Positions 1-64,000 of a stretch of DNA of 64,000 nt are shown here, one piece after another. The stretch covers positions 62,001-126,000 of the forward strand of contig SCMV01000002.1 of the NCBI GenBank assembly GCA_005502875.1. The letters run 5' to 3'. The position numbers were made by a program, and so were the translations under genes. The notes below the pieces were generated by a model. It did not search any database and was not told where the DNA came from. It saw only the letters and a list, made by a program, of their open reading frames with translations. Numbering within the stretch: position 1 is the first letter of the stretch; each line of letters begins with the position of its first letter. Source of the DNA: Comamonadaceae bacterium 2PF (GTDB lineage: Bacteria > Pseudomonadota > Gammaproteobacteria > Burkholderiales > Burkholderiaceae_C).

Positions 1-2525
1 ACCCCCTCAAGCGCCAGGAGCGCACCCGGATCCCCGAGCTTGATCCGTCCTTCTACGACTTCACCGAGTCGGACATGGACATCACGTTCTCGGCGACCAA
101 CACCTACTTCACCAAGGCCGAGCACATGACCCTGCGCGAAATCGTGCAGGCCTTGCGTGAGACGTACTGCGGCAGCATTGGCGCCGAGTACATGCACATC
201 ACCGACCCCACCGAAAAACGCTGGTGGCAGGAACGCCTGGAGTCCATCCGCTCCAAGCCGACCTTCAGTGCCGAGAAGAAAAAGCACATCCTCGAGCGCC
301 TGACGGCCGCTGAAGGTCTGGAGCGATTCCTCCACACCAAATACGTCGGCCAAAAGCGCTTTTCGCTGGAAGGCGGTGAATCCTTCATCGCTTCGATGGA
401 CGAGCTCATCCAGCGCGCCGGCGAAAAGGGCGTGCAGGAAATCGTCATCGGCATGGCCCACCGCGGCCGCCTGAACGTGCTGGTCAACACCCTGGGCAAG
501 CAGCCCAAGGACCTGTTCTCCGAGTTCGAGCACACCGCTCCCGAGAACCTGACCGCCGGCGACGTCAAGTACCACCAGGGCTTCTCGAGCGACGTGACCA
601 CCCCTGGCGGTCCCGTCCACCTCTCGCTGTCCTTCAACCCCTCGCACCTGGAAATCGTCAACCCGGTGATCGAGGGCTCGGTCAAGGCCCGGATGGACCG
701 CCGCGGTGACACCAAGGGCACGCAAGTGCTGCCCGTGCAGGTGCACGGTGACGCGGCTTTCGCTGGCCAGGGCGTCGTGATGGAAACGCTGGCGCTGGCC
801 CAGACCCGTGGTTACTACACCGGCGGCACCGTCCACATCGTCATCAACAACCAGATCGGCTTCACCACCTCCGACCCGCGTGACACCCGCTCGACGCTGT
901 ACTGCTCGGACGTGGTCAAGATGATCGAAGCCCCGGTGCTTCACGTCAACGGCGACGACCCTGAAGCCGTCGTGCTGGCCACGCAGTTGGCCCTGGACTA
1001 CCGGCAGGAGTTCAACAAGGACGTGGTGGTCGACATCGTGTGTTTCCGCAAGCTCGGCCACAACGAGCAGGACACGCCCTCGATGACCCAGCCGCTGATG
1101 TACAAGAAGATCGGTCAGCACCCTGGCACCCGCAAGGTGTATGGCGACAAGCTGGTCGGCGGCGGCACCTTGGGTGAGACCGGCCCGGACGACATGGTCA
1201 AGGCCTACCGTGCCGCCATGGAAGCAGGCAAGCACACGGTTGACCCGGTGCTGACCAACTTCAAGAGCAAGTACGCGGTTGACTGGACGCCCTTCCTGAA
1301 CAAGAAGTGGACCGACTCCGCCGACACGGCACTGCCGCTGGCCGAGTTCCGTCGCCTGGCCGAACGCATCACCACCATCCCTGCCAACTTCAAGCTGCAC
1401 CCGCTGGTGCAGAAGGTGGTCGATGACCGCGCGGCCATGGGCCGTGGCGAGGTCAACGTCGACTGGGGCATGGGCGAGCACATGGCTTTTGCCTCGCTGG
1501 TGGCCTCGGGCTACCCGGTGCGCCTGTCGGGTGAGGACTGCGGCCGAGGCACCTTCACCCACCGCCATTCGGTGCTGCACGATCAGAACCGCGAGAAGTT
1601 CGACGAAGGCACCTACGTGCCCCTGCAGCACATCGCTGACAACCAGGCTCCGTTCGTTGTCATCGACTCGATCCTGTCCGAAGAGGCCGTTCTGGGCTTC
1701 GAGTACGGCTATGCCGGCTCCGACCCGAACACCCTGGTGATCTGGGAAGCGCAGTTCGGCGACTTTGCCAATGGCGCCCAGGTCGTGATCGACCAGTTCA
1801 TCGCCTCTGGCGAGGTGAAGTGGGGCCGCTCCAACGGCCTGACCTTGATGCTGCCGCACGGCTACGAAGGCCAGGGCCCGGAGCACAGCTCGGCCCGCCT
1901 GGAGCGCTTCATGCAGCTGGCCGCCGACAACAACATGCAGATCGTTCAGCCGACCTCGGCATCGCAGATCTTCCATGTGCTGCGTCGCCAGATGGTGCGC
2001 ATGTTCCGCAAGCCGCTGGTCATCATGACCCCGAAGTCTCTGCTGCGTAACAAGGACGCGACCTCGCCGCTGAACGAGTTCACCCGTGGCGAGTTCCGCA
2101 CGGTGATCGGCGAGGTCGATGACACCATCGACGCCTCGAAGGTCAAGCGCGTGATCTGCTGCTCGGGCAAGGTCTACTACGACCTGGTCAAGAAGCGCGC
2201 CGAGAAGAAGTCCACCGACGTCGCCATCCTGCGGGTCGAGCAGCTCTATCCCTTCCCGCACAAGGCCTTCGCCGCCGAGCTGAAGAAGTATCCCAACTTG
2301 ACCGATCTGGTGTGGTGCCAGGACGAGCCGCAGAACCAGGGGGCCTGGTTCTTCGTGCAGCACTACATCCATGAAAACATGGTGGAGGGCCAGAAGCTGG
2401 GTTACGCCGGCCGTCCGGCCTCGGCCTCGCCGGCCGTGGGTTACGCCCACCTGCACATGGAGCAGCAAAAAGCGCTGCTGGATCAGGCTTTCGCCAAGCT
2501 CAAGGGCTTCGTTCTCACCAAATAA
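1..2525 (+). CDS. sucA: 2-oxoglutarate dehydrogenase E1 component (5' partial)
   Basis: Thiamine-diphosphate-dependent E1 of the 2-oxoglutarate dehydrogenase complex, which decarboxylates 2-oxoglutarate and passes the succinyl group to the lipoyl arm of SucB. The reading frame is already open at base 3, with a family-typical PLKRQERTRIPELDPSFY stretch before the first in-frame Met at 75, so the true N-terminus lies outside the window. About 840 C-terminal residues are present. Visible hallmarks are the HRGRLNVL segment, GDAAFAGQG, the cofactor-region NNQIGFTT and GHNEQDTPS, and a C-terminal transketolase-type domain ending in HLHMEQQKALLDQAF. It is followed after 107 nt by sucB, as expected for a suc operon. 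No frameshift is seen. Identity is very secure; only the start is missing. Confidence 0.97.
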   Translation, partial: PLKRQERTRIPELDPSFYDFTESDMDITFSATNTYFTKAEHMTLREIVQALRETYCGSIGAEYMHITDPTEKRWWQERLESIRSKPTFSAEKKKHILERLTAAEGLERFLHTKYVGQKRFSLEGGESFIASMDELIQRAGEKGVQEIVIGMAHRGRLNVLVNTLGKQPKDLFSEFEHTAPENLTAGDVKYHQGFSSDVTTPGGPVHLSLSFNPSHLEIVNPVIEGSVKARMDRRGDTKGTQVLPVQVHGDAAFAGQGVVMETLALAQTRGYYTGGTVHIVINNQIGFTTSDPRDTRSTLYCSDVVKMIEAPVLHVNGDDPEAVVLATQLALDYRQEFNKDVVVDIVCFRKLGHNEQDTPSMTQPLMYKKIGQHPGTRKVYGDKLVGGGTLGETGPDDMVKAYRAAMEAGKHTVDPVLTNFKSKYAVDWTPFLNKKWTDSADTALPLAEFRRLAERITTIPANFKLHPLVQKVVDDRAAMGRGEVNVDWGMGEHMAFASLVASGYPVRLSGEDCGRGTFTHRHSVLHDQNREKFDEGTYVPLQHIADNQAPFVVIDSILSEEAVLGFEYGYAGSDPNTLVIWEAQFGDFANGAQVVIDQFIASGEVKWGRSNGLTLMLPHGYEGQGPEHSSARLERFMQLAADNNMQIVQPTSASQIFHVLRRQMVRMFRKPLVIMTPKSLLRNKDATSPLNEFTRGEFRTVIGEVDDTIDASKVKRVICCSGKVYYDLVKKRAEKKSTDVAILRVEQLYPFPHKAFAAELKKYPNLTDLVWCQDEPQNQGAWFFVQHYIHENMVEGQKLGYAGRPASASPAVGYAHLHMEQQKALLDQAFAKLKGFVLTK

Positions 2526-2632
2526 GGTTCATGCGGACGCGGCGCGTTCAGCATGACCTTGTCAGGTCGGGCCCCTGAACAGGCCCCCTGAAGAGGCGAC
2601 GCGCCAAGCAGCCGCTGCTGGAGATACTCAAA

Positions 2633-3919
<1,287 letters not shown>

Positions 3920-3989
3920 CGAGTTTTGCGACCGGGCGATCCTCACGAGGGGTCGCTCGGGTCTGCATTCGATCACAGGAGTCCACACC

Positions 3990-4319
3990 ATGTCCCTGGC
4001 CGACGAACTCGACAAACTGGCTTCGCTGCACGAGCGAGGCGTGATCACCGCTGAAGAATTTCAGCGGCTGAAGTCCCGCGTGGTGGACGGATCTTCTTCT
4101 GTCGAAGGCGCGTCAGGGGTGGTCGATTCGACCATGCGCCGCTCGCTCGACGATCGCTGGATCGGTGGCGTTTGCGCAGGCCTGGCCCGCATGATGGGTG
4201 TGGAAACCTGGATCGTTCGACTCGCCGTCACCCTTTTGACCTTTTTCTGGGGCACCGGGCTCGTCATCTACGTCCTGTTGTGGGTGTTCGTCCCACCTGA
4301 GGGCGCTGAGCCAGCCTGA
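3990..4319 (+). CDS. SHOCT/PspC-domain small membrane protein
   Basis: A 109-residue protein with two recognisable parts. Residues 1-35 (LASLHERGVITAEEFQRLKSR) fit the SHOCT short oligomerisation motif. Residues 46-105 (DDRWIGGVCAGLARMMGVET, then a hydrophobic helix ending in WVFVPPEG) fit a PspC domain with one transmembrane segment. PspC proteins act in envelope-stress signalling in enterobacteria, but no psp genes are visible here, so a stress role is inference only. An AGGAG ribosome binding site precedes the ATG. It lies in the same direction between sucB (70 nt upstream) and lpdA (63 nt downstream), so it is probably part of the suc transcript, an unusual partner for TCA-cycle enzymes. 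Confidence 0.85.
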   Translation: MSLADELDKLASLHERGVITAEEFQRLKSRVVDGSSSVEGASGVVDSTMRRSLDDRWIGGVCAGLARMMGVETWIVRLAVTLLTFFWGTGLVIYVLLWVFVPPEGAEPA

Positions 4320-4382
4320 TTGCCCGACCAACCGACCGCCACCGAGCCCGACAGGGCTTCTGCCGCACGGAAAGACCCAACC

Positions 4383-5813
4383 ATGTCCCAACAACAATTC
4401 GACGTCATCGTCATCGGCGCCGGCCCTGGTGGCTACATCGCCGCCATCCGCGCGGCCCAGCTCGGCTTCAAGGTGGCCTGCATCGACGAGTGGAAAAACG
4501 CCAAGGGCGGTCCCGCACCGGGTGGCACTTGCACCAACGTCGGCTGCATCCCGTCCAAGGCCTTGCTGCAATCGTCCGAACATTACGAGCACGCTGCGCA
4601 CCACTTCGCGGACCACGGCATCACCGTGGATGGCCTGTCCATCGACGTGGCCAAGATGATCGGCCGCAAGGACACCGTCGTGAAGCAGAACAACGACGGC
4701 ATCCTCTACCTGTTCAAGAAGAACAAGGTCAGCTTCTTCCACGGCCGCGGCTCCTTCGTGAAGGCCGCCGATGGCCTGTATGAAGTGGCTGTCACGGGCG
4801 ACAAGCCCGAGAACCTGCTGGCCAAGCACGTGGTCATCGCCACGGGCTCGAATGCGCGCCAGCTGCCTGGTGCGGCCTTCGACGAAAAGCTCATCCTCTC
4901 CAACGACGGCGCGCTGGCCATCGGCGAGGCGCCCAAGAAGCTGGGCGTGATCGGCTCCGGCGTGATCGGCCTGGAGATGGGCTCGGTCTGGCGCCGCCTG
5001 GGCGCGGAAGTCACCGTGCTCGAAGCCCTGCCGACCTTCCTGGGTGCAGTGGACGAGCAGGTGGCCAAGGAAGCCCAGAAGCTCTTCACCAAGCAGGGCC
5101 TCAAGCTGCAACTTGGCGTGAAGATCGGCGAGGTCAAGGCCGGCAAGAAGGGCGTGACGGTGGCCTACACCGACGCCGCTGGTGCAGAGCAAAAACTGGA
5201 ATGCGACAAGCTGATCGTCTCGATCGGCCGCGTGCCCAACACCAATGGCCTGAACGCCGAGGGCGTGGGCCTGCAACTCGATGAGCGCGGTGCCATCGTG
5301 GTCAACGACGACTGCCAGACCAACCTGCCCAACGTGTGGGCGGTGGGTGACGTGGTGCGTGGCCCGATGCTGGCGCACAAGGCAGAAGAAGAGGGCGTGG
5401 CCGTGGCCGAGCGAATCGCTGGTCAGCATGGCCACGTCGACTTCAACATCATTCCCTGGGTGATCTACACCAGCCCGGAGATAGCCTGGGTCGGCAAAAC
5501 CGAACAGGCGCTGAAAGCGGAGGGCCGGCCCTACAAGGCCGGTTCCTTCCCCTTCATTGCGAACGGCCGTGCCCGTGCGCTGGGCGATACCAATGGCTTC
5601 GTGAAGTTCCTGGCCGATGCCCAGACCGACGAGATCCTCGGCGTGCACATCATCGGCCCGTACGCCAGTGAGCTGATCTCCGAGGCCGTGGTGGCCATGG
5701 CCTTCAAGGCCAGCGCCGAAGACATCGCGCGCATCTGCCACGCTCACCCCAGCCTGAGCGAGGCCACCAAGGAGGCCGCGCTTGCGGTGGACAAGCGCAC
5801 CTTAAACTTCTGA
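4383..5813 (+). CDS. lpdA: Dihydrolipoyl dehydrogenase (E3) of the suc cluster
   Basis: FAD-dependent E3 that reoxidises dihydrolipoamide and reduces NAD+ for the 2-oxoglutarate dehydrogenase complex. The 476-residue protein shows the N-terminal FAD motif GAGPGGY (12-18), the redox disulfide in [13 protein letters not shown] (C50 and C55), the NAD-binding segment [10 protein letters not shown], the FAD-binding [15 protein letters not shown], and the catalytic C-terminal HAHPSLSE. The ATG at 4383 is chosen because it has a GGAAAG ribosome binding site and a family-typical N-terminus; an in-frame TTG at 4320 would add 21 unlikely residues. Unlike the second E3 in this window (35013-36935) it has no lipoyl domain. 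An intrinsic terminator follows at 5834. Confidence 0.97.
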
Positions 5814-5833
5814 ACTTGTTCCTGTCAGAACGG

Positions 5834-5867
5834 AAAGGGGCGGCTTGGCTGCCCCTTTTGTTTTGTT
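5834..5867 (+). terminator. Intrinsic terminator after lpdA
   Basis: An 8-bp stem (AAAGGGGC at 5834-5841 with GCCCCTTT at 5851-5858) and a 9-nt loop are followed by a T-rich tail, TTTTGTTTTG. It lies 20 nt after the lpdA stop and would close the suc operon. The in-frame TTG at 5845 falls inside the loop, which argues against using it as the zapE start. Confidence 0.85.
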
Positions 5868-5898
5868 TCGCCCCAACCCTGGTCAAAGCCGCTTCACC

Positions 5899-7011
5899 AT
5901 GCCCGCCTACAAGCAATCCGTCACCCAACTCTACGAGCAGAGCCTGGCCGAGCGGGGCTACAAGGCCGATGAGGCCCAGCTGCAAGGCATCGCGGCACTG
6001 CAGCGCTGCCAGGACGAGTGGGCCAACTACAAGGCCAAGCGCAGCAATGCGCTGACCAAGATGCTGCGCTACCCGGAGCTGCCTCGCGGCGTCTACATGT
6101 ACGGCGGGGTGGGGCGGGGCAAGAGCTTCATCATGGACTGCTTCTTCAACGCCGTGCCGTTGGAGCGCAAGACCCGCCTGCACTTTCACGAGTTCATGCG
6201 AGAGGTGCACCGTCAGTTGCACGAACTCAAGGGGCAGCAGGATCCGTTGGAGGTGCTGGCCAAGCGCATGTCGCGCAAGCACCGCCTGATCTGTTTCGAC
6301 GAGTTCCACGTGGCCGACGTGACCGATGCCATGATCTTGTACAAATTGCTGGACGCGATGTTCCGCAACCGCATGAGCATCGTCACCACGTCGAACTTCC
6401 ATCCGGATGGGCTCTACCCCAACGGACTGCACCGCGATCGCATCCTGCCGGCCATCGAGCTGCTCAAACAGCAGTTGCAGGTGGTCAACGTGGATGCTGG
6501 CAACGACTATCGCCGTCGCGCGCTCGAAAACGCCAACCTGTACCTGCAGCCGCTCAACGAGGCGAATGAAGCCGAGATGCACCGCATGTTCGGACAGTTG
6601 GCTGAAACGGCCGACGAGGACCCGGAGCTGAACATCGAGCACCGCGTGCTCAAGGCTCGCCGCAAGGCAGGGGGGGTGGTCTGGTTCGACTTCAACACGC
6701 TGTGCGGTGGTCCGCGCTCGCAGAACGACTACCTGGAGCTGGCCTCGCGTTTTCACACGGTGATGCTGAGCCACGTGCCGCACATGCCGGTGAGGATGGC
6801 TTCCGAAGCGCGCCGCTTCACCTGGCTGGTGGACGTGCTCTACGACCGCAAATGCAAGCTGGTGATCTCGGCGGAGGTGCCGCCCGAGCAGCTGTACACG
6901 GAAGGCCCGCTGTCGCACGAGTTCCCGCGCACGGTGTCACGGCTCAACGAGATGCAGTCCAAGGAGTACCTCAGCGAAGAGCGCCGCATCGTCGACACCT
7001 CGCTGACCTGA
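5899..7011 (+). CDS. zapE: Cell division protein ZapE (AFG1-like ATPase)
   Basis: AFG1/ZapE-family P-loop ATPase; in E. coli ZapE is a Z-ring-associated ATPase that affects constriction under stress. The 370-residue protein has Walker A GGVGRGKS (69-76), Walker B LICFDEFHV, a sensor-like TTSNFHPDGLYP segment and a conserved arginine stretch near HRDRILPAI. The ATG at 5899 is preferred over an upstream in-frame TTG at 5845 because the latter lies in the lpdA terminator loop. It follows the suc cluster but is separated from it by that terminator, so it likely has its own promoter. Convergent with the PP2C phosphatase gene. Confidence 0.93.
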   Translation: MPAYKQSVTQLYEQSLAERGYKADEAQLQGIAALQRCQDEWANYKAKRSNALTKMLRYPELPRGVYMYGGVGRGKSFIMDCFFNAVPLERKTRLHFHEFMREVHRQLHELKGQQDPLEVLAKRMSRKHRLICFDEFHVADVTDAMILYKLLDAMFRNRMSIVTTSNFHPDGLYPNGLHRDRILPAIELLKQQLQVVNVDAGNDYRRRALENANLYLQPLNEANEAEMHRMFGQLAETADEDPELNIEHRVLKARRKAGGVVWFDFNTLCGGPRSQNDYLELASRFHTVMLSHVPHMPVRMASEARRFTWLVDVLYDRKCKLVISAEVPPEQLYTEGPLSHEFPRTVSRLNEMQSKEYLSEERRIVDTSLT

Positions 7012-7013
7012 GT

Positions 7014-7031
7014 CCGCCGGACAGCCGGCGG
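7014..7031. other. Hairpin between convergent zapE and PP2C genes
   Basis: Perfect 7-bp inverted repeat CCGCCGG/CCGGCGG (7014-7020 and 7025-7031) with loop ACAG, lying 3 nt after the zapE stop and 19 nt before the end of the opposing gene. There is no T-run on either side, so it is at most a transcription-slowing or 3'-end-protecting hairpin for either transcript. Confidence 0.45.
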
Positions 7032-7050
7032 GCTTGCTGGCGCCGCAACG

Positions 7051-7818
7051 TCAGACCAGCGCTTCGACCCTGACGAGTGCGAGCGAGAGGTTGTCGCCCC
7101 CGGCGCGAGCGCGATAGCGAGCCTTGCCAACCAGCATCTCTGCGGCTTCACGCGGAGGCAGGGTGTGCACGATGGCGCCCAGCTCCTTGGGCGTGAAGTA
7201 GTGCCACAGGCCGTCAGAGCAGGCCAACAGCGTGTCGCCGATTTCAAGTCGCGTGACGGTGCGAACGGCCAAGGGCGGATCGGCCTGACTGCCCAGGCAG
7301 CCCGTCAGCAGGTTGGCTTGCGGGTGCACGTTGGCTTCGTCTTCGGTGAGGTGTCCTTCGTTGACCAGGCGTTGCACGTAGGAGTGGTCCTCGGTGCGGG
7401 TGATCATTTCCGGGCCATGAAAATGGTAGATGCGGGTGTCGCCCGCATGACCGACGCAGGCGCTCATGTCCGGGTTGATCAGGAAGGCGCCGACCGTGCT
7501 GTGTGGCTCTTCCTCGAAGGCCAGCGCGGTGAGCTTGATCATCAGGTGGGCCTCTTGAACCAACTGAGTCATGAGCGATTCGCTCGACTCCATGCCTGGC
7601 TCGTAGCGCTCGAACACCTGCCGCGCGGTGAGGATGACCTGGTCGGCGGCCTTGCGCCCCCCACTTTTGCCTCCCATGCCATCGGCGACCACGGCCATCA
7701 GGCAGCCGGGCACGCGCGGGTGCGGCATGACTTCCACCTGGTCTTGTTGGTAGGGGCGGTCTCCGCGGTGCAGGCCGGTCGCGGCCACAAGGCGAAAACT
7801 CGAAGGCACTGTGATCAT
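7051..7818 (-). CDS. PP2C-family serine/threonine protein phosphatase
   Basis: A 255-residue metal-dependent (PPM/PP2C) protein phosphatase of the bacterial Stp/PppA type. Motifs run in order: GLHRGDRPYQQDQ near the N-terminus, the metal-binding VADGMGG (44-50), VGHAGDTRIYHF (122-133), LLACSDGLWHYFT (198-209) and the C-terminal GGDNLSLALV with the last metal aspartate. It has no membrane segment or extra domain, so it is cytoplasmic. No Hanks-type kinase or FHA protein is in the window, so its substrates cannot be inferred from context. Divergent from the small DUF465 gene at 7916. Confidence 0.9.
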   Translation of the reverse strand: MITVPSSFRLVAATGLHRGDRPYQQDQVEVMPHPRVPGCLMAVVADGMGGKSGGRKAADQVILTARQVFERYEPGMESSESLMTQLVQEAHLMIKLTALAFEEEPHSTVGAFLINPDMSACVGHAGDTRIYHFHGPEMITRTEDHSYVQRLVNEGHLTEDEANVHPQANLLTGCLGSQADPPLAVRTVTRLEIGDTLLACSDGLWHYFTPKELGAIVHTLPPREAAEMLVGKARYRARAGGDNLSLALVRVEALV

Positions 7819-7826
7819 CTGAAAAC

Positions 7827-7832
7827 TATAAT
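7827..7832 (+). promoter_or_regulatory. Candidate -10 element upstream of the DUF465 gene
   Basis: A perfect TATAAT stands in the 97-nt divergent gap between the phosphatase and the DUF465 gene, 84 nt before the latter's ATG. No convincing -35 is visible at the usual spacing. A 6-bp hairpin (CGGGGA/TCCCCG, 7840-7845 and 7854-7859) would lie at the start of the leader. Confidence 0.35.
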
Positions 7833-7915
7833 CGGGAAACGGGGAGACCCTGTTCCCCGATCACAGGGGATTCAACCGATGACGGGTTGCAGCATGACGA
7901 CCCCTGGCGCCCAAG

Positions 7916-8119
7916 ATGACCGAGAACCTCCATTCCCCCCATCGACAGTTGATCGAACTGCGGATGGAGCACGCCGACCTGGACAACCTGATCGACCGCG
8001 CCGCCGAGCAAAGCCCCACGGATGAGTTGTCCCTGCGGCGCCTGAAAAAACGGCGGCTTTTGCTGCGCGATCAGATCGCGCGCCTGGAGTTGCTGCTCGA
8101 CCCGAAAGAGCCAGCCTGA
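7916..8119 (+). CDS. YdcH-like DUF465 small protein
   Basis: A 67-residue charged helical protein. It starts HRQLIELRMEHADLDNLID and continues with a Leu/Arg-rich second helix (LSLRRLKKRRLLLRDQIARL), the pattern of the DUF465/YdcH family of small two-helix coiled-coil proteins, whose function is not established. The ORF fills the gap between divergent and convergent neighbours and ends 13 nt from the glnD stop. Its stop codon forms part of a hairpin shared with glnD. The family call rests on length, helix pattern and the HxxLxxEHxxLDxxI signature. Confidence 0.82.
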   Translation: MTENLHSPHRQLIELRMEHADLDNLIDRAAEQSPTDELSLRRLKKRRLLLRDQIARLELLLDPKEPA

Positions 8120-8138
8120 GCGGTGCCTGGGCTCAGGC
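8114..8138. other. Hairpin pairing the stop codons of the DUF465 gene and glnD
   Basis: Perfect 8-bp inverted repeat GCCTGAGC (8114-8121) / GCTCAGGC (8131-8138) with a 9-nt loop. The TGA stop of the plus-strand gene (8117-8119) pairs with the TCA that is the glnD stop on the other strand (8133-8135). It has no T-run. It may serve as a bidirectional 3'-end structure for the two convergent transcripts. Confidence 0.5.
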
Positions 8139-10721
8139 CAGCGCCGCCAGCAACTCGGTTTCGATGGCGAGTTGTCGCTTGTCTTGACGCAAGGCGTCAC
8201 CGGTGACGAGGAAGGTGTCTTCCACGCGCTCACCCAGGGTGCTGACCTTGGCCAGTTGAACGTTCACCCCGTGGTGGGCCAGCGTTCGGGCGATCACGTA
8301 CAACAGACCGGAGCGGTCCGATGCGGACACTGTGAGCAGCCAGCGCTGAGCGCGCTCGTCAGGCCGCAGGCTCACGCGTGGCGGGATCGGGAAAGAGCGC
8401 ACGCGGCGTGACTGACGCCCACGGGCAGGGTCGTGCAGGGGCTTGTCGGAGGCCACGGCTTCGGCCAGTTGCGTTTCGACCAACGCGATCATGTCGCGGT
8501 AGTGCACGCCTTCGAAGCGCAAGGGGTCGGAGGCCAGGATCTGGAAGGTGTCCAGCGCGTAACCCGTGCCCGAGGTGTGGATGCGCGCGTCCTGGATGCT
8601 GAAGGCGGCGCGGTCGAAATAGCCGCAGATGCGGGCAAACAGGTCGGGGCGATCGGGCGCGTAGACCAGCACCTGCAGGCCTTCACCGATGGACGACAGC
8701 CTGGCGGCCACGATGGGCTTGGGCGTGTCGACGTGGCGCCAGAGCATGCGCGTGTGCCAGGCGATGTCGGCGGCGTCGTGGCGGGCGAAGTAGCTGATGT
8801 CCAGCGTGCGCCAGAGCTGGTCTTCGATGCCGGGTGGCAGGTAGTACAGCTGAAGCGTCTGGCGGGCCTGCTGCTTGCGCGACTCGATTTCGGCGTCCAT
8901 GTGTGGGCGAGACCCGCCCAACGCGCGCAACGCCAGCTTGTAGAGGTCCTCGAGGAGCTTGCCCTTCCAGGCGTTCCAGACCTTGGGGCTGGTGCCGCGG
9001 ATGTCGGCCACGGTGAGCAGGTACAGGGCCGTGAGGGTGCGTTCATTGCCGACTCGGCGCGCAAAGGCCTGGATGACGTCCGGATCGGACAGGTCTTCCT
9101 TCTGGGCCACGCGCGACATGGTCAGGTGCTCGCCGACCAGGAATTCGATGAGCTTGGCGTCTTCACCGGCGATGCCGTGGTCTTTGCAAAAGCGCCGCAC
9201 CTCGACGGCACCGAGCTCGGAGTGATCGCCACCACGGCCCTTGGCCACGTCGTGAAAGAGCGCGGCGATGTAGAGCAGCCAGGGCTTGTCGAACTGCGAA
9301 GCCAGTTGCGTGCAGAACGGGTACTCGTGGGCGTGCTCGGGGATGAAGAAGCGGCGCACGTTGCGCACGACCATGAGGATGTGCTGGTCCACGGTGTAGA
9401 CGTGGAAGAGGTCGTGCTGCATCTGCCCGACGATGCGGCGGAACACCCAGAGGTAGCGCCCCAGCACCGAGGTCTGGTTGAGCAGGCGCATGACGCGGGT
9501 CTGGCCCTGCTGCTCTTGCAGGATCGCCATGAAGGTGGCGTGGTTCACTGGGTCGCGCCGGAAGGACGCATCCATCACGCCGCGTGCGTTGTAGAGCGCG
9601 CGCAGGGTGCGGGCCGACAGGCCTTTCAGGGTGCCTTCTTGCTGCAGGGTCAGGAAGGTGGTGAGGATGGCGTGTCGGTCGCGCTGGTAGAGGTCGTCGC
9701 TGGCGACTTCGAGGTAGCCGCCGCGGTCAAGGAAGCGCTCGTTGATGACGCGCATGGGCGCATCGGTCGAGCCATGCACGCGCTCCTCGATGTTGAGGAT
9801 GAGGATCTGGTTGAGCTGGGTGACGGCCTTGGCCGCCCAGTAGTAGCGCCGCATCAGCGCCTCGGAAGCGCGCAGTGCCGGCGTGTTGACGTAGCCGAAG
9901 CTCTCGGCGATGGTGGTTTGCAGGTCGAAGACCAGGCGGTCTTCGCGGCGCCCGGCCACCTGGTGCAGGCGGCAGCGGATGAGCTTGAGCAGGCCTTCGT
10001 TGCGCTGGAGCTGGCGGGCTTCGAAGGGCGTGAGCAGGCCGTTGCGGGCGAGGTCATGCCAGTTGCGGCCCAGCCGAGCGGCCAGGGCCAGCCACAGCAC
10101 CACCTGCAGGTCGCGCAGGCCGCCGGGGCTTTCCTTGCAGTTGGGCTCGAGCGCGTAGGGTGTGTCTTCGTGCTTGGTGTGGCGCTGCCGCATCTCCAGC
10201 ATCTTGGCCGTGATGAAGGCGTGCACGTCGAGGTGCTCGTAGGTGGCTTGTTCGAGCGCTTCGAAACGGGCCCGGGAGCCGCACAGGAAGCGGGCTTCGA
10301 GCAGGGAGGTCTGGACCGTGACGTCGCGCTGAGCCTCTTCGGCACATTCTTCGACGGTGCGCACGCTCGAGCCGATCTCCAGGCCGATGTCCCAGCAGGC
10401 GCTGATGAAGCCTTCGACGCTGGGCGCCAGGCTTTCGTCGCCCGCCACCGAGGGAGACAGCGGCATCAGCAGCAGGACGTCGATGTCGGAGTGCGGGAAG
10501 AGCTCGCCCCGACCATAGCCCCCCACGGCGACCAGTGTGGCCCCCTTGGGCATGGCGTGGGCCTCCCACAGCGTCTGCAGCACGCGATCGACCAGGCGAG
10601 AGAGCTGGGTGAGCAGGCGCGTGGCCGACGAGGTGGTCGGGCGGCTGTCCTGGAACCGCTGCAACAGCGCGGCCTTGTCTGCGCGAAACTGCGTGCGCAG
10701 GGCGGGGACGTCAACGGTCAT
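8133..10721 (-). CDS. glnD: Bifunctional [protein-PII] uridylyltransferase/uridylyl-removing enzyme
   Basis: Nitrogen-status sensor that uridylylates and deuridylylates PII proteins in response to glutamine. The 862-residue length is normal. Domains in order: a nucleotidyltransferase with [15 protein letters not shown] (67-81), the GlnD linker domain, an HD phosphohydrolase domain ([20 protein letters not shown]) for UMP removal, and two C-terminal ACT domains ([19 protein letters not shown] and [19 protein letters not shown]) that bind glutamine. It lies 18 nt downstream of map on the same strand, matching the map-glnD order of E. coli, so the two are probably co-transcribed. Convergent with the DUF465 gene. 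Confidence 0.97.
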
Positions 10722-10739
10722 TGGCGGGCTGGCGTGGGT

Positions 10740-11576
10740 TCAGGCGGGCTGGGTGGCTTGCTGCACGAAGGACGGGGCCTCGGGGCTGCCGGCCGACAAG
10801 GTCAGCACTTCGTAGCCGGTTTCGGTGACGAGCACGGTGTGCTCCCATTGGGCCGACAGCGAGCGGTCCTTGGTGACGATGGTCCAGCCGTCGTAGGGCT
10901 GGCCGCCCTTGCGGCCTTCCTTGATCTCGCGCTTGCCCAGGTTGATCATGGGCTCGATGGTGAAGATCAGGCCGGGCACCAGCTCGATGCCGGTGCCGGG
11001 GCGACCGTAGTGCAGCACCTGCGGATCTTCGTGGAAACGCTGGCCGATGCCGTGGCCGCAGTACTCGCGCACCACCGAGTAGCCGGCGTTTTCGGCGAAG
11101 GTCTGGATGGCGTGGCCGATGTCGCCCAGGCGCGCGCCCGGCTTGACCTTGACGATGCCTTTCCACATGGCTTCGAAGGTGATGCGGCACAGGCGGTCGG
11201 CAGCGATCGCAGGCTTGCCGATCAGGAACATGCGGCTGTTGTCGCCGTACCAGCCGTCCTTGATGACGGTGACGTCGATGTTGACGATGTCGCCCGACTT
11301 CAGCGGCGTGTCGTTCGGGATGCCGTGGCAGACCACGTCGTTGACCGAGGTGCACAACGAGGCGGGGTAGGGGATGTGACCGGGCGGCTGGTAGTTCAGC
11401 GTGGCGGACGTCGTGCCCTGGACGTTGACCATGTAGTCGTGCGCCAGGCGATCGATTTCCTTGGTGGTGATGCCGGGCTGGATGAGGGGCGTCAGGTAGT
11501 CCAGGACCTCCGAGGCGAGTCGGCAGGCCACGCGCATGGCGTCGATCTCGGCGCCGGATTTGATCGTGATGCTCAT
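10740..11576 (-). CDS. map: Type I methionine aminopeptidase
   Basis: Removes the initiator Met from nascent proteins. The 278-residue protein has the expected pita-bread metal ligands: the Asp pair in [20 protein letters not shown], His in [14 protein letters not shown], Glu in [10 protein letters not shown], and the final Glu after [12 protein letters not shown]. The N-terminal [20 protein letters not shown] is typical. It reads into glnD 18 nt downstream. The 162-bp region upstream is shared with divergent purL. Length is slightly above E. coli Map (264), with a short C-terminal extension. Confidence 0.96.
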
Positions 11577-11667
11577 GGGGCTGGATTATCCGTAATAAGT
11601 GCGCGGCTCAACGTCGGCAGGGAGATGCTGGAGCGAACAACTCGCGGGTTTTGTCTGCCGGCCCCGG

Positions 11668-11673
11668 TAAAAT
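11668..11673 (+). promoter_or_regulatory. Candidate -10 element of purL
   Basis: TAAAAT in the context GGTAAAATGCGCG, a common -10 context in Burkholderiales, 65 nt before the chosen purL ATG in the map-purL divergent gap. No good -35 is seen at 16-18 nt. Confidence 0.35.
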
Positions 11674-11738
11674 GCGCGTTTTTCCCGACGCAGGCCTGCT
11701 TTGGGCCCCTCGCCGTGACCGAACGCACCTCCTCCGCG

Positions 11739-14700
11739 ATGTCCACCCTGATGCACTTCGAGGGCGGCAACGCCCTGGCTCCCCACCAAGCCCAAGCCCT
11801 GCTGCCCAAGCTCCAGGCCATCAACCCGCGGATCAGCGGCGTTCACGCTCGTTTCGTGCACTGGGTGGCGCTGGAGCAACCGCTGACCGCTGCGGAGCAG
11901 GACCGGCTCGCCGCCCTGCTGACCTATGGGCCGTCCTACGCGGGGCCGATGGACGGTGACCTCATCGTGGTCGCGCCGCGCCTGGGCACGGTCTCGCCCT
12001 GGGCGTCGAAGGCCACGGACATCGCCCACAACTGCGGCCTGGCGATCCGGCGTGTCGAGCGCGTCACCGAGTTCCGGCTGATGGTCAAGGCCGGGGTCAT
12101 CGGGGCCCTGATGGGCGGCGCCAAACCGCTGGCCCCGCAAGACCTGCAAGCCGTCGCGGCGCTGCTGCACGACCGCATGACCGAAAGCGTGCTGACCAGC
12201 CGCGACGAAGCCCGCCACCTGTTCGACGAAAAGCAGGGCACCCCCATGGCCCACGTCGATGTGCTGGGCCGCGGTCGCGCCGCGCTCGAAGCGGCCAACA
12301 CCGAGTTCGGCCTGGCCTTGTCGGACGATGAAATCGACTACCTGGTCAACGCCTTCACGGGCCTGAAGCGCAACCCGACCGACGTCGAGCTGACGATGTT
12401 CGCGCAGGCCAACTCCGAGCACTGCCGCCACAAGATCTTCAACGCCAAGTTCACCATCGACGGCCAGGAGCAGGACCTGTCGATGTTTGGCATGATCCGC
12501 AACACCGAAAAGCTCAGCCCGCAGCACACGGTGGTGGCTTACTCGGACAACGCCTCGGTGATGGAAGGCCATCAGATCGAGCGCTGGATGCCGGCTGGCT
12601 TCACCAACGCCCCGCAGTACCAGGCCCGCGAAGAGCTGGCCCACGTGCTGATGAAGGTCGAGACCCACAACCACCCGACGGCGATTTCGCCCTTCCCGGG
12701 TGCCTCGACCGGTGCCGGTGGCGAGATCCGCGACGAAGGCGCCACGGGCCGTGGCTCGCGCCCCAAGTCGGGCCTGACGGGCTTCTCGGTCTCGAACCTG
12801 CACCTGCCCGGCACCAACGAGCCCTGGGAGCAAAACCCCGTCGGCAAGCCCGAGCACATCGCCAGCCCGCTGCAGATCATGATCGAAGGCCCCCTGGGTG
12901 GTGCCGCGTTCAACAACGAGTTCGGCCGTGCCAACCTGGGCGGCTACTTCCGAGTGTTCGATCAGCAGGTGGGTGAAGGCGCTGGCGCCATCCGCCGGGG
13001 CTACCACAAGCCCATCATGATCGCCGGCGGCATCGGCACCATCAGCGCCGAGCAGACCAAGAAGATCGTCTTTGGCGCGGGCACGCTGCTGATCCAGCTG
13101 GGCGGCCCGGGCATGCGCATCGGCATGGCCGGTGCGGCCGCGTCGTCGATGGCGGCGGGCACCAACTCTGCTGCGCTCGACTTCGATTCGGTGCAGCGTG
13201 GCAACCCGGAAATCGAGCGCCGCGCGCAAGAGGTCATCAACCACTGCTGGGGCCTGGGCGCCAACAACCCCATCCTGGCCATCCACGACGTGGGCGCGGG
13301 CGGCATCTCCAACGCCTTCCCCGAGCTGGTGGATGGCGCGGGCAAGGGCGCTCGCTTTGACCTGAGCAAGGTGCCGCTGGAAGAGTCGGGCATGGCCCCG
13401 AAAGAAATCTGGTGCAACGAGAGCCAGGAGCGCTACGTCCTGGCCATCGCGCCCGAGAGCCTGCCCATCTTCACCGCCATGTGCGAGCGCGAGCGCTGCC
13501 CGTTTGGCGTCATCGGCACGGCGACCGAAGCGCTGGAGCTGGTGCTCGAAGACACCACGAAGCCCGGTGCCGACAAGCCGGTGGACATGCCCATGGAAGT
13601 GCTGCTGGGCAAGCCCCCGAAGATGCACCGCGACGTGGAGCGCGTGCAGTGGGATGGCGGCAAGCTGGACCTGACGGGCGTGCAGCTCGACAAGGTGGCC
13701 CTCGACGTGCTGCGTCACCCCACGGTGGCCAGCAAGCGCTTTTTGATCACCATTGGCGACCGCACCGTGGGTGGCCTCAACAGCCGGGACCAGATGGTCG
13801 GCCCTTGGCAGGTGCCGGTGGCCGACGTGGCCGTGACCCTGGCCGATTTCAAGGGCTTTGCCGGTGAAGCCATGGCCATGGGCGAGCGCACGCCGCTGGC
13901 CTCGGTCAACGCGCCCGCCTCGGGCCGCATGGCCGTGGGTGAAGCCATCACCAACCTGCTGGCCGCCCCCATCGAGCTGCCACGCGTGAAGCTGTCGGCC
14001 AACTGGATGGCTGCCTGTGGTGAGAAAGGTGAAGACGCCGCGCTGTACGACACGGTCAAGGCCGTGGGCATGGAGCTGTGCCCTGCACTGGGCATCTCCA
14101 TCCCCGTGGGCAAGGACTCGCTGTCGATGCGCACGAAGTGGTCCGACAACGGTGTCACCAAGCAGGTGACGGCGCCGGTGTCGCTGATCGTCACGTCGTT
14201 TGCGTCGATCTCCGATGTGCGCGGCACGCTGACGCCTCAACTGATCACCACCGAGAACGGCCAGGCTCTGGACACCAGCCTGATCCTGGTCGACCTGGGC
14301 CAGGGCAAGAAGCGCATGGGCGGCTCGATGCTGGCCCAGGTGCTGGGCCAGTTCGGCAACGAGGTGCCCGATGTCGACTCGCCTGCGCTGCTCAAGGCCA
14401 CGGTCGAAGCGGTGAATGCGTTGCGCGCCCAAGGCAAGCTGCTGGCCTACCACGACCGTGGCGACGGCGGCCTGTGGGCAACGGTGTGCGAGATGGCCTT
14501 CGCTGGCCACACGGGCGTGTCCATCAACGTGGACATGCTGGTGACCGAAGGCGACGGCATCAACGACAGCCGAGCCGACACCGGCGACTCGAAGAACTGG
14601 GCAGGTCAGGTGAGCGAGCGCCGCAACGAGCTGACGCTCAAGGCCCTGTTCAACGAAGAGCTGGGCGTGGTGCTGCAGGTCCGCACCGCCGACCGCGACG

Positions 14701-15761
14701 CCGTGATGCAGACCCTGCGCGAGCACGGGCTGAGCCAGCACAGCCACGTCATCGGCAAGCCCAACACCAAGGCTGAAGTGCAGGTCTGGCGCGACGCCAA
14801 GGACATCTTCAAGGCACCGCTTCAGCAACTGCACCAGAGCTGGGACGAGGTGAGCTGGCGCATCGCCCAGCTGCGCGACAACCCCGCCTGCGCCGACAGC
14901 GAACACGCCGCCATCGGCGATGCCGCCAACACCGGCCTGCACGTGTCGCTGAGCTTCGACCCGCTGCAAGACGTGGCTGCGCCCTTCATCAACAAGGCGC
15001 GCCCGAAGGTCGCCATCCTTCGCGAGCAGGGCGTGAACTCGCACGTGGAAATGGCCTACGCCATGCACCTGGGCGGCTTCGACACCTTCGACGTGCACAT
15101 GAGCGACCTGATCGCTGGCCGCGCCCGACTGGATCAGTTCCAGGGCTTCGTGGCCTGCGGCGGCTTCAGCTACGGTGACACCCTGGGTGCTGGCGAAGGC
15201 TGGGCCCGCTCGGTGCTGTTCAACCCTCAACTGGCCGAGCAGTTCGCAGCCTTCATGAAGCGTGGCGACACCTTCGGCCTGGGCGTGTGCAACGGTTGTC
15301 AGATGCTGGCGGCGCTCAGCCCGATCATCCCGGGTGCCGAGCACTGGCCGAAGTTCACCACCAACCAGAGCACGCGCTTCGAGGCGCGCCTGAGCCAGGT
15401 CGAGGTGCTGGAGAGCCCCTCCATCTTCTTCGAAGGCATGGCCGGCAGCCGCATGCCGATCGCCGTGTCACACGGTGAGGGCTTCGCCAATTTCTCGCAG
15501 CGTGGCGACGCGGCCAAGGTGCACCGCGCGGTGCGCTTTGTGGACCACACCGGCGCGCCCTCCGAGGTCTACCCTTTCAACCCGAACGGCTCGCCCGAAG
15601 GCCTGACCGGCGTGACCACGCCCGACGGCCGTTTCACGGCCATGATGCCTCACCCCGAGCGCGTCTTCCGCAACATCCAGATGAGCTGGACCAGCGGTGA
15701 CCGGAGCGCGCCGAGCCCTTGGCTGCGCATGTTCCGCAACGCGCGCAAGTGGGTGGGTTGA
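11739..15761 (+). CDS. purL: Phosphoribosylformylglycinamidine synthase (FGAM synthetase, large type)
   Basis: Fourth step of purine synthesis: FGAR + Gln + ATP to FGAM. The 1340-residue protein is the single-chain proteobacterial type. It has an N-terminal PurS-like domain, a linker, two AIR-synthetase-like halves ([55 protein letters not shown]) and a C-terminal glutaminase with nucleophile C1184 in GVCNGCQML and a His-Pro-Glu triad end at PHPERVF. The start is uncertain: ATG 11739, GTG 11715 or ATG 11751 (MHFEGGNAL), and none has a clear ribosome binding site. The frame stays open upstream across map and glnD, but that part is antisense coding. An intrinsic terminator follows at 15813. Confidence 0.96.
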
Positions 15762-15778
15762 CGTTGGCGTGAGCGCCA

Positions 15779-15799
15779 GCCGACACGGGGTGTGTCGGC
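15779..15799. other. Hairpin between purL and its terminator
   Basis: Perfect 8-bp inverted repeat GCCGACAC (15779-15786) / GTGTCGGC (15792-15799) with loop GGGGT, 17 nt after the purL stop. It precedes the true T-tailed terminator and may stabilise the 3' end. Confidence 0.4.
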
Positions 15800-15812
15800 G
15801 CTGAAGCCAAAC

Positions 15813-15841
15813 AAGGGGGCGCTCCAGGGCGCCCCTTTTTT
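15813..15841 (+). terminator. Intrinsic terminator of purL
   Basis: A 10-bp stem (15813-15822 with 15829-15838, containing GGGGCGC/GCGCCCC plus one G-T pair) and loop TCCAGG are followed by six T residues. It sits 51 nt after the purL stop, facing the convergent DUF2322 gene. The A residues at 15813-15814 give too short a U-tract for the other strand. Confidence 0.88.
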
Positions 15842-15892
15842 CATGCCCGTGCCGACGGCTCAAACGAAGCCGTCTGGCAATGCGCAGGCTGC

Positions 15893-16207
15893 TCAGGCCG
15901 CGATGGTGCGCGCGGTGAGCGATTGACCGTTGCTCACGAGCTCGAGCAGGCGATCGATGTTGGGGTGCTTGCCGGGGTTGGCCTGGGCATCCGCCGTGTG
16001 CTCGGCATAGAGTTGCAGCGCTTCCTGGGCGGCGGCTGTGTTGATGGCGCCGTGCTTGGCGGCCAGGGCGGCGTAAACCTTCAGCGAGCCCGCCTGACCG
16101 GGCTTGTTCTCGATGCGGGCGACCACGGTGCCGGCGGCATCAAGCAACTCGATGGCGGCCAGGTGTGCGGCGGAGGGGAGGGCGTTGAGGTTGTCGGCGA
16201 ATGCCAT
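15893..16207 (-). CDS. DUF2322 family protein
   Basis: A 104-residue protein starting FADNLNALPSAAHLAAIELL and containing the strongly conserved IENKPGQAGSLKVY and NPGKHPNIDRLLELV segments. I recognise these as the DUF2322 family, found mainly in betaproteobacteria; no function is established. It has no signal peptide or membrane segment. The ATG at 16207 is chosen because the family N-terminus begins there and a GGAG-type ribosome binding site (AAGGAGCCCGCTC) precedes it; the frame stays open upstream to 16687 but that part is antisense to the phosphoesterase gene. It lies 50 nt downstream of that gene on the same strand. Confidence 0.85.
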   Translation of the reverse strand: MAFADNLNALPSAAHLAAIELLDAAGTVVARIENKPGQAGSLKVYAALAAKHGAINTAAAQEALQLYAEHTADAQANPGKHPNIDRLLELVSNGQSLTARTIAA

Positions 16208-16257
16208 GAGCGGGCTCCTTCTGATAGGGGCCGCATTGTGCCGCAGCCTGCGCTCAA

Positions 16258-17172
16258 CTACCGAGCCGGGGTGGGCTGTGCGGCCTCGGCCAACCGGGCG
16301 ACCGAGTTGGTCAGCGCCGACCTCCCGGCCATGACTTCTGCCCACTCGACGACGGCCAGCGTGCCGTCCGCGTGCTCGACCAGGGCCGTGAGGCTTTCCA
16401 CCCAGTCTCCATCGTTGCAGTACAAGATGCCCTCGACGTCGCGCATCTCGGCATGGTGAATGTGCCCGCACACCAGGCCATCGACGCCGCGTTTGCGGGC
16501 CTCGCGCGCCAGGGCGGCCTCGAAATCGCCCACGTAGCTGACCGCGCGCTTGACCTTGAGCTTGAGGTACTTGGACAGCGACCAGTAGGGCAGCCCCGCG
16601 CGGGCCCGCCAGGAGTTCAGGTGCCGGTTGAGCTTGAGCGTGAGCTCGTAGAGCGAATCGCCCAGCAAGGCCAGCCAGCGAGCACACTGGATCACGCCGT
16701 CGTACAAGTCACCGTGGGTGACCCAGAGCTGGCGCCCATCGGCGGTGGTGTGGACCCACTCTTCGGCGACCTCGATGCCGCCGAAAGAGTGCTCCAGGAA
16801 CTTGCGCGCGAACTCGTCGTGGTTGCCCGGCACATAGATCACGCGCGTGCCTTTGCGCGCCTTGCGCAGGAGCTTTTGCACCACATCGTTGTGGGCCTGT
16901 GGCCAGTACCAGCTGCGGCGCAGTTGCCAGCCATCGATGATGTCTCCCACGAGGTAGAGGGTGTCGCACTCCACGCGCTTGAGGAAGTCGAGCAAGGCCT
17001 CTGCCTGGCAGCCGGGGGTGCCCAGGTGCACGTCGGAGATCCAGACCGTGCGCACCCTGAACGACTCACCCGCTGGTTCGCGCTCGTTCGCCGGCAAGTG
17101 CCCGACGCCGCTCGTTTGTGAGGAGGCGGAGGACAAGGCGCGCAGCAAGGGAGCTTGAATCCAACGGTGCAT
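16258..17172 (-). CDS. LpxH-like metallophosphoesterase (UDP-2,3-diacylglucosamine diphosphatase family)
   Basis: A 304-residue calcineurin-like phosphoesterase. The dinuclear metal motifs are all present: WISDVHLGT, YLVGDIIDGW, VYVPGNHDEFA, LWVTHGDLYD and VCGHIHHAEM. The DxH/GDxxD/GNHD/GHxH set plus the internal ARWLALLGDSLYELTL region match the UDP-2,3-diacylglucosamine diphosphatase (LpxH-like) family, which includes lipid A enzymes and related paralogues of unknown substrate. An N-terminal extension of about 40 residues and a C-terminal tail are unlike E. coli LpxH (240 residues), so assignment as the lipid A enzyme itself is not secure. Same-strand neighbours: the DUF945 gene upstream (76 nt), DUF2322 downstream. 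Confidence 0.83.
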   Translation of the reverse strand: MHRWIQAPLLRALSSASSQTSGVGHLPANEREPAGESFRVRTVWISDVHLGTPGCQAEALLDFLKRVECDTLYLVGDIIDGWQLRRSWYWPQAHNDVVQKLLRKARKGTRVIYVPGNHDEFARKFLEHSFGGIEVAEEWVHTTADGRQLWVTHGDLYDGVIQCARWLALLGDSLYELTLKLNRHLNSWRARAGLPYWSLSKYLKLKVKRAVSYVGDFEAALAREARKRGVDGLVCGHIHHAEMRDVEGILYCNDGDWVESLTALVEHADGTLAVVEWAEVMAGRSALTNSVARLAEAAQPTPAR

Positions 17173-17247
17173 GGGCCGGATCGTGATCCGCCCATGTGAC
17201 AGCCGCGCGACGGCGGCGTGAAGGTTGTGCCCGTCGCGCGCGGGTCG

Positions 17248-18705
17248 TCAGACCGAACGCCCGGGCAGGTCCTTGGCGTCTTCCGATGCAGGCTGTGCCT
17301 CGGTTTCCGCGTCGCCTTGAGATGGCTCCATCGTCATCTCCTCTTGAACCTCTTCCTCCAGCTCGGACTCTTGCACGTCCTCCGGCTCGGTGCTTTCGTG
17401 CTTGGCAGCCATCACAGGCGGGACGCGGTCTTCCAGCAAGGCCAGGATCACCGTGTCGGCAAGCGCCAGCATGCCTTGCACCGCACTGGCATCGGTGAGC
17501 CGGTCGAGCACCTTGAGCTGCCCCTTTTCATATTGGAAGGAGGAGTCGATGCCATCCTGGTTGACGCGGGCCCAGCCCAGGGCCCCGGCCATCTGGCGCA
17601 ACTCTGGCGAGGCCAGGTCGCCCTTGAGTTGCAAGCGCCCGGACGAGGTGAGCAGCTCCGCCATCTGGATGCTGCCGCTTTGCTGCGCGGGCTTGAGCGC
17701 GAGGGTGAAGTCGCCATCGAGGGCACCACTGGCGCTTTCTCCTTTGAGCTTGTCGATCTGCAAGCTCATGCCCTGGCTGAGCAGCGTCCTGAGGGCGTCC
17801 CTCATCAGCTGGCGCTCTGCCTGGGTCATGCGCTGGACACCGCAGGACTGGCTGAACAAGCGGGTGAGCTTTTCGACGCTGTCGGCATGAAGGCCGCGCA
17901 TGCCGACGTCGAACGCCAGGTGCTTGACCTCCTGCTTGCCCGCCTGCAGTCGATCAACGTGGTTGCGCAGCACCGAATCGAGCCGCCCCTCCTTTTCTCG
18001 CGTGCTGGACTCGATGCTCAGGCCTTCGAGCGTGACATCGCGCGTGCTGACGCTTTGCACCCTGAACGCGGCATCGCCCGTGCCCCGCTGCCAGTTGTCG
18101 AGGTCGAAGTTGAACGCCATGCCCTGGACGCGGGTCACGAAGTCGGCGCTGCGCAGTTGCGCGTCGCTGATGTGCCAGGCGAAGGCGACCCGCTTGTCAC
18201 CGATGGTCAGCGCACCGCGAGAAGGGCTGGCTTCGATGGAGCCACCGCCTTGAGCAAAGGACATGGCGGGCAGGCCGAGGTCGGACTGGACCTGGCGGGA
18301 CCAGGTGACATGCCCTTGACCGGACAGCGCGTCTTCGGCGCCAAACAAGGCCTTGAAGGCCGCTGCCGCCTCACCTTGTGGCTTGAGCTTCCAGCCGAAG
18401 GAGTTGATCCCGCCAAAGCTGGGCAGGTGGCTGACCTGGTAGACCACCTGAACCACCGTGCCTGCCTGGGCATCGGCGTCCTCGCTGCAGCGAGAGCGCA
18501 TGACCAGCTCCGCCGTGCCGCTGGAGGACAGGAACCCCGCCTCGTGACGCAGGTTGCGCAGCTGGATGTCGCTTTGTTGAACGGGGGCCTCGGCCCAGGC
18601 GTGCAAGCGCTCGTTCACCTGCCGTGACGTCCACCAGGGCAGCACCAGGATGGCCCCCAGGCCCAGCACCCCGAAGGTCGCAGCCAGCTTGTGTGTCGTC
18701 TTCAT
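17248..18705 (-). CDS. YdgA-like DUF945 family protein
   Basis: A 485-residue protein with an N-terminal uncleaved signal or anchor (TFGVLGLGAILVLPWWTSRQ, about residues 9-28), followed by a long beta-rich periplasmic region. The pattern (G-x-L-x-LPWW-x-S then RQVNERL; later QSGSIQMAELLTSSGRLQLKG) fits the YdgA/DUF945 family of inner-membrane-anchored proteins of unknown function. The C-terminus (about 430-485) is very acidic and Glu-rich (ESTEPEDVQESELEEEVQEE) and likely disordered. A strong GGAGGA ribosome binding site precedes the ATG. It stands 69 nt downstream of the U32 gene on the same strand. Confidence 0.82.
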   Translation of the reverse strand: MKTTHKLAATFGVLGLGAILVLPWWTSRQVNERLHAWAEAPVQQSDIQLRNLRHEAGFLSSSGTAELVMRSRCSEDADAQAGTVVQVVYQVSHLPSFGGINSFGWKLKPQGEAAAAFKALFGAEDALSGQGHVTWSRQVQSDLGLPAMSFAQGGGSIEASPSRGALTIGDKRVAFAWHISDAQLRSADFVTRVQGMAFNFDLDNWQRGTGDAAFRVQSVSTRDVTLEGLSIESSTREKEGRLDSVLRNHVDRLQAGKQEVKHLAFDVGMRGLHADSVEKLTRLFSQSCGVQRMTQAERQLMRDALRTLLSQGMSLQIDKLKGESASGALDGDFTLALKPAQQSGSIQMAELLTSSGRLQLKGDLASPELRQMAGALGWARVNQDGIDSSFQYEKGQLKVLDRLTDASAVQGMLALADTVILALLEDRVPPVMAAKHESTEPEDVQESELEEEVQEEMTMEPSQGDAETEAQPASEDAKDLPGRSV

Positions 18706-18774
18706 CGCGGTCCTCCGTCTTCAACCTGAGAGGGGCTCAGGTTAGGAGTTCGGGACACCAGGGGCATCGCGCAC

Positions 18775-20751
18775 TCAGGCGCTGGCAGGGCGGGTTCGGT
18801 AGAACTCGATGGGCGAGGCCGGCAGCTGGTTGAGCACCGATTTCTTCATCTTGCCGACCACGTGCATCTCGCAGGGCTTGCAATCAAAGCGCAGGGTGAG
18901 TTTTTCCTTGCCGTTGATGAGCTGCAGCGGTTCGGCCTTCACCTGGCCCTGCACGCCTTGCACGCCCTTGGCCTGCTTGGGGCACAGGCTCAGCGAGAAG
19001 CGCACGCAGTGTTTGGTGATCATCAGGCTGACCTCGCCAAGTTCCTCGTGGCTTTCGTAAGCGGGCTCGATGACCTTGACGCCGTGCTTGGCGTAGAAGT
19101 CGCGCGCCTTGTGGTTGTAGACGTTGGCCAGGTAGCTCAGCGAGTCCTCGGGGTAGGGCACAGGCGGCTGCACCGCTGCGGCGCGTTCCAGACGCGGTCG
19201 CACCGCTTCGCGAGCGGCTTCCAACGCGGCCACCGCGTCGCGGCGCAAGGCGTTGAGCGCCGAGGCCGGCACGAACCAGGGCTGGCTCAGCTTCAGGCCA
19301 ACATCGTGCGGCTGGAAGATCGTGTTGCCCAGCTTGCCGATCTGCTCGCGCAGCGTGGCTTCGGCGCGCGTGGCGTCTTGCGGGGCCTGCTTGTCGCACA
19401 CCACGCTGGCCGAGCCCACGCAGCCGTCGTCGTCCGAGAGCTGCAGAGCCAGGCCATCGGCCGTCTCGCTCAGCTCGGCCCACAGGCCAATGCGGCGATC
19501 GGACGACTTCTTGCTGAGTTGGTGCTCCCAGCTGCGGTCGCGGTTGCGGTTGATGGCCACACCGGACTGCAGGTCCTTGAGCGTTTCGATCGCCTCGTTG
19601 GGGAACACGCGCCACAGCCGGCCCGACTTGCCCACGGGTTCGGCCGTGTTGACCTGCACCCCGACGATGTCCTTGGTCAGCGTCAGGTAGTTCAGGCCGT
19701 CGCCGTTGTGGATGCCGCCGGCTTCTTTCACGGCCTCGTCGTCGATCGCCACGTCGAACCACTTGTCACCCACCTTGGCCACCTCGCCCACCGGCAGGCC
19801 CAGGTGCTTGGGCGACTCGAAGGCGCCGATGTCTTCCTTGCGGCCGTTGACGAAGTAGTCGGTGCTGCCTCGGTTGAAGTTGCGCTCCGGCTCGGGCTGG
19901 AAGTAGAAGGTGCATTCGCCCGACGACGAGCGCGCCAGCTCGGGCCGCTGCTCCAGGATCTCGTCGAGCAGCAGGCGGTAGTGGGCGGTGATGTTCTTGA
20001 CGTAGCCCATGTCCTTGTAGCGACCTTCGATCTTGAAGGAGCGCACGCCCGCGTCAATCAGGGCGTTGAGGTTGGCGCTCTGGTCGTTGTCCTTCATGGA
20101 CAGCACGTGCTGCTCGAAGGCCACGACCTGGCCGCTGCCGTCGAGCACGTTGTAGGGCAGGCGGCAGGCTTGCGAGCAGTCGCCCCGGTTGGCGCTGCGC
20201 CCCGTGTGCGCATGGCTGATGAAGCACTGGCCACTGTAGGCCACGCACAGCGCGCCGTGGATGAAGAACTCGATGGTGGCGTGCGTGGCGTCAGAGATCG
20301 CCTTGATCTGCTGCAGCGTGAGCTCGCGCGCCAGCACGATCTGGCTGAAGCCGGCGTCCTGCAGGAACTTGGCTTTCTCGACCGTGCGGATGTCGGTCTG
20401 CGTGCTCGCGTGCAGCTGGATGGGCGGCAAATCGAGCTCGAGCAGGCCCATGTCCTGCACGATGAGGGCGTCGACGCCCGCGTCGTGCAGCTCCCAGATC
20501 AGCTTGCGCGCACCCTCGAGCTCGTCGTCGCGCAGGATGGTGTTGATCGTGGTGAAGACCTTGGCGTGGTAGCGGTGCGCGTGTTTCACCAGCCGCGCGA
20601 TGTCGCCGACCTCGTTGCTGGCGTTGCTGCGCGCGCCGAACGAAGGCCCGCCGATGTAGATGGCGTCAGCGCCGTGGTTGACGGCTTCGATGCCGATGTC
20701 GGCCGTGCGCGCGGGAGAGAGCAATTCGATCTGGTGAGCGGGCAGGGACAT
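18775..20751 (-). CDS. U32 family protein, RlhA-type (23S rRNA hydroxylation)
   Basis: A 658-residue peptidase-U32 family protein with the N-terminal barrel (HQIELLSPARTADIGIEAVN, HGADAIYIGGPSFGAR), the U32 signature EFFIHGALCVAYSGQCFIS, and further conserved cysteines in NRGDCSQACRLPYNV. It also has a C-terminal DUF3656-like extension. This long architecture matches E. coli RlhA (YdcP), needed for hydroxylation of C2501 in 23S rRNA, rather than the shorter TrhP/YegQ or UbiU/UbiV members. The ATG at 20751 is taken because the conserved family N-terminus begins there; an upstream extension to 20952 would be antisense to the neighbouring gene. No clear ribosome binding site is seen. Confidence 0.85.
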   Translation of the reverse strand: MSLPAHQIELLSPARTADIGIEAVNHGADAIYIGGPSFGARSNASNEVGDIARLVKHAHRYHAKVFTTINTILRDDELEGARKLIWELHDAGVDALIVQDMGLLELDLPPIQLHASTQTDIRTVEKAKFLQDAGFSQIVLARELTLQQIKAISDATHATIEFFIHGALCVAYSGQCFISHAHTGRSANRGDCSQACRLPYNVLDGSGQVVAFEQHVLSMKDNDQSANLNALIDAGVRSFKIEGRYKDMGYVKNITAHYRLLLDEILEQRPELARSSSGECTFYFQPEPERNFNRGSTDYFVNGRKEDIGAFESPKHLGLPVGEVAKVGDKWFDVAIDDEAVKEAGGIHNGDGLNYLTLTKDIVGVQVNTAEPVGKSGRLWRVFPNEAIETLKDLQSGVAINRNRDRSWEHQLSKKSSDRRIGLWAELSETADGLALQLSDDDGCVGSASVVCDKQAPQDATRAEATLREQIGKLGNTIFQPHDVGLKLSQPWFVPASALNALRRDAVAALEAAREAVRPRLERAAAVQPPVPYPEDSLSYLANVYNHKARDFYAKHGVKVIEPAYESHEELGEVSLMITKHCVRFSLSLCPKQAKGVQGVQGQVKAEPLQLINGKEKLTLRFDCKPCEMHVVGKMKKSVLNQLPASPIEFYRTRPASA

Positions 20752-20878
20752 GGCTGGCGGGGGGAGGTGAAGCAAAGAAAGAGCGGCAAAGGCGAGGCCC
20801 TGGCTGCGAACCAGCCGGAGGGATCCGGCGTGGGCCAGGGGCGACGCTGTGGGGCGGGGGAGGGCCGATACTATCGCG

Positions 20879-21736
20879 ATGGCACGCAAAAAAGGCAAAT
20901 CCGGGGAACAAGCCCCTGCGGCGGCGGCAGGGATCGAGGCTTCGCCAGCCAACCTGTCCCCCGCATCGGGGCAACGCTTCGACCACGTCGACGCCCTGCG
21001 CGGGCTGGCTTTGCTGTGGATGGCGGCCTTTCACTTCTGCTTTGACCTGGCGAATTTCCGCCTGACGGAATTCGATTTCTACCGGGATCCTTTCTGGACC
21101 TGGCAGCGCACCTTCATCCTTTCGACCTTTTTGCTGTGCGCAGGGGCTGGCCAGGCCATCGCCACGCACAGGGGGCAGAGCTGGGCGCGCTTTTGGCGTC
21201 GCTGGGCTCAGATCGTGGGCTGTGCGCTGCTGGTGAGCCTGGGCAGCTGGTGGATGTTCCCGCGCAGCTACATCTCATTCGGGGTGCTGCATGGCATGGC
21301 CGTGATGCTGATCGTTGCCCGGCTGAGCGCACCGTTTGGCCGCTGGCTTTGGCCCCTGGGGCTGGTGGCCGTGTTGTTGCCCCAACTGGTGCAGCACCCT
21401 TTCTTTGACACCCGCCTGACCAACTGGGTGGGCCTGGTCACGCACAAGCCCATCACAGAGGACTTCGTGCCCGTGCTGCCCTGGCTGGGCGTGATGTGGT
21501 GGGGGCTGGCCGCGACGCAATGGCTGCTGTGGCACCGTCCGCGGTGGTTGGGCGGTGTTTCAGGGGGCAACTCGGGCGACAATCAGGGCCTTGAGCGGCG
21601 CGAGAGCCTGCCTTGGCGGGCCCTGGTCTTGCTGGGGCAATGGAGCCTGAGCTTCTACATGGTGCACCAGCCGGTTTTCATCGGTGCGCTGATGGCCTGG
21701 CAGCAGTGGCGAGGCCATCTGCCCTGGGTGCCCTGA
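20879..21736 (+). CDS. DUF1624 / heparan-alpha-glucosaminide N-acetyltransferase-like membrane protein
   Basis: A 285-residue polytopic membrane protein. After a charged, Ala-rich N-terminus it has FDHVDALRGLALLWMAAFHF, the start of DUF1624 and acyltransferase-3-like membrane proteins (R/D-x-x-R-G followed by a helix). About seven hydrophobic segments follow, including ISFGVLHGMAVMLIVARL and a conserved ending WSLSFYMVHQPVFIGALMAW. Members are predicted membrane acyltransferases, but the substrate here is unknown. ATG 20879 is preferred to an in-frame GTG at 20849. It is divergent from the U32 gene and is followed 93 nt later by rpiA. Confidence 0.8.
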   Translation: MARKKGKSGEQAPAAAAGIEASPANLSPASGQRFDHVDALRGLALLWMAAFHFCFDLANFRLTEFDFYRDPFWTWQRTFILSTFLLCAGAGQAIATHRGQSWARFWRRWAQIVGCALLVSLGSWWMFPRSYISFGVLHGMAVMLIVARLSAPFGRWLWPLGLVAVLLPQLVQHPFFDTRLTNWVGLVTHKPITEDFVPVLPWLGVMWWGLAATQWLLWHRPRWLGGVSGGNSGDNQGLERRESLPWRALVLLGQWSLSFYMVHQPVFIGALMAWQQWRGHLPWVP

Positions 21737-21829
21737 ACGCCAGGCGCTGGTGGCCACGCCTTGGCCCTTCGCCGCCTGCATCAACACGCTTGCATTTCAA
21801 GTTCGCATCACCTTCTTCGAGCCTTTGCC

Positions 21830-22513
21830 ATGTCCCAAGCCCTGACCCAAGACGAACTCAAGACCCTGGTGGGCCGTGCCGCCCTGGAACACGTGCCGGC
21901 AGGCAGCGTGGTGGGCGTGGGCACAGGCTCGACCGTTGACAAGTTCATCGACGCGCTGGGTGAGGCATTGAAGGCCGATCCCAAGCGCATCAGCGGTGCG
22001 GTCTCGAGCTCGGTGCGCAGCACCCAGCGCCTGCAAGCCCTGGGCGTGCCGGTGCTGCCGGCTGAAGCCGTGACGGGCTTGGGTGTCTACGTTGACGGCG
22101 CCGACGAGATCGACCACGCCGGCAACATGATCAAAGGCGGTGGTGCGGCGTTGACGCGTGAAAAGATCGTGGCCGAGCTGGCCGAGCGCTTCGTCTGCAT
22201 CGCCGACGAAAGCAAGCTGGTTCAGGCACTTGGCAAGTTCCCGCTGCCCGTGGAAGTCATCCCGATGGCGGCCGCGCAGGTGATCCGTGCCTTCGCCGCC
22301 ATCGGTGGCCAGGGTCAGGTGCGCGAAGGCGCGACCACGGACAACGGCAACATCATCGTGGACGTGCGCGGTCTGCAGATCACCGATCCGGCTCGATTCG
22401 AGTCCGACGTCAATCAGTGGCCGGGGGTGGTCACCGTGGGCGTCTTCGCCCGCAACAAGGCGAACGTTTGCCTGCTGGGCACCTCGACGGGCGTCAAGAC
22501 GATTTCTTATTGA
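21830..22513 (+). CDS. rpiA: Ribose-5-phosphate isomerase A
   Basis: Interconverts ribose-5-phosphate and ribulose-5-phosphate in the pentose phosphate pathway. The 227-residue length fits the family. Motifs: [14 protein letters not shown] (phosphate loop), [32 protein letters not shown] with the catalytic Asp/Glu region, [24 protein letters not shown]. The ATG at 21830 gives the normal N-terminus ([19 protein letters not shown]). Its 3' end overlaps the convergent flavoprotein gene by 20 bp, so the two stop regions share sequence. Confidence 0.96.
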
Positions 22514-23759
22514 GCGAGAGGTGGCGGGCCACGCCCGCTGCCGCCGCGCGGGCCGTGGCCAGGGTCGCGGTCAACAGGTAGCCCCCCGTCGGCGCTTCCC
22601 AGTCGAGCATCTCGCCGGCGCAGAACACGCCGGGCAGGGCTCGCAGCATCAGGTGCTCGTCCAGGGCCTCGAAGCGCACGCCTCCGGCCGTGCTGATCGC
22701 TTCGTCCATCGGGCGGGCGCGCACCAGGGTGATCGGCAGGTGCTGGATGGCTTGGGCCAGGCGCAGCGGCTCGTGCATGTCGTCCTTGCTGAGCAACTCG
22801 TGCAGCAGCGCCACCTTCAGTCCCTGCAAGCCCAAGCGGCTCTTGAGGTGGGTGGACAGGCTGCGCGGGCCGCGTGGGCGCTTGAGCTCGGCCAGAACCT
22901 GCTCGGGCGAGTGGGCTGGCAGCAGGTTGAGCCACACCGTGGCCGAGCCATCGCGCTCGATGACGTCGCGGATGCGGCTGGAGAACGCATAGACCAGGCT
23001 GCCTTCGATGCCTGACTCGGTCAGCACGAACTCGCCCTGACGTGTTTCGCTGCGACCTTGGCGGTCGGTGAAGGTCAGGGTGACCGGCTTGATGGGTTGG
23101 CCGGCGTGGCGGCTCGTGAGGTGTTCTGACCAGCCGCCGCGCCCCTCAGCGGAGGGCGCCACGTCGAAGCCGCAGTTGGCGGCGCGCAGGGGGGCGACGT
23201 CCACGCCTTTCTCCTGCAGCCAAGGGGCCCAGCGACCGTCCGAACCCAGGCGCGACCAACTGCCGCCGCCCAACGCGAGCAGGGTGGCGCGGGGCTTGAC
23301 GGCGACCTCACCAGCGGGGGCGGTGAAAGCCAGTTCACCCTCTGCCGTCCAGCCCTGCCAGCGGTGCCGCGCATGCACGCGCACGCCTTGCTGGCGCAGC
23401 CGGCTGAGCCAGGCCCGCAGCAGGGGAGCCGCTTTCATCTCTTGCGGGAAGACGCGGCCTGAGCTGCCCACGAAGGTCTCGATGCCCAGACCTTGGCACC
23501 ATTGGCGCAGCTCGTCGGGCGTGAAGGCCGACAGCATGGGCGCGAGGGTGTCCGAGCGCTCTTCAAAGCGCGTGGCAAAGCGCTCAAAAGGCTCCGAGTG
23601 GGTGATGTTCAGGCCGCCGCGGCCCGCCAGCAGGAACTTGCGCCCCACCGAGGGCATGGCGTCGTACAGGTCGACCTGCCAGCCTTGTGTGGAGAGGTGT
23701 TCGGCTGCGGCAAGCCCTGCCGGGCCACCGCCAATGATGGCCACGTCGGTTTCGATCAC
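22494..23759 (-). CDS. YhiN/HI0933-type NAD(P)/FAD-dependent oxidoreductase
   Basis: A 421-residue flavoprotein of the HI0933/YhiN family (TIGR03862-like subgroup). It shows a Rossmann FAD motif [18 protein letters not shown] near residue 5, [19 protein letters not shown] (family hallmark), a middle domain with [15 protein letters not shown], and the C-terminal FAD segment [19 protein letters not shown]. The reaction is unknown. The start is inferred as GTG 23759, 16 nt after the stop of the upstream glutaredoxin-like gene; the frame is open further upstream but only within that gene, and no ribosome binding site is clear. It overlaps rpiA by 20 bp at the 3' ends. Confidence 0.87.
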
Positions 23760-23775
23760 AGGGTGCGAGGTCAGG

Positions 23776-24396
23776 TTAGAAGCGGAAACCTTCGGGCGGG
23801 TTGCCGATGGTGGGGGCAAAGGGCCGGTCGTTTTCGTTGCGACGCTCACCCGTGGGGCTGGACGCGGGCTTGGGCGGCGCAAGCGGGCTGGCTTCCGGCT
23901 GTCTGTAGCCAGGGGGAAGCTTCGACTGCTGCGGGTAGCCGGCCGCATCGAGGTAAGCGCTCCACTCCGACTGCTGCAGCCCGATGATCTGCTTGCCGCC
24001 AACCCTGAGCAAAGGCAGTTGGGTGCTGTTTTCCTGGGCATCGAAGGCACGGACGTCTTCGGGCGTGTCGACCGTCTTTTCGGTGTACGGCACCCCTCGG
24101 GACTGCAGCAGTTGGCGCCCGGTGGCGCAGGCCCCGCATTCGCGCGTGGTGTAGAGCGTCACGGGGTGGCGGTTGACCACCTGTTGCAACTCATAAGGCA
24201 AGGCAACGCCACTGACACCCGCCCTGGGTTTGCCGAGTGCTTGCGCCCCTTCGCCCACGGGAGGGCGGTCTGTGTAGGTGACACGGCCATCCGGGCCCAC
24301 GATCTTGTAGGCGCCCCAGGCAGCCGGAGCCAGCAGGGCGCTGAGCAGCGCGGGCAGGCAGGCCCGCCAGAAAGCACGGTGGTTGGTCGCTGACAT
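23776..24396 (-). CDS. Secreted DUF4124-glutaredoxin fusion protein
   Basis: A 206-residue protein with an N-terminal signal peptide (RACLPALLSALLAPAAWG). A DUF4124 domain follows (AYKIVGPDGRVTYTDRPPVG). Next is a glutaredoxin/thioredoxin-like domain with a CxxC redox pair (TRECGACATGRQLL), a cis-Pro region (TQLPLLRVGGKQIIGL), and a Pro-rich tail. It is predicted periplasmic; a disulfide-exchange role is inferred from the CxxC. ATG 24396 is chosen for its strong AAGGAG ribosome binding site 7 nt upstream; an alternative ATG at 24420 overlaps the prlC stop. Organised with prlC upstream and the flavoprotein downstream. Confidence 0.8.
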   Translation of the reverse strand: MSATNHRAFWRACLPALLSALLAPAAWGAYKIVGPDGRVTYTDRPPVGEGAQALGKPRAGVSGVALPYELQQVVNRHPVTLYTTRECGACATGRQLLQSRGVPYTEKTVDTPEDVRAFDAQENSTQLPLLRVGGKQIIGLQQSEWSAYLDAAGYPQQSKLPPGYRQPEASPLAPPKPASSPTGERRNENDRPFAPTIGNPPEGFRF

Positions 24397-24419
24397 GGCG
24401 CGCTCCTTCATTGACTTCA

Positions 24420-26471
24420 TCAGGCCATGCCCTGGTGGCGCAGCAGGGCGTCGATCTGGGGCTCACGCCCGCGGAATGCCTTGAAATTGTCCATGGCCGA
24501 GCGGCTGCCACCGGCTTCGAGGATGGCCTCGCGGTAGCGGCGACCGACGTCGGGGTTGAGCACGCCCGTCTGAGGCGTGGCGGCTTCTTCGAAGGCGGCG
24601 TAAGCGTCGGCAGACAGCACTTCGGCCCACTTGTAGCTGTAGTAACCCGCTGCGTAACCGCCTGCGAAGATGTGCGAGAAGCTGTGCTGGAAGCGGTTGA
24701 AGGCCGGCGGGATGTTGACGGCGACTTCCTGGCGCACCTCGTCGATGAGCTTTTGCACATCGGTTTGTGCGCCGGGCTCGGCGTGCAGGCGCATGTCGAA
24801 CAGCGAGAACTCGATCTGGCGAGCGGTCTGCATGCCGCTCTGGAAGTTCTTGGCGGCCACCATCTTGTCGAACAGCTCGCGCGGCAGGTGCGCGCCCGTG
24901 TCGACGTGAGACGTGAGCTGCTGCACCACGGCCCATTCCCAGCAGAAGTTCTCCATGAACTGACTGGGCAGCTCGACCGCGTCCCACTCGACGCCGCTGA
25001 TGCCGGCCACGCCGATGTCGTCAACCTGGGTCAGCATGTGGTGCAGGCCGTGGCCGAACTCGTGGAACAGCGTGGTGACGTCGTCGTGGGTGAGCAAGGC
25101 GGGCTTGTCGCCGACGCCCCGGGCGTAGTTGCACACCAGGTGCGCCACCGGGGTTTGCGTCGTGTGGTTGTCGGGGCGGTTCCAGCGGCCGCGCACGTCG
25201 TCCATCCAGGCGCCTGGGCGCTTGCCCGGGCGGGCGTAGGGATCGAGGTAGAACTGGCCGACGAGGTTACCGGCGCGTTCGATGCGGAAGAAGCGCACCG
25301 TTTCGTGCCAGACGGGGGCCGTGTCGGGCTTGATGACGACGTCGAAGAGCTTCTCGATCAGGCCGAACAGGCCTTGGAGCACGGTCGGCTCGGTGAAGTA
25401 CTGCTTGACCTCCTGGTCACTGAAGGCATATCGGGCTTCCTTGAGCTTTTCGCTCACGAAGGCGATGTCCCAGGCCTGCAGGTCAGGCAGGGCGCATTCG
25501 GTGCGCGCGAAATCGCGCAACTCGGCCATGTCCTTTTCGGCGTGAGGGCGGGCGCGCTTGCCCAGGTCGCGCAGGAAGTCCATGACCTGCTGTGGGCTTT
25601 GGGCCATCTTGGGCACCAGCGACACCTCGGCGAAGTTGGCGTGGCCCAGCAGCTGCGCTTCTTCCTGACGCAGGGCGACGATCTCCTGCATCAGCTGGGA
25701 GTTGTCCCGCGCTGCCGGGCCGAACTCGCTGGCGCGGGTGGCGTAGGCGCGGTACATCGTCTCGCGCAGCGAGCGGTTCGTGGCGTACTGCATGACCGGC
25801 AGGTAGCAGGGCATGTGCAGGGTCAGCTTGTGACCCTCCTTGCCTTCGGCCTCGGCAGCGGCGCGGGTGGCGGCCTGCACGTCGTCAGGCACGCCGGCCA
25901 GCTCTTCGGTGCTGGCGAAGTGCGAAAAGGCGTCGGTGGCGTCCATCACGTGCTCGGAGAAGGCCTGCGACTTGGCAGCCTGCAACTCCTGGATTTCGGC
26001 GAAGCGCTGCTTGGCTGCGCCTTGCAACTCGGCGCCACCCAGCACGAAGCCGCGCAGGGCGTTGTCGAGGGCACGACGGCGGGCGGGGGGCAGCTTGGCC
26101 TTGGCATCGGCAGCCTGGTCGGCCAGGTTGACCGCCTTGTACTTGGCATAGAGGCGCTCGTCCGAGCCCAGGCGCGTGTAGAACTCGGTCAGGCGAGGCA
26201 GGTTCTCGTTGAAGGCTGCGCGCAACTCGGGCGTGTCGGCCACGCTGTTGAGGTGGCCCACGGCGCCCCAGGCGCGGCCCATGCGCTCGGTGGGCACGTC
26301 CAGCAACAGCGACAGCGCGTCGTAGTCGGCCGGCACGTCCGGGCCGGTGACTTTTTCAAGCGCGGCCTCCGATTCGGCCAGCAGGGCGTCCATCGCAGGG
26401 CTGACCTGCTCGGGCTTGATCTGGTCAAACAGGGGCAGGCCGGAGGTGTCGAGGAGGGGATTGCTGCTCAT
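24420..26471 (-). CDS. prlC: Oligopeptidase A (M3 family metallopeptidase)
   Basis: A 683-residue cytoplasmic zinc oligopeptidase that degrades short peptides, including cleaved signal peptides. The zinc site HEFGH is at residues 470-474 (TLFHEFGHGLHHML) with the third ligand in the following Glu-containing helix. N-terminal FDQIKPEQVSPAMDALLAES and C-terminal GGYAAGYYSYKWAEVLSADA are family-typical. ATG 26471 is used because an upstream in-frame start is only a TTG at 26495. It lies 41 nt downstream of folD on the same strand and ends where the glutaredoxin-like gene region begins, so folD-prlC and the following genes may form one transcript. Confidence 0.95.
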   Translation of the reverse strand: MSSNPLLDTSGLPLFDQIKPEQVSPAMDALLAESEAALEKVTGPDVPADYDALSLLLDVPTERMGRAWGAVGHLNSVADTPELRAAFNENLPRLTEFYTRLGSDERLYAKYKAVNLADQAADAKAKLPPARRRALDNALRGFVLGGAELQGAAKQRFAEIQELQAAKSQAFSEHVMDATDAFSHFASTEELAGVPDDVQAATRAAAEAEGKEGHKLTLHMPCYLPVMQYATNRSLRETMYRAYATRASEFGPAARDNSQLMQEIVALRQEEAQLLGHANFAEVSLVPKMAQSPQQVMDFLRDLGKRARPHAEKDMAELRDFARTECALPDLQAWDIAFVSEKLKEARYAFSDQEVKQYFTEPTVLQGLFGLIEKLFDVVIKPDTAPVWHETVRFFRIERAGNLVGQFYLDPYARPGKRPGAWMDDVRGRWNRPDNHTTQTPVAHLVCNYARGVGDKPALLTHDDVTTLFHEFGHGLHHMLTQVDDIGVAGISGVEWDAVELPSQFMENFCWEWAVVQQLTSHVDTGAHLPRELFDKMVAAKNFQSGMQTARQIEFSLFDMRLHAEPGAQTDVQKLIDEVRQEVAVNIPPAFNRFQHSFSHIFAGGYAAGYYSYKWAEVLSADAYAAFEEAATPQTGVLNPDVGRRYREAILEAGGSRSAMDNFKAFRGREPQIDALLRHQGMA

Positions 26472-26512
26472 GGTGCTGGCGGTGAACGTGGGCAAAGCGG
26501 TGCGGGTGAGGC

Positions 26513-27373
26513 TCAGCGAGTCGCGAAGGTGCGCTCGGCGGCTTCCATGGTGTTGACCAGCAACATGGTAATCGTCATGGGGCCAACCCCGCCGGGCACG
26601 GGGGTGATGTGGCTGGCCACTTCCTTGACGCCCGCGAAGTCAACGTCGCCACAGAGCTTGCCTTCGTCGTCGCGGTTCATGCCCACGTCGATGACCACAG
26701 CGCCAGGTTTGACCATGTCGGCCGTCAGCACGTTGCGCTTGCCCACGGCTGCCACGACGACGTCGGCCTGGCGGGTCATGGCGGCCAGGTCGGCGGTGCC
26801 GCTGTGGGTGATGGTGACGGTGGCGTTGGCGGCCAGCAGCATCATGGCCATGGGCTTGCCGACGATGTTGGAGCGGCCGATGACCACGGCGTGCTTGCCG
26901 CGCAGGTCTTTCATGCCGATGGATTCGAGCATCTTCATGCAGCCGTAGGGCGTGCAGGCCTTGAAGCCGACTTCGCCGACCATCAGGGCGCCGGCGCTGG
27001 CGACGTGAAAGCCATCGACGTCTTTCAAAGGCGAGATGGCTTCGATGACCTTGTGGTCGTCGATGTGCTTGGGCAGGGGCAGCTGCACCAGGATGCCGTG
27101 GATGCTGGGGTCGTTGTTCAGGGCCTCGACGCGGGCCAGCAGTTCGGCTTCGCTGAGGGTGGCTTCGTACTTTTCCAGCACGGAGTGAAAGCCGGCGTCT
27201 TCACAGGCCTTGACCTTGTTGCGCACGTACACCTGGCTGGCGGGGTTGTCGCCGACCAGGACGACGGCCAGACCGGGCTTGAGGCCCTTGGCGGTCAGGG
27301 CGGCGGCGCGCTGGGCGACTTCGCCGCGCAGTTGCTTGGACAGGGCGTTGCCATCGATGAGTTGGGCGGTCAT
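26513..27373 (-). CDS. folD: Methylenetetrahydrofolate dehydrogenase/cyclohydrolase
   Basis: Bifunctional one-carbon enzyme interconverting methylene-, methenyl- and formyl-tetrahydrofolate with NADP. The 286-residue length is standard. Motifs: [14 protein letters not shown] with the catalytic Lys, [53 protein letters not shown] (NADP site), and the end [13 protein letters not shown]. It precedes prlC. Upstream, 125 nt separate it from the response regulator gene, with that operon's terminator in between, so folD likely has its own promoter. Confidence 0.96.
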
Positions 27374-27452
27374 GGTGGGACTTTCGGGGAACGAGGTCAG
27401 CGATGTCAGCGAGGCAGGGGCTTCGGGGCGCGCCCGAGCGGCCTCAGGAATG

Positions 27453-27478
27453 GAAAAAGGCCGCTTGCAGGCGGCCTT
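27453..27478 (-). terminator. Intrinsic terminator of the kinase/regulator operon
   Basis: Read on the minus strand, an 8-bp stem AAGGCCGC/GCGGCCTT with loop CTGCAA is followed by a run of T (the A residues at 27454-27458 on the plus strand). It lies 20 nt beyond the stop of the response regulator gene, so it ends the two-component operon before folD. Confidence 0.85.
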
Positions 27479-27498
27479 GTGGTTGCGGCAGGGCAGCC

Positions 27499-28140
27499 TT
27501 ACTTGGTGCCGGCTGCGGGCGCCTGGCCGCTGGCGCCCAGGGCGATCTTGAGCAGGTCGGCGACGGTGTTGGCGTTGAGCTTTTCCATCACGTTGGCGCG
27601 GTGGGCTTCCACGGTCTTGATGGAGATGCCCAGGTCGTCGGCGATCTGCTTGTTCAGGCGGCCGGCAACGATGCGCTCGAGCACCTGCGCTTCACGGGTG
27701 GTCAGGCGCGAGAGCAGGGCTTCGCGGCTGGCAGCCTCTTGCGACTGCGAGAAGGAGGAGCGAGCCTGGTCCAGCATGCGCTCGACCAGGGCCACCAGGG
27801 CGTCTTCCTTGAAAGGCTTCTCGATGAAGTCCATCGCGCCCTTTTTCATGGTGTTCACGGCCATGGGCACGTCGCCGTGACCGGTGATGAACACGATGGG
27901 CAGCGGCGACTTGCGCTCGAGCAGCTTGTCTTGCAACTCCAGGCCGCTCATGCCGTCCATGCGGATGTCGGCGATCAGGCAGGCGACTTCGCGGGGGTCG
28001 AAGCGGGCGAGGAAGGATTCGGCCGAGTCAAAGCAGCGAACGCGGTAGTCCTTGCCCTCCAGCAACCATTGCAACGAGTCGCGAACGGCCTCGTCGTCAT
28101 CCACCACATACACAGTGCCTTTTTTCGGGATCAAGCTCAT
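27499..28140 (-). CDS. FixJ/TodT-type two-component response regulator
   Basis: A 213-residue regulator with an N-terminal receiver domain (acidic pocket VYVVDDDEA, phospho-acceptor D58 in [12 protein letters not shown] switch lysine in [10 protein letters not shown]). After a linker comes a LuxR-type DNA-binding domain (about 140-200, [39 protein letters not shown]). This is the FixJ/TodT/NarL-like layout for a transcription activator. The ATG overlaps the stop of the sensor kinase by 4 bp (ATGA), which makes the two an obvious cognate pair. An intrinsic terminator follows at 27453. Targets are not shown by the sequence; the divergent aceE operon is one candidate. Confidence 0.93.
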
Positions 28141-30722
28141 GGGTTGTCGGCAAGCAAATCGTTGGAGGGGGGGATGGCCGAGTCGGTCGGGTCCGGCTGG
28201 CTTCCTGCGTCGGTTTCGATCGGGAGTGTGAAGGTGAAACGACACCCCACGACGTTCGGACCATTGTAGATGTTCTCGGCCTTGATCCGACCATGATGCG
28301 ACTCAATGATGGAGCGACAAAGACTCAGGCCTATCCCTAATCCCTCGGCCTTGGTCGAGTGGAATGCCTCGAAAAGCCGCGCCAGCATTTCTTCTTTCAT
28401 GCCGGGGCCGCCGTCGCTGACGGTGAACTCGACCACCGGGCCCTGGTCCTCGGTCACGCGCTGTTGCACCTTGAGGTCGATCAGGCGACGCGACATGGGC
28501 ATCTGGGCCGAATCGATGGCCTCGGCGGCGTTTTTCAGCAGGTTCAGCAGCACCTGCTCGATGAGGATCGGGTCCGCCATGAGCTGCGGCAGCCGGTTGG
28601 CCACCATGGTGTTGAGCGTGACCCGGCGGCGCTTCATCTCGAAGACGGCGAGCTCGAGCACGGCGTCGGTGATGTCGCGTACTCGGGCGGGCTGGCGCTG
28701 GGGCTCCGAGCGTTTCACGAACTGGCGGATGCGGTGGATGATCTGGCCGGCGCGCTGGGCCTGACGGGAGGTTTTCTCCAGGGCGCTGACGAGCTGCTCG
28801 TTGTCGATGTTGCCGTTTTGCACCCGGCTGATCATGCCGCTGCAGTAGTTGGAGATGGCCGCCAGCGGCTGGTTGAGTTCGTGGGCGACGGTCGAAGCCA
28901 TTTCACCCATGGTGATGAGGCGGCTGGTGAACTGCGACTTCTCGGCCTGGCGGGCGGCGGCTTCTTCGGCCTGGCGGCGGGCGGTGATGTCGGTGGCGAT
29001 CAGCATTTGGGCCAGGTTGCCGTCGGTCCACTGCACGTAGCGGGCGCGCACGTCGAACCACTTCTGAACGGTGTCCATGAAGACCTCGCGGGTGTCGCTG
29101 CCGGCGTTGGTGAGCGAGTGGGCGGGCAGGCCGCCGAAGTCGTCCACCGCCTCGTCCCCGTCGATGACCTCGTCGGGCATGACCTGGCCGCCGGTGAGTT
29201 GCGCGTGGGCGTCCGGGTTGGCGCCGAACCACAGGCGGTAGGAGCGGTTGGCAAACAGCAACTCGCCGCGTTGCACCGAAACCACCGAGACGGCCGCGTC
29301 CAGGCCCTCCAGCACGGTGGTGAAGCGCTCATGGGCGGCGGTGAGCTGGTCGCGCACCCGCTTGGCCTCGGTGATGTTGGTGACCGAGGTCATCCAGCCG
29401 GTCTGGTCCCCCTGGGCGTCGATCAGGGGTGAGACGTACATGCGGGCGTCGAACTGGCTGCCGTCGCGGCGCTGCATGACGACCTCGATGCCGCCCATGG
29501 GGCTGCGGCCCAGCAACTCCTGCTGGAACATGCGGTTGAATTCGTCGAGGCGGTCTTTGGGCCAGTAGGGATAGGGCGGCACGCAGCCGATCAGCTCTTC
29601 TTCCGAAAAGCCCGTCATGGCGCAGAAAGCCGGGTTCACGTAGGTGATGCGGCCTTCGAGGTCGATGGTGCGCATGCCGGTGAGCATGGAGTTCTCCATG
29701 GCCCGGCGGAAGTTGGTTTCCTGCACCAGTGCTTTCTGGATCTGGGAGCGGCGGCGCATGTGGCGCAAGGTGCCCATCAGGGTCCAGACGGTGAGCACCG
29801 ACAGCGCCACCACCATCCAGAACAGGGTGTTGCCGATCAGGCCCGACGAGGTGCGGTAGCCCGAGCCGCGCAGGATCAGGCCATTGCCCACGGGGGTGAC
29901 GACCACGTCGTGGGCGAAGATGGGTCTGGCCGAGTCTTCGTTGCGGGCGCCGGAGGTGCTGGTCAGCACGATGCCGCTGACCTCGATGAGGCTCATGGCG
30001 TGGCGCGCGGCGATCTCGCGGGGCACCAGGTAGCGCATCAGGGGGTCGAGGGCGTACTCGGTGACCAGGGTGCCGGAGAACTGGCCGCGCTCCATCATGG
30101 GCATCTGCAACTGCAGCACGCGCACACCTTGAGGGTTCAGGTAGGGGCGCGAGTAGACCGGCACGTTGTTTTCTCGTGCGCTTTTGAAGGCCTGCCTGGG
30201 CTCTGCGCCCGGGAAATGCTCCCGCCAGTCGTCTTCCTCGATGCTGATTTCGGGTTCTGGCTCCGGGGCGATGGGCAGGCTGAAGGCGTTGCGCGTGGCC
30301 TTCATTCGCCCGTCGCGCTGCACCCAGCTGACGCTGAGGATTTCAGGACGGGCGCGGATGAAGTCGTCGGCCTGACGGGTGAAGACGTCGGCGTCGCCCG
30401 GCTTGAGGCTGACGTCGCGCGCCAGCCTCAGCAGTTGCTCCTGGTTTTCGACCAGGCGCATGCGGATTTGTTGCTGCACGACCTCGGTGTCGCGCTTGAC
30501 GGCCTCTTGTTCCCGCTCGAGCTCTTCGTTGCGCAGGTACCAGAAGGCCGCGATGATGGCCGCCAGGAAGAGCAGCACGGACACCAAGGGGCCCAGCGTG
30601 GCGTAGCGGTCCTGCTGACTGGGCGTTTGCTTGCGCCACCAGCGCCAAAACAGGCGGCTGGTTTGTCCGGGGGCTTGTGGCGCAGGCGTCCCGGGCTGTT
30701 GCGGAGAAGCGGAAAAGGGCAT
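28137..30722 (-). CDS. Membrane PAS-domain sensor histidine kinase
   Basis: An 861-residue sensor kinase. A first membrane helix (about 43-63) and a second (about 298-317) flank a periplasmic sensing region of about 230 residues. A cytoplasmic PAS domain follows (about 338-455, ITYVNPAFCAMTGFSEEEL) and a second PAS-like region (about 465-580). The dimerisation domain has phospho-acceptor H614 in STVAHELNQPLAAISNYC, and a HATPase domain has an N-box (LLNLLKNAAEAID), SDGGPGM and GLGIGLSLC. The ELNQPLAAI form of the H-box is typical of FixL/DctB-like kinases. It is co-transcribed with the FixJ-type regulator (4-bp overlap) and divergent from aceE with 193 bp between. The signal sensed is unknown. 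Confidence 0.93.
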   Translation of the reverse strand: MPFSASPQQPGTPAPQAPGQTSRLFWRWWRKQTPSQQDRYATLGPLVSVLLFLAAIIAAFWYLRNEELEREQEAVKRDTEVVQQQIRMRLVENQEQLLRLARDVSLKPGDADVFTRQADDFIRARPEILSVSWVQRDGRMKATRNAFSLPIAPEPEPEISIEEDDWREHFPGAEPRQAFKSARENNVPVYSRPYLNPQGVRVLQLQMPMMERGQFSGTLVTEYALDPLMRYLVPREIAARHAMSLIEVSGIVLTSTSGARNEDSARPIFAHDVVVTPVGNGLILRGSGYRTSSGLIGNTLFWMVVALSVLTVWTLMGTLRHMRRRSQIQKALVQETNFRRAMENSMLTGMRTIDLEGRITYVNPAFCAMTGFSEEELIGCVPPYPYWPKDRLDEFNRMFQQELLGRSPMGGIEVVMQRRDGSQFDARMYVSPLIDAQGDQTGWMTSVTNITEAKRVRDQLTAAHERFTTVLEGLDAAVSVVSVQRGELLFANRSYRLWFGANPDAHAQLTGGQVMPDEVIDGDEAVDDFGGLPAHSLTNAGSDTREVFMDTVQKWFDVRARYVQWTDGNLAQMLIATDITARRQAEEAAARQAEKSQFTSRLITMGEMASTVAHELNQPLAAISNYCSGMISRVQNGNIDNEQLVSALEKTSRQAQRAGQIIHRIRQFVKRSEPQRQPARVRDITDAVLELAVFEMKRRRVTLNTMVANRLPQLMADPILIEQVLLNLLKNAAEAIDSAQMPMSRRLIDLKVQQRVTEDQGPVVEFTVSDGGPGMKEEMLARLFEAFHSTKAEGLGIGLSLCRSIIESHHGRIKAENIYNGPNVVGCRFTFTLPIETDAGSQPDPTDSAIPPSNDLLADNP

Positions 30723-30915
30723 CTCGGGATTATCGGTGCGGGAAACCGCAACTGGAGGAGCTCGCCCCGGCAGGTATATTTTCCGAGTGCCGCAATGCCA
30801 CCGTGTTGTGTGCGCACCTCGTCGAAACCGGAATGGCAGCGTTTATCCACGTTTTCTGCCATCCAGGCGTGTGGCCATACTCGGTTGCACGCCACCTTCA
30901 CCGGAGACTGAAACC

Positions 30916-33618
30916 ATGTCAGCCAACGATCCGCTGCTGTCCTCCAACCTGGACCAGGATCCTCAGGAAACCCGCGAATGGCTCGATGCCCTGTCCGGGG
31001 TCATCGAAACCGAAGGTCGCGCCCGCGCCCACGACCTGCTCGAGAACCTGCTCGACCACGCCCGCCAGGCTGGCATCGACATGCCGTTCTCGGCCACGAC
31101 GGCTTACGTCAACACCATCGCGGTGGAAGACGAGGCCCACCACCCTGGCAACCTCGACATCGAAGAGCGCCTGCGCAGTTACATGCGCTGGAACGCCATG
31201 GCCATGGTCGTGCGCGCCAACCGCCACAACCCACCCGACGGCGGTGACCTGGGCGGCCACATCTCGTCGTTTGCCTCGCTGGCGACCATGCTGGGCGTTG
31301 GCTTCAACCATTTCTGGCACGGCGACACCCCCGACCACGGCGGTGACCTGCTCTACATCCAGGGCCACTCGGCCCCCGGCATCTACGCCCGCGCCTTCAT
31401 GGAAGGGCGCATCACCGAAGAGCAACTGGCCAATTTCCGCCAGGAAGTCGGCGGCAAGGGGCTCTCCAGCTACCCGCACCCCAAGCTGATGCCGGAGTTC
31501 TGGCAGTTCCCGACCGTGTCGATGGGCCTGGGCCCGATCATGGCGATCTACCAGGCGCGCTTTTTGAAGTACCTGCATGCCCGGGGCCTGGCCGACACCA
31601 GCAAGCGCAAGGTCTGGGTGTTCTGCGGTGACGGCGAGATGGACGAACCCGAATCGCTGGGCGCCATCGGCCTGGCCGCGCGCGAAAAGCTCGACAACCT
31701 GATCTTCGTCATCAACTGCAACCTGCAGCGCCTCGATGGCCCGGTGCGCGGCAACGGCAAGATCGTGCAGGAGCTCGAAGGCGAGTTCCGCGGTGCCGGC
31801 TGGAACGTGATCAAGCTGCTGTGGGGCTCGTACTGGGACCCGCTGCTGGTGCGCGACAAGGACGGCATCCTGCGCAAGATCATGATGGAGATGGTCGACG
31901 GCGACTACCAGGCCTGCAAGGCCAACGACGGTGCCTTCGTGCGCCAGCACTTCTTCGGGCGGGACCCGCGAGCGCTGGAAATGGTCGCGCGCCTGTCCGA
32001 TGACGACATCTGGCGCCTGCAACGTGGCGGCCACGACCCGCAGAAGGTCTATGCGGCGTACAACGCGGCCGTGAACCACACCGGCCAGCCCACCGTGCTC
32101 TTGATCAAGACGGTCAAGGGCTTCGGCATGGGCAAGAGCGGCGAAGGCAAGAACACCGCCCACCAGACCAAGAAGCTGACCGACGAGGACATCAAGCTCT
32201 TCCGCGACCGCTTCAACATCCCGGTGGCCGACGAGGACATCGAAAAACTCCCCTTCATCAAGCCGGCAGACAACACGCCCGAGATGAAGTACCTGCTCGA
32301 GCGCCGCGCCGCCCTGGGTGGCGCGCTGCCCAAGCGCCGCCCCAAGGCCGACGAGACGCTGCCGGTGCCGGGCCTGGATGCGTTCCAGAGCATCCTCGAG
32401 CCCACCCAGGAGGGCCGCGAGATCTCGACCACGCAGGCCTTCGTGCGCTGCCTGACCCCGCTGCTGCGCGACGCCAACCTGGGTCCGCGCGTGGTGCCCA
32501 TCCTGGTGGACGAGGCCCGCACCTTCGGCATGGAAGGCCTGTTCCGCCAGATCGGCATCTACGCGCCGGAAGGCCAGAAGTACACCCCGGTCGACAAGGA
32601 CCAGGTCATGTACTACCGCGAGGACAAGGCCGGCCAGATCCTGCAGGAAGGCATCAACGAAGCGGGCGGCATGAGCTCGTGGGTGGCGGCGGCGACGTCG
32701 TACTCGACGAACAACCGCGTGATGATCCCGTTCTACATCTATTACTCGATGTTCGGGTTGCAGCGCATCGGTGACCTGGCCTGGGCCGCGGGCGACATGC
32801 AGGCACGCGGCTTCCTGTTGGGTGGCACCTCCGGGCGCACGACCTTGAACGGCGAAGGCCTGCAGCACGAAGACGGTCACAGCCAGCTGGTGGCGGGCAC
32901 CATCCCGAACTGCCTGAGCTACGACCCGAGCTTCGCGCACGAAGTCGCCGTCATCATCCAGGACGGTTTGAAGCGCATGGTCGAGAAGCAGGAAAACGTC
33001 TTCTATTACCTGACCCTGCTCAACGAGAACTACGCGCAACCGGGTCTGAAGCAAGGCACCGAGGCCGAGATCATCGCCGGCATGTACCTGCTGCAGGACG
33101 CCGACAGCAAACACAAGCTGCAGGTGAACCTGCTGGGCGCGGGTTCGATCCTGCGCGAATCGGTGGCGGCCAAGGAGCTGCTGGAAGCCGACTGGGGCGT
33201 GGGCGCCAACGTCTGGAGCTGCCCAAGCTTCAACCTGCTGGCCCGCGAAGGCCAGGACGTCGAGCGCTGGAACCTGCTGCACCCGACCGATGCACCGCGC
33301 GTGCCGTTCGTGACCAGGCAGCTCAGCCGAACGCAAGGCCCGGTGGTGGCTTCGACCGACTACGTCAAGGCGCTGCCTGAGCAGATCCGCGCTCACATCC
33401 CGCAAGGTCGCTCGTTCAAGGTGCTGGGCACCGATGGCTTCGGCCGCAGTGACTTCCGGTATCGCCTGCGCGAGCACTTCGAGATCAACCGTCACTACAT
33501 CGTCGTGGCCGCGCTGAAGTCGCTGGCCGATGAGGGCAAGCTGCCCGTGTCCAAGGTCGCCGAGGCGATCGCCAAATATGGCATCGACACCGAGAAGCTC
33601 AACCCGCTGTACGCCTGA
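30916..33618 (+). CDS. aceE: Pyruvate dehydrogenase E1 component (homodimeric type)
   Basis: Thiamine-diphosphate E1 of the pyruvate dehydrogenase complex; it decarboxylates pyruvate and acetylates the lipoyl arm of AceF. The 900-residue protein is the homodimeric gammaproteobacterial/betaproteobacterial type (E. coli 886). Motifs: GGHISSFASLATMLGVGFNH, the ThDP fold CGDGEMDEPESLGA...NCNLQRLDGPVRGN, and a C-terminal transketolase domain (YDPSFAHEVAVIIQDGLKRM). The ATG at 30916 has a GGAG ribosome binding site 9 nt upstream; the frame is open further upstream to 30631 but only antisense to the kinase gene. It begins the aceE-aceF-lpdA operon. Confidence 0.97.
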   Translation: MSANDPLLSSNLDQDPQETREWLDALSGVIETEGRARAHDLLENLLDHARQAGIDMPFSATTAYVNTIAVEDEAHHPGNLDIEERLRSYMRWNAMAMVVRANRHNPPDGGDLGGHISSFASLATMLGVGFNHFWHGDTPDHGGDLLYIQGHSAPGIYARAFMEGRITEEQLANFRQEVGGKGLSSYPHPKLMPEFWQFPTVSMGLGPIMAIYQARFLKYLHARGLADTSKRKVWVFCGDGEMDEPESLGAIGLAAREKLDNLIFVINCNLQRLDGPVRGNGKIVQELEGEFRGAGWNVIKLLWGSYWDPLLVRDKDGILRKIMMEMVDGDYQACKANDGAFVRQHFFGRDPRALEMVARLSDDDIWRLQRGGHDPQKVYAAYNAAVNHTGQPTVLLIKTVKGFGMGKSGEGKNTAHQTKKLTDEDIKLFRDRFNIPVADEDIEKLPFIKPADNTPEMKYLLERRAALGGALPKRRPKADETLPVPGLDAFQSILEPTQEGREISTTQAFVRCLTPLLRDANLGPRVVPILVDEARTFGMEGLFRQIGIYAPEGQKYTPVDKDQVMYYREDKAGQILQEGINEAGGMSSWVAAATSYSTNNRVMIPFYIYYSMFGLQRIGDLAWAAGDMQARGFLLGGTSGRTTLNGEGLQHEDGHSQLVAGTIPNCLSYDPSFAHEVAVIIQDGLKRMVEKQENVFYYLTLLNENYAQPGLKQGTEAEIIAGMYLLQDADSKHKLQVNLLGAGSILRESVAAKELLEADWGVGANVWSCPSFNLLAREGQDVERWNLLHPTDAPRVPFVTRQLSRTQGPVVASTDYVKALPEQIRAHIPQGRSFKVLGTDGFGRSDFRYRLREHFEINRHYIVVAALKSLADEGKLPVSKVAEAIAKYGIDTEKLNPLYA

Positions 33619-33636
33619 CGCCTGCGAGGACCACAC

Positions 33637-35001
33637 ATGGCCACGATTGAACTGACCGTCCCGGACATCGGGGACGTGAGCGACGCAGCCGTCATCGAGC
33701 TGCTCGTCAAGCCGGGCGACACCGTTCGCGCGGAACAAAGCCTGATCACCATCGAGTCGGACAAGGCGTCGATGGAGGTGCCCTCCTCACAGGGGGGCGT
33801 GATCAAGGAGCTGAGGCTGAAGCTGGGTGACAAGGTCAGCCAGGGATCGGTGATCGGCTTGCTGGAGGTGGGGGAGGGTGGCGCGAGTGCTTCGGCGCCC
33901 CATGCTGCGCCAGCGGCACCTGCCGCCCCGGCCGCAGCGCCCGCACCTCTTTCCGCTTCTGTGCCGGCGCCTGCGGCAGCCAGCAGCGAGCCTTCGCCTG
34001 CAGCCGAGCCGGCCCCGCGCACCAGCCCGACGGCTTCACTGCCACCGGCCGAAGCACCGGCCACGGGGCAGATCGCCCACGCTTCACCCTCGGTGCGCCG
34101 TTTCGCGCGCGAGCTGGGCGTGGATGTTGCCAAGGTCGCTGGCACCGGCCCCAAAGGCCGCATCACCCACGTCGATGTGCAGAACTTCGTCAAGGGTGTG
34201 ATCGCGCAGGTCGCCTCGGGTGCCGTCCCTGCCGCATCTTCGGGTGCGGGCAGCGCCGACCTCGGTGGCATGACCCTGCTGCCCTGGCCCTCGATCGACT
34301 TCACCAAGTTCGGTCCCATCGAGCGCCAGCCGCTGTCGCGCATCAAGAAAATCTCGGGCGCGAACCTGCACCGCAACTGGGTGCGCATCCCGCACGTCAC
34401 CAACAACGAAGAGGCCGACATCACCGAGCTCGAAGCCTTCCGGGTCAAGCTCAACGAGGAGCACGCCAAGGCGGGCACCAAGTTCACGATGCTGGCCTTC
34501 CTGCTCAAGGCCTGCGCGGTGGCGCTGCGCAAGTTCCCGCAGTTCAACGCCTCGCTCGATGGCGATGACCTGGTGCTCAAGCAGTACGTGCACATCGGCT
34601 TCGCGGCCGACACGCCCAATGGACTGGTGGTGCCCGTGATCCGCGACGTGGACCAGAAATCGCTGAGCCAGCTGGCGCTGGAGACCGCTGCGCTGGCGGC
34701 CAAGGCCCGCGAAGGCAAGCTCACGCCGGCCGACATGAGCGGCGGTTGCTTTTCGATCTCGTCGTTGGGCGGCTTCGGGGGCACGACCTTCACGCCCATC
34801 ATCAACGCGCCGGAGGTGGCCATCCTGGGCGTGTGCCGCTCGGCCATGAAGCCTGTGTGGAACGGCAGCGAATTCGTGCCTCGCCTGATGCTGCCGCTGA
34901 GCCTGAGCTACGACCACCGCGTCATCGACGGGGCGTCGGCGGCCAAGTTCAACGCCTACCTGGCGGCGCTGCTGGCGGACTTCCGCCGGGCACTGGTGTA
35001 A
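33637..35001 (+). CDS. aceF: Dihydrolipoyllysine-residue acetyltransferase, E2 of pyruvate dehydrogenase
   Basis: E2 core of pyruvate dehydrogenase; it transfers acetyl from lipoyllysine to CoA. The 454-residue protein carries only one lipoyl domain (1-77; lipoyl K43 in IESDKASMEV), whereas E. coli AceF has three. A long Ala/Pro linker (about 80-145), a subunit-binding domain (SPSVRRFARELGVDVAKVAG), another flexible stretch and the catalytic domain ending in YDHRVIDGASAAKF follow. It lies 18 nt after aceE with a GAGGA ribosome binding site, and 11 nt before the E3 gene. The second lipoyl domain of the complex appears to be on E3 instead. Confidence 0.96.
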   Translation: MATIELTVPDIGDVSDAAVIELLVKPGDTVRAEQSLITIESDKASMEVPSSQGGVIKELRLKLGDKVSQGSVIGLLEVGEGGASASAPHAAPAAPAAPAAAPAPLSASVPAPAAASSEPSPAAEPAPRTSPTASLPPAEAPATGQIAHASPSVRRFARELGVDVAKVAGTGPKGRITHVDVQNFVKGVIAQVASGAVPAASSGAGSADLGGMTLLPWPSIDFTKFGPIERQPLSRIKKISGANLHRNWVRIPHVTNNEEADITELEAFRVKLNEEHAKAGTKFTMLAFLLKACAVALRKFPQFNASLDGDDLVLKQYVHIGFAADTPNGLVVPVIRDVDQKSLSQLALETAALAAKAREGKLTPADMSGGCFSISSLGGFGGTTFTPIINAPEVAILGVCRSAMKPVWNGSEFVPRLMLPLSLSYDHRVIDGASAAKFNAYLAALLADFRRALV

Positions 35002-35012
35002 GGGGCGTCGAC

Positions 35013-36935
35013 ATGGCATTCATCGACATCCCCGTGCCCGACCTGGGCGACATCGCCGACGCAGCGATCATCGAGATCCTCGTCAAGCCTGGCCAGACTG
35101 TGACCGCCGAGCAAAGCCTGATCACCCTGGAGTCCGACAAGGCCTCCATGGAGGTGCCTTCGCCCCATGCCGGGGTGGTGGGCGAGATCAAGGTCAAGCT
35201 GGGCGACCGGGTGGGGCAGGGGCACGTGATCCTGACGCTGGACGTGGTGGGGGCGGCATCTGCCGCCTCTGCGTCAGCCGCATCCCATGCGGGTGACGCG
35301 CCATCGGGGGCCTCTGCCGCAGCGACGGCCACCACGTACTCCATCGCGCCTGCTTCCGCTTCCGCCGCGCAGGCGGCGGTTGCCTCGGGCGGCTCGTCGC
35401 CCGCAGGTGCCGGCTCGTCCCCGGTTCGAAGCGCCGAACCAGCGCGCGCACCCGTGGCCACGCCAACTGACACCGACTGTGATGTCCTCGTGCTGGGCGG
35501 CGGACCTGGCGGCTACAGCGCCGCCTTCCGCGCCGCCGACTTGGGGCTCAAAGTCATCCTGGTCGAGCGTTACGCCGAGCTGGGTGGCGTCTGCCTGAAC
35601 GTGGGTTGCATTCCGTCGAAGGCGCTGCTGCACGTCGCCGCCGTGATGGACGAGGTCAAACACTTCGGCGACCTGGGCGTGAGCTTTGGCGAGCCGACGC
35701 TGGACCTGGCCAAGCTGCGTGCGCACAAGTCGGGCGTGACGGGCAAGCTCACACAAGGCCTGGCGGCCATGGCCAAGGCCCGCAAGGTCGAGGTGGTGCG
35801 CGGCTACGGCAGCCTGGTCGATGCGCACACGCTGGTGGTCGAGGTGACCACCGGCAGCGCCCAGGACAAGACCGGCGAGAAGCGCAGCCTGCGGTTCAAG
35901 CGCGCCATCCTGGCCGCAGGTTCCCAAGCCGTGCGCCTGCCTTTCATGCCCGATGACCCGCGCGTGGTCGACTCCACCGGCGCCCTGGCGCTGGCCAGCG
36001 TGCCCAAGAAAATGCTGGTCATCGGCGGCGGCATCATCGGCCTGGAGATGGGCACGGTGTATTCCACGCTGGGCGCGCGTATCGACGTGGTCGAGATGGG
36101 CGATGGCCTGATGCCCGGTGCCGACCGCGACCTCGTCAAGGTCTGGGACAAGGTCAACGCGCACCGTTTCGATCGCGTCATGCTCGGCACCAAGACGGTG
36201 GCGGCCGAGGCCACGCCGGCGGGCATCAAGGTGAGCTTTGCGTCCGCCAAGGAAGGCGAGCCCGCGCCCGAGCCCGCCGTGTACGACCTGGTGCTGCAGG
36301 CCGTGGGTCGCTCGCCCAATGGCCGCAAGATCGGCGCCGACAAGGTGGGTCTGGCGGTCAACGAGCGCGGCTTCGTGCCCGTGGACAAGCAGATGCGCAG
36401 CAACGTGCCCAGCCTCTTCGCCATCGGTGACCTGGTGGGCCAGCCCATGCTGGCGCACAAGGCCGTGCACGAGGGCCACGTGGCGGCCGAGGTGATCGCC
36501 GGTGAACTGCTGGGCGACGAAAAGCTGGCCCGTGCGGCCTTCGATGCGAGCGTGATCCCCAGCGTGGCCTACACCGACCCGGAAATCGCCTGGGTGGGCC
36601 TGACCGAAGACCAGGCCAGGGCGCAGGGCAGGGCGGTCAAGAAGGGGCTCTTCCCGTGGGCGGCGTCAGGCCGTGCGCTGGCCAATGGGCGCTCGGAAGG
36701 CTTCACCAAGCTGCTGTTCGACGCCGAGACGCACCGCATCGTCGGCGGCGGCATCGTGGGCACGCACGCGGGTGACCTGATCGGTGAGATCGCACTGGCC
36801 ATCGAGATGGGCGCCGACGAAGTCGACATCGGCAAGACCATCCACCCCCACCCGACGCTGGGTGAGAGCGTGGGCCTGGCCGCCGAAGCGGCGCATGGCA
36901 CCTGCACCGACCTGATGCCGGTGCGCAAGCGCTGA
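35013..36935 (+). CDS. lpdA: Dihydrolipoyl dehydrogenase with N-terminal lipoyl domain (pyruvate dehydrogenase E3)
   Basis: A 640-residue E3 in which a lipoyl domain (about 1-78, lipoyl K43 in LESDKASMEV) is joined by an Ala/Ser-rich linker (about 80-152) to a full E3. The E3 part has the FAD motif LGGGPGGYSA, redox cysteines C194 and C199 in [16 protein letters not shown] motif GGGIIGLEMG, AIGDLVGQPMLAHKA and catalytic HPHPTLGE. Lipoyl-bearing E3 proteins of this kind are known from Neisseria and Cupriavidus/Ralstonia pyruvate dehydrogenase complexes. The lipoyl domain closely resembles that of aceF 1.4 kb upstream, suggesting domain duplication. It is distinct from the simple E3 in the suc cluster. 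Last gene of the aceEF operon. Confidence 0.96.
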   Translation: MAFIDIPVPDLGDIADAAIIEILVKPGQTVTAEQSLITLESDKASMEVPSPHAGVVGEIKVKLGDRVGQGHVILTLDVVGAASAASASAASHAGDAPSGASAAATATTYSIAPASASAAQAAVASGGSSPAGAGSSPVRSAEPARAPVATPTDTDCDVLVLGGGPGGYSAAFRAADLGLKVILVERYAELGGVCLNVGCIPSKALLHVAAVMDEVKHFGDLGVSFGEPTLDLAKLRAHKSGVTGKLTQGLAAMAKARKVEVVRGYGSLVDAHTLVVEVTTGSAQDKTGEKRSLRFKRAILAAGSQAVRLPFMPDDPRVVDSTGALALASVPKKMLVIGGGIIGLEMGTVYSTLGARIDVVEMGDGLMPGADRDLVKVWDKVNAHRFDRVMLGTKTVAAEATPAGIKVSFASAKEGEPAPEPAVYDLVLQAVGRSPNGRKIGADKVGLAVNERGFVPVDKQMRSNVPSLFAIGDLVGQPMLAHKAVHEGHVAAEVIAGELLGDEKLARAAFDASVIPSVAYTDPEIAWVGLTEDQARAQGRAVKKGLFPWAASGRALANGRSEGFTKLLFDAETHRIVGGGIVGTHAGDLIGEIALAIEMGADEVDIGKTIHPHPTLGESVGLAAEAAHGTCTDLMPVRKR

Positions 36936-36962
36936 GCGACGGGCCCTCACTGCGCTGACAAG

Positions 36963-37002
36963 ACAACGCCCTGGTGCGGTGATGAACCGCCCAGGGCGTT
37001 GT
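36963..37002. other. Long perfect hairpin between convergent lpdA and MAPEG genes
   Basis: A 12-bp perfect inverted repeat (ACAACGCCCTGG at 36963-36974 with CCAGGGCGTTGT at 36991-37002). An inner 4-bp GCGG/CCGC extension after one bulged T leaves a 7-nt loop. It lies 27 nt after the E3 stop and 59 nt before the end of the opposing MAPEG gene. No T-run follows on either strand, so it is a bidirectional 3'-end structure or terminator candidate rather than a classical terminator. Confidence 0.6.
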
Positions 37003-37061
37003 GCTTCGTGCAGCATCGGCCGCCCAGCCGACCGCGTGGTCAGCCGTTCAGCCTTCGCAGC

Positions 37062-37469
37062 TCAGAGGGGCAGCTTCAGCGTGGGCGCGAAGATGGCGAT
37101 GGTGACAGCCAGGCCGGCACCCCACACCACGCTGCGCAGCGCAGCGACGTTGGCGAAGTACAGGGCGGTGTAGACCAGTCGGATGCCGATGAAGGCCATG
37201 GCCAGCTGGTCGGTGCGGACCTGGTCGAGGCCGGCGAACTGCGCGGCCAGCACGGCAAACACGAACAGGGGCAGGGCTTCGAAGCCGTTGTTCTGTGCGG
37301 CAGCGGCGCGGGCCTTCCAGCCCGACTGTTTGGCAGCCCAGTCACGCGGGTTGTTGTTGTCGTAGCCGCCTTCGCTGCGGCGCTTGCCGGCGGTGGCGGC
37401 CTTGGCGGCGCCCATGGTGACGATGGGCAGGACGGCTGCGATCAGGACGCAGGTGTTGGCGATGCTCAT
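37062..37469 (-). CDS. MAPEG family membrane protein
   Basis: A 135-residue four-helix membrane protein of the MAPEG family (membrane-associated proteins in eicosanoid and glutathione metabolism). Features: N-terminal helix VLIAAVLPIVTMGAAKA, the NNNPRDWAAKQSGWKARAAA cytosolic loop, the conserved AAQNNGFEALPLFVFAVLAA segment, and RLVYTALYFANVAALRSVVW. Bacterial members of this subgroup have no proven substrate, so glutathione dependence is only a family expectation. A strong AGGAG ribosome binding site precedes the ATG. Convergent with the aceEF operon and 130 nt downstream of dnaE2; there is no sign that it belongs to the SOS cassette. Confidence 0.87.
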   Translation of the reverse strand: MSIANTCVLIAAVLPIVTMGAAKAATAGKRRSEGGYDNNNPRDWAAKQSGWKARAAAAQNNGFEALPLFVFAVLAAQFAGLDQVRTDQLAMAFIGIRLVYTALYFANVAALRSVVWGAGLAVTIAIFAPTLKLPL

Positions 37470-37599
37470 GCGTGTCTCCTAGTTTGGTTTGTGCTGAATG
37501 CGCACAGAGCGATGGCATTCTAGTTTGTGACAAGGCGCGTTGTCGAATTGAATTTCATCGCTGAACGCCGGTTCGTGTTGTGGCAACGCCATGGCCCCT

Positions 37600-40500
37600 T
37601 CAGTGAAAATCCCGACTCCTGGGGCTCAACCTCCCCAGCAGTGGCGTGAGGTCTTTGAGGAATTGCGCCACCAGGTGGCAGACCTCGCCCTCGCGCTGCC
37701 AAACGCCGTAGACGGCCAGCAGGCGTGAATGGACCAGTTCGGCGCGCTGCCGCGCCTTCAAATCGGGTTTGACGACGACGTTGACCGACCCGGTTTCGTC
37801 TTCCAGGGTCACGAAGACCACCCCTGAAGCCGTGCCCGGCTGCTGGCGCCCGACAACGATGCCGCAAGCCCGGGCCAGCCTGCCTTTGGGCAAGGTGTGC
37901 AGCTCGGTGGATGTTTGCAGGCGCTGCGCTTGAAGCCGCGGCCGCAGCAAAGCCAGGGGGTGCCGCCGCAGCGAGAGCCCCAGTGAGGCGTGGTCAAAAA
38001 GGATGTCTTCGCCTTCCGGCGGGGCGGGCAGGCTCAGCGTGTTTTCGGCCACCGGTGCTTCGCGCAGCAGCACCGGCGCGCGGTGCAGGGCCGAGGCGTC
38101 CCAGACCTGCTGACGTCGGTGACCGGCCAGGCTGCGCAGCGCGTCACCAGAGGCGAGGGCGCGCACTTCGGCCTGCTCCAGGCCGGCGCGGCGGGCCAGT
38201 TCGTCCACGTTGATGAAGGGCGCACGGCGGCGCGCCTGCTCGATGCGCTGCACGGCTTCATGACCCAGGCCGCTGACCAGGCGCAGGCCAAGCCGCACGG
38301 CAGGCTGGTCGGGGCGGTGCTCGACATCGGCATGCGCCTGAGGCCAGGCCGAAGGGTCGGCGCCATCGAAGCCTTCGGGCACCTCCACCAGCGTGCAGTC
38401 CCAGTCGCTGTGCGCCACGTCAGGCGGCAGCACCACCACGCCGTGGCGGCGCGCGTCCTGCACCAGTTGGCTGGGCGAGTAAAAGCCCAGCGGCTGCGCG
38501 TTGAGCAAGCCGGCCAGGAAGGCCGCCGGCTCGTGGCATTTGAGCCAGGCGCTGAGGTACACCAGCTTGGCGAAGCTGGCGGCATGCGACTCCGGGAAGC
38601 CGTACTCGCCGAAGCCTTCGATCTGGCTGAAGATCTGCCCGGCAAAGGCCTGTGAATGCCCGTTGCGCGTCAGGCCCATGATGACCTTGTCGCGAAAGCG
38701 GTGCACCCCACCTTTGCGTCGCCAGGCCGCCATCGAGCGCCGCAGTTCATCGGCCTCGCCGGGTGTGAAACCCGCCGCCATCACGACGATCTGCATCACC
38801 TGCTCCTGGAAGATGGGCACGCCCAGGGTGCGCTGCAGCGCCGCTTCCAGCCCATGCGGGCAGGTGAGCGATGCCGGGTCCTGCCTGAAGCGCTCGCGCG
38901 CCTGCAGGTAAGGGTGCACCATGCCCCCCTGGATGGGCCCGGGTCGCACCAGCGCCACCTCGACCACCAGGTCGTAGAAGGTGCGGGGACGCAGCCTGGG
39001 CAGCATGCTCATCTGAGCACGACTCTCGATCTGGAAGACGCCGATGGTGTCGGCGCGGCAAACCATGTCGTAGGTCGGCACGTCGCCGTCAGGGATGTCC
39101 TGCATGCCGAACGGCGCACCTCGGCGCTGAGACACGAAATCGAAGGTCTTGCGCAAGGCGGTGAGCATGCCCAGCGCCAGCACGTCGACCTTGAGCAGGC
39201 CCAGCGCGTCGAGGTCGTCCTTGTCCCACTGGATGATGCTGCGCTCGGGCATGGCGGCGTTCTCGATCGGCACCATGCGGCTCAGCGCCCCCTTGGCGAT
39301 GACGAAGCCGCCGGTGTGCTGGCTCAGGTGCCGAGGAAAGCCCATCAGCACGCCGCTGAGCTCTTGCCACAGGCGCATGCGCCGCTCGCCTGGGTCGAGC
39401 CCAAGCTCTTGCATCCGCTCTGGTTGCAGGCCCTTGCCGTCCCACCACTGGTGGTTGGCCGCGACCTGTTCGATCAATTCGGGCGCAAAGCCCAGGGCCT
39501 TGCCCACGTCGCGCAGCGCGCTGCGGGTGCGATAGCGGATGACGGTGGCGGTCAGCGCGGCGCGGTCACGTCCGTACTTGTTGTAGAGGTACTGAATGAC
39601 TTCTTCGCGGCGCTCGTGCTCGAAGTCGACGTCGATGTCGGGCGGCTCGTTGCGCTCTCGCGAGATGAAGCGCTCGAAGAGCACCGTGCTCTGCGCCGGG
39701 TTGACCTCGGTGATGCCCAGGCAGTAACAAACGGCCGAGTTGGCGGCGCTGCCACGCCCCTGGCACAGGATGCCTTGCGAGCGAGCGAAGCGCACGATGT
39801 CGTGCACGGTCAGGAAGTACTTCTCATACCCAAGTTCAGCGATGAGGTCGAGCTCCTTGTCGACCTGTTGGCGCACCTCGGGTGGCACGCCGAGCGGGTA
39901 GCGCCAGGCTGCGCCTTCGAGGCTGAGGTGACGCAGGTGCGATGCCGGTGTCTCGCCCGCTGGCACGACTTCTTCGGGGTACTCGTACCTCAACTCGGAG
40001 AGCTTGAATTCGCATCGGGCCATGACCTGCAGCGTCTCGGCCAGCAGCTCAGGCGGGTAACGGCGGGCCAGGCGCAAGCGGCTGCGCAGGTGGCGCTCTG
40101 CATGGCGGGCCAGGGCCAGGCCACAGTCTTGCAGCGGTTGGCCCAGGCGAATGGCCGTGAGCACGTCTTGCAGCGGCTGGCGCGAGCGCACGTGCATGCA
40201 CACATCACCGGCAGCGACCAGCGGCAAGCGAGCGGTTTGCGCCACGGCCCGCAGGGTGCGCAGCCAGGCGGCATCGTTCAGCGTGTGGTGCAGCTCGGCC
40301 ACCAACCAGCAGCGCCCCCGAAAAAGGCGTCGCAGCCAGCTGGCCTGGTCCAGCAGCTCTTCGGTGCTGGCACCTCGGCGAGGGCGCAGCAGCACGACGC
40401 AATCGCCCAATTCGGCCGCTTGGATGTCGCGCCGCCACAGCGTGGCCTGGCCTTTGCCTGTTGCGCTGCGTCGCAGGCGGGTGATGAACTCGCACAGCAG

Positions 40501-40863
40501 GCCGTAGCCGAGGCGGTGACAGGCCAGCGCGATCAGCGTGAAGGCCGGGGCTTGTTCGCCCAGCGTTTCTTCGTGCACTTCGAACGTGCTGCCGATCATC
40601 AGCCGAAAGCTTTCGGCGCCTGGCACCCCGGCGCGGATGGCGTCCTGCCAGCCCTGGTGGGCGCGCACCACCCCGGCCATGCTGCAGTCGTCGGTGATGG
40701 CCAGGCCTCGGTAGCCCAGCGCCAGGGCGCGCTCCACCATCTCCTCGGGATGCGAAGCGCCGCACAGGAAGCTGAAGTTGGTGACGGTGTGGAGCTCGGC
40801 GTAATCGGGCAGGGCTGTGAGCGGGCTGGCAGGCAAGCCAGGGCGTCCATCAACGTTGTTCAT
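37600..40863 (-). CDS. dnaE2: Error-prone DNA polymerase DnaE2 (ImuC)
   Basis: Second C-family polymerase alpha subunit used for SOS mutagenesis and lesion bypass together with ImuA and ImuB. The 1087-residue length is that of DnaE2 rather than replicative DnaE1. It has an N-terminal PHP domain (YAELHTVTNFSFLCGASHPE, GLAITDDCSMAGVVRA), the polymerase active site PPDIDVDFEHERREE near residue 405, finger/thumb regions (AFAGQIFSQIEGFGEYGFPE), and a C-terminal OB-fold (GVVFVTLEDETGSVNVVV). It lacks the long clamp-binding tail of DnaE1. It follows imuB by 9 nt and is the third gene of the LexA-controlled cassette. Confidence 0.95.
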   Translation of the reverse strand: MNNVDGRPGLPASPLTALPDYAELHTVTNFSFLCGASHPEEMVERALALGYRGLAITDDCSMAGVVRAHQGWQDAIRAGVPGAESFRLMIGSTFEVHEETLGEQAPAFTLIALACHRLGYGLLCEFITRLRRSATGKGQATLWRRDIQAAELGDCVVLLRPRRGASTEELLDQASWLRRLFRGRCWLVAELHHTLNDAAWLRTLRAVAQTARLPLVAAGDVCMHVRSRQPLQDVLTAIRLGQPLQDCGLALARHAERHLRSRLRLARRYPPELLAETLQVMARCEFKLSELRYEYPEEVVPAGETPASHLRHLSLEGAAWRYPLGVPPEVRQQVDKELDLIAELGYEKYFLTVHDIVRFARSQGILCQGRGSAANSAVCYCLGITEVNPAQSTVLFERFISRERNEPPDIDVDFEHERREEVIQYLYNKYGRDRAALTATVIRYRTRSALRDVGKALGFAPELIEQVAANHQWWDGKGLQPERMQELGLDPGERRMRLWQELSGVLMGFPRHLSQHTGGFVIAKGALSRMVPIENAAMPERSIIQWDKDDLDALGLLKVDVLALGMLTALRKTFDFVSQRRGAPFGMQDIPDGDVPTYDMVCRADTIGVFQIESRAQMSMLPRLRPRTFYDLVVEVALVRPGPIQGGMVHPYLQARERFRQDPASLTCPHGLEAALQRTLGVPIFQEQVMQIVVMAAGFTPGEADELRRSMAAWRRKGGVHRFRDKVIMGLTRNGHSQAFAGQIFSQIEGFGEYGFPESHAASFAKLVYLSAWLKCHEPAAFLAGLLNAQPLGFYSPSQLVQDARRHGVVVLPPDVAHSDWDCTLVEVPEGFDGADPSAWPQAHADVEHRPDQPAVRLGLRLVSGLGHEAVQRIEQARRRAPFINVDELARRAGLEQAEVRALASGDALRSLAGHRRQQVWDASALHRAPVLLREAPVAENTLSLPAPPEGEDILFDHASLGLSLRRHPLALLRPRLQAQRLQTSTELHTLPKGRLARACGIVVGRQQPGTASGVVFVTLEDETGSVNVVVKPDLKARQRAELVHSRLLAVYGVWQREGEVCHLVAQFLKDLTPLLGRLSPRSRDFH

Positions 40864-40872
40864 GGCTGCCCC

Positions 40873-42276
40873 TCAGGCGAAAAAGCCGTGCAGGTGCCAG
40901 GGGCTGCTGCCGTCCTGTGGCACATGCCGATCGCAAAAGACCCACAGCAAGCCGGCCTGAGGGCTGCTGGCGAGGTGATGATCGCGCACCTCGCGCCCGG
41001 CACCAGGGGCCTCGTCCCACCAACCGGCTTCGATGCGGTGCGGCCCTGCCAACAAGCGCAGCGGCCCCTGGTGGATGGGTGTCTCCCGCAGCCCGAAGTC
41101 GATGTCACCCGTGCCGTGCAAGCTCAGGCTCAGGGGCGTGGGCAGCACCCAGGTGGGCTGCGGGACGTCGCTGGCGAAGCGGGCTGGATGAACCTTCGCC
41201 TGTGTCATGGGCTGCGTCAGCAAGGGGATCGCCGCATGCCAGGTCTGGCTGTGTGCCAGCCGGTGATCGGCCTGCAGTTGCCCGGCCAACACGCGCTCAG
41301 GCCCCAGCCGGATGCTCAGCCGGTCCAGCAGGTTCAGCAAGGCGCTGCGCTGCGCCCGCCGCCCAGCTGCCGTCAAGGCCTCGGAAGGCATGCCTTCGGC
41401 GCTGCGGGCCTGTTCCGCGAACAAGGACGCACTCTCGGGCTCGCGTGACGCGATGGCGTTCACGCTCAGGCTGATGTCGGTGACGGGCGAGCTCAACTCG
41501 ATGCGGCGCAGGTGCTCGCCCACCATGCGCGACAGGCGCGCCACATCGGACGTGGGCTCGGCCAGTGGCACGGTGTGCGCCTGCCAGCGCGAGGTGCTGT
41601 GGCGCGCCCAGTCATGGCACCAGCCCAGCTGCAACACCTGGGTGGCGGCCTGGTGGCCCGAGAGCCAGGCGCAAAGTTCACTCAGCAGTTGCTCGAAGGC
41701 CTGGTGAAGGGCCTCGGCGTTGTCGAGTCGCCAGGGCAGCTCCAGCCGGCGCTCGAACACGGGCGGCAGCTGCAACCAGTCGAAGGCTTCTGGGCGCAAG
41801 CCGTGTGCGGCATCGAGGGCGTGCAGCAAGTCGGCACCAAAGCGCCGGCTGAGGCCGCCACGGGGCAAGGCCTGCACTTGCCCGAGGGTGCGGCAACCCA
41901 GGCGATGCAGCGTCTGGGCGTGCTGGCCGACCGCGCTCAGGCTGTGCAAGGGCAGCGGGGCGAGTTGGGTGGCCAGCGAGGTGCCCATGGGCGTGTCCAG
42001 CCCCTGGCGGGTGCGGGCCAGGGCAAGCGCAGCGTGCGCTGTGCCTGAGCGCGCTGCGGCCAGGGCGCCCAGCTTGACGGCTTCTTGCCACACCTTCTGC
42101 CACAGCTGTGCTGCGCCGCCGAACAGGCGCTCGCTGGCCTGCACCTCCAGCACCACGGCTTCTTCGAGCAAGGCCACCCGAGGGGTGAACTGCAAGGCCC
42201 ACCAGCCCAGGTGCAAGGCGTTGAGCTCACCGCGCTCAGGAGTGGGTGCGGGCAGCAGGGCGATCCAGCTCGGCAT
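40873..42276 (-). CDS. imuB: ImuB, catalytically inactive Y-family polymerase homologue
   Basis: A 467-residue protein of the DNA polymerase Y family, ImuB subgroup, which is thought to act as the beta-clamp adapter bringing DnaE2 to lesions. The N-terminus WIALLPAPTPERGELN lacks the catalytic Asp of true Y polymerases. Downstream are a palm-like VVLEVQASERLFGG and little-finger-like regions (GCRTLGQVQALPRGGLSRRFG resembles the helix-hairpin-helix). ATG 42276 is chosen because MPSWIAL is the expected family start; it overlaps the imuA 3' end by 41 bp. The frame could begin at 42387 but those residues are unlike the family. dnaE2 follows after 9 nt. Confidence 0.88.
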   Translation of the reverse strand: MPSWIALLPAPTPERGELNALHLGWWALQFTPRVALLEEAVVLEVQASERLFGGAAQLWQKVWQEAVKLGALAAARSGTAHAALALARTRQGLDTPMGTSLATQLAPLPLHSLSAVGQHAQTLHRLGCRTLGQVQALPRGGLSRRFGADLLHALDAAHGLRPEAFDWLQLPPVFERRLELPWRLDNAEALHQAFEQLLSELCAWLSGHQAATQVLQLGWCHDWARHSTSRWQAHTVPLAEPTSDVARLSRMVGEHLRRIELSSPVTDISLSVNAIASREPESASLFAEQARSAEGMPSEALTAAGRRAQRSALLNLLDRLSIRLGPERVLAGQLQADHRLAHSQTWHAAIPLLTQPMTQAKVHPARFASDVPQPTWVLPTPLSLSLHGTGDIDFGLRETPIHQGPLRLLAGPHRIEAGWWDEAPGAGREVRDHHLASSPQAGLLWVFCDRHVPQDGSSPWHLHGFFA

Positions 42277-43093
42277 GGTCGGGCAAAGGTGGGCTCGCCA
42301 CCCAGGGCATGGCTGGCGCCAGAGGAGGGCGCTTGGCCGGAACGCGAGACCAGGCAGGCGAAAGGGGTGACACAGGGCCCTGCTCACCAGGCGGCAGCAA
42401 CTCGATCAGCCCTGGAGGCCAGCAGGCCAGTTGCAGGGGCGTTTCACGCAAGGGCCCGCGTCGTTTGACGATGCGCACCACCAGGGGATGGGGGCAGGAT
42501 CCCAGCGAAAGGTGCAGGCGCAAGGGGGCGGCCGAGGCCTCGCGCGACACCCGATCAGGTCGGAACAGGAAAACCGGCCCGGCTTGCCGGCTCGCGCAAA
42601 CCTGCAGCCTGCGCACCTGTGCGGCCCGGGCCTGCGGCAGCCAGCTCAACACCGCCCACAGCCCATCGGCCAGCAAGGCTTGCTCGGTGGCCCACAGGCG
42701 CTCGGCCATGGTGGTGGCATCGATGCGGATCACCCGTTCAGGAGGCAGGCCTTGCTGCGCCAGCCCGGGCAGGTGCGGCACATGCGGTGGGCCGATCAGC
42801 AAAACGTGTCCGCCGGCTTCGACCACCCTGCGTAAGGTCGGCAGCAACAGTCGCCACTCGGCCATGCCAGGCTGGGGTTGCAGGACCTCGCTGAGGCACT
42901 GGGCAGGCCAGCCGCCCCCCGGCAATTCGGCATCCAGCAGCGGGTGACCGCTGGGCCAGACCTGCTGTGCTCCCGTGCCCAGCACGTGCCCTGGCCAGAC
43001 GGCCTGGGCCAGGTGCGGCGGCAGGCGGTCGACGGCATCCCGCGCGGATGCACGTGAAGAAGCCTGAGCAACGGGAGCGGTGTGTTCGAACAT
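42236..43093 (-). CDS. imuA: ImuA, SOS translesion synthesis accessory protein
   Basis: A 285-residue ImuA, a RecA/SulA-like accessory factor of the ImuABC mutasome. Recognisable features are the PSGHPLLDAELPGGGWPAQC region (as in RecA-like ImuA), LLLPTLRRVVEAGGHVLLIGPP, and a C-terminal Pro-rich tail. The first in-frame ATG (43108) lies inside the LexA box at 43099-43118, so the second ATG at 43093 is preferred; no ribosome binding site is visible before either. First gene of imuA-imuB-dnaE2, with imuB overlapping its end. Induction by DNA damage is strongly suggested by the operator. Confidence 0.87.
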   Translation of the reverse strand: MFEHTAPVAQASSRASARDAVDRLPPHLAQAVWPGHVLGTGAQQVWPSGHPLLDAELPGGGWPAQCLSEVLQPQPGMAEWRLLLPTLRRVVEAGGHVLLIGPPHVPHLPGLAQQGLPPERVIRIDATTMAERLWATEQALLADGLWAVLSWLPQARAAQVRRLQVCASRQAGPVFLFRPDRVSREASAAPLRLHLSLGSCPHPLVVRIVKRRGPLRETPLQLACWPPGLIELLPPGEQGPVSPLSPAWSRVPAKRPPLAPAMPWVASPPLPDHAELDRPAARTHS

Positions 43094-43098
43094 GGCAA

Positions 43099-43118
43099 TA
43101 CTGTACATGCATACAGTA
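43099..43118 (-). promoter_or_regulatory. LexA (SOS) box of imuA-imuB-dnaE2
   Basis: The 20-bp element reads TA-CTGT-N8-ACAG-TA, an exact match to the core CTGT-N8-ACAG LexA consensus with matching TA flanks. It ends 5 nt upstream of the chosen imuA ATG. A TAAAAT at 43118-43123 on the minus strand is a possible -10 overlapping the operator edge. LexA binding there would block the imu operon. The divergent ribA start is 132 bp away on the other side. Confidence 0.9.
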
Positions 43119-43249
43119 TTTTATGGGGCCAAAAACCACCTCGCCGCCCGCCTTGATGCCACTTTCCGGGCACTCCTGAACGGACTTTGTGAAGGCCCCC
43201 GGGTGATCCCCATGGGTTTTGGCACAATGACACCCCCTGAGGAAAACGA

Positions 43250-43924
43250 ATGTCCAGCCCAGACTCCGCCGCAACCAGCGCGGGTGCCAGCACCCCGCCG
43301 GGCCCCAAAGAACCCTTGACCCCGGTCACCGCCGCCCTGGTGGAGTTCCTCGCCGAAGCACGCGTGCCGACCGAACACGGCAGCTTCACCATGAAGTTGT
43401 TCCGCGAAAAAGCCACCGGCCTGGAGCACGTGGCCATGGTCATGGGCGAGGTGCAGGGCAGCGCCCTGGTCCGCGTTCACTCCGAGTGCATGACAGGCGA
43501 TGTCTTCGGCTCGTTGCGTTGTGACTGCGGCCCTCAACTGCAATTTGCCCTGAGTGAAATCGGCAAGCGCGGCAGTGGCGTGGTCGTGTACCTGCGTCAG
43601 GAAGGCCGCGGCATCGGCTTGGCCAACAAGCTGCGTGCCTACCAGTTGCAGGACCAGGGTCTGGACACCGTCGAGGCCAACCAGCACCTGGGCTTCGCGG
43701 CCGACCTGCGCAAGTTCGACGCTGCCGCCGAGATCCTCGCCACCCTGGGCGTGAAGTCGGTCAAGCTCATGACCAACAACCCCCGCAAGGTTCAGACGCT
43801 GAAAGAGCAGGGCGTGCAGGTTGAAGAGCGCGTGCCCGTTCGCAGCGACGTGCAGCCGGAAAACGAGCGCTACCTCGGCACCAAGGCTCGCAAACTCGGC
43901 CACCACATCGACTGGCTGGGCTGA
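43250..43924 (+). CDS. ribA: GTP cyclohydrolase II
   Basis: First step of riboflavin synthesis: GTP to 2,5-diamino-6-ribosylamino-pyrimidinone phosphate, formate and pyrophosphate. The 224-residue stand-alone RibA has zinc ligands C80, C91 and C93 (HSECMTGDVFGSLRCDCG), the catalytic YLRQEGRGIGLANKLRAY, and the substrate-binding LMTNNPRK. A 25-residue Ser/Pro-rich N-terminal extension precedes the enzyme core. The TGAGGAA ribosome binding site before ATG 43250 is good. It is divergent from the SOS cassette and followed after 8 nt by a CDF transporter. Confidence 0.95.
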   Translation: MSSPDSAATSAGASTPPGPKEPLTPVTAALVEFLAEARVPTEHGSFTMKLFREKATGLEHVAMVMGEVQGSALVRVHSECMTGDVFGSLRCDCGPQLQFALSEIGKRGSGVVVYLRQEGRGIGLANKLRAYQLQDQGLDTVEANQHLGFAADLRKFDAAAEILATLGVKSVKLMTNNPRKVQTLKEQGVQVEERVPVRSDVQPENERYLGTKARKLGHHIDWLG

Positions 43925-43932
43925 CCTCAGCC

Positions 43933-44841
43933 ATGGCGGTCGACCTGCCCCCGCTCGACGACCCGGAAGCGGTCGATCCTGCCTTGCGCCAAAGCGTGGC
44001 GCGGCGCAGCACGATGGTCAGCGTCGTGGTCAACATCGTGCTGACGGCGCTGCAACTCGCCGCCGGCATCTGGGCGCATTCGCAGGCCCTGGTGGCCGAT
44101 GCCATCCACTCCTTGTCCGACCTGCTGTCTGACTTCCTGGTGTTGCTGGTCAACCGCCACAGCCACAAGGAAGCCGACGAAGACCACCACTATGGTCACC
44201 AGCGCTATGAGACCGCCGCCTCGCTGGCGCTGGGGCTGCTGTTGTCGGCCGTGGCGGTGGGCATGCTGTGGGGCGCCATCGACCGGCTGACTCACGCCGA
44301 AGACATCCCCAAGGTCCAGGCCCTGGCTTTGTACGTGGCCGTGGGCACGTTGCTGGCCAAGGAGGCCCTGTTTCGCTACATGCTTGCAGGCGCCGAAAAA
44401 GTGCGCTCCAGCATGTTGGTGGCCAACGCCTGGCATGCCCGCTCCGACGCGGCCTCATCCCTCGTGGTGGCGTTGGGCATCCTGGGCAATTTGTTGGGCT
44501 ACCCCTTGCTCGACCCGGTGGCAGCGCTCATCGTCGGCCTGATGGTGATGCGCATGGGCCTGCGCTTTGCATGGGACGCCCTGAACGACCTCATGGACCG
44601 TGCGGCATCGCAGGACCAGATCGACCAGATCCGCCAAACCTTGCTGCAAACGCCTGGCGTGCAAGGCGTGCACGAATTGCGCACCCGCAAGATGGGTGAC
44701 CTGATCCTGGTCGATGCCCACCTGGAGGTCGATGGCCAACTCAGCGTGCGCGAGGGCCACGACATCGCCCTGCAGGCGCGCCAGCGCGTGATGGCAAAGC
44801 TGCCCGTCCTCAACGTGCAGACGCACCTCGATCCGGTTTGA
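43933..44841 (+). CDS. Cation diffusion facilitator (CDF) metal transporter
   Basis: A 302-residue CDF-family divalent-metal/proton antiporter. About six membrane helices carry the two metal-site motifs: ADAIHSLSDLLSD in helix 2 (H59 and D63) and WHARSDAASSLVV in helix 5. The H/D pairs are usual for zinc-type exporters. A short His-rich loop (HSHKEADEDHHYGHQ) and a C-terminal cytoplasmic ferredoxin-like domain (VQGVHELRTRKMGDLILVD) complete the protein. Exact metal specificity cannot be read. It begins 8 nt after ribA and is probably translated from the same transcript. Convergent with the GGDEF gene (8 nt between the stops). Confidence 0.9.
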   Translation: MAVDLPPLDDPEAVDPALRQSVARRSTMVSVVVNIVLTALQLAAGIWAHSQALVADAIHSLSDLLSDFLVLLVNRHSHKEADEDHHYGHQRYETAASLALGLLLSAVAVGMLWGAIDRLTHAEDIPKVQALALYVAVGTLLAKEALFRYMLAGAEKVRSSMLVANAWHARSDAASSLVVALGILGNLLGYPLLDPVAALIVGLMVMRMGLRFAWDALNDLMDRAASQDQIDQIRQTLLQTPGVQGVHELRTRKMGDLILVDAHLEVDGQLSVREGHDIALQARQRVMAKLPVLNVQTHLDPV

Positions 44842-44849
44842 TCGAGCGC

Positions 44850-46130
44850 TCAGGCGTCGCGACCGCAAACCCGGTTGCGGCCTTCGGATTTGGCCTGCTG
44901 CAGCGCCTGCTCGACCCGCTGCATCAACGTGTCGACCAGCAGGTCAGGGTGGGCATGGCAAGTCACCACGCCCACGCTGACGGTCATGTGCCGAGCGGTG
45001 GTCGAGCTCTCATGCCTGATCTGCAGTGACTCCACGGCCTGCCGCAATCGCTCGGCGACGCCGTTGGCAAAGGATGCGTCCGTGTTCGGCAGCACCACCA
45101 GGAACTCTTCGCCCCCCAGTCGCGCCACCACATCAGCGGGCCTGCGCAGCCCGTCCTGCAGCACCCGAGCGACCTTTTGCAGGCACTCATCGCCCGCCGT
45201 GTGTCCATAGCGGTCGTTGAATTTCTTGAAGTGGTCGATGTCGATGAGCAGCAGGCTCAAGGCACTGCGGTCTCGCCAGGCGCGCTCCCAGACCAGGTTC
45301 AGGTGCTGCTGGATGTGCTTTTGATTGTGCAGGCCGGTGAGGGTGTCGATGCGAGAAATGTCTTTGAGCCGGGCATGCGCCTGCGTCAGGTCGCGCACCA
45401 GGCTGCGTTCGCGAAGCGTGCGCAGGAAACGCCGACGCTCATCGCGCTCCATGAAGTAGTTGGCGCACAGGGTGAACAGGGCCACCGAGATCACCATGGA
45501 CGAGATGGGCCAAAGCAGGCGGGGCGGAAACGTCTCTTGCGACATCACGCTGGCCACGAAGATGCCCAACATGATGGAGGTGAAGGTCAGCGCATACCAA
45601 AAGCGCATCCGCGAAACGACGTTGCCATACGTGATGACCACCATGTAGCCCACCGGGAAGAAGTGGACCATGCGGCTCTCGGAAAGCGGCATGACGATGG
45701 CGATGCTCACCGCCGCCCCCACGCCACCGAGCAACATCAACACATCCACCAGGGCCAGGGGCATCAGGCGATGGAAAGGGTGAAAGCCTCGCCAGAACAA
45801 GAACAACGAGAGCAGCGCAATCGGCGTGAAGACCAGCAGACGCAACTGCGCAGACAGCCAAAGCATGTCCGGGATCATCAACTGATCGGCCAGCAAATAC
45901 CCGTTGTAGATCAGCAGGGAAATGAGGCTGCTGATGAGGAAGTGGCGTTCGCGAGCGGGCAGGGCGTCGCGCTGAAAGGCCTCTTCCAGGTCGGTTGGGA
46001 AGGACATCAGCGGGAAGCCGTTTTCCAGCAAATCCTGGATGCGCACCATGGTGGCGTGGTGCGAGCCCTGCACCGGACGATCCAGGTCGGTGGGAGGCGT
46101 GACCGGGCGGGGCGAGAAGATGGCGCTCAT
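44850..46130 (-). CDS. Membrane-bound diguanylate cyclase (GGDEF, canonical)
   Basis: A 426-residue protein with about six N-terminal membrane helices (roughly 65-230), a short coiled linker (RSLVRDLTQAHARLKD) and a C-terminal GGDEF domain. The domain keeps the metal ligand D297 (LIDIDHFKKFND), the GGEEF signature at 339-343 and an RxxD product-inhibition site (RPAD, 330-333). It should therefore make c-di-GMP and be feedback-inhibited. The membrane part is a sensor of unknown signal. ATG 46130 follows the stop of the upstream, paralogous GGDEF gene by one nucleotide. The in-frame extension to 46199 is inside that gene. Confidence 0.92.
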   Translation of the reverse strand: MSAIFSPRPVTPPTDLDRPVQGSHHATMVRIQDLLENGFPLMSFPTDLEEAFQRDALPARERHFLISSLISLLIYNGYLLADQLMIPDMLWLSAQLRLLVFTPIALLSLFLFWRGFHPFHRLMPLALVDVLMLLGGVGAAVSIAIVMPLSESRMVHFFPVGYMVVITYGNVVSRMRFWYALTFTSIMLGIFVASVMSQETFPPRLLWPISSMVISVALFTLCANYFMERDERRRFLRTLRERSLVRDLTQAHARLKDISRIDTLTGLHNQKHIQQHLNLVWERAWRDRSALSLLLIDIDHFKKFNDRYGHTAGDECLQKVARVLQDGLRRPADVVARLGGEEFLVVLPNTDASFANGVAERLRQAVESLQIRHESSTTARHMTVSVGVVTCHAHPDLLVDTLMQRVEQALQQAKSEGRNRVCGRDA

Positions 46131-46131
46131 G

Positions 46132-47370
46132 TCAGTCCTGTGTGCCAAATGCGATGACGCGATTGCGCCCGCGCTGGCGAGCCAGGTGCAAGGCCTCATC
46201 GGCCACGGCGATCAACTGCGTCGGGCTGGCATGCGGCGAGTCAGGGCGCATGCACGAGACCCCCAGGCTGACGGTGATGAGGTCGCGCTCATCTGGGCCA
46301 TGGGGTTGGCGCAGGTTTTCCACCGCCTTGCGGATGCGCTCGGCCGCGCCCACCGCGGTCTGCAAGGTGGTTCCCACCATCAGCACCGCAAACTCTTCGC
46401 CGGCAAAGCGTGCCAGCAGGTCGTCCGGACGCTGAAAATCGGCCCGGACCACGCCCGCGATGGCACGCAGGCATTCATCGGCTGCGCCCTGTCCGCGACT
46501 GGCCTGGCAAGCTTTGAAGTGGTCCACCGCCAGCAGGATCAGTGACACCTCTTGCCGTGCCTGGCCAGCTTTGCGCCAGCGGTGCTCGAGCTCGGCATCG
46601 AAATGCCGGCGGCTGGCCAACTCGGTCAGCTGGTCATTGCGAGAGGCCTCTTCGAGGCTGGCGTTGGCCTGCAAGAGCTCGTGCTGCAGGAGCCGTTCAC
46701 GCATCAGCAACAGCCAGTTCTGGCGCACGTCGCGTTCTTGCATGTAAGCGCCGTAGAGCGTGAAGACAGCGAGCGAGAGCACCGTCAGCGCAGCTGGCGC
46801 CATGATGGCGAAGGGCGCCTGTGGCAGGCGCGACCAGCCGTACAGGAACATGGCCATGACGAAAAAATCAAGGCACATGGCAGGCCTCAGGCGCATGCGT
46901 GCCACGGTGTTGCAGTACACCAGCACCACGCTCACGCTGATGAGATACGGCCCGGCCATCGGGTCGGTGCTGCCAACGCAGAGGTGGACGTTGATGATCG
47001 TTGAGACCATGCCAGCCAACACCAAGGAGCCTTCTCGCAAGGCCGGTGATTGGAGCTTTGTGAGCACGATCAGGCCCAGCAGGATGCATGGCGTGAACCA
47101 CATCAGCCGCAGCCGCAAGGCGTCATCGAAGCGGTCGGGGATCATCATCCAGTCCGACAGCAACAGCCAATTGAACAGCACGCTGACCAAGGCGCCAGCG
47201 CCCAGCAAGGTCTGCATGCGCTCTCGCGCTGTGTCGGTCTGAAAGCGAGACTCGAGGGGCGGCGGGAACCTCAGCATCCGCATGCCGCCGTGCAGCAAGG
47301 CGTCAATGGCCCGTGCATCGGCTGCGGTGAGCCCATTTCGCGCATCGGCTTGCGGCATGGGCTCGGACAT
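46132..47370 (-). CDS. Membrane GGDEF protein with degenerate catalytic site
   Basis: A 412-residue paralogue of the downstream cyclase. It has the same FPPPLESRF...SDWMMIPDRF membrane-sensor layout with about six helices, linker and GGDEF domain. Aligned without gaps to its neighbour, the first metal Asp is A281 (LLAVDHFKACQA), the guanine-contacting Asn is Q289, the GH of the next loop is GQ, and the signature is AGEEF (323-327). The RxxD I-site (RPDD, 314-317) is intact. Cyclase activity is doubtful; a c-di-GMP receptor or heterodimer partner is inferred. ATG 47370 is preferred to an upstream GTG at 47427. Confidence 0.88.
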   Translation of the reverse strand: MSEPMPQADARNGLTAADARAIDALLHGGMRMLRFPPPLESRFQTDTARERMQTLLGAGALVSVLFNWLLLSDWMMIPDRFDDALRLRLMWFTPCILLGLIVLTKLQSPALREGSLVLAGMVSTIINVHLCVGSTDPMAGPYLISVSVVLVYCNTVARMRLRPAMCLDFFVMAMFLYGWSRLPQAPFAIMAPAALTVLSLAVFTLYGAYMQERDVRQNWLLLMRERLLQHELLQANASLEEASRNDQLTELASRRHFDAELEHRWRKAGQARQEVSLILLAVDHFKACQASRGQGAADECLRAIAGVVRADFQRPDDLLARFAGEEFAVLMVGTTLQTAVGAAERIRKAVENLRQPHGPDERDLITVSLGVSCMRPDSPHASPTQLIAVADEALHLARQRGRNRVIAFGTQD

Positions 47371-47712
47371 GAGGGTGGTCACGGACGACACGTCGGTGAA
47401 ATTCCTGCTGCTGACGTGAGGCGTCACGGCCTGTGGGCTTGACGCGCGGGGTTCAATGCCCTGTGGAGGGGCAATCGATCGTATCGGAAAGGTGTCTTGG
47501 GCCGCGAGACGGCGGACACTGGTTTTCCCTTGCGGGGCGCCGATTGTGCCTCTGGGTCAGGCCTGTGGCCGTTCATGCATTCGGCGCACGCCAACATTGG
47601 TTGACATAATATACATCGTGGCAAGTAACATGGGCGACAAAAGACCCGCAGGACAGCCGCCTACCAGGCTCCTAGAGGACCCACTGCAGGCCCTCCGAAC
47701 AACACCGCCCCG
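47371..47712. other. 342-bp gene-free stretch upstream of the GGDEF pair
   Basis: It lies between the start of the GGDEF pair and the 3' end of the decarboxylase-like gene, both on the minus strand, so it should hold the promoter of the former and the terminator of the latter. I see no T-tailed hairpin. The only marked feature is an AT-rich patch at 47600-47612 (TTGACATAATATA), with a possible plus-strand TTGACA but a poor -10 (TAACAT, 19-nt spacing). No RNA gene is recognised. Confidence 0.4.
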
Positions 47713-48711
47713 TCAGCGGCGGACGGCAGCCGATTTCACCCGTTCAGGCGCATACAGCGCGCCCTGGAACTGCGGCACGTACTCGTACTTCACCATCCGT
47801 CCCAGCTTCAGCGACTTGATGAAGCCCGACAGGCTGCCATCTTGCAAAGTCAGCTTGACCGAGTCCTGGTCCATGCTGCTGGCGTGGCTGAGTTGCCGCG
47901 AAACCGAGTGGCCTTGGATCAGGTTGCCTTGCTGGTCCAGGTTCGTGAAGCGGTTGGTGACCATCTCTTCCTTGTTCGATGGATCATCGAGCTTGCGGGC
48001 CTCGATCACCACGTCGGGCTTGCCCGTCTGAGCATCGAAGACCTCGAACGTGACCGATTTTTCACCGTCCTTCAGGTTGATCGGGATCAGCCACTTCGGC
48101 AAGTTGTAGCCGACGACGCCCCTCACGCGGGCCAGCTCGGTGTTGACCGGCAGCTTGAGCACGTAGCCCGACAGGTCCTTGTCCATCGATTGGGCCAACA
48201 GGCTGAACGGCCCCCAGTTCGAGCCCCCCAGCTTGCTGGTGACGATGGAGATGGCCACCTCGTTGTAGCTGTCGTTGTCGCAATGCTCGTAGCTGTAGGC
48301 CGTGATGGCGACCAGCCCGCGGCCCAGCCAGATCTGCAGCGGCTGGACCTCGGCCAGCACCTTGGGCGGAATCAGTTCGCGCAGGCGCTCGATGTCAGCG
48401 GTGTACACGGCCGTCACCCGGCTGTTCTTGTAATAGAAGTTCGGCGAGTAAGACTCGAAGCCAATGTCCAGCTTGGTTTTCTTGAGGGTTTTGAACCAGC
48501 TCAGGTCGAGGTTCGGGGCCTCGGCTTCGATGACGGAGAGTGGCGGGTTCGAGCGGAACCGGTCGTACAGGCCGCCGCGCACCACCGGCACCTTGTGCCC
48601 GGCGATGTCGATCACGGGGCTGCCATCGGCTGCGGCGCCTTGGGCCCAGACCGGGCCGACCAGAGAACTCAGCAGCAACGCACCGGCTGCGACAACGCTT
48701 CGAAAATGCAT
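47713..48711 (-). CDS. Secreted acetoacetate-decarboxylase-like protein
   Basis: A 332-residue protein with a clear signal peptide (FRSVVAAGALLLSSLVGPVWA, cleavage near residue 23). The mature part looks like the acetoacetate decarboxylase superfamily: YTADIERLRELIPPKVLAEV, YNEVAISIVTSK, and VRGVVGYNLPKWLIPINL, whose K206 aligns with the Schiff-base lysine region of that fold. An exported member is unusual, and decarboxylase activity is only inferred. GAGGT ribosome binding site. It follows the MerR gene on the same strand but has its own MerR-type promoter at 48754-48784, which points to induction by that regulator. Confidence 0.72.
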   Translation of the reverse strand: MHFRSVVAAGALLLSSLVGPVWAQGAAADGSPVIDIAGHKVPVVRGGLYDRFRSNPPLSVIEAEAPNLDLSWFKTLKKTKLDIGFESYSPNFYYKNSRVTAVYTADIERLRELIPPKVLAEVQPLQIWLGRGLVAITAYSYEHCDNDSYNEVAISIVTSKLGGSNWGPFSLLAQSMDKDLSGYVLKLPVNTELARVRGVVGYNLPKWLIPINLKDGEKSVTFEVFDAQTGKPDVVIEARKLDDPSNKEEMVTNRFTNLDQQGNLIQGHSVSRQLSHASSMDQDSVKLTLQDGSLSGFIKSLKLGRMVKYEYVPQFQGALYAPERVKSAAVRR

Positions 48712-48753
48712 GAAAGGACCTCAACGCTTGAAGGAAGTTGGAATGCGTTGATG

Positions 48754-48784
48754 AATCTAACTTTCAAGCCGACTTCAAGGTCAA
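48754..48784 (-). promoter_or_regulatory. MerR-type promoter/operator of the decarboxylase-like gene
   Basis: On the minus strand: -35 TTGACC (48779-48784), a 19-nt spacer with TTGAAG-N4-CTTGAA, and -10 TAGATT (48754-48759), 43 nt before the ATG. The 19-nt spacing is the mark of promoters activated by MerR-family proteins through DNA distortion. The -35 box overlaps the stop codon of the MerR gene. The same palindrome in the same register occurs at 49259-49289 and 49313-49343. Confidence 0.75.
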
Positions 48785-49218
48785 GCACCTTTTCGAGGTT
48801 TCGCCTTCTTGCTCACCGGGATCCCGAAACTGTCCAGCACCCGCACGGCATTGTCTTCACAGGCCATGCCTTCGGGCTTGGCGTCGATCATCTGCATGAG
48901 CGCGCGCAGCTGCGCCTTGCTTTGCGCCAGGCGCACTTCCATGGCTTCGATGTCGGTGATCTTTTTCGTCAGGGCCGCGATCAGTGCGTCGTGCCGCCAG
49001 GTGCTGAAGTCCTCCGGTATCACCTGCTTGATCTCGTCAAGGGTGAAGCCCGTTTGCTGAGCGCTGGAGATGATGTTCAGCACCGCCACGGCTTCCAGCG
49101 GGTACTCACGGTAGCCGTTGGCCTGTCGACTCACGGCATTGAGCAGCCCTTTCGACTCGTAAAACCGGATCGTCGATGCGGTGAGCCCGGTGCGCTGGGC
49201 CAGCTCTCCGATCTTCAT
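48781..49218 (-). CDS. MerR-family transcriptional regulator
   Basis: A 145-residue regulator with an N-terminal winged HTH of MerR type (MKIGELAQRTGLTASTIRFY, ESKGLL, NGYREYP) and a C-terminal dimerisation coiled coil (TDIEAMEVRLAQSKAQLRAL). Only one Cys is present (C127 region, GMACEDNAV), so it lacks the cysteine sets of metal- or iron-sulfur-sensing members; the inducer is probably an organic molecule or redox cue. ATG 49218 has a GAGGTG ribosome binding site. It sits between two apparent target genes, and its own promoter carries the same operator, so autoregulation is expected. Confidence 0.9.
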   Translation of the reverse strand: MKIGELAQRTGLTASTIRFYESKGLLNAVSRQANGYREYPLEAVAVLNIISSAQQTGFTLDEIKQVIPEDFSTWRHDALIAALTKKITDIEAMEVRLAQSKAQLRALMQMIDAKPEGMACEDNAVRVLDSFGIPVSKKAKPRKGA

Positions 49219-49258
49219 GGGACACCTCGCTTGCAATCGACACATGGACACGGCATCG

Positions 49259-49289
49259 AATCTAACCTTGAAGCGCGCTTGAATGTCAA
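49259..49289 (-). promoter_or_regulatory. MerR-type promoter/operator of the regulator gene
   Basis: On the minus strand: -35 TTGACA (49284-49289), a 19-nt spacer with TTCAAG-N4-CTTCAA (central palindrome AAGCGCGCTT), and -10 TAGATT (49259-49264), 40 nt before the MerR ATG. The -10 is identical to that of the decarboxylase-like gene. Confidence 0.75.
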
Positions 49290-49312
49290 ATGCAAAGCGT
49301 TGCCGATGGCAC

Positions 49313-49343
49313 TTGACATTCAAGTTGACTTCAAGCTTACGGT
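49313..49343 (+). promoter_or_regulatory. MerR-type promoter/operator of the OYE gene
   Basis: On the plus strand: -35 TTGACA (49313-49318), a 19-nt spacer with TTCAAG-N4-CTTCAA, and a weak -10 TACGGT (49338-49343), 27 nt before the OYE ATG. The weak -10 with 19-nt spacing suggests strong dependence on the activator. Confidence 0.7.
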
Positions 49344-49370
49344 TGAGGCCTTGCCAACCCGGAGTCGACC

Positions 49371-50603
<1,233 letters not shown>

Positions 50604-50680
50604 ATCGGACACCGTCGATGCTGGCAGCTTGGGCGGCACTTTCGGGCTAAAGTTTCAAGGCCCGCACCATCCACCTGAGC

Positions 50681-51724
50681 ATGCCCCCGATCACCCCCAC
50701 CACAAGGCTGGCCAGCCTCCTCTGCGCCCTGACGCTCCTGAGCGCCCTGGCCTGGCAGCCGGCCCAAGCCGGCAAGGTGCTCGACGGCATCCGCCAACGT
50801 GGCCAGCTGGTTTGTGGCGTCAGCAATGGCGTGGCCGGCTTCTCGGCGCCGGACGCCAAAGGGCGCTGGCAAGGGCTCGACGTGGACGTGTGCAGGGCGG
50901 TGGCCGCTGCGGTGCTGGGCAGCGGCGAGAAAGTGCGCTTCACACCGCTGAACTCGACACAGCGCTTCGCCTCGCTGCAATCGGGGCAGGTGGACATGCT
51001 GTCTCGCAACACCTCGTGGACGCTCACGCGCGACGCCTCGCTGGGCCTGCACTTCACCGCCATCACCTACTTCGATGGCCAGGGCTTCCTGGTGCCGTCC
51101 AAGCTCAAGCTGACCAGCGCCAGGCAGCTCAAGGGGGCACAGGTGTGCGTGCAGGCTGGCACCACCACCGAGAAGAACCTGGCCGATTTCTCGCGCGCGA
51201 ACGGCCTGGGCATCAAGCCTGTGGTGTTCGACACCTACGAGGCGGGCTTCAAGGCCTTGTTCTCGGGTCGTTGTCAGGCCTACACCGCCGATGCGTCTGC
51301 GCTGTCGAGCATCCGAAACAAGGAAGCACCCAAGCCCCAGGACTACACCGTGCTGCCAGACCTGATCTCCAAGGAGCCCCTGGGGCCAGCCGTCAAGCGC
51401 GGTGACGACGAGTGGTTCGCCATCGTCAAGTGGACGATCTACGCGCTTCAAGAGGCCGAAGAGCTGGGTGTGACGCAGGCCAAAGCGGCCACGCTGGCCG
51501 CCAGCACCGATCCGGCCATCCAGCGCCTGCTCGGTGGTGGCGAGGACATGGGCAAGCTGCTGGGACTGGACAAAACCTGGGCCTTGCGCGCCATCCAGGC
51601 CGTTGGCCACTACGGTGAAATCTTCGAGCGCAACGTGGGCAAGAACTCGCCCTTGAACCTGCCGCGCGGTGCCAACCGGCCGTGGAGCCAGGGCGGCTTG
51701 ATGTACGCCCCGCCCCTGCGCTGA
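50681..51724 (+). CDS. Amino-acid ABC transporter substrate-binding protein (AapJ/BztA type)
   Basis: A 347-residue periplasmic binding protein. The signal peptide LASLLCALTLLSALAWQPAQA is followed by GKVLDGIRQRGQLVCGVSNG, then DVDVCRAVAAAVLG, LNSTQRFASLQSGQVDMLSRNTSW and CVQAGTTTEKNLADF. These are typical of the AapJ/BztA family for general polar L-amino acids (Glu, Asp, Gln, Asn). It is the first gene of a three-gene transporter set: two permeases follow at 12 nt and by overlap. No ATPase gene is adjacent. Confidence 0.92.
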   Translation: MPPITPTTRLASLLCALTLLSALAWQPAQAGKVLDGIRQRGQLVCGVSNGVAGFSAPDAKGRWQGLDVDVCRAVAAAVLGSGEKVRFTPLNSTQRFASLQSGQVDMLSRNTSWTLTRDASLGLHFTAITYFDGQGFLVPSKLKLTSARQLKGAQVCVQAGTTTEKNLADFSRANGLGIKPVVFDTYEAGFKALFSGRCQAYTADASALSSIRNKEAPKPQDYTVLPDLISKEPLGPAVKRGDDEWFAIVKWTIYALQEAEELGVTQAKAATLAASTDPAIQRLLGGGEDMGKLLGLDKTWALRAIQAVGHYGEIFERNVGKNSPLNLPRGANRPWSQGGLMYAPPLR

Positions 51725-51736
51725 ACCGCGGAGCCC

Positions 51737-52603
51737 GTGGCCTTGTTCGATTGGGGATTCCTTCACCAGCCCGCTGGGTTCGACATCGGTGAAACAGGCC
51801 TGATGGCTTTCGACGCCATGCAGCCCATGTGGTGGGCCTTCGTCGTGGGCCTGGGCAACACCTTGCGCGTGGCCCTGCCCTCGCTGCTGGTGGCCACCTT
51901 GTTCGGCCTGCTGCTGGCCTTGCTGCGCACCTCGGGCCTGCCTGGCTGGCGTCAGGCGGCACAAGGCGTGATCGGCCTGATCCGCCATGTGCCGCTGCTG
52001 CTGCAGCTGCTGATCTGGTACTTCCTGCTCATCGAGTGGTTGCCTGATTCGACCCAGGCCTTGCCGCTGTGGGGCGGGCTCTGGCTGAGCAAAGGGGGGC
52101 TGGCCTTCCCATGGCCCGAGCCCGCGGGTGGCGCCTGGCAACTGTCATGGCCCGCGCAGGAGACCTTCAACGTCAGCGGCGGCGCATCCGTCACGCCGGA
52201 GTACTTGGCCGTGGCGCTGGCCCTGAGCACCTACACAGCGGCCTTCCTGGCCGAGGTCTTTCGCAGTGGCATCGAGGCGGTGCCGCGCGGCCTGCTCGAG
52301 GCGGCCGACACGCTCGGCGCCACCCGCTGGCAACAAATCCGGCTGGTGCTGATCCCTCAAGCCCTGCGCACCGTCGTGCCACCCACCACCAACCAGTACC
52401 TGAACCTCATCAAGAACTCGTCGCTGGCCGTGGCCGTGGGCTACCCCGACCTGGTGTCGGTCACCACCACCGCGCTGAATCAGAGCGGCCGCGTGCTCGA
52501 GTGCATCGGGGTGATGATGGCGGTGTACCTGACGCTGTCGCTGCTCACGGCGTTGGCCATGAACGCCTTCAACCGCAGCCACGCGCTGAAAGGGGTGGCA
52601 TGA
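51737..52603 (+). CDS. Amino-acid ABC transporter permease (AapQ type)
   Basis: A 288-residue inner-membrane permease of the polar amino-acid uptake family. The start is GTG 51737, 12 nt after the binding-protein gene. About five helices (FVVGLGNTLRVALPSLLVAT; GVIGLIRHVPLLLQLLIWYF) precede the ATPase-contact EAA loop EAADTLGATRWQQIRLVLIP. AapQ of Rhizobium is about 400 residues; this one is shorter but complete at both ends. Its last 4 bp overlap the next permease (ATGA). Confidence 0.9.
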   Translation: MALFDWGFLHQPAGFDIGETGLMAFDAMQPMWWAFVVGLGNTLRVALPSLLVATLFGLLLALLRTSGLPGWRQAAQGVIGLIRHVPLLLQLLIWYFLLIEWLPDSTQALPLWGGLWLSKGGLAFPWPEPAGGAWQLSWPAQETFNVSGGASVTPEYLAVALALSTYTAAFLAEVFRSGIEAVPRGLLEAADTLGATRWQQIRLVLIPQALRTVVPPTTNQYLNLIKNSSLAVAVGYPDLVSVTTTALNQSGRVLECIGVMMAVYLTLSLLTALAMNAFNRSHALKGVA

Positions 52604-53463
52604 GCAGCCGCGCGATGCCGTCCACGAAGACGCTGACGGTGCGAGGCGCACAGGTGGGCGGCCTGCTGTTGCTCGCCTGGCTGACCTGGGTGCTGCTGCG
52701 CTGGGGCGTGATCGATGCGGTGTTCCGGCCCGATGCGCAGGCTTGCCAGGCCCTGGCGCGCGAAGCCGCCTGCTGGGGCGTGGTCGTGCAGAAGGCCCGA
52801 TGGCTGCTGCTGGGATCACCCGACCAATGGGGCGGCCTGCCGCTGACGCTGCTGCTGTTTTTCGGCAGCTGGTGCCTGTCGTGGCCGCTGGGCGTGGGCC
52901 TGGCTTTGGCCCGACGGTCTCGTCACGCGTGGCTGAGTTGGCCGGCGACGGCGTTCATCGAAGCGGTGCGCGGTGTGCCGCTGGTGGGTCTGCTGTTCGC
53001 GGCGGCTTTCCTGCTGCCACTGTGGTGGCCCCATGGGGAAGCGCCCTCGCTGGGCTGGCGAGCCGGGATGGCGCTGACGCTGTTCTCATCGGCATACCTG
53101 GCTGAAATCGTGCGAGGAGGGTTGCAAGCCGTGCCGCAGGAGCAGACGGAAGCGGCGGCCACGCTGGGGCTGGGCTGGTGGGGCACGCAGCGACGCATCG
53201 TGCTGCCTCAAGCCTTGCGCACGGTGCTGCCGGCGCTGACGGGCCATGCGATCGGCCTGCTCAAGGACACCTCGCTGGTGATGGTCATCGGTCTGCACGA
53301 GCTGACCGGTGGGCTCTCACTCAGCCTGGGAGGCGACCCGGACTGGCGGCCCTTCTACTTCGAGGCCTACCTGTTCGTGGGCGCGGTGTACGCCCTGCTC
53401 TGCCTGATGCTGTCCCGACTGGGGCTGCACCTGGAGCAACGCTGGCAGCGGGCCCAGGGCTGA
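52600..53463 (+). CDS. Amino-acid ABC transporter permease (AapM type)
   Basis: A 287-residue permease partner. After an N-terminal helix (GGLLLLAWLTWVLLRWGVID) and a loop come FFGSWCLSWPLGVGLALARR and IEAVRGVPLVGLLFAAAFLLP. The EAA loop is TEAAATLGLGWWGTQRRIVLP, and GLLKDTSLVMVIGLHELTGG is also conserved. ATG 52600 overlaps the upstream stop by 4 bp, which indicates translational coupling. The frame is open earlier (52069) but only inside the upstream permease gene. The usual fourth gene, the AapP ATPase, is missing here; the next gene is convergent. Confidence 0.9.
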   Translation: MSSRAMPSTKTLTVRGAQVGGLLLLAWLTWVLLRWGVIDAVFRPDAQACQALAREAACWGVVVQKARWLLLGSPDQWGGLPLTLLLFFGSWCLSWPLGVGLALARRSRHAWLSWPATAFIEAVRGVPLVGLLFAAAFLLPLWWPHGEAPSLGWRAGMALTLFSSAYLAEIVRGGLQAVPQEQTEAAATLGLGWWGTQRRIVLPQALRTVLPALTGHAIGLLKDTSLVMVIGLHELTGGLSLSLGGDPDWRPFYFEAYLFVGAVYALLCLMLSRLGLHLEQRWQRAQG

Positions 53464-53491
53464 ACGCCCTGCCCGTCGCCGGAGGCGTTCA
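53461..53491. other. Hairpin pairing the stop codons of the permease and the opposing small gene
   Basis: A perfect 8-bp inverted repeat TGAACGCC (53461-53468) / GGCGTTCA (53484-53491) with a 15-nt loop. The TGA of the permease gene (53461-53463) pairs exactly with the TCA encoding the stop of the opposing gene (53489-53491). There is no T-run. It resembles the arrangement at 8114-8138. Confidence 0.5.
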
Positions 53492-53728
53492 CTGCTCGAA
53501 GCTGACTTCGGCGATCTCTTCGGGCAGCTCGATCTCTTGCGAATCGATTTCCTGATCGAATTCTTCGCGAGCGTTGCCTTGCACCACGGGGATCAGCGGC
53601 TTGTCCAGCGGGCGGCACACGCGGCTTTGCAAGCGGTTGAGGCGCTCCGAACGCTCCATGGCTTCGAGGACGGCTTGCGGGTCCATCATCAGGGCGAAGG
53701 GGTTGGCGTACAAGCTGTGCTTCTGCAT
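53489..53728 (-). CDS. Small conserved hypothetical protein
   Basis: A 79-residue protein without a known domain. The N-terminal half (SLYANPFALMMDPQAVLEAM, then ERLNRLQSRVCRPLDKP) looks conserved-protein-like, and I believe similar small proteins exist in related Burkholderiales, but I cannot name a family. The C-terminal third is very acidic (DQEIDSQEIELPEEIAEV). There is no signal peptide or membrane helix. ATG 53728 with a weak GAGG ribosome binding site. It is transcribed in the same direction as tatD, 143 nt further downstream. Function unknown. Confidence 0.72.
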   Translation of the reverse strand: MQKHSLYANPFALMMDPQAVLEAMERSERLNRLQSRVCRPLDKPLIPVVQGNAREEFDQEIDSQEIELPEEIAEVSFEQ

Positions 53729-53871
53729 GGGGGGCCTCTGTGAAAAAAGTCCGTTGCGATGGGACTCACTTTAGGCATCGAGGCCGTTTGCCGGTAGTCG
53801 CCGGAAAACCAAACCTCTTGTCAGAAATTCTCTGACACGCCCCCCAGAGGCACCCCTGGCCAAACCCTCGG

Positions 53872-54654
53872 TCAGGCCAGCGTGCGCGAGAACAATTGCG
53901 CGAAATTCTCGGATGTGATGCGACCGATCTCTTCGACCTCGCAGCCTTTGAGCTCGGCAAGTTGCTTGGCCACGTAAGGCACGTAGGCCGGCGAGTTGGT
54001 CTTGCCGCGGTACGGCACCGGCGCCAGGTAAGGGCTGTCGGTTTCGATCAGGCAGCGGTCCAGGGGCACGAAGCGCGCGACCTCGCGCAGGTCTGCGGCG
54101 TTCTTGAAGGTGAGGATGCCCGAGAAGGAAATCATGAAGCCCAGGTCGAGCGCCGCGCGGGCCACTTCCTGAGTCTCGGTGAAGCAGTGAAAGACGCCGG
54201 TGACCTGGCCCTGCCCTTCTTCCTTGAGGATGCCGATGGTGTCGGCGCTGGCCTCGCGGGTGTGGATGACCAGGGGCAGCGAGGTCTGGCGGGCGGCGCG
54301 CAGGTGCACGCGAAAGCGCTCGCGCTGCCAGGCCATGTCGTCGACGCTGCGCTCGCCCAGGCGGTAGTAGTCCAGGCCCGTCTCGCCGATGCCGACCACG
54401 CGCGGCAACTGGCTGCGGCTGACCAGGTCATCGACCGTGGGCTCTTGCACGCCTTCGTTGTCGGGGTGCACGCCCACCGTGGCCCAGATGTTCGAACACT
54501 GCTGAGCCACCGCATGCACCTGCGGGAACTCCTCCAGCGTGGTGCTGATGCACAGGGCGCGGTCCACCCGGTTGGCGGCCATGTCGGCCAGCACGAGGTC
54601 GAGCTTGCCCTGGTAGTCGGGGAAATTGAGGTGGCAGTGGGAATCGACGAACAT
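53872..54654 (-). CDS. tatD: TatD-family hydrolase/DNase
   Basis: A 260-residue metal-dependent TIM-barrel hydrolase of the TatD/YcfH family, associated with 3'-5' exonuclease activity on DNA. Metal ligands: DSHCHLNF at the N-terminus, GETGLDYY, VIHTREAS, FHCFTET, and the final Asp in IETDSPYLAP. It lies in the order mltG-tmk-holB-PilZ-tatD, which parallels the E. coli mltG-tmk-holB-ycfH cluster, so it corresponds best to YcfH. The gap to the PilZ gene is 73 nt. Confidence 0.92.
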   Translation of the reverse strand: MFVDSHCHLNFPDYQGKLDLVLADMAANRVDRALCISTTLEEFPQVHAVAQQCSNIWATVGVHPDNEGVQEPTVDDLVSRSQLPRVVGIGETGLDYYRLGERSVDDMAWQRERFRVHLRAARQTSLPLVIHTREASADTIGILKEEGQGQVTGVFHCFTETQEVARAALDLGFMISFSGILTFKNAADLREVARFVPLDRCLIETDSPYLAPVPYRGKTNSPAYVPYVAKQLAELKGCEVEEIGRITSENFAQLFSRTLA

Positions 54655-54727
54655 GGCTCAGGCAGAGGTCAGGCGGGGAACCCGCGATGATGCCTGAAAG
54701 CCGTTTGCCCTGCGCCCGATCAGCAGA

Positions 54728-55192
54728 TCAGAGCGTCTGCGTGGGCTTGCTGGACGAGAGGTTGGTGCCCAGGATCTGCTCGATCTTCACACGCAGCAGG
54801 CGGGTCTTGTCGTCTGCCGGGAAACGAACGCCCACGCCTTGGGTGCGACCACCGGACGCGTTGGCAGGGGTGATCCAGGCGATTTTGCCGGCCACGGGGT
54901 AGCGCTGGGGGTCTTCCGGGAGGGACAGCAGCAGGTAGATGTCATCGCCCAGGCTGTAATCGCGCGTGGTTGGCACGAACAGGCCGCCGTCGGTGAAGGC
55001 CGGGATGTAGGCCGCGTAAAGCGCACCCTTTTCGCGGAACACCAGTTGGATCACGCTGGGGCGCTGAGCGCCCGAGGCGGTGCCAGGCAGGGGCATGCCT
55101 GAGCCGCCCAGTGTGGATGGGGATCCTGCCGTGCCTCTGCCGCCCACGGCAGCGAAGGCCGAGGGCATGGCGGTTGTCTGAAACTCGCTCAT
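54728..55192 (-). CDS. PilZ-domain protein
   Basis: A 154-residue protein with a Gly/Ser-rich N-terminal 50 residues and a C-terminal PilZ domain (SVIQLVFREKGALYAAYIPA, GGLFVPTTRDYSLGDDIYLLLSLP, VAGKIAWITPANASG, GVGVRFP). It matches the short type IV pilus PilZ-like proteins found beside holB/tmk. The RxxxR c-di-GMP-binding motif of canonical PilZ domains is not evident, so nucleotide binding is doubtful; a role in pilus assembly is the family expectation. ATG 55192 is used rather than an upstream TTG at 55201. It lies 103 nt downstream of holB. Confidence 0.88.
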   Translation of the reverse strand: MSEFQTTAMPSAFAAVGGRGTAGSPSTLGGSGMPLPGTASGAQRPSVIQLVFREKGALYAAYIPAFTDGGLFVPTTRDYSLGDDIYLLLSLPEDPQRYPVAGKIAWITPANASGGRTQGVGVRFPADDKTRLLRVKIEQILGTNLSSSKPTQTL

Positions 55193-55295
55193 GTTGCTCA
55201 ACAGTGTAACGTCGGCGGCTCAGGCCAGGCTGTGAAATTGGCCCTGTCGATCCGCTGCTTTACGTTCGCTCACAGCTTGTTTCGGGGGGGATGCC

Positions 55296-56357
55296 TCAGC
55301 CTCTGGGGTTCGCCCGCTCCGCACGGACCCGCAGGATCGCTCGCGCCTGCAACATCAGCGTTTCCAACTTGAGCGGCAGGTTCCAGGGATGGTCGGCATG
55401 GCGGCGGACCTTGCCCAACTCTTGCGCCCACTGGTTCAGGCGGTTCAGATCAGGGGGCGAGGGCAGGCTCTCGAGCGGGAAATAGCGTGGCTGGGCACCC
55501 ACGGCCACCCGAGACAGGTCGTGGCAGAGCTTTTGAAGCGTCTCGACCACCAGGGACAAGGGCCATGCAGCCATGGCGCCAGACTCCCCTCGGGCCACAG
55601 CTTGGGGAATTTGCGGCCAATTGCGCGCATCGAGCCCAAGCGCTTGGCGGTCACGGGCTGTCAGCGGTTGCCCACCAGAGGCCTGCAGCAGCAAACGAGC
55701 CGAGGCGACGTCCAGACCCGTTTCATCGACGAGCCACTGGGTCGCCAGCTCAGGCTCCGGGCTGGGCAGCGACCAGGCCTGACAGCGGCTGCGCACCGTG
55801 GGCAACAATTGGTCGAGGGCCGAGCCGCTCAGCACGAACCGCACCTGCCCCGGAGGCTCCTCCAGGGTTTTGAGCAGCGTGTTCGCCGCGATCGCGTTCA
55901 TGCGCTCAACGGGGTGGATGAGCACCACCTTGGCCCTGCCACGCGAAGCGGTGTTCTGTGAAAACTGCACCACCGCCCGGATGGCATCGACCTTGATGTC
56001 CTGGCTCGGCTTGCGCGACTTCCGGTCGGTCTTGTCGTCGCCCGACTCGGGTGCATCGGCCCCGTCCCAACCCAGCGTGGCCTGCAAGGCCTCGGGCAGC
56101 ACGAGCATGACGTCGGGGTGGGAGCCCGCATCAAGCAGGCGACAGGCCGTGCAGTGCCCGCAAGCCGGTGCAAAGGGCTGCCCGGCAGGGGCCTGCTCGC
56201 ACAGCCAGGCCCGCGTCAAGGCCATGGCGAACTCGAATTGGCCTGTGCCGGGAAGGCCATGCAAGAGCACGGCGTGATGGTGCAGTTGCCCCAGCGCGGC
56301 TTGCAGCGGCGCCTGCAGCCAGGGCCAGAGGGCGGAGGTCGAGCGGCCTTCGCTCAT
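55296..56357 (-). CDS. holB: DNA polymerase III subunit delta'
   Basis: Clamp-loader stator subunit. The 353-residue protein has an AAA-like fold with a degenerate Walker A ([12 protein letters not shown], Lys replaced by Gln, as expected for the non-hydrolysing delta'). The zinc module is C53/C66/C69/C72 ([17 protein letters not shown]), and [32 protein letters not shown] and the TVRSRCQAW sensor region are present. Its ATG overlaps the tmk stop by 4 bp, so the genes are translationally coupled. An insertion of about 25 charged residues ([15 protein letters not shown]) follows the zinc module. Confidence 0.94.
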
Positions 56358-56974
56358 GCGAGGCCCTTTTCGGCGATGGCCTGACGCACTTGTTCGGCAA
56401 CCTCGTGTGGGGGGGCGTCGGCACGGATGATGGCGAAGCGCTCAGGTTGCGCGGCCTGACGCGCCAGGTAACCGTTTCGCACCCGGGTGAAAAACGCTTC
56501 GTCGAGGGCTTCGAATCGGTCGGGTTGGCGCGCGGCCTGCAGGCGCCCGGCCGCGATGGCTGGAGGCAGGTCAAACAGCAAGGTCAGCTCGGGCTGCAGG
56601 CCTTCCTGGACCCAGGTCTCGAGTTGCGCAAGCACCGCCTGCTCGAAGCCGCGGCCCGCTCCCTGGTAGGCGAACGTCGCGTCGGTGAAACGATCGCACA
56701 AGACCCAGGCGCCACGGGCCAGCGCCGGGCGGATCACCTGCTGGATGTGGTCGCGGCGCGCGGAGAACACCAGCAAGGCTTCCGTCAGGGGGTCCATGCC
56801 GTCGTGCAGCACGAGTTGGCGCAGTTTTTCGGCCAGGGGCGTGCCACCGGGTTCGCGGGTTCGCACCACGTCCCTGCCCTGCTGGCGCCAGGCCTTCTCG
56901 AGTGCGTCGATGTGGGTGGTCTTGCCGGCACCGTCGATGCCCTCGAAGGTGATGAAGCGGCCTTGGAGGCTCAT
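56354..56974 (-). CDS. tmk: Thymidylate kinase
   Basis: Phosphorylates dTMP to dTDP. The 206-residue protein has the P-loop [11 protein letters not shown] (10-20), the dTMP-binding [14 protein letters not shown], the DRx motif in [17 protein letters not shown] and the lid region [14 protein letters not shown]. It overlaps mltG upstream and holB downstream by 4 bp each (ATGA), so mltG-tmk-holB form one coupled operon. Confidence 0.96.
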
Positions 56975-58065
56975 GGGCTCTTCCTGGGTCTGCGTTGGTA
57001 TTGGTCGACCGCGCGATTGTGATCGTTCAGGTTCTCGCTGAAGGCGCTGCTGCCGTCTCCACGGGCCACGAAATAAAGGGCCTTGGATGAAGCCGGTTGA
57101 ACGGCCGCGAGCAAAGACGCCTTGCCCGCCATGGCGATCGGCGTGGGCGGCAGCCCGCGGCGGGTGTAGGTGTTGAACGGGGTGTCTTCCTGGAGGTGAC
57201 TGCGCCGCAGGTTGCCGTCAAAGGCCTCGCCCAGACCGTAGATCACCGTCGGGTCGGTCTGAAGGGGCATGCCGATGCGCAGCCGGTTGTGGAACACCGA
57301 CGAGATCATGGGGCGGTCGGATGCACGCCCTGTTTCTTTCTCGACGATGGAGGCCAGGATCAGCGCTTGCTGGGCGGTGCTCAATGGCGCACCCGGCTGG
57401 CGTTGCTGCCATGCGGCGTCGAGTTGCCTTTGCAAGGCGTGGTGAGCCCGCTTGAGCACGGCCAGGTCGGTGGAGCCTTTGGCGTAGGCGTAGGTGTCCG
57501 GGAAGAACTGCCCCTCGGCGGGCAGGCCTGGCGAGCCGATGGCGGCCATGATGGCTTGCTCGCTCATGCCGCGTGTGGCGGGTTTGAGGCCTTCGGCCTG
57601 CGCCAGGGCGGCGAGGAACTGCCGGAAGGTCCACCCCTCGATCAGGCGCACGACAGACAGGCGCTCATCGCCCTGCACCATCATGCGCAGCAGGTCGCGT
57701 GGGGTGGTGCCGGGGCCGGCCTCGTAGTTGCCAGCCCGGATCAACCTGGCGTCGCCGGAGACCCGAAACCATTGGTAGAGCAGCCAGTCGGGCGTGTCGA
57801 TGCCTGCGGCCACCCAGCCTCGCGCGATTTCGCGGGGTGTTTGACCTGGCTCGATGGCGAGCTCAGCGGCCTCGCCGCGCAAGGGCAAAGGCTGCTGAAG
57901 CCACCAGGCACCAGCCGCGAGCAAGGCGCCCGTCAACAGCACGAGCGCGAACAAAAAGACCCGAATGACGCCGCCCGCCTGCCGATGGGAATCGGGGCGG
58001 CAATGGCCTGGACGTGAAGGGGTGTGTACCCGAGTGGAATGCATGTGCATGGAGGGCATGATCAT
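56971..58065 (-). CDS. mltG: Endolytic murein transglycosylase MltG
   Basis: Inner-membrane lytic transglycosylase that terminates nascent peptidoglycan strands. The 364-residue protein has a hydrophilic N-terminal stretch, one membrane helix ([20 protein letters not shown]) and the YceG domain with [10 protein letters not shown] carrying the catalytic Glu, [37 protein letters not shown] and [15 protein letters not shown]. The start is uncertain: ATG 58065 has GGGGGTGAT as a good ribosome binding site; ATGs at 58059, 58050 and 58044 are in frame. The divergent ygfZ ATG is only 10 bp away. Tmk follows by a 4-bp overlap. Confidence 0.92.
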
Positions 58066-58068
58066 AAT
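58061..58068. promoter_or_regulatory. Candidate symmetric bidirectional -10 between mltG and ygfZ
   Basis: The plus strand reads CATAAT at 58063-58068 and the minus strand reads TATGAT at 58066-58061, each 5 of 6 matches to TATAAT on nearly the same bases. Expected plus-strand transcription would start at about 58075, next to the ygfZ ATG (58076), implying a leaderless mRNA. Minus-strand transcription would start near 58054, which would favour an mltG start at 58050 or 58044. No clear -35 boxes. Confidence 0.4.
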
Positions 58069-58075
58069 CACCCCC

Positions 58076-59056
58076 ATGAACGCCAACCCGATCTCGCTTT
58101 CACAGACCGCCTCTTCCTGGCAAGGCGCCCTGCCCTTGTCCGAGCTTGCCTTGATCCGAGCTGAGGGGCCGGACGCTGCGGCCTTCCTCCACGGGCAACT
58201 GAGCCAGGACGTCAGCCACCTGGGGCCCTCCGAGGCCCGACTGGCGGCGTATTGCTCTGCCAAAGGGCGCATGCAGGCATCGGCATTGCTGTTGCGCCCC
58301 ACAGAGGACCAGGTCTTGCTGCTGACGGACGCGGGCATCTTGCCGGGCTGGCTCAAGCGGCTGAAGATGTTCGTTCTGCGCTCGAAAGTGCTGCTCAGCG
58401 AAGGCGGCTTGCAGGCTTGGGGGCTGGCTGGCGCATCGGCGTCAAAGGCCCTGGGCGACGCGGCCAACGCGCCGGTTTGGTCAAGCCAGCGCCACGAGTC
58501 AGGGCACCTGGTGCGCCTGCCCGATGTGCAGGGGGTGCCCCGGTGGCTGTGGCTGGGCGCACCAGACGCCACTGCCTGGCTGGGTGCCCTGGGGCCGTTG
58601 TCGAGTTCCGCATGGTCTTGCCTGGAGGTGCTGTCCGGCATCCCCCGTGTGACCGAGGCCACATTCGACCAGTTCGTGCCCCAGATGGTGAACTTCGAGC
58701 TGGTGGGCGGGGTGAACTTCCAAAAGGGCTGCTACCCCGGTCAAGAGATCGTGGCGCGCAGCCAGTACCGTGGCACGGTCAAGCGGCGCGCTTTCCTGGC
58801 CGAAGTGCCCGGTCGGGCCGCGCCCGGGCAGGAGGTGTTCGCTGCCTCGGACACCGGGCAACCGGCTGGGATGGTCATCCTGGCCGCTGCGTTGCCGCAG
58901 GAGACTGGCGCTTCGGGCGAAGCGCTGCACGTCGTGCTGCTCGAGCTGAAGCTCGCGAGCGCAGCCGAGGTGATCACCCTCGGCAGCCCCGATGGCCCGG
59001 TCCTGCGCTTGTTGCCCCTGCCTTACGACATGCCATCGCCCGACAGCGATGCATGA
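58076..59056 (+). CDS. ygfZ: Folate-binding YgfZ protein (iron-sulfur enzyme maturation)
   Basis: A 326-residue member of the YgfZ/GcvT-like family, a tetrahydrofolate-binding protein that helps maintain certain Fe-S enzymes. The signature KGCYPGQEIVARSQYRG (C219) is intact. The N-terminal half shows DAAAFLHGQLSQDV and LAAYCSAKGRMQASALLL, typical of the family. ATG 58076 is chosen by alignment; upstream in-frame ATGs at 58049 and 58058 exist, and the GGAGGG at 58051 is badly spaced for all of them. Divergent from mltG with almost no intergenic space. Confidence 0.93.
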   Translation: MNANPISLSQTASSWQGALPLSELALIRAEGPDAAAFLHGQLSQDVSHLGPSEARLAAYCSAKGRMQASALLLRPTEDQVLLLTDAGILPGWLKRLKMFVLRSKVLLSEGGLQAWGLAGASASKALGDAANAPVWSSQRHESGHLVRLPDVQGVPRWLWLGAPDATAWLGALGPLSSSAWSCLEVLSGIPRVTEATFDQFVPQMVNFELVGGVNFQKGCYPGQEIVARSQYRGTVKRRAFLAEVPGRAAPGQEVFAASDTGQPAGMVILAAALPQETGASGEALHVVLLELKLASAAEVITLGSPDGPVLRLLPLPYDMPSPDSDA

Positions 59057-59183
59057 ATGCGGCAGCGCGTCAATTTCTTAACGGCAATCGACCTCACCGA
59101 GGCGCTTCATGCACCATGCGGGGTGAAGGGGCGCCGCGCATCGGGTACGCTCAAATCGCTTTTTCCACTGTGCATGGGTCGAG

Positions 59184-59516
59184 ATGAGGTCACCAGCTGA
59201 CAACCCCGCATCGCTGTTCATCTATTTCCGGCTGGACGCCTCACAAGCTTCCCAGGCGCTGCATCGGCTCGCAGCGATGCAGGACGAGCTGCGTGCCCGC
59301 CACCCGGGTCTCCAGGCTCGCCTGCTGGCACGCACGGACAACCAGGATGTCACCGAGCACACCTGGATGGAAATCTACGAACACCCGCAGGGCCTGAGCA
59401 GCGCCTTCCTGGCCGACCTGCAGTCTGCGGTGCGGTCTTTGCCCGAAGGCTTGATCGCCCCCCGCCACACCGAATCTTTCGCCGAGCTCCGCCTGCCTTG
59501 CGGGCAGGTGGCCTGA
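59184..59516 (+). CDS. DUF4936 family protein
   Basis: A 110-residue protein with the pattern LFIYFRLDASQASQALHRL ... LQARLLARTDNQ ... TWMEIYEHPQGL ... RHTESFAEL, which I recognise as DUF4936, a small family from Burkholderiales with a dimeric alpha/beta-barrel look. No function is known. It sits 127 nt after ygfZ and 14 nt before the NRDE gene, so it is probably co-transcribed with the latter. The 127-nt gap upstream may carry a promoter, but I see no strong boxes. Confidence 0.82.
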   Translation: MRSPADNPASLFIYFRLDASQASQALHRLAAMQDELRARHPGLQARLLARTDNQDVTEHTWMEIYEHPQGLSSAFLADLQSAVRSLPEGLIAPRHTESFAELRLPCGQVA

Positions 59517-59530
59517 AGGAGGCCGTTGCC

Positions 59531-60529
59531 ATGTGTCTCGTTGCTTTCGCCCTGGACCAATCCAGCCGCTTTCCTTTCGTGATGGCGGCCAACCGCGACG
59601 AATTTTTCGACCGCCCGGCCGCTCGCCTGGGGTGGTGGGAGCCCGATGGCGACGGCCCGGCCATCCTAGGTGGACGCGACTTGCATGCCGGCGGCACCTG
59701 GCTGGGCCTGACGGCATCGGGGCGGTTGGGCATGGTCACCAACATCCGCAATCCACAAGACGTGGATCCTCAGGCGCCTTCGCGGGGATCGATCGTGCCC
59801 GAGTGGCTCAAGGGTGAACAGAACATGGCCATGCTGTGGCCACGTTTGGCCATGTCCGGCTTCAATGGCTTCAACCTGATCGCACTGGACTTTGCGCAAG
59901 GCGAATGCTTTTGGGTCAACAACCGCAAGCTCTACCCCGAGCGCCTGACCAAGGGCATCTTCGGCTTGTCGAACGCGCAGCTCAACACCCCCTGGCCCAA
60001 AGTGCAGGGCCTCAAGGCCTCCTTGCGAGACGCCGTGAGCCGGGCCCAGGATGCAGAGGAAATGGCGTCGACATTGTTCGATGCGCTGGCCGACGACACC
60101 CGCGCGCCAGACGCGCAACTGCCCCGCACCGGTGTTTCACTGGAATGGGAACAGCTGTTGTCCCCCGCGTTCATCCGCGATGGGCAAGGCCTGTATGGCA
60201 CGCGTTGTTCGACGGTGATCGTGACCGAGCGCCACAACAAGCGGCTGATCACGCACGTGATGGAGCGCACCTTCTCGCCGCAGTCGAACCTGGCGCTGAT
60301 GCGCCGGGTGAGCCTGCGGAACTGGCCGCCTCGCCACACGATGTCGTCGGCCGATGTGGCCAAGCTGGAGGCCAGCTTGCCACCCCCTTCGCTGCGGCAC
60401 GAGGACGTGTTCGAGAGCAGCGACATCACGGAGCACGACGAAACCGATGTCAGCGCGATGTCGGAGACCCGGCGTCACCGCGCTCGCAGCCTGATCAAAC
60501 CGGCAACCGGTTTGGGCATCAAAGCCTGA
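59531..60529 (+). CDS. NRDE (TANGO2-like, DUF833) family protein
   Basis: A 332-residue protein beginning MCLVAFALDQ with the Asn-Arg-Asp-Glu motif (VMAANRDEFFDRPAARLGWW), GRDLHAGGTWLGLTASGRLG and VTNIRNPQD. This is the NRDE/TANGO2 family, whose Cys2 N-terminus resembles an Ntn-hydrolase; eukaryotic TANGO2 has been linked to heme or lipid handling, but the bacterial role is not settled. ATG 59531 is chosen so that Cys is residue 2; it has a GGAGG ribosome binding site. Its 3' end overlaps the convergent fusion gene by 11 bp. Confidence 0.87.
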   Translation: MCLVAFALDQSSRFPFVMAANRDEFFDRPAARLGWWEPDGDGPAILGGRDLHAGGTWLGLTASGRLGMVTNIRNPQDVDPQAPSRGSIVPEWLKGEQNMAMLWPRLAMSGFNGFNLIALDFAQGECFWVNNRKLYPERLTKGIFGLSNAQLNTPWPKVQGLKASLRDAVSRAQDAEEMASTLFDALADDTRAPDAQLPRTGVSLEWEQLLSPAFIRDGQGLYGTRCSTVIVTERHNKRLITHVMERTFSPQSNLALMRRVSLRNWPPRHTMSSADVAKLEASLPPPSLRHEDVFESSDITEHDETDVSAMSETRRHRARSLIKPATGLGIKA

Positions 60530-61397
60530 GGGTCATGCGCTGGTGGGCGATGCCCACCTCGTCGAAGACCGGACCCTGGGGCTCGAACCCCGCCGCCGCA
60601 TACAGCGGCATGGCCGAGACCTGGGCGTGCAGCGACAACTGGGTCTTGCCCAGCAGCCTGGCCTCGGCGATGAGCGCCGACAGGATCAAGCGCGCCAGGC
60701 CGACCCCGCGGCTGCTGCGCAGAACAGCCATGCGGCCGATCCGAGCGTGCTCAGGCCCATCGCCCGGCGACTCACCGCTGAGGATGAGCCTGCCCGTGCC
60801 CAGCGGCAGCCCGCTGAGGTTGGTGACCACCGCGTGCACCGCCGAGGCGTCATCGGCATCCCATTCCTCGGCAGCCGGGATGCCTTGCTCCTCGATGAAC
60901 ACCGCTGTGCGAACAGCGCGTGCCGCCACTTGCTGGCTTGCCCAGTCGCCCAGCTGCACGTCGTGCACCGCCCTGCCCTGCTCCCAGGCGTCGAGCTGCG
61001 CACGCAAGCTGTCAGGCACCGGGCTGGGGCGACCGCTGGCCAGGCTGGTGTGCACGTAGACCACCTCGCCGGTGACGATGAGGCGCCCCTGGCACCAGGC
61101 GGCCCATTGCAGCGTCAGCGAGGAGTTGCCGATGCGTTCGCAGCGGATGCCGATGTCCAGCCAGTCGTCGAGGCGGGCCGGTGCGTGGTACTCGAGCGTG
61201 TTGCGGCGAACGAAGATGTCGCCGCCCGCATGCTTGAACGCGTCCGGGTAAGGCAGACCGACGGCGCGCCAGTGGTCACTGGAGGCGACGTCGAGGTAGT
61301 TCAGGTAGTGGCCGTTGAAGACCACCTGCTGGGCGTCGACCTCCGACCACCGCACGCGCAGGCGGTGGTGGAAGCGGAAGTCGGCGGGAAGGCTCAT
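60519..61397 (-). CDS. YbgC-type acyl-CoA thioesterase fused to a GNAT acetyltransferase
   Basis: A 292-residue two-domain protein. Residues 1-140 form a hot-dog thioesterase of the YbgC/FadM/4HBT type (RVRWSEVDAQQVVFNGHYLNY with the catalytic Asp, then HAGGDIFVRRNTLEYHAPAR). Residues 145-292 form a GNAT domain (RTAVFIEEQGIPAAEEWDAD, ARIGRMAVLRSSRGVGLARL with the acetyl-CoA-binding RxxGxG/A, SAMPLYAAAGFEPQG), closest in pattern to ElaA/YjcF-like acetyltransferases. No frameshift is needed, so the fusion is genuine in this sequence. It lies 33 nt downstream of fadD on the same strand, hinting at acyl-CoA metabolism. Confidence 0.88.
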   Translation of the reverse strand: MSLPADFRFHHRLRVRWSEVDAQQVVFNGHYLNYLDVASSDHWRAVGLPYPDAFKHAGGDIFVRRNTLEYHAPARLDDWLDIGIRCERIGNSSLTLQWAAWCQGRLIVTGEVVYVHTSLASGRPSPVPDSLRAQLDAWEQGRAVHDVQLGDWASQQVAARAVRTAVFIEEQGIPAAEEWDADDASAVHAVVTNLSGLPLGTGRLILSGESPGDGPEHARIGRMAVLRSSRGVGLARLILSALIAEARLLGKTQLSLHAQVSAMPLYAAAGFEPQGPVFDEVGIAHQRMTLRL

Positions 61398-61430
61398 GGA
61401 CGAGCGTGTCCGCGGGTGCCCAGCGCGCGG

Positions 61431-63170
61431 TCAGCGCAGCTCGCGACGCAGGATCTTGCCCACCGGGGTCTTGGGCAGCTCTTCGTTGCGGAACTCGACG
61501 ATGCGGGGGATCTTGTAGCCCGTCAGGTTCTTGCGGCAGTGCTCGATGATCGCTTCCTTGGTCAGGCCAGGGTTGCGCGGCACGATGATGACCTTGACGC
61601 GCTCGCCAGCGGCTTCGTCGGGCACGCCCACGGCGGCGACTTCCTTGACGTCCGGGTGCATGGCCACGACGTCTTCGATCTCGTTGGGGTACACGTTGAA
61701 GCCCGAGACCAGGATCATGTCCTTCTTGCGGTCCACGATCTTGAGGAAGCCGTTCTCGTCCATCACGGCGACGTCACCGGTGGACAGCCAGCCTTCGCTG
61801 TCGATGACCTTGGCGGTTTCTTCCGGACGGTTCCAGTAACCCTTCATGACCTGCGGGCCGCGCACGCACAGCTCGCCCGGCTCGCCGATGTTGGCCCAGG
61901 AGCCGTCGTCGCGGCGGCAGCGCACTTCGGTCGAAGGCACGGGCACGCCGATGGAGCCAGTGAAGACGGGACGCGGCTTGCTCAGGTCCACCGGGGCCTG
62001 CGTCACGATGGGCGAGCACTCGGTCAGGCCGTAGCCTTCGACGATGGGGCAACCGGTGACCTGGTTCCAGCGCTCGGCGGTGCTGCGCATCAGGGCCATG
62101 CCGCCGGCGATGGGCAGCTTGAGCTTGGAGAAGTCGAGCTTGGCAAAGGCCGGGTCTTCGAGGAAGGAGGCGAACAAGGTGTTGACGCCCGAGATGCCCG
62201 AGAAGCGCTCGTTCTTGAGGATCATCATCACGCGCTTGGTGTCGCGCGGGTTGGCCACCAGGATGTTGCGGCCGCCCAGTGCCATGAAGATCAGGCCGTT
62301 CACGGTCAGCGAGAAGATGTGGTACATCGGGATGAGCGTGACCACGGTCTCGACGTCGTCCGTCAGTTGGCCTTCGGCAAAAGCCAGGGCTTGCTGGCAG
62401 TTAGCCAACACGTTGCGGTGCGTGAGCATCGCGCCCTTGGACACGCCAGTGGTGCCGCCGGTGTACTGCAGGAAGGCCAGGTCGTCGGGCTTGACGTCGG
62501 CCGGCTTGAACTTGGCCTTGGCGCCTTCCTTGATGACGTCACGCATCCACTTCGCGCCAGGCAGGCTGTAGTCCGGCACCATCTTCTGGACCTTGCGCAG
62601 CACGAAGTTCAGCAGGCGGCCCTTGGCGTTGATGAAGCCGTCGGAGAGCAGGTCGCCGATCTGGGTCAGCACCACGCGCTTGACGCCGGTGCCAGGCATG
62701 GCGTCCTGCAGCGTCTTGGCGAAGGTTTCCATCACGATGATGGTTTCGGCGCCGCTGTCCTTGAGCGCATGGGCCAGCTCACGCGAGGTGTAGAGCGGGT
62801 TGATGTTGACCACCACCGCGCCCAGCTTGAGCACCGCGAACAGGCACACCGGGTACTGGAAGGTGTTGGGCAGCATGATGGCCACGCGGTCGCCCTTCTT
62901 GACGCCCTGGCTTTGCAGCCAGCCGGCAAACGAGCTCACGAGGCGATCGAGCCGATCGTTCGTCATCTCCGTGCCGATGCTCACGAAGCCCGGACGCTGA
63001 CGGAACTTGTTGACGCATTCGTCGAAGTACTGGCCCAGCGACTGGTACTTGTTGATGTCGATCTCGTGGACCACGCCCTTCACGTAGGACGACAACCAGA
63101 TGCGGTTGGTGGACCCATCGGGGTTGACGATGGACATGCCCGGCTGCAGGGCGGCGGCGGATTGGCTCAT
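61431..63170 (-). CDS. fadD: Long-chain-fatty-acid--CoA ligase
   Basis: A 579-residue adenylate-forming acyl-CoA synthetase. It carries the AMP-binding P-loop YTGGTTGVSKGAMLTHRN, A5 motif VEGYGLTECSP, A7/A8 LSTGDVAVMDENGFLKIVDR and the C-terminal catalytic Lys in ELPKTPVGKILRRELR. These fit FadD-type long-chain ligases; the chain-length range cannot be read. ATG 63170 is selected for its AGGAG ribosome binding site 7 nt upstream, against an upstream in-frame start at 63197. A beta-oxidation thiolase lies upstream and the thioesterase-GNAT gene downstream on the same strand. Confidence 0.94.
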   Translation of the reverse strand: MSQSAAALQPGMSIVNPDGSTNRIWLSSYVKGVVHEIDINKYQSLGQYFDECVNKFRQRPGFVSIGTEMTNDRLDRLVSSFAGWLQSQGVKKGDRVAIMLPNTFQYPVCLFAVLKLGAVVVNINPLYTSRELAHALKDSGAETIIVMETFAKTLQDAMPGTGVKRVVLTQIGDLLSDGFINAKGRLLNFVLRKVQKMVPDYSLPGAKWMRDVIKEGAKAKFKPADVKPDDLAFLQYTGGTTGVSKGAMLTHRNVLANCQQALAFAEGQLTDDVETVVTLIPMYHIFSLTVNGLIFMALGGRNILVANPRDTKRVMMILKNERFSGISGVNTLFASFLEDPAFAKLDFSKLKLPIAGGMALMRSTAERWNQVTGCPIVEGYGLTECSPIVTQAPVDLSKPRPVFTGSIGVPVPSTEVRCRRDDGSWANIGEPGELCVRGPQVMKGYWNRPEETAKVIDSEGWLSTGDVAVMDENGFLKIVDRKKDMILVSGFNVYPNEIEDVVAMHPDVKEVAAVGVPDEAAGERVKVIIVPRNPGLTKEAIIEHCRKNLTGYKIPRIVEFRNEELPKTPVGKILRRELR

Positions 63171-63250
63171 CTGGATCTCCTCGTGTACCGGCGCCATGAC
63201 TGCTTTCGAACTTGGCGCGGGGGCGACTTGCGGCCCGTTTCATGACGACA

Positions 63251-63271
63251 GCCCCGGTGTGGTGCCGGGGC
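63251..63271. other. Hairpin in the fadD-thiolase intergenic region
   Basis: Perfect 7-bp inverted repeat GCCCCGG (63251-63257) / CCGGGGC (63265-63271) with loop TGTGGTG, 87 nt after the thiolase stop and 80 nt before fadD. Neither strand has a T-run. It could be a weak thiolase 3' structure or part of the fadD leader. Confidence 0.4.
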
Positions 63272-63357
63272 CGCCTGCTTGATTTGTCTCAGCTACTAAG
63301 TCTAACAACCCTGTCGCAGAAAATCGGGGTAACCCCGATGCGCCAGGGTTGAGCCCA

Positions 63358-64000
63358 TCAGCGCTCCAGGATCGCGACCACGCCCTGACCACCTGCGGCG
63401 CAGATGGAGATCAGGCCACGGCCCGAGCCTTTTTGCGCCAGCATCTTGGCCAGCGAGGCCACGATGCGGCCACCGGTGGCGGCGAACGGGTGACCCGCAG
63501 CCAGCGACGAGCCGTTGATGTTGAGCTTGCTGCGGTCGATCGAGCCCAGCGGCTTGTCCAGGCCCAGGCGCTCCTTGCAGTACTTGGGGTCTTCCCAAGC
63601 CTTCAGGGTGCACAGCACCTGCGCCGCGAAGGCTTCGTGGATTTCATAGAAATCGAAGTCCTGCAGCGAGATGCCGGCGCGGTTGAGCATGCGCGGCACG
63701 GCGTAGGCCGGCGCCATCAGCAGGCCTTCCTTCTTGTTGAAGAAGTCCACGGCGGCCACTTCAGAGAAGGTGATGTAGGCCAGCACCGGCAGGTTGCGGG
63801 CCTTGGCCCACTCTTCGCTGGCCAGCAGCACGGCAGAAGCGCCGTCGGTCAGCGGGGTCGAGTTGCCCGGGGTCAGCGTGCCTTGGCCCGGGGCGATCTT
63901 CTTGTCGAAGCAAGGCTTGAGCGAGCGCAGCTTCTCGATGCTCAGGCCTTCGCGCAGGTTGTTGTCCTTGCTCACGCCCTTGAACGGGGTCATCAGGTCG
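63358..64000 (-). CDS. Acetyl-CoA C-acyltransferase / thiolase, FadI type (5' part outside window)
   Basis: The C-terminal 214 residues of a thiolase. The frame is open through position 64000, so the start lies beyond the window. Hallmarks: GTLTPGNSTPLTDGASAVLLAS, FDFYEIHEAFAAQVL, LNINGSSLAAGHPFAATGGR with the catalytic His, and SICAAGGQGVVAILER with the second catalytic Cys. Spacing and the KAWEDPKYCKERLGLD insert resemble the FadI (long-chain) class. It should cleave 3-ketoacyl-CoA in beta-oxidation; the acyl-accepting N-terminal Cys is not in the window. Same strand as fadD, which starts 187 nt downstream. Confidence 0.93.
   Translation of the reverse strand, partial: DLMTPFKGVSKDNNLREGLSIEKLRSLKPCFDKKIAPGQGTLTPGNSTPLTDGASAVLLASEEWAKARNLPVLAYITFSEVAAVDFFNKKEGLLMAPAYAVPRMLNRAGISLQDFDFYEIHEAFAAQVLCTLKAWEDPKYCKERLGLDKPLGSIDRSKLNINGSSLAAGHPFAATGGRIVASLAKMLAQKGSGRGLISICAAGGQGVVAILER

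Follow-up and report, generated by a model that had tools for sequence, protein, structure and literature searches.

A MerR-family regulator with a single invariant C-terminal cysteine and its predicted 19-bp-spacer promoters before OYE, ADC-like and other genes

Results

A MerR gene between an ADC-like gene and an OYE gene

The locus studied here lies in a stretch of 64,000 nucleotides from Comamonadaceae bacterium 2PF (contig SCMV01000002.1, positions 62,001 to 126,000), hereafter referred to as the window. It comprises an acetoacetate-decarboxylase-like (ADC-like) gene, a gene for a MerR-family regulator and an Old Yellow Enzyme (OYE) gene, together with three promoters of one architecture, each with an operator in its spacer (Table 1). 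On the far side of the ADC-like gene, two adjoining and similar ORFs on the minus strand (44850-46199 and 46132-47427) were recognized by eye as membrane-anchored and diguanylate-cyclase-like, with GGEEF and AGEEF motifs; they are perhaps the result of a tandem duplication. From 77 bp past the OYE gene, amino-acid ABC transporter genes follow on the plus strand (50681-53463), with a binding protein of Pfam family SBP_bac_3 and two permease-like ORFs assigned by eye.

Table 1. Genes, promoters and operators of the MerR locus. Coordinates are those of the window; scores are those of the weight matrix described in the text.
Feature	Coordinates	Strand	Description
ADC-like gene	47713..48711	-	332 aa; N-terminal signal-like stretch by eye
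MerR-family regulator gene	48781..49218	-	145 aa; ATG at 49218; single cysteine C120
OYE gene	49371..50603	+	410 aa; FMN oxidoreductase, divergent from MerR; Pfam Oxidored_FMN, E 4.3e-57
ADC-like gene promoter	48754..48784	-	TTGACC-TTGAAGTCGGCTTGAAAGT-TAGATT; 19-nt spacer; matrix score 40.5
MerR gene promoter	49259..49289	-	TTGACA-TTCAAGCGCGCTTCAAGGT-TAGATT; 19-nt spacer; matrix score 37.8; rare among relatives
OYE gene promoter	49313..49343	+	TTGACA-TTCAAGTTGACTTCAAGCT-TACGGT; 19-nt spacer; matrix score 48.3; most conserved of the three
Operator 1	48763..48778		imperfect inverted repeat
Operator 2	49268..49283		imperfect inverted repeat
Operator 3	49319..49334		imperfect inverted repeat; centre 51 bp from centre of operator 2

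Read from its ATG, the MerR ORF has the 145 residues that a preliminary description of this DNA had given it. The Pfam models MerR_1, MerR and MerR-DNA-bind all score above their gathering scores, which identifies a winged-helix domain and a dimer helix. The structure model (mean pLDDT 87) matched CadR, Tn501 MerR, CueR, PbrR and other MerR-family structures in a fold search. It has helices at residues 76-112 and 120-130, with the chain ending soon after the dimer helix and with C120 at the beginning of the last short helix, after a loop and behind the dimer helix. This cysteine was invariant in 95/95 sequences and the sole cysteine in 59 of them (95 of 96 sequences were kept, L015 being dropped as a match without the N-terminus; the window copy is included, and one contig of genome G010 enters twice). 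It is surrounded by the C-terminal signature P-x4-C-x2-N-A-x-R, and position 54 was an invariant glutamine in 39 sequences.

Comparison with NCBIfam left all 14 hits of the window protein under their cut-offs, the best being CueR with 75.2 bits versus 147.4; this comparison with bit cut-offs applies to the window protein, the other 38 members having been judged by E-values. Relatives were also present in 20 plasmid records, of which those annotated at the match read 'MerR family' regulator, and one carries an overlapping acetoacetate decarboxylase annotation at the match. A MerR tree of 42 rows, with 18 of its 39 inner branches unresolved, clustered the OYE-linked rows without uniting them in one clade; rows L161-L166 and L184 are labelled 'none' in it only because the target clustering did not cover them. 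The best reading is that the regulator is a CueR-like protein of an unnamed MerR subfamily. With one invariant cysteine, C120, it misses the defining features of CueR, MerR, SoxR and NmlR/AdhR.

The ADC-like protein matched Pfam ADC with E 5.6e-4 and 19.9 bits, under the gathering score of 29.8, and had no sequence match in the PDB. Its structure model (mean pLDDT 68) matched the solved ADCs 3c8w and 3bgt with probability 1.00, these being the only matches below E 0.001. Residue K206, in the motif GYNLPKW, was invariant in 10/10 ADC-like sequences and is a candidate for the equivalent of the catalytic lysine of acetoacetate decarboxylase; the model is poor at this residue. Judged by its sequence, the ADC-like protein is probably exported. 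The best solved relative of the OYE protein is 7fev (E 3.2e-76).

Three promoters with an inverted repeat in a 19-nt spacer

The preliminary description had placed TTGACN, a 19-nt spacer and TANNNT before the ADC-like, MerR and OYE genes, with a repeat in one register at all three sites, two on the minus and one on the plus strand. The sequence positions confirm both points, and the centre of the repeat lies 8 nt from the -35 box at all three promoters. The pattern TTSAAGN4CTTSAA has 3 exact matches in the window; dinucleotide shuffles gave a mean of 0.01 matches, and 0/100 shuffles reached 3. The same description had spoken of a 16-bp palindrome. Three such sites are indeed present, but the repeat is imperfect at each of them because the same letter stands at S in both arms, whereby the S pair never matches (of the 11 dyad pairs in each 22-bp site, 8, 9 and 7 match). 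Within 49268-49334, the distance between the centres of the MerR and OYE operators is near five helical turns, so that two dimers could share one face of the DNA.

Conservation of operator and promoter geometry in relatives

To compare sites between relatives we used 88 loci, 80 of them from named species genomes (80 of the 331 relatives found) and 8 from the genus. These loci are not independent, as many are from Pseudomonas with near-identical sites, and L021 and L156 (G010) are one contig counted twice (a 3000-base piece is identical). A scorer for any dyad upstream of MerR returned mostly noise, and a weight matrix trained on 26 sites was used in its place. A site with a matrix score of at least 30 was present in 85/88 loci, a figure that is circular for the training loci; Markov-simulated loci (682,156 bases, one strand) gave 1 hit at a score of at least 8 and 0 at 10 or above. 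L025, L027 and L154 had no site scoring at least 30 in the stretch examined. Among promoters with TTGACN, the relaxed repeat and TANNNT, the spacer was 19 bp in 96/96, with 16 to 29 allowed. The exact TTSAAG/CTTSAA 31-mer was found in 10/88 loci only, for which reason the strict motif was rejected as a definition of the regulon; TTNAAS-N4-STTNAA was found in 80/88.

Each of the 62 OYE orthologues counted next to a MerR relative had a site in its own orientation within 150 bp (62/62), and the median distance from the -10 box to the OYE start was 28 bp. Only matches with 300 bits or more that start no later than residue 40 entered this count, which excludes L054 (start at residue 174) and L154 (residue 105). 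For ADC relatives, the corresponding figure was 11/14, with a minimum of 140 bits and the same limit on the start; L032 (residue 164) and the weaker L035 and L090 are excluded. The remaining three, L063, L076 and L088, have sites 76, 32 and 33 bp before a start and were scored as misses because the counting rule had extrapolated their start over the signal stretch. At L032 (4547-5079), the ADC match covers nothing before residue 164, no own site scores at least 30 and the adjoining OYE site is intact; the ADC target and its promoter seem to have been lost together.

Among the 87 relatives counted, only 3 direct such a promoter at MerR itself, and 67 have an operator, whichever way it points, in the 200 bp upstream of MerR. 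L010, L011 and L158, whose MerR proteins are 75-81% identical to that of the window, have the ADC and OYE sites in common with it and not the MerR promoter: their best own-orientation match upstream of MerR scored 12.9 to 16.2, compared with 37.8 in the window. A comparable arrangement of three sites, at ADC, MerR and an epimerase, occurs in genome G002.

To see which other genes carry the promoter, ORFs downstream of sites scoring at least 24 were clustered, and Pfam names were taken from seven representatives. The main clusters were OYE (60 entries), ADC (19, of which 16 from sites of at least 30), epimerase (14) and MerR itself (8), followed by DJ-1/PfpI (7, of which 3 from sites of at least 30), alpha/beta-hydrolase (6) and saccharopine-dehydrogenase-like proteins (3, two from one contig). 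Smaller clusters, in which some ORFs are wrong-frame reads, include a [2Fe-2S] subunit and a secreted Lipoprotein_15 protein. No metal transporter or chaperone was among the seven representatives scanned. Several of the target families include reductive or detoxifying enzymes. In B. subtilis, AdhR is reportedly a MerR regulator of yraA, and YraA is a DJ-1/PfpI protein.

Co-occurrence of the promoter with the regulator

A genome-wide scan had been proposed as a check on the regulon. With the 31-mer promoter pattern at up to 3 mismatches, it returned only the three window sites from the whole assembly (4,184,385 bases), all inside the ADC-like/MerR/OYE cluster, and none before the amino-acid ABC transporter genes. 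The relaxed pattern, written after inspection of the loci of relatives, genus genomes included, again returned only these three from the whole 4.18 Mb assembly, and a reversed control pattern had 0 matches in the same 4,184,385 bases. The bare 16-mer has one further copy in the genome, located where an integrase-like ORF of contig C38 ends; it comes without a promoter of this type and was not accepted as a fourth site.

MerR (E 1e-20) was found in 9/61 relatives, all 9 among the 37 genus genomes in that set, and a search of five further genus genomes found no MerR. In the genus panel of 42 genomes, with the promoter counted at up to 2 mismatches, it occurred in 10/42, namely in 9/9 genomes with MerR versus 1/33 without (Fisher p 2e-8); this panel is no independent test, since the relaxed pattern was drawn from loci including genus genomes. 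The one exception, G030, has the promoter before OYE and no MerR; its contig runs on for 38 bp after the site and breaks off where a divergent MerR gene would be expected.

A panel of 300 genomes from across the order had no part in shaping the relaxed pattern, except for the window's own genome. MerR was searched in it at E 1e-28 and the promoter at up to 1 mismatch, both scans using one draw of 300 as far as the genome labels show. The promoter occurred in 7/7 genomes with MerR versus 4/293 without (p 8e-12), or in 6/6 versus 4/293 when the window genome was left out (p 2e-10). The reversed control pattern gave a single match, in genome G043.

The four genomes with promoter and without MerR at E 1e-28 were G043, G175, G235 and G165. 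In G043, a much more distant MerR (42% identity) and an OYE gene with the same type of promoter are neighbours (L184, 1982-2386 and 2392-3690), and the operator may thus serve a wider group than that described here. In G175 (L183, 2345-3622) the operator precedes an OYE gene with a seemingly disrupted reading frame, and the 5 kb read contain no MerR match; the site is possibly the trace of a lost regulator. The sites of G235 and G165 are weak (matrix scores 23.6 and 20.6), have none of the searched families nearby and are probably due to chance. The locus of another genome, G023 (L154, about 3061-3998), is a decayed copy, with a MerR match from residue 41, OYE pieces from residue 105 and a degenerate site scoring 25.4. 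OYE orthologues of G016, G018 and G063 (60-61% identity) have neither a MerR in the genome nor a site, and 23 OYE loci from genomes without MerR (L120-L142, mostly paralogues of 42-47%) reached matrix scores of at most 6.1, compared with 35.5-51.5 for the training sites.

Co-conservation of operator and regulator in relatives, which the preliminary description had set as a check, is supported by 9/9 genus genomes and 7/7 order genomes. It had also named as counter-evidence a palindrome missing beside orthologous genes of close relatives, and this comparison did not refute the regulon.

Discussion

We consider it likely that regulator, operator and targets form a real module, a judgement that covers the module and not its inducer. 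From MerR-family biology and the geometry of the promoters, a MerR dimer would bind a 22-bp imperfect inverted repeat, with the core TTNAAS-N4-STTNAA, within an overlong 19-bp spacer. In the idle state it would keep the promoter in an inactive phase, and on induction it would distort the spacer so that sigma-70 RNA polymerase could use the -35 and -10 boxes. MerR would thereby turn on OYE, the ADC-like protein, which is probably exported, and in the window genome its own gene too. A chance or repeat-derived likeness of the three sites, without regulatory role, is extremely improbable: three similar sequences do lie inside 600 bp, but the shuffles expect 0.01, the promoter co-occurs with the regulator in other genera and the spacer is fixed.

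The preliminary description had this regulator controlling itself and both flanking genes. Control of the flanking genes is consistent with the co-occurrence of MerR and promoter and with the sites that OYE and ADC-like genes carry in relatives. Autoregulation by an identical promoter, such as the one before MerR in the window, would be local, as it recurs so rarely among the relatives and is missing in the three closest. A regulon of two fixed targets did not hold up, since relatives place the same promoter before other genes.

What the regulator might sense is approached through its relatives. Among named models and structures, CueR, MerR and CadR come closest, and the likeness extends from the predicted fold to the 19-20 bp spacer and an operator centre 8 bp from -35, the MerR and HMRTR groups having a 22-bp site with this centre in the excerpted text of PMC5045206. 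The regulator could then be a CueR/CadR-kind metal sensor with shifted ligands, whose enzymes would answer metal-caused damage. We regard this as improbable, given that almost all members of the metal-sensing subfamily have two conserved cysteines in the C-terminal loop (PMC9909328, in part), whereas one is conserved here and 59 of the 95 sequences have no other. The NCBIfam hits of the window protein, all under their cut-offs, the operator core and the absence of any metal gene among the target representatives scanned likewise set it apart. In the same excerpts of PMC5045206, one recognition-helix position pairs with an operator base, Glu with T in MerR/CadR, Lys with C in CueR and Asp with G in gammaproteobacterial HMRTR. 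The window regulator has Ser15, with A, where we map position 14 of the recognition helix (CueR has K there, and MerR/CadR have E), a pair absent from the table as excerpted; the HMRTR group is compared here by its description in that source only.

Sensing by a thiol has precedents within the MerR family. The aldehyde regulators NmlR/AdhR respond to reactive carbonyls, AdhR with a single conserved cysteine (PMC3499171 and PMC9909328, both in part). This cysteine is C54 in AdhR (PMC3499171, in part), whereas the window protein has glutamine at 54 and its cysteine at 120. The window protein also scores 44 bits versus the NmlR cut-off of 175. SoxR shares the family and a redox theme, and its operator looks similar in kind. 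However, SoxR carries four cysteines for a [2Fe-2S] cluster (PMC9909328, in part), compared with one in the window protein. The score for SoxR was 49 bits versus a cut-off of 117. NemR is a TetR-family repressor, hence of another regulator family and mechanism than MerR. The NemR-NemA pair resembles the present one in having an OYE gene beside its own regulator and a response to electrophiles (PMC3739934, in part).

The missing metal-binding cysteine pair and the reductive or detoxifying target families point, we infer, to a reactive electrophile or carbonyl acting on C120 as the inducer, an assignment that we make tentatively and hold at a little under even chances. The MerR protein would then probably be a thiol sensor of electrophiles. 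The invariant C120 may instead be structural, the match between the targets and an electrophile response is a loose one, and the ADC-like protein, which seems to be exported, may not meet cytoplasmic electrophiles. Alternatively, a specific small molecule (an enone, a ketone or an aromatic metabolite) could be bound non-covalently, with the cluster as a small catabolic or biosynthetic unit. The targets do include likely carbonyl-active enzymes, and BmrR-type MerR relatives bind drugs (PMC8113463 and PMC7722741, in part). But the chain ends soon after the dimer helix, with BmrR chains reaching ~275 residues, and targets that vary between relatives fit a general stress better than one substrate; we find such a ligand rather unlikely.

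Returning to the electrophile reading, we offer as a provisional proposal, somewhat short of an even call, that an unnamed and widespread MerR subfamily of beta-, gamma- and alphaproteobacteria uses a C-terminal cysteine (P-x4-C-x2-N-A-x-R) as electrophile sensor. Its promoter with a 19-bp spacer would act as a plug-in cassette that can stand before one detoxification gene or another (OYE, ADC-like, DJ-1/PfpI, epimerase and alpha/beta-hydrolase).

A search of the open-access literature, subscription papers being outside its scope, showed neither a MerR-OYE regulon nor this operator among the matches listed; the matches naming both MerR and OYE did so, in the excerpts returned, in unrelated places only. 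Activation by MerR on a long spacer is known already, and the single-cysteine group, with its operator and its exchangeable targets, is a variation on it. OYEs are widely used as biocatalysts, and the regulator and its 19-bp promoter could be employed together as a biosensor component. An unnamed MerR group gains a predicted operator, a target set and a candidate sensing residue. Should the single C-terminal cysteine prove to be the sensor, it would add a further thiol/redox design beside the SoxR cluster and Cys54 of AdhR, and would account for the induction of many Pseudomonas OYE genes.
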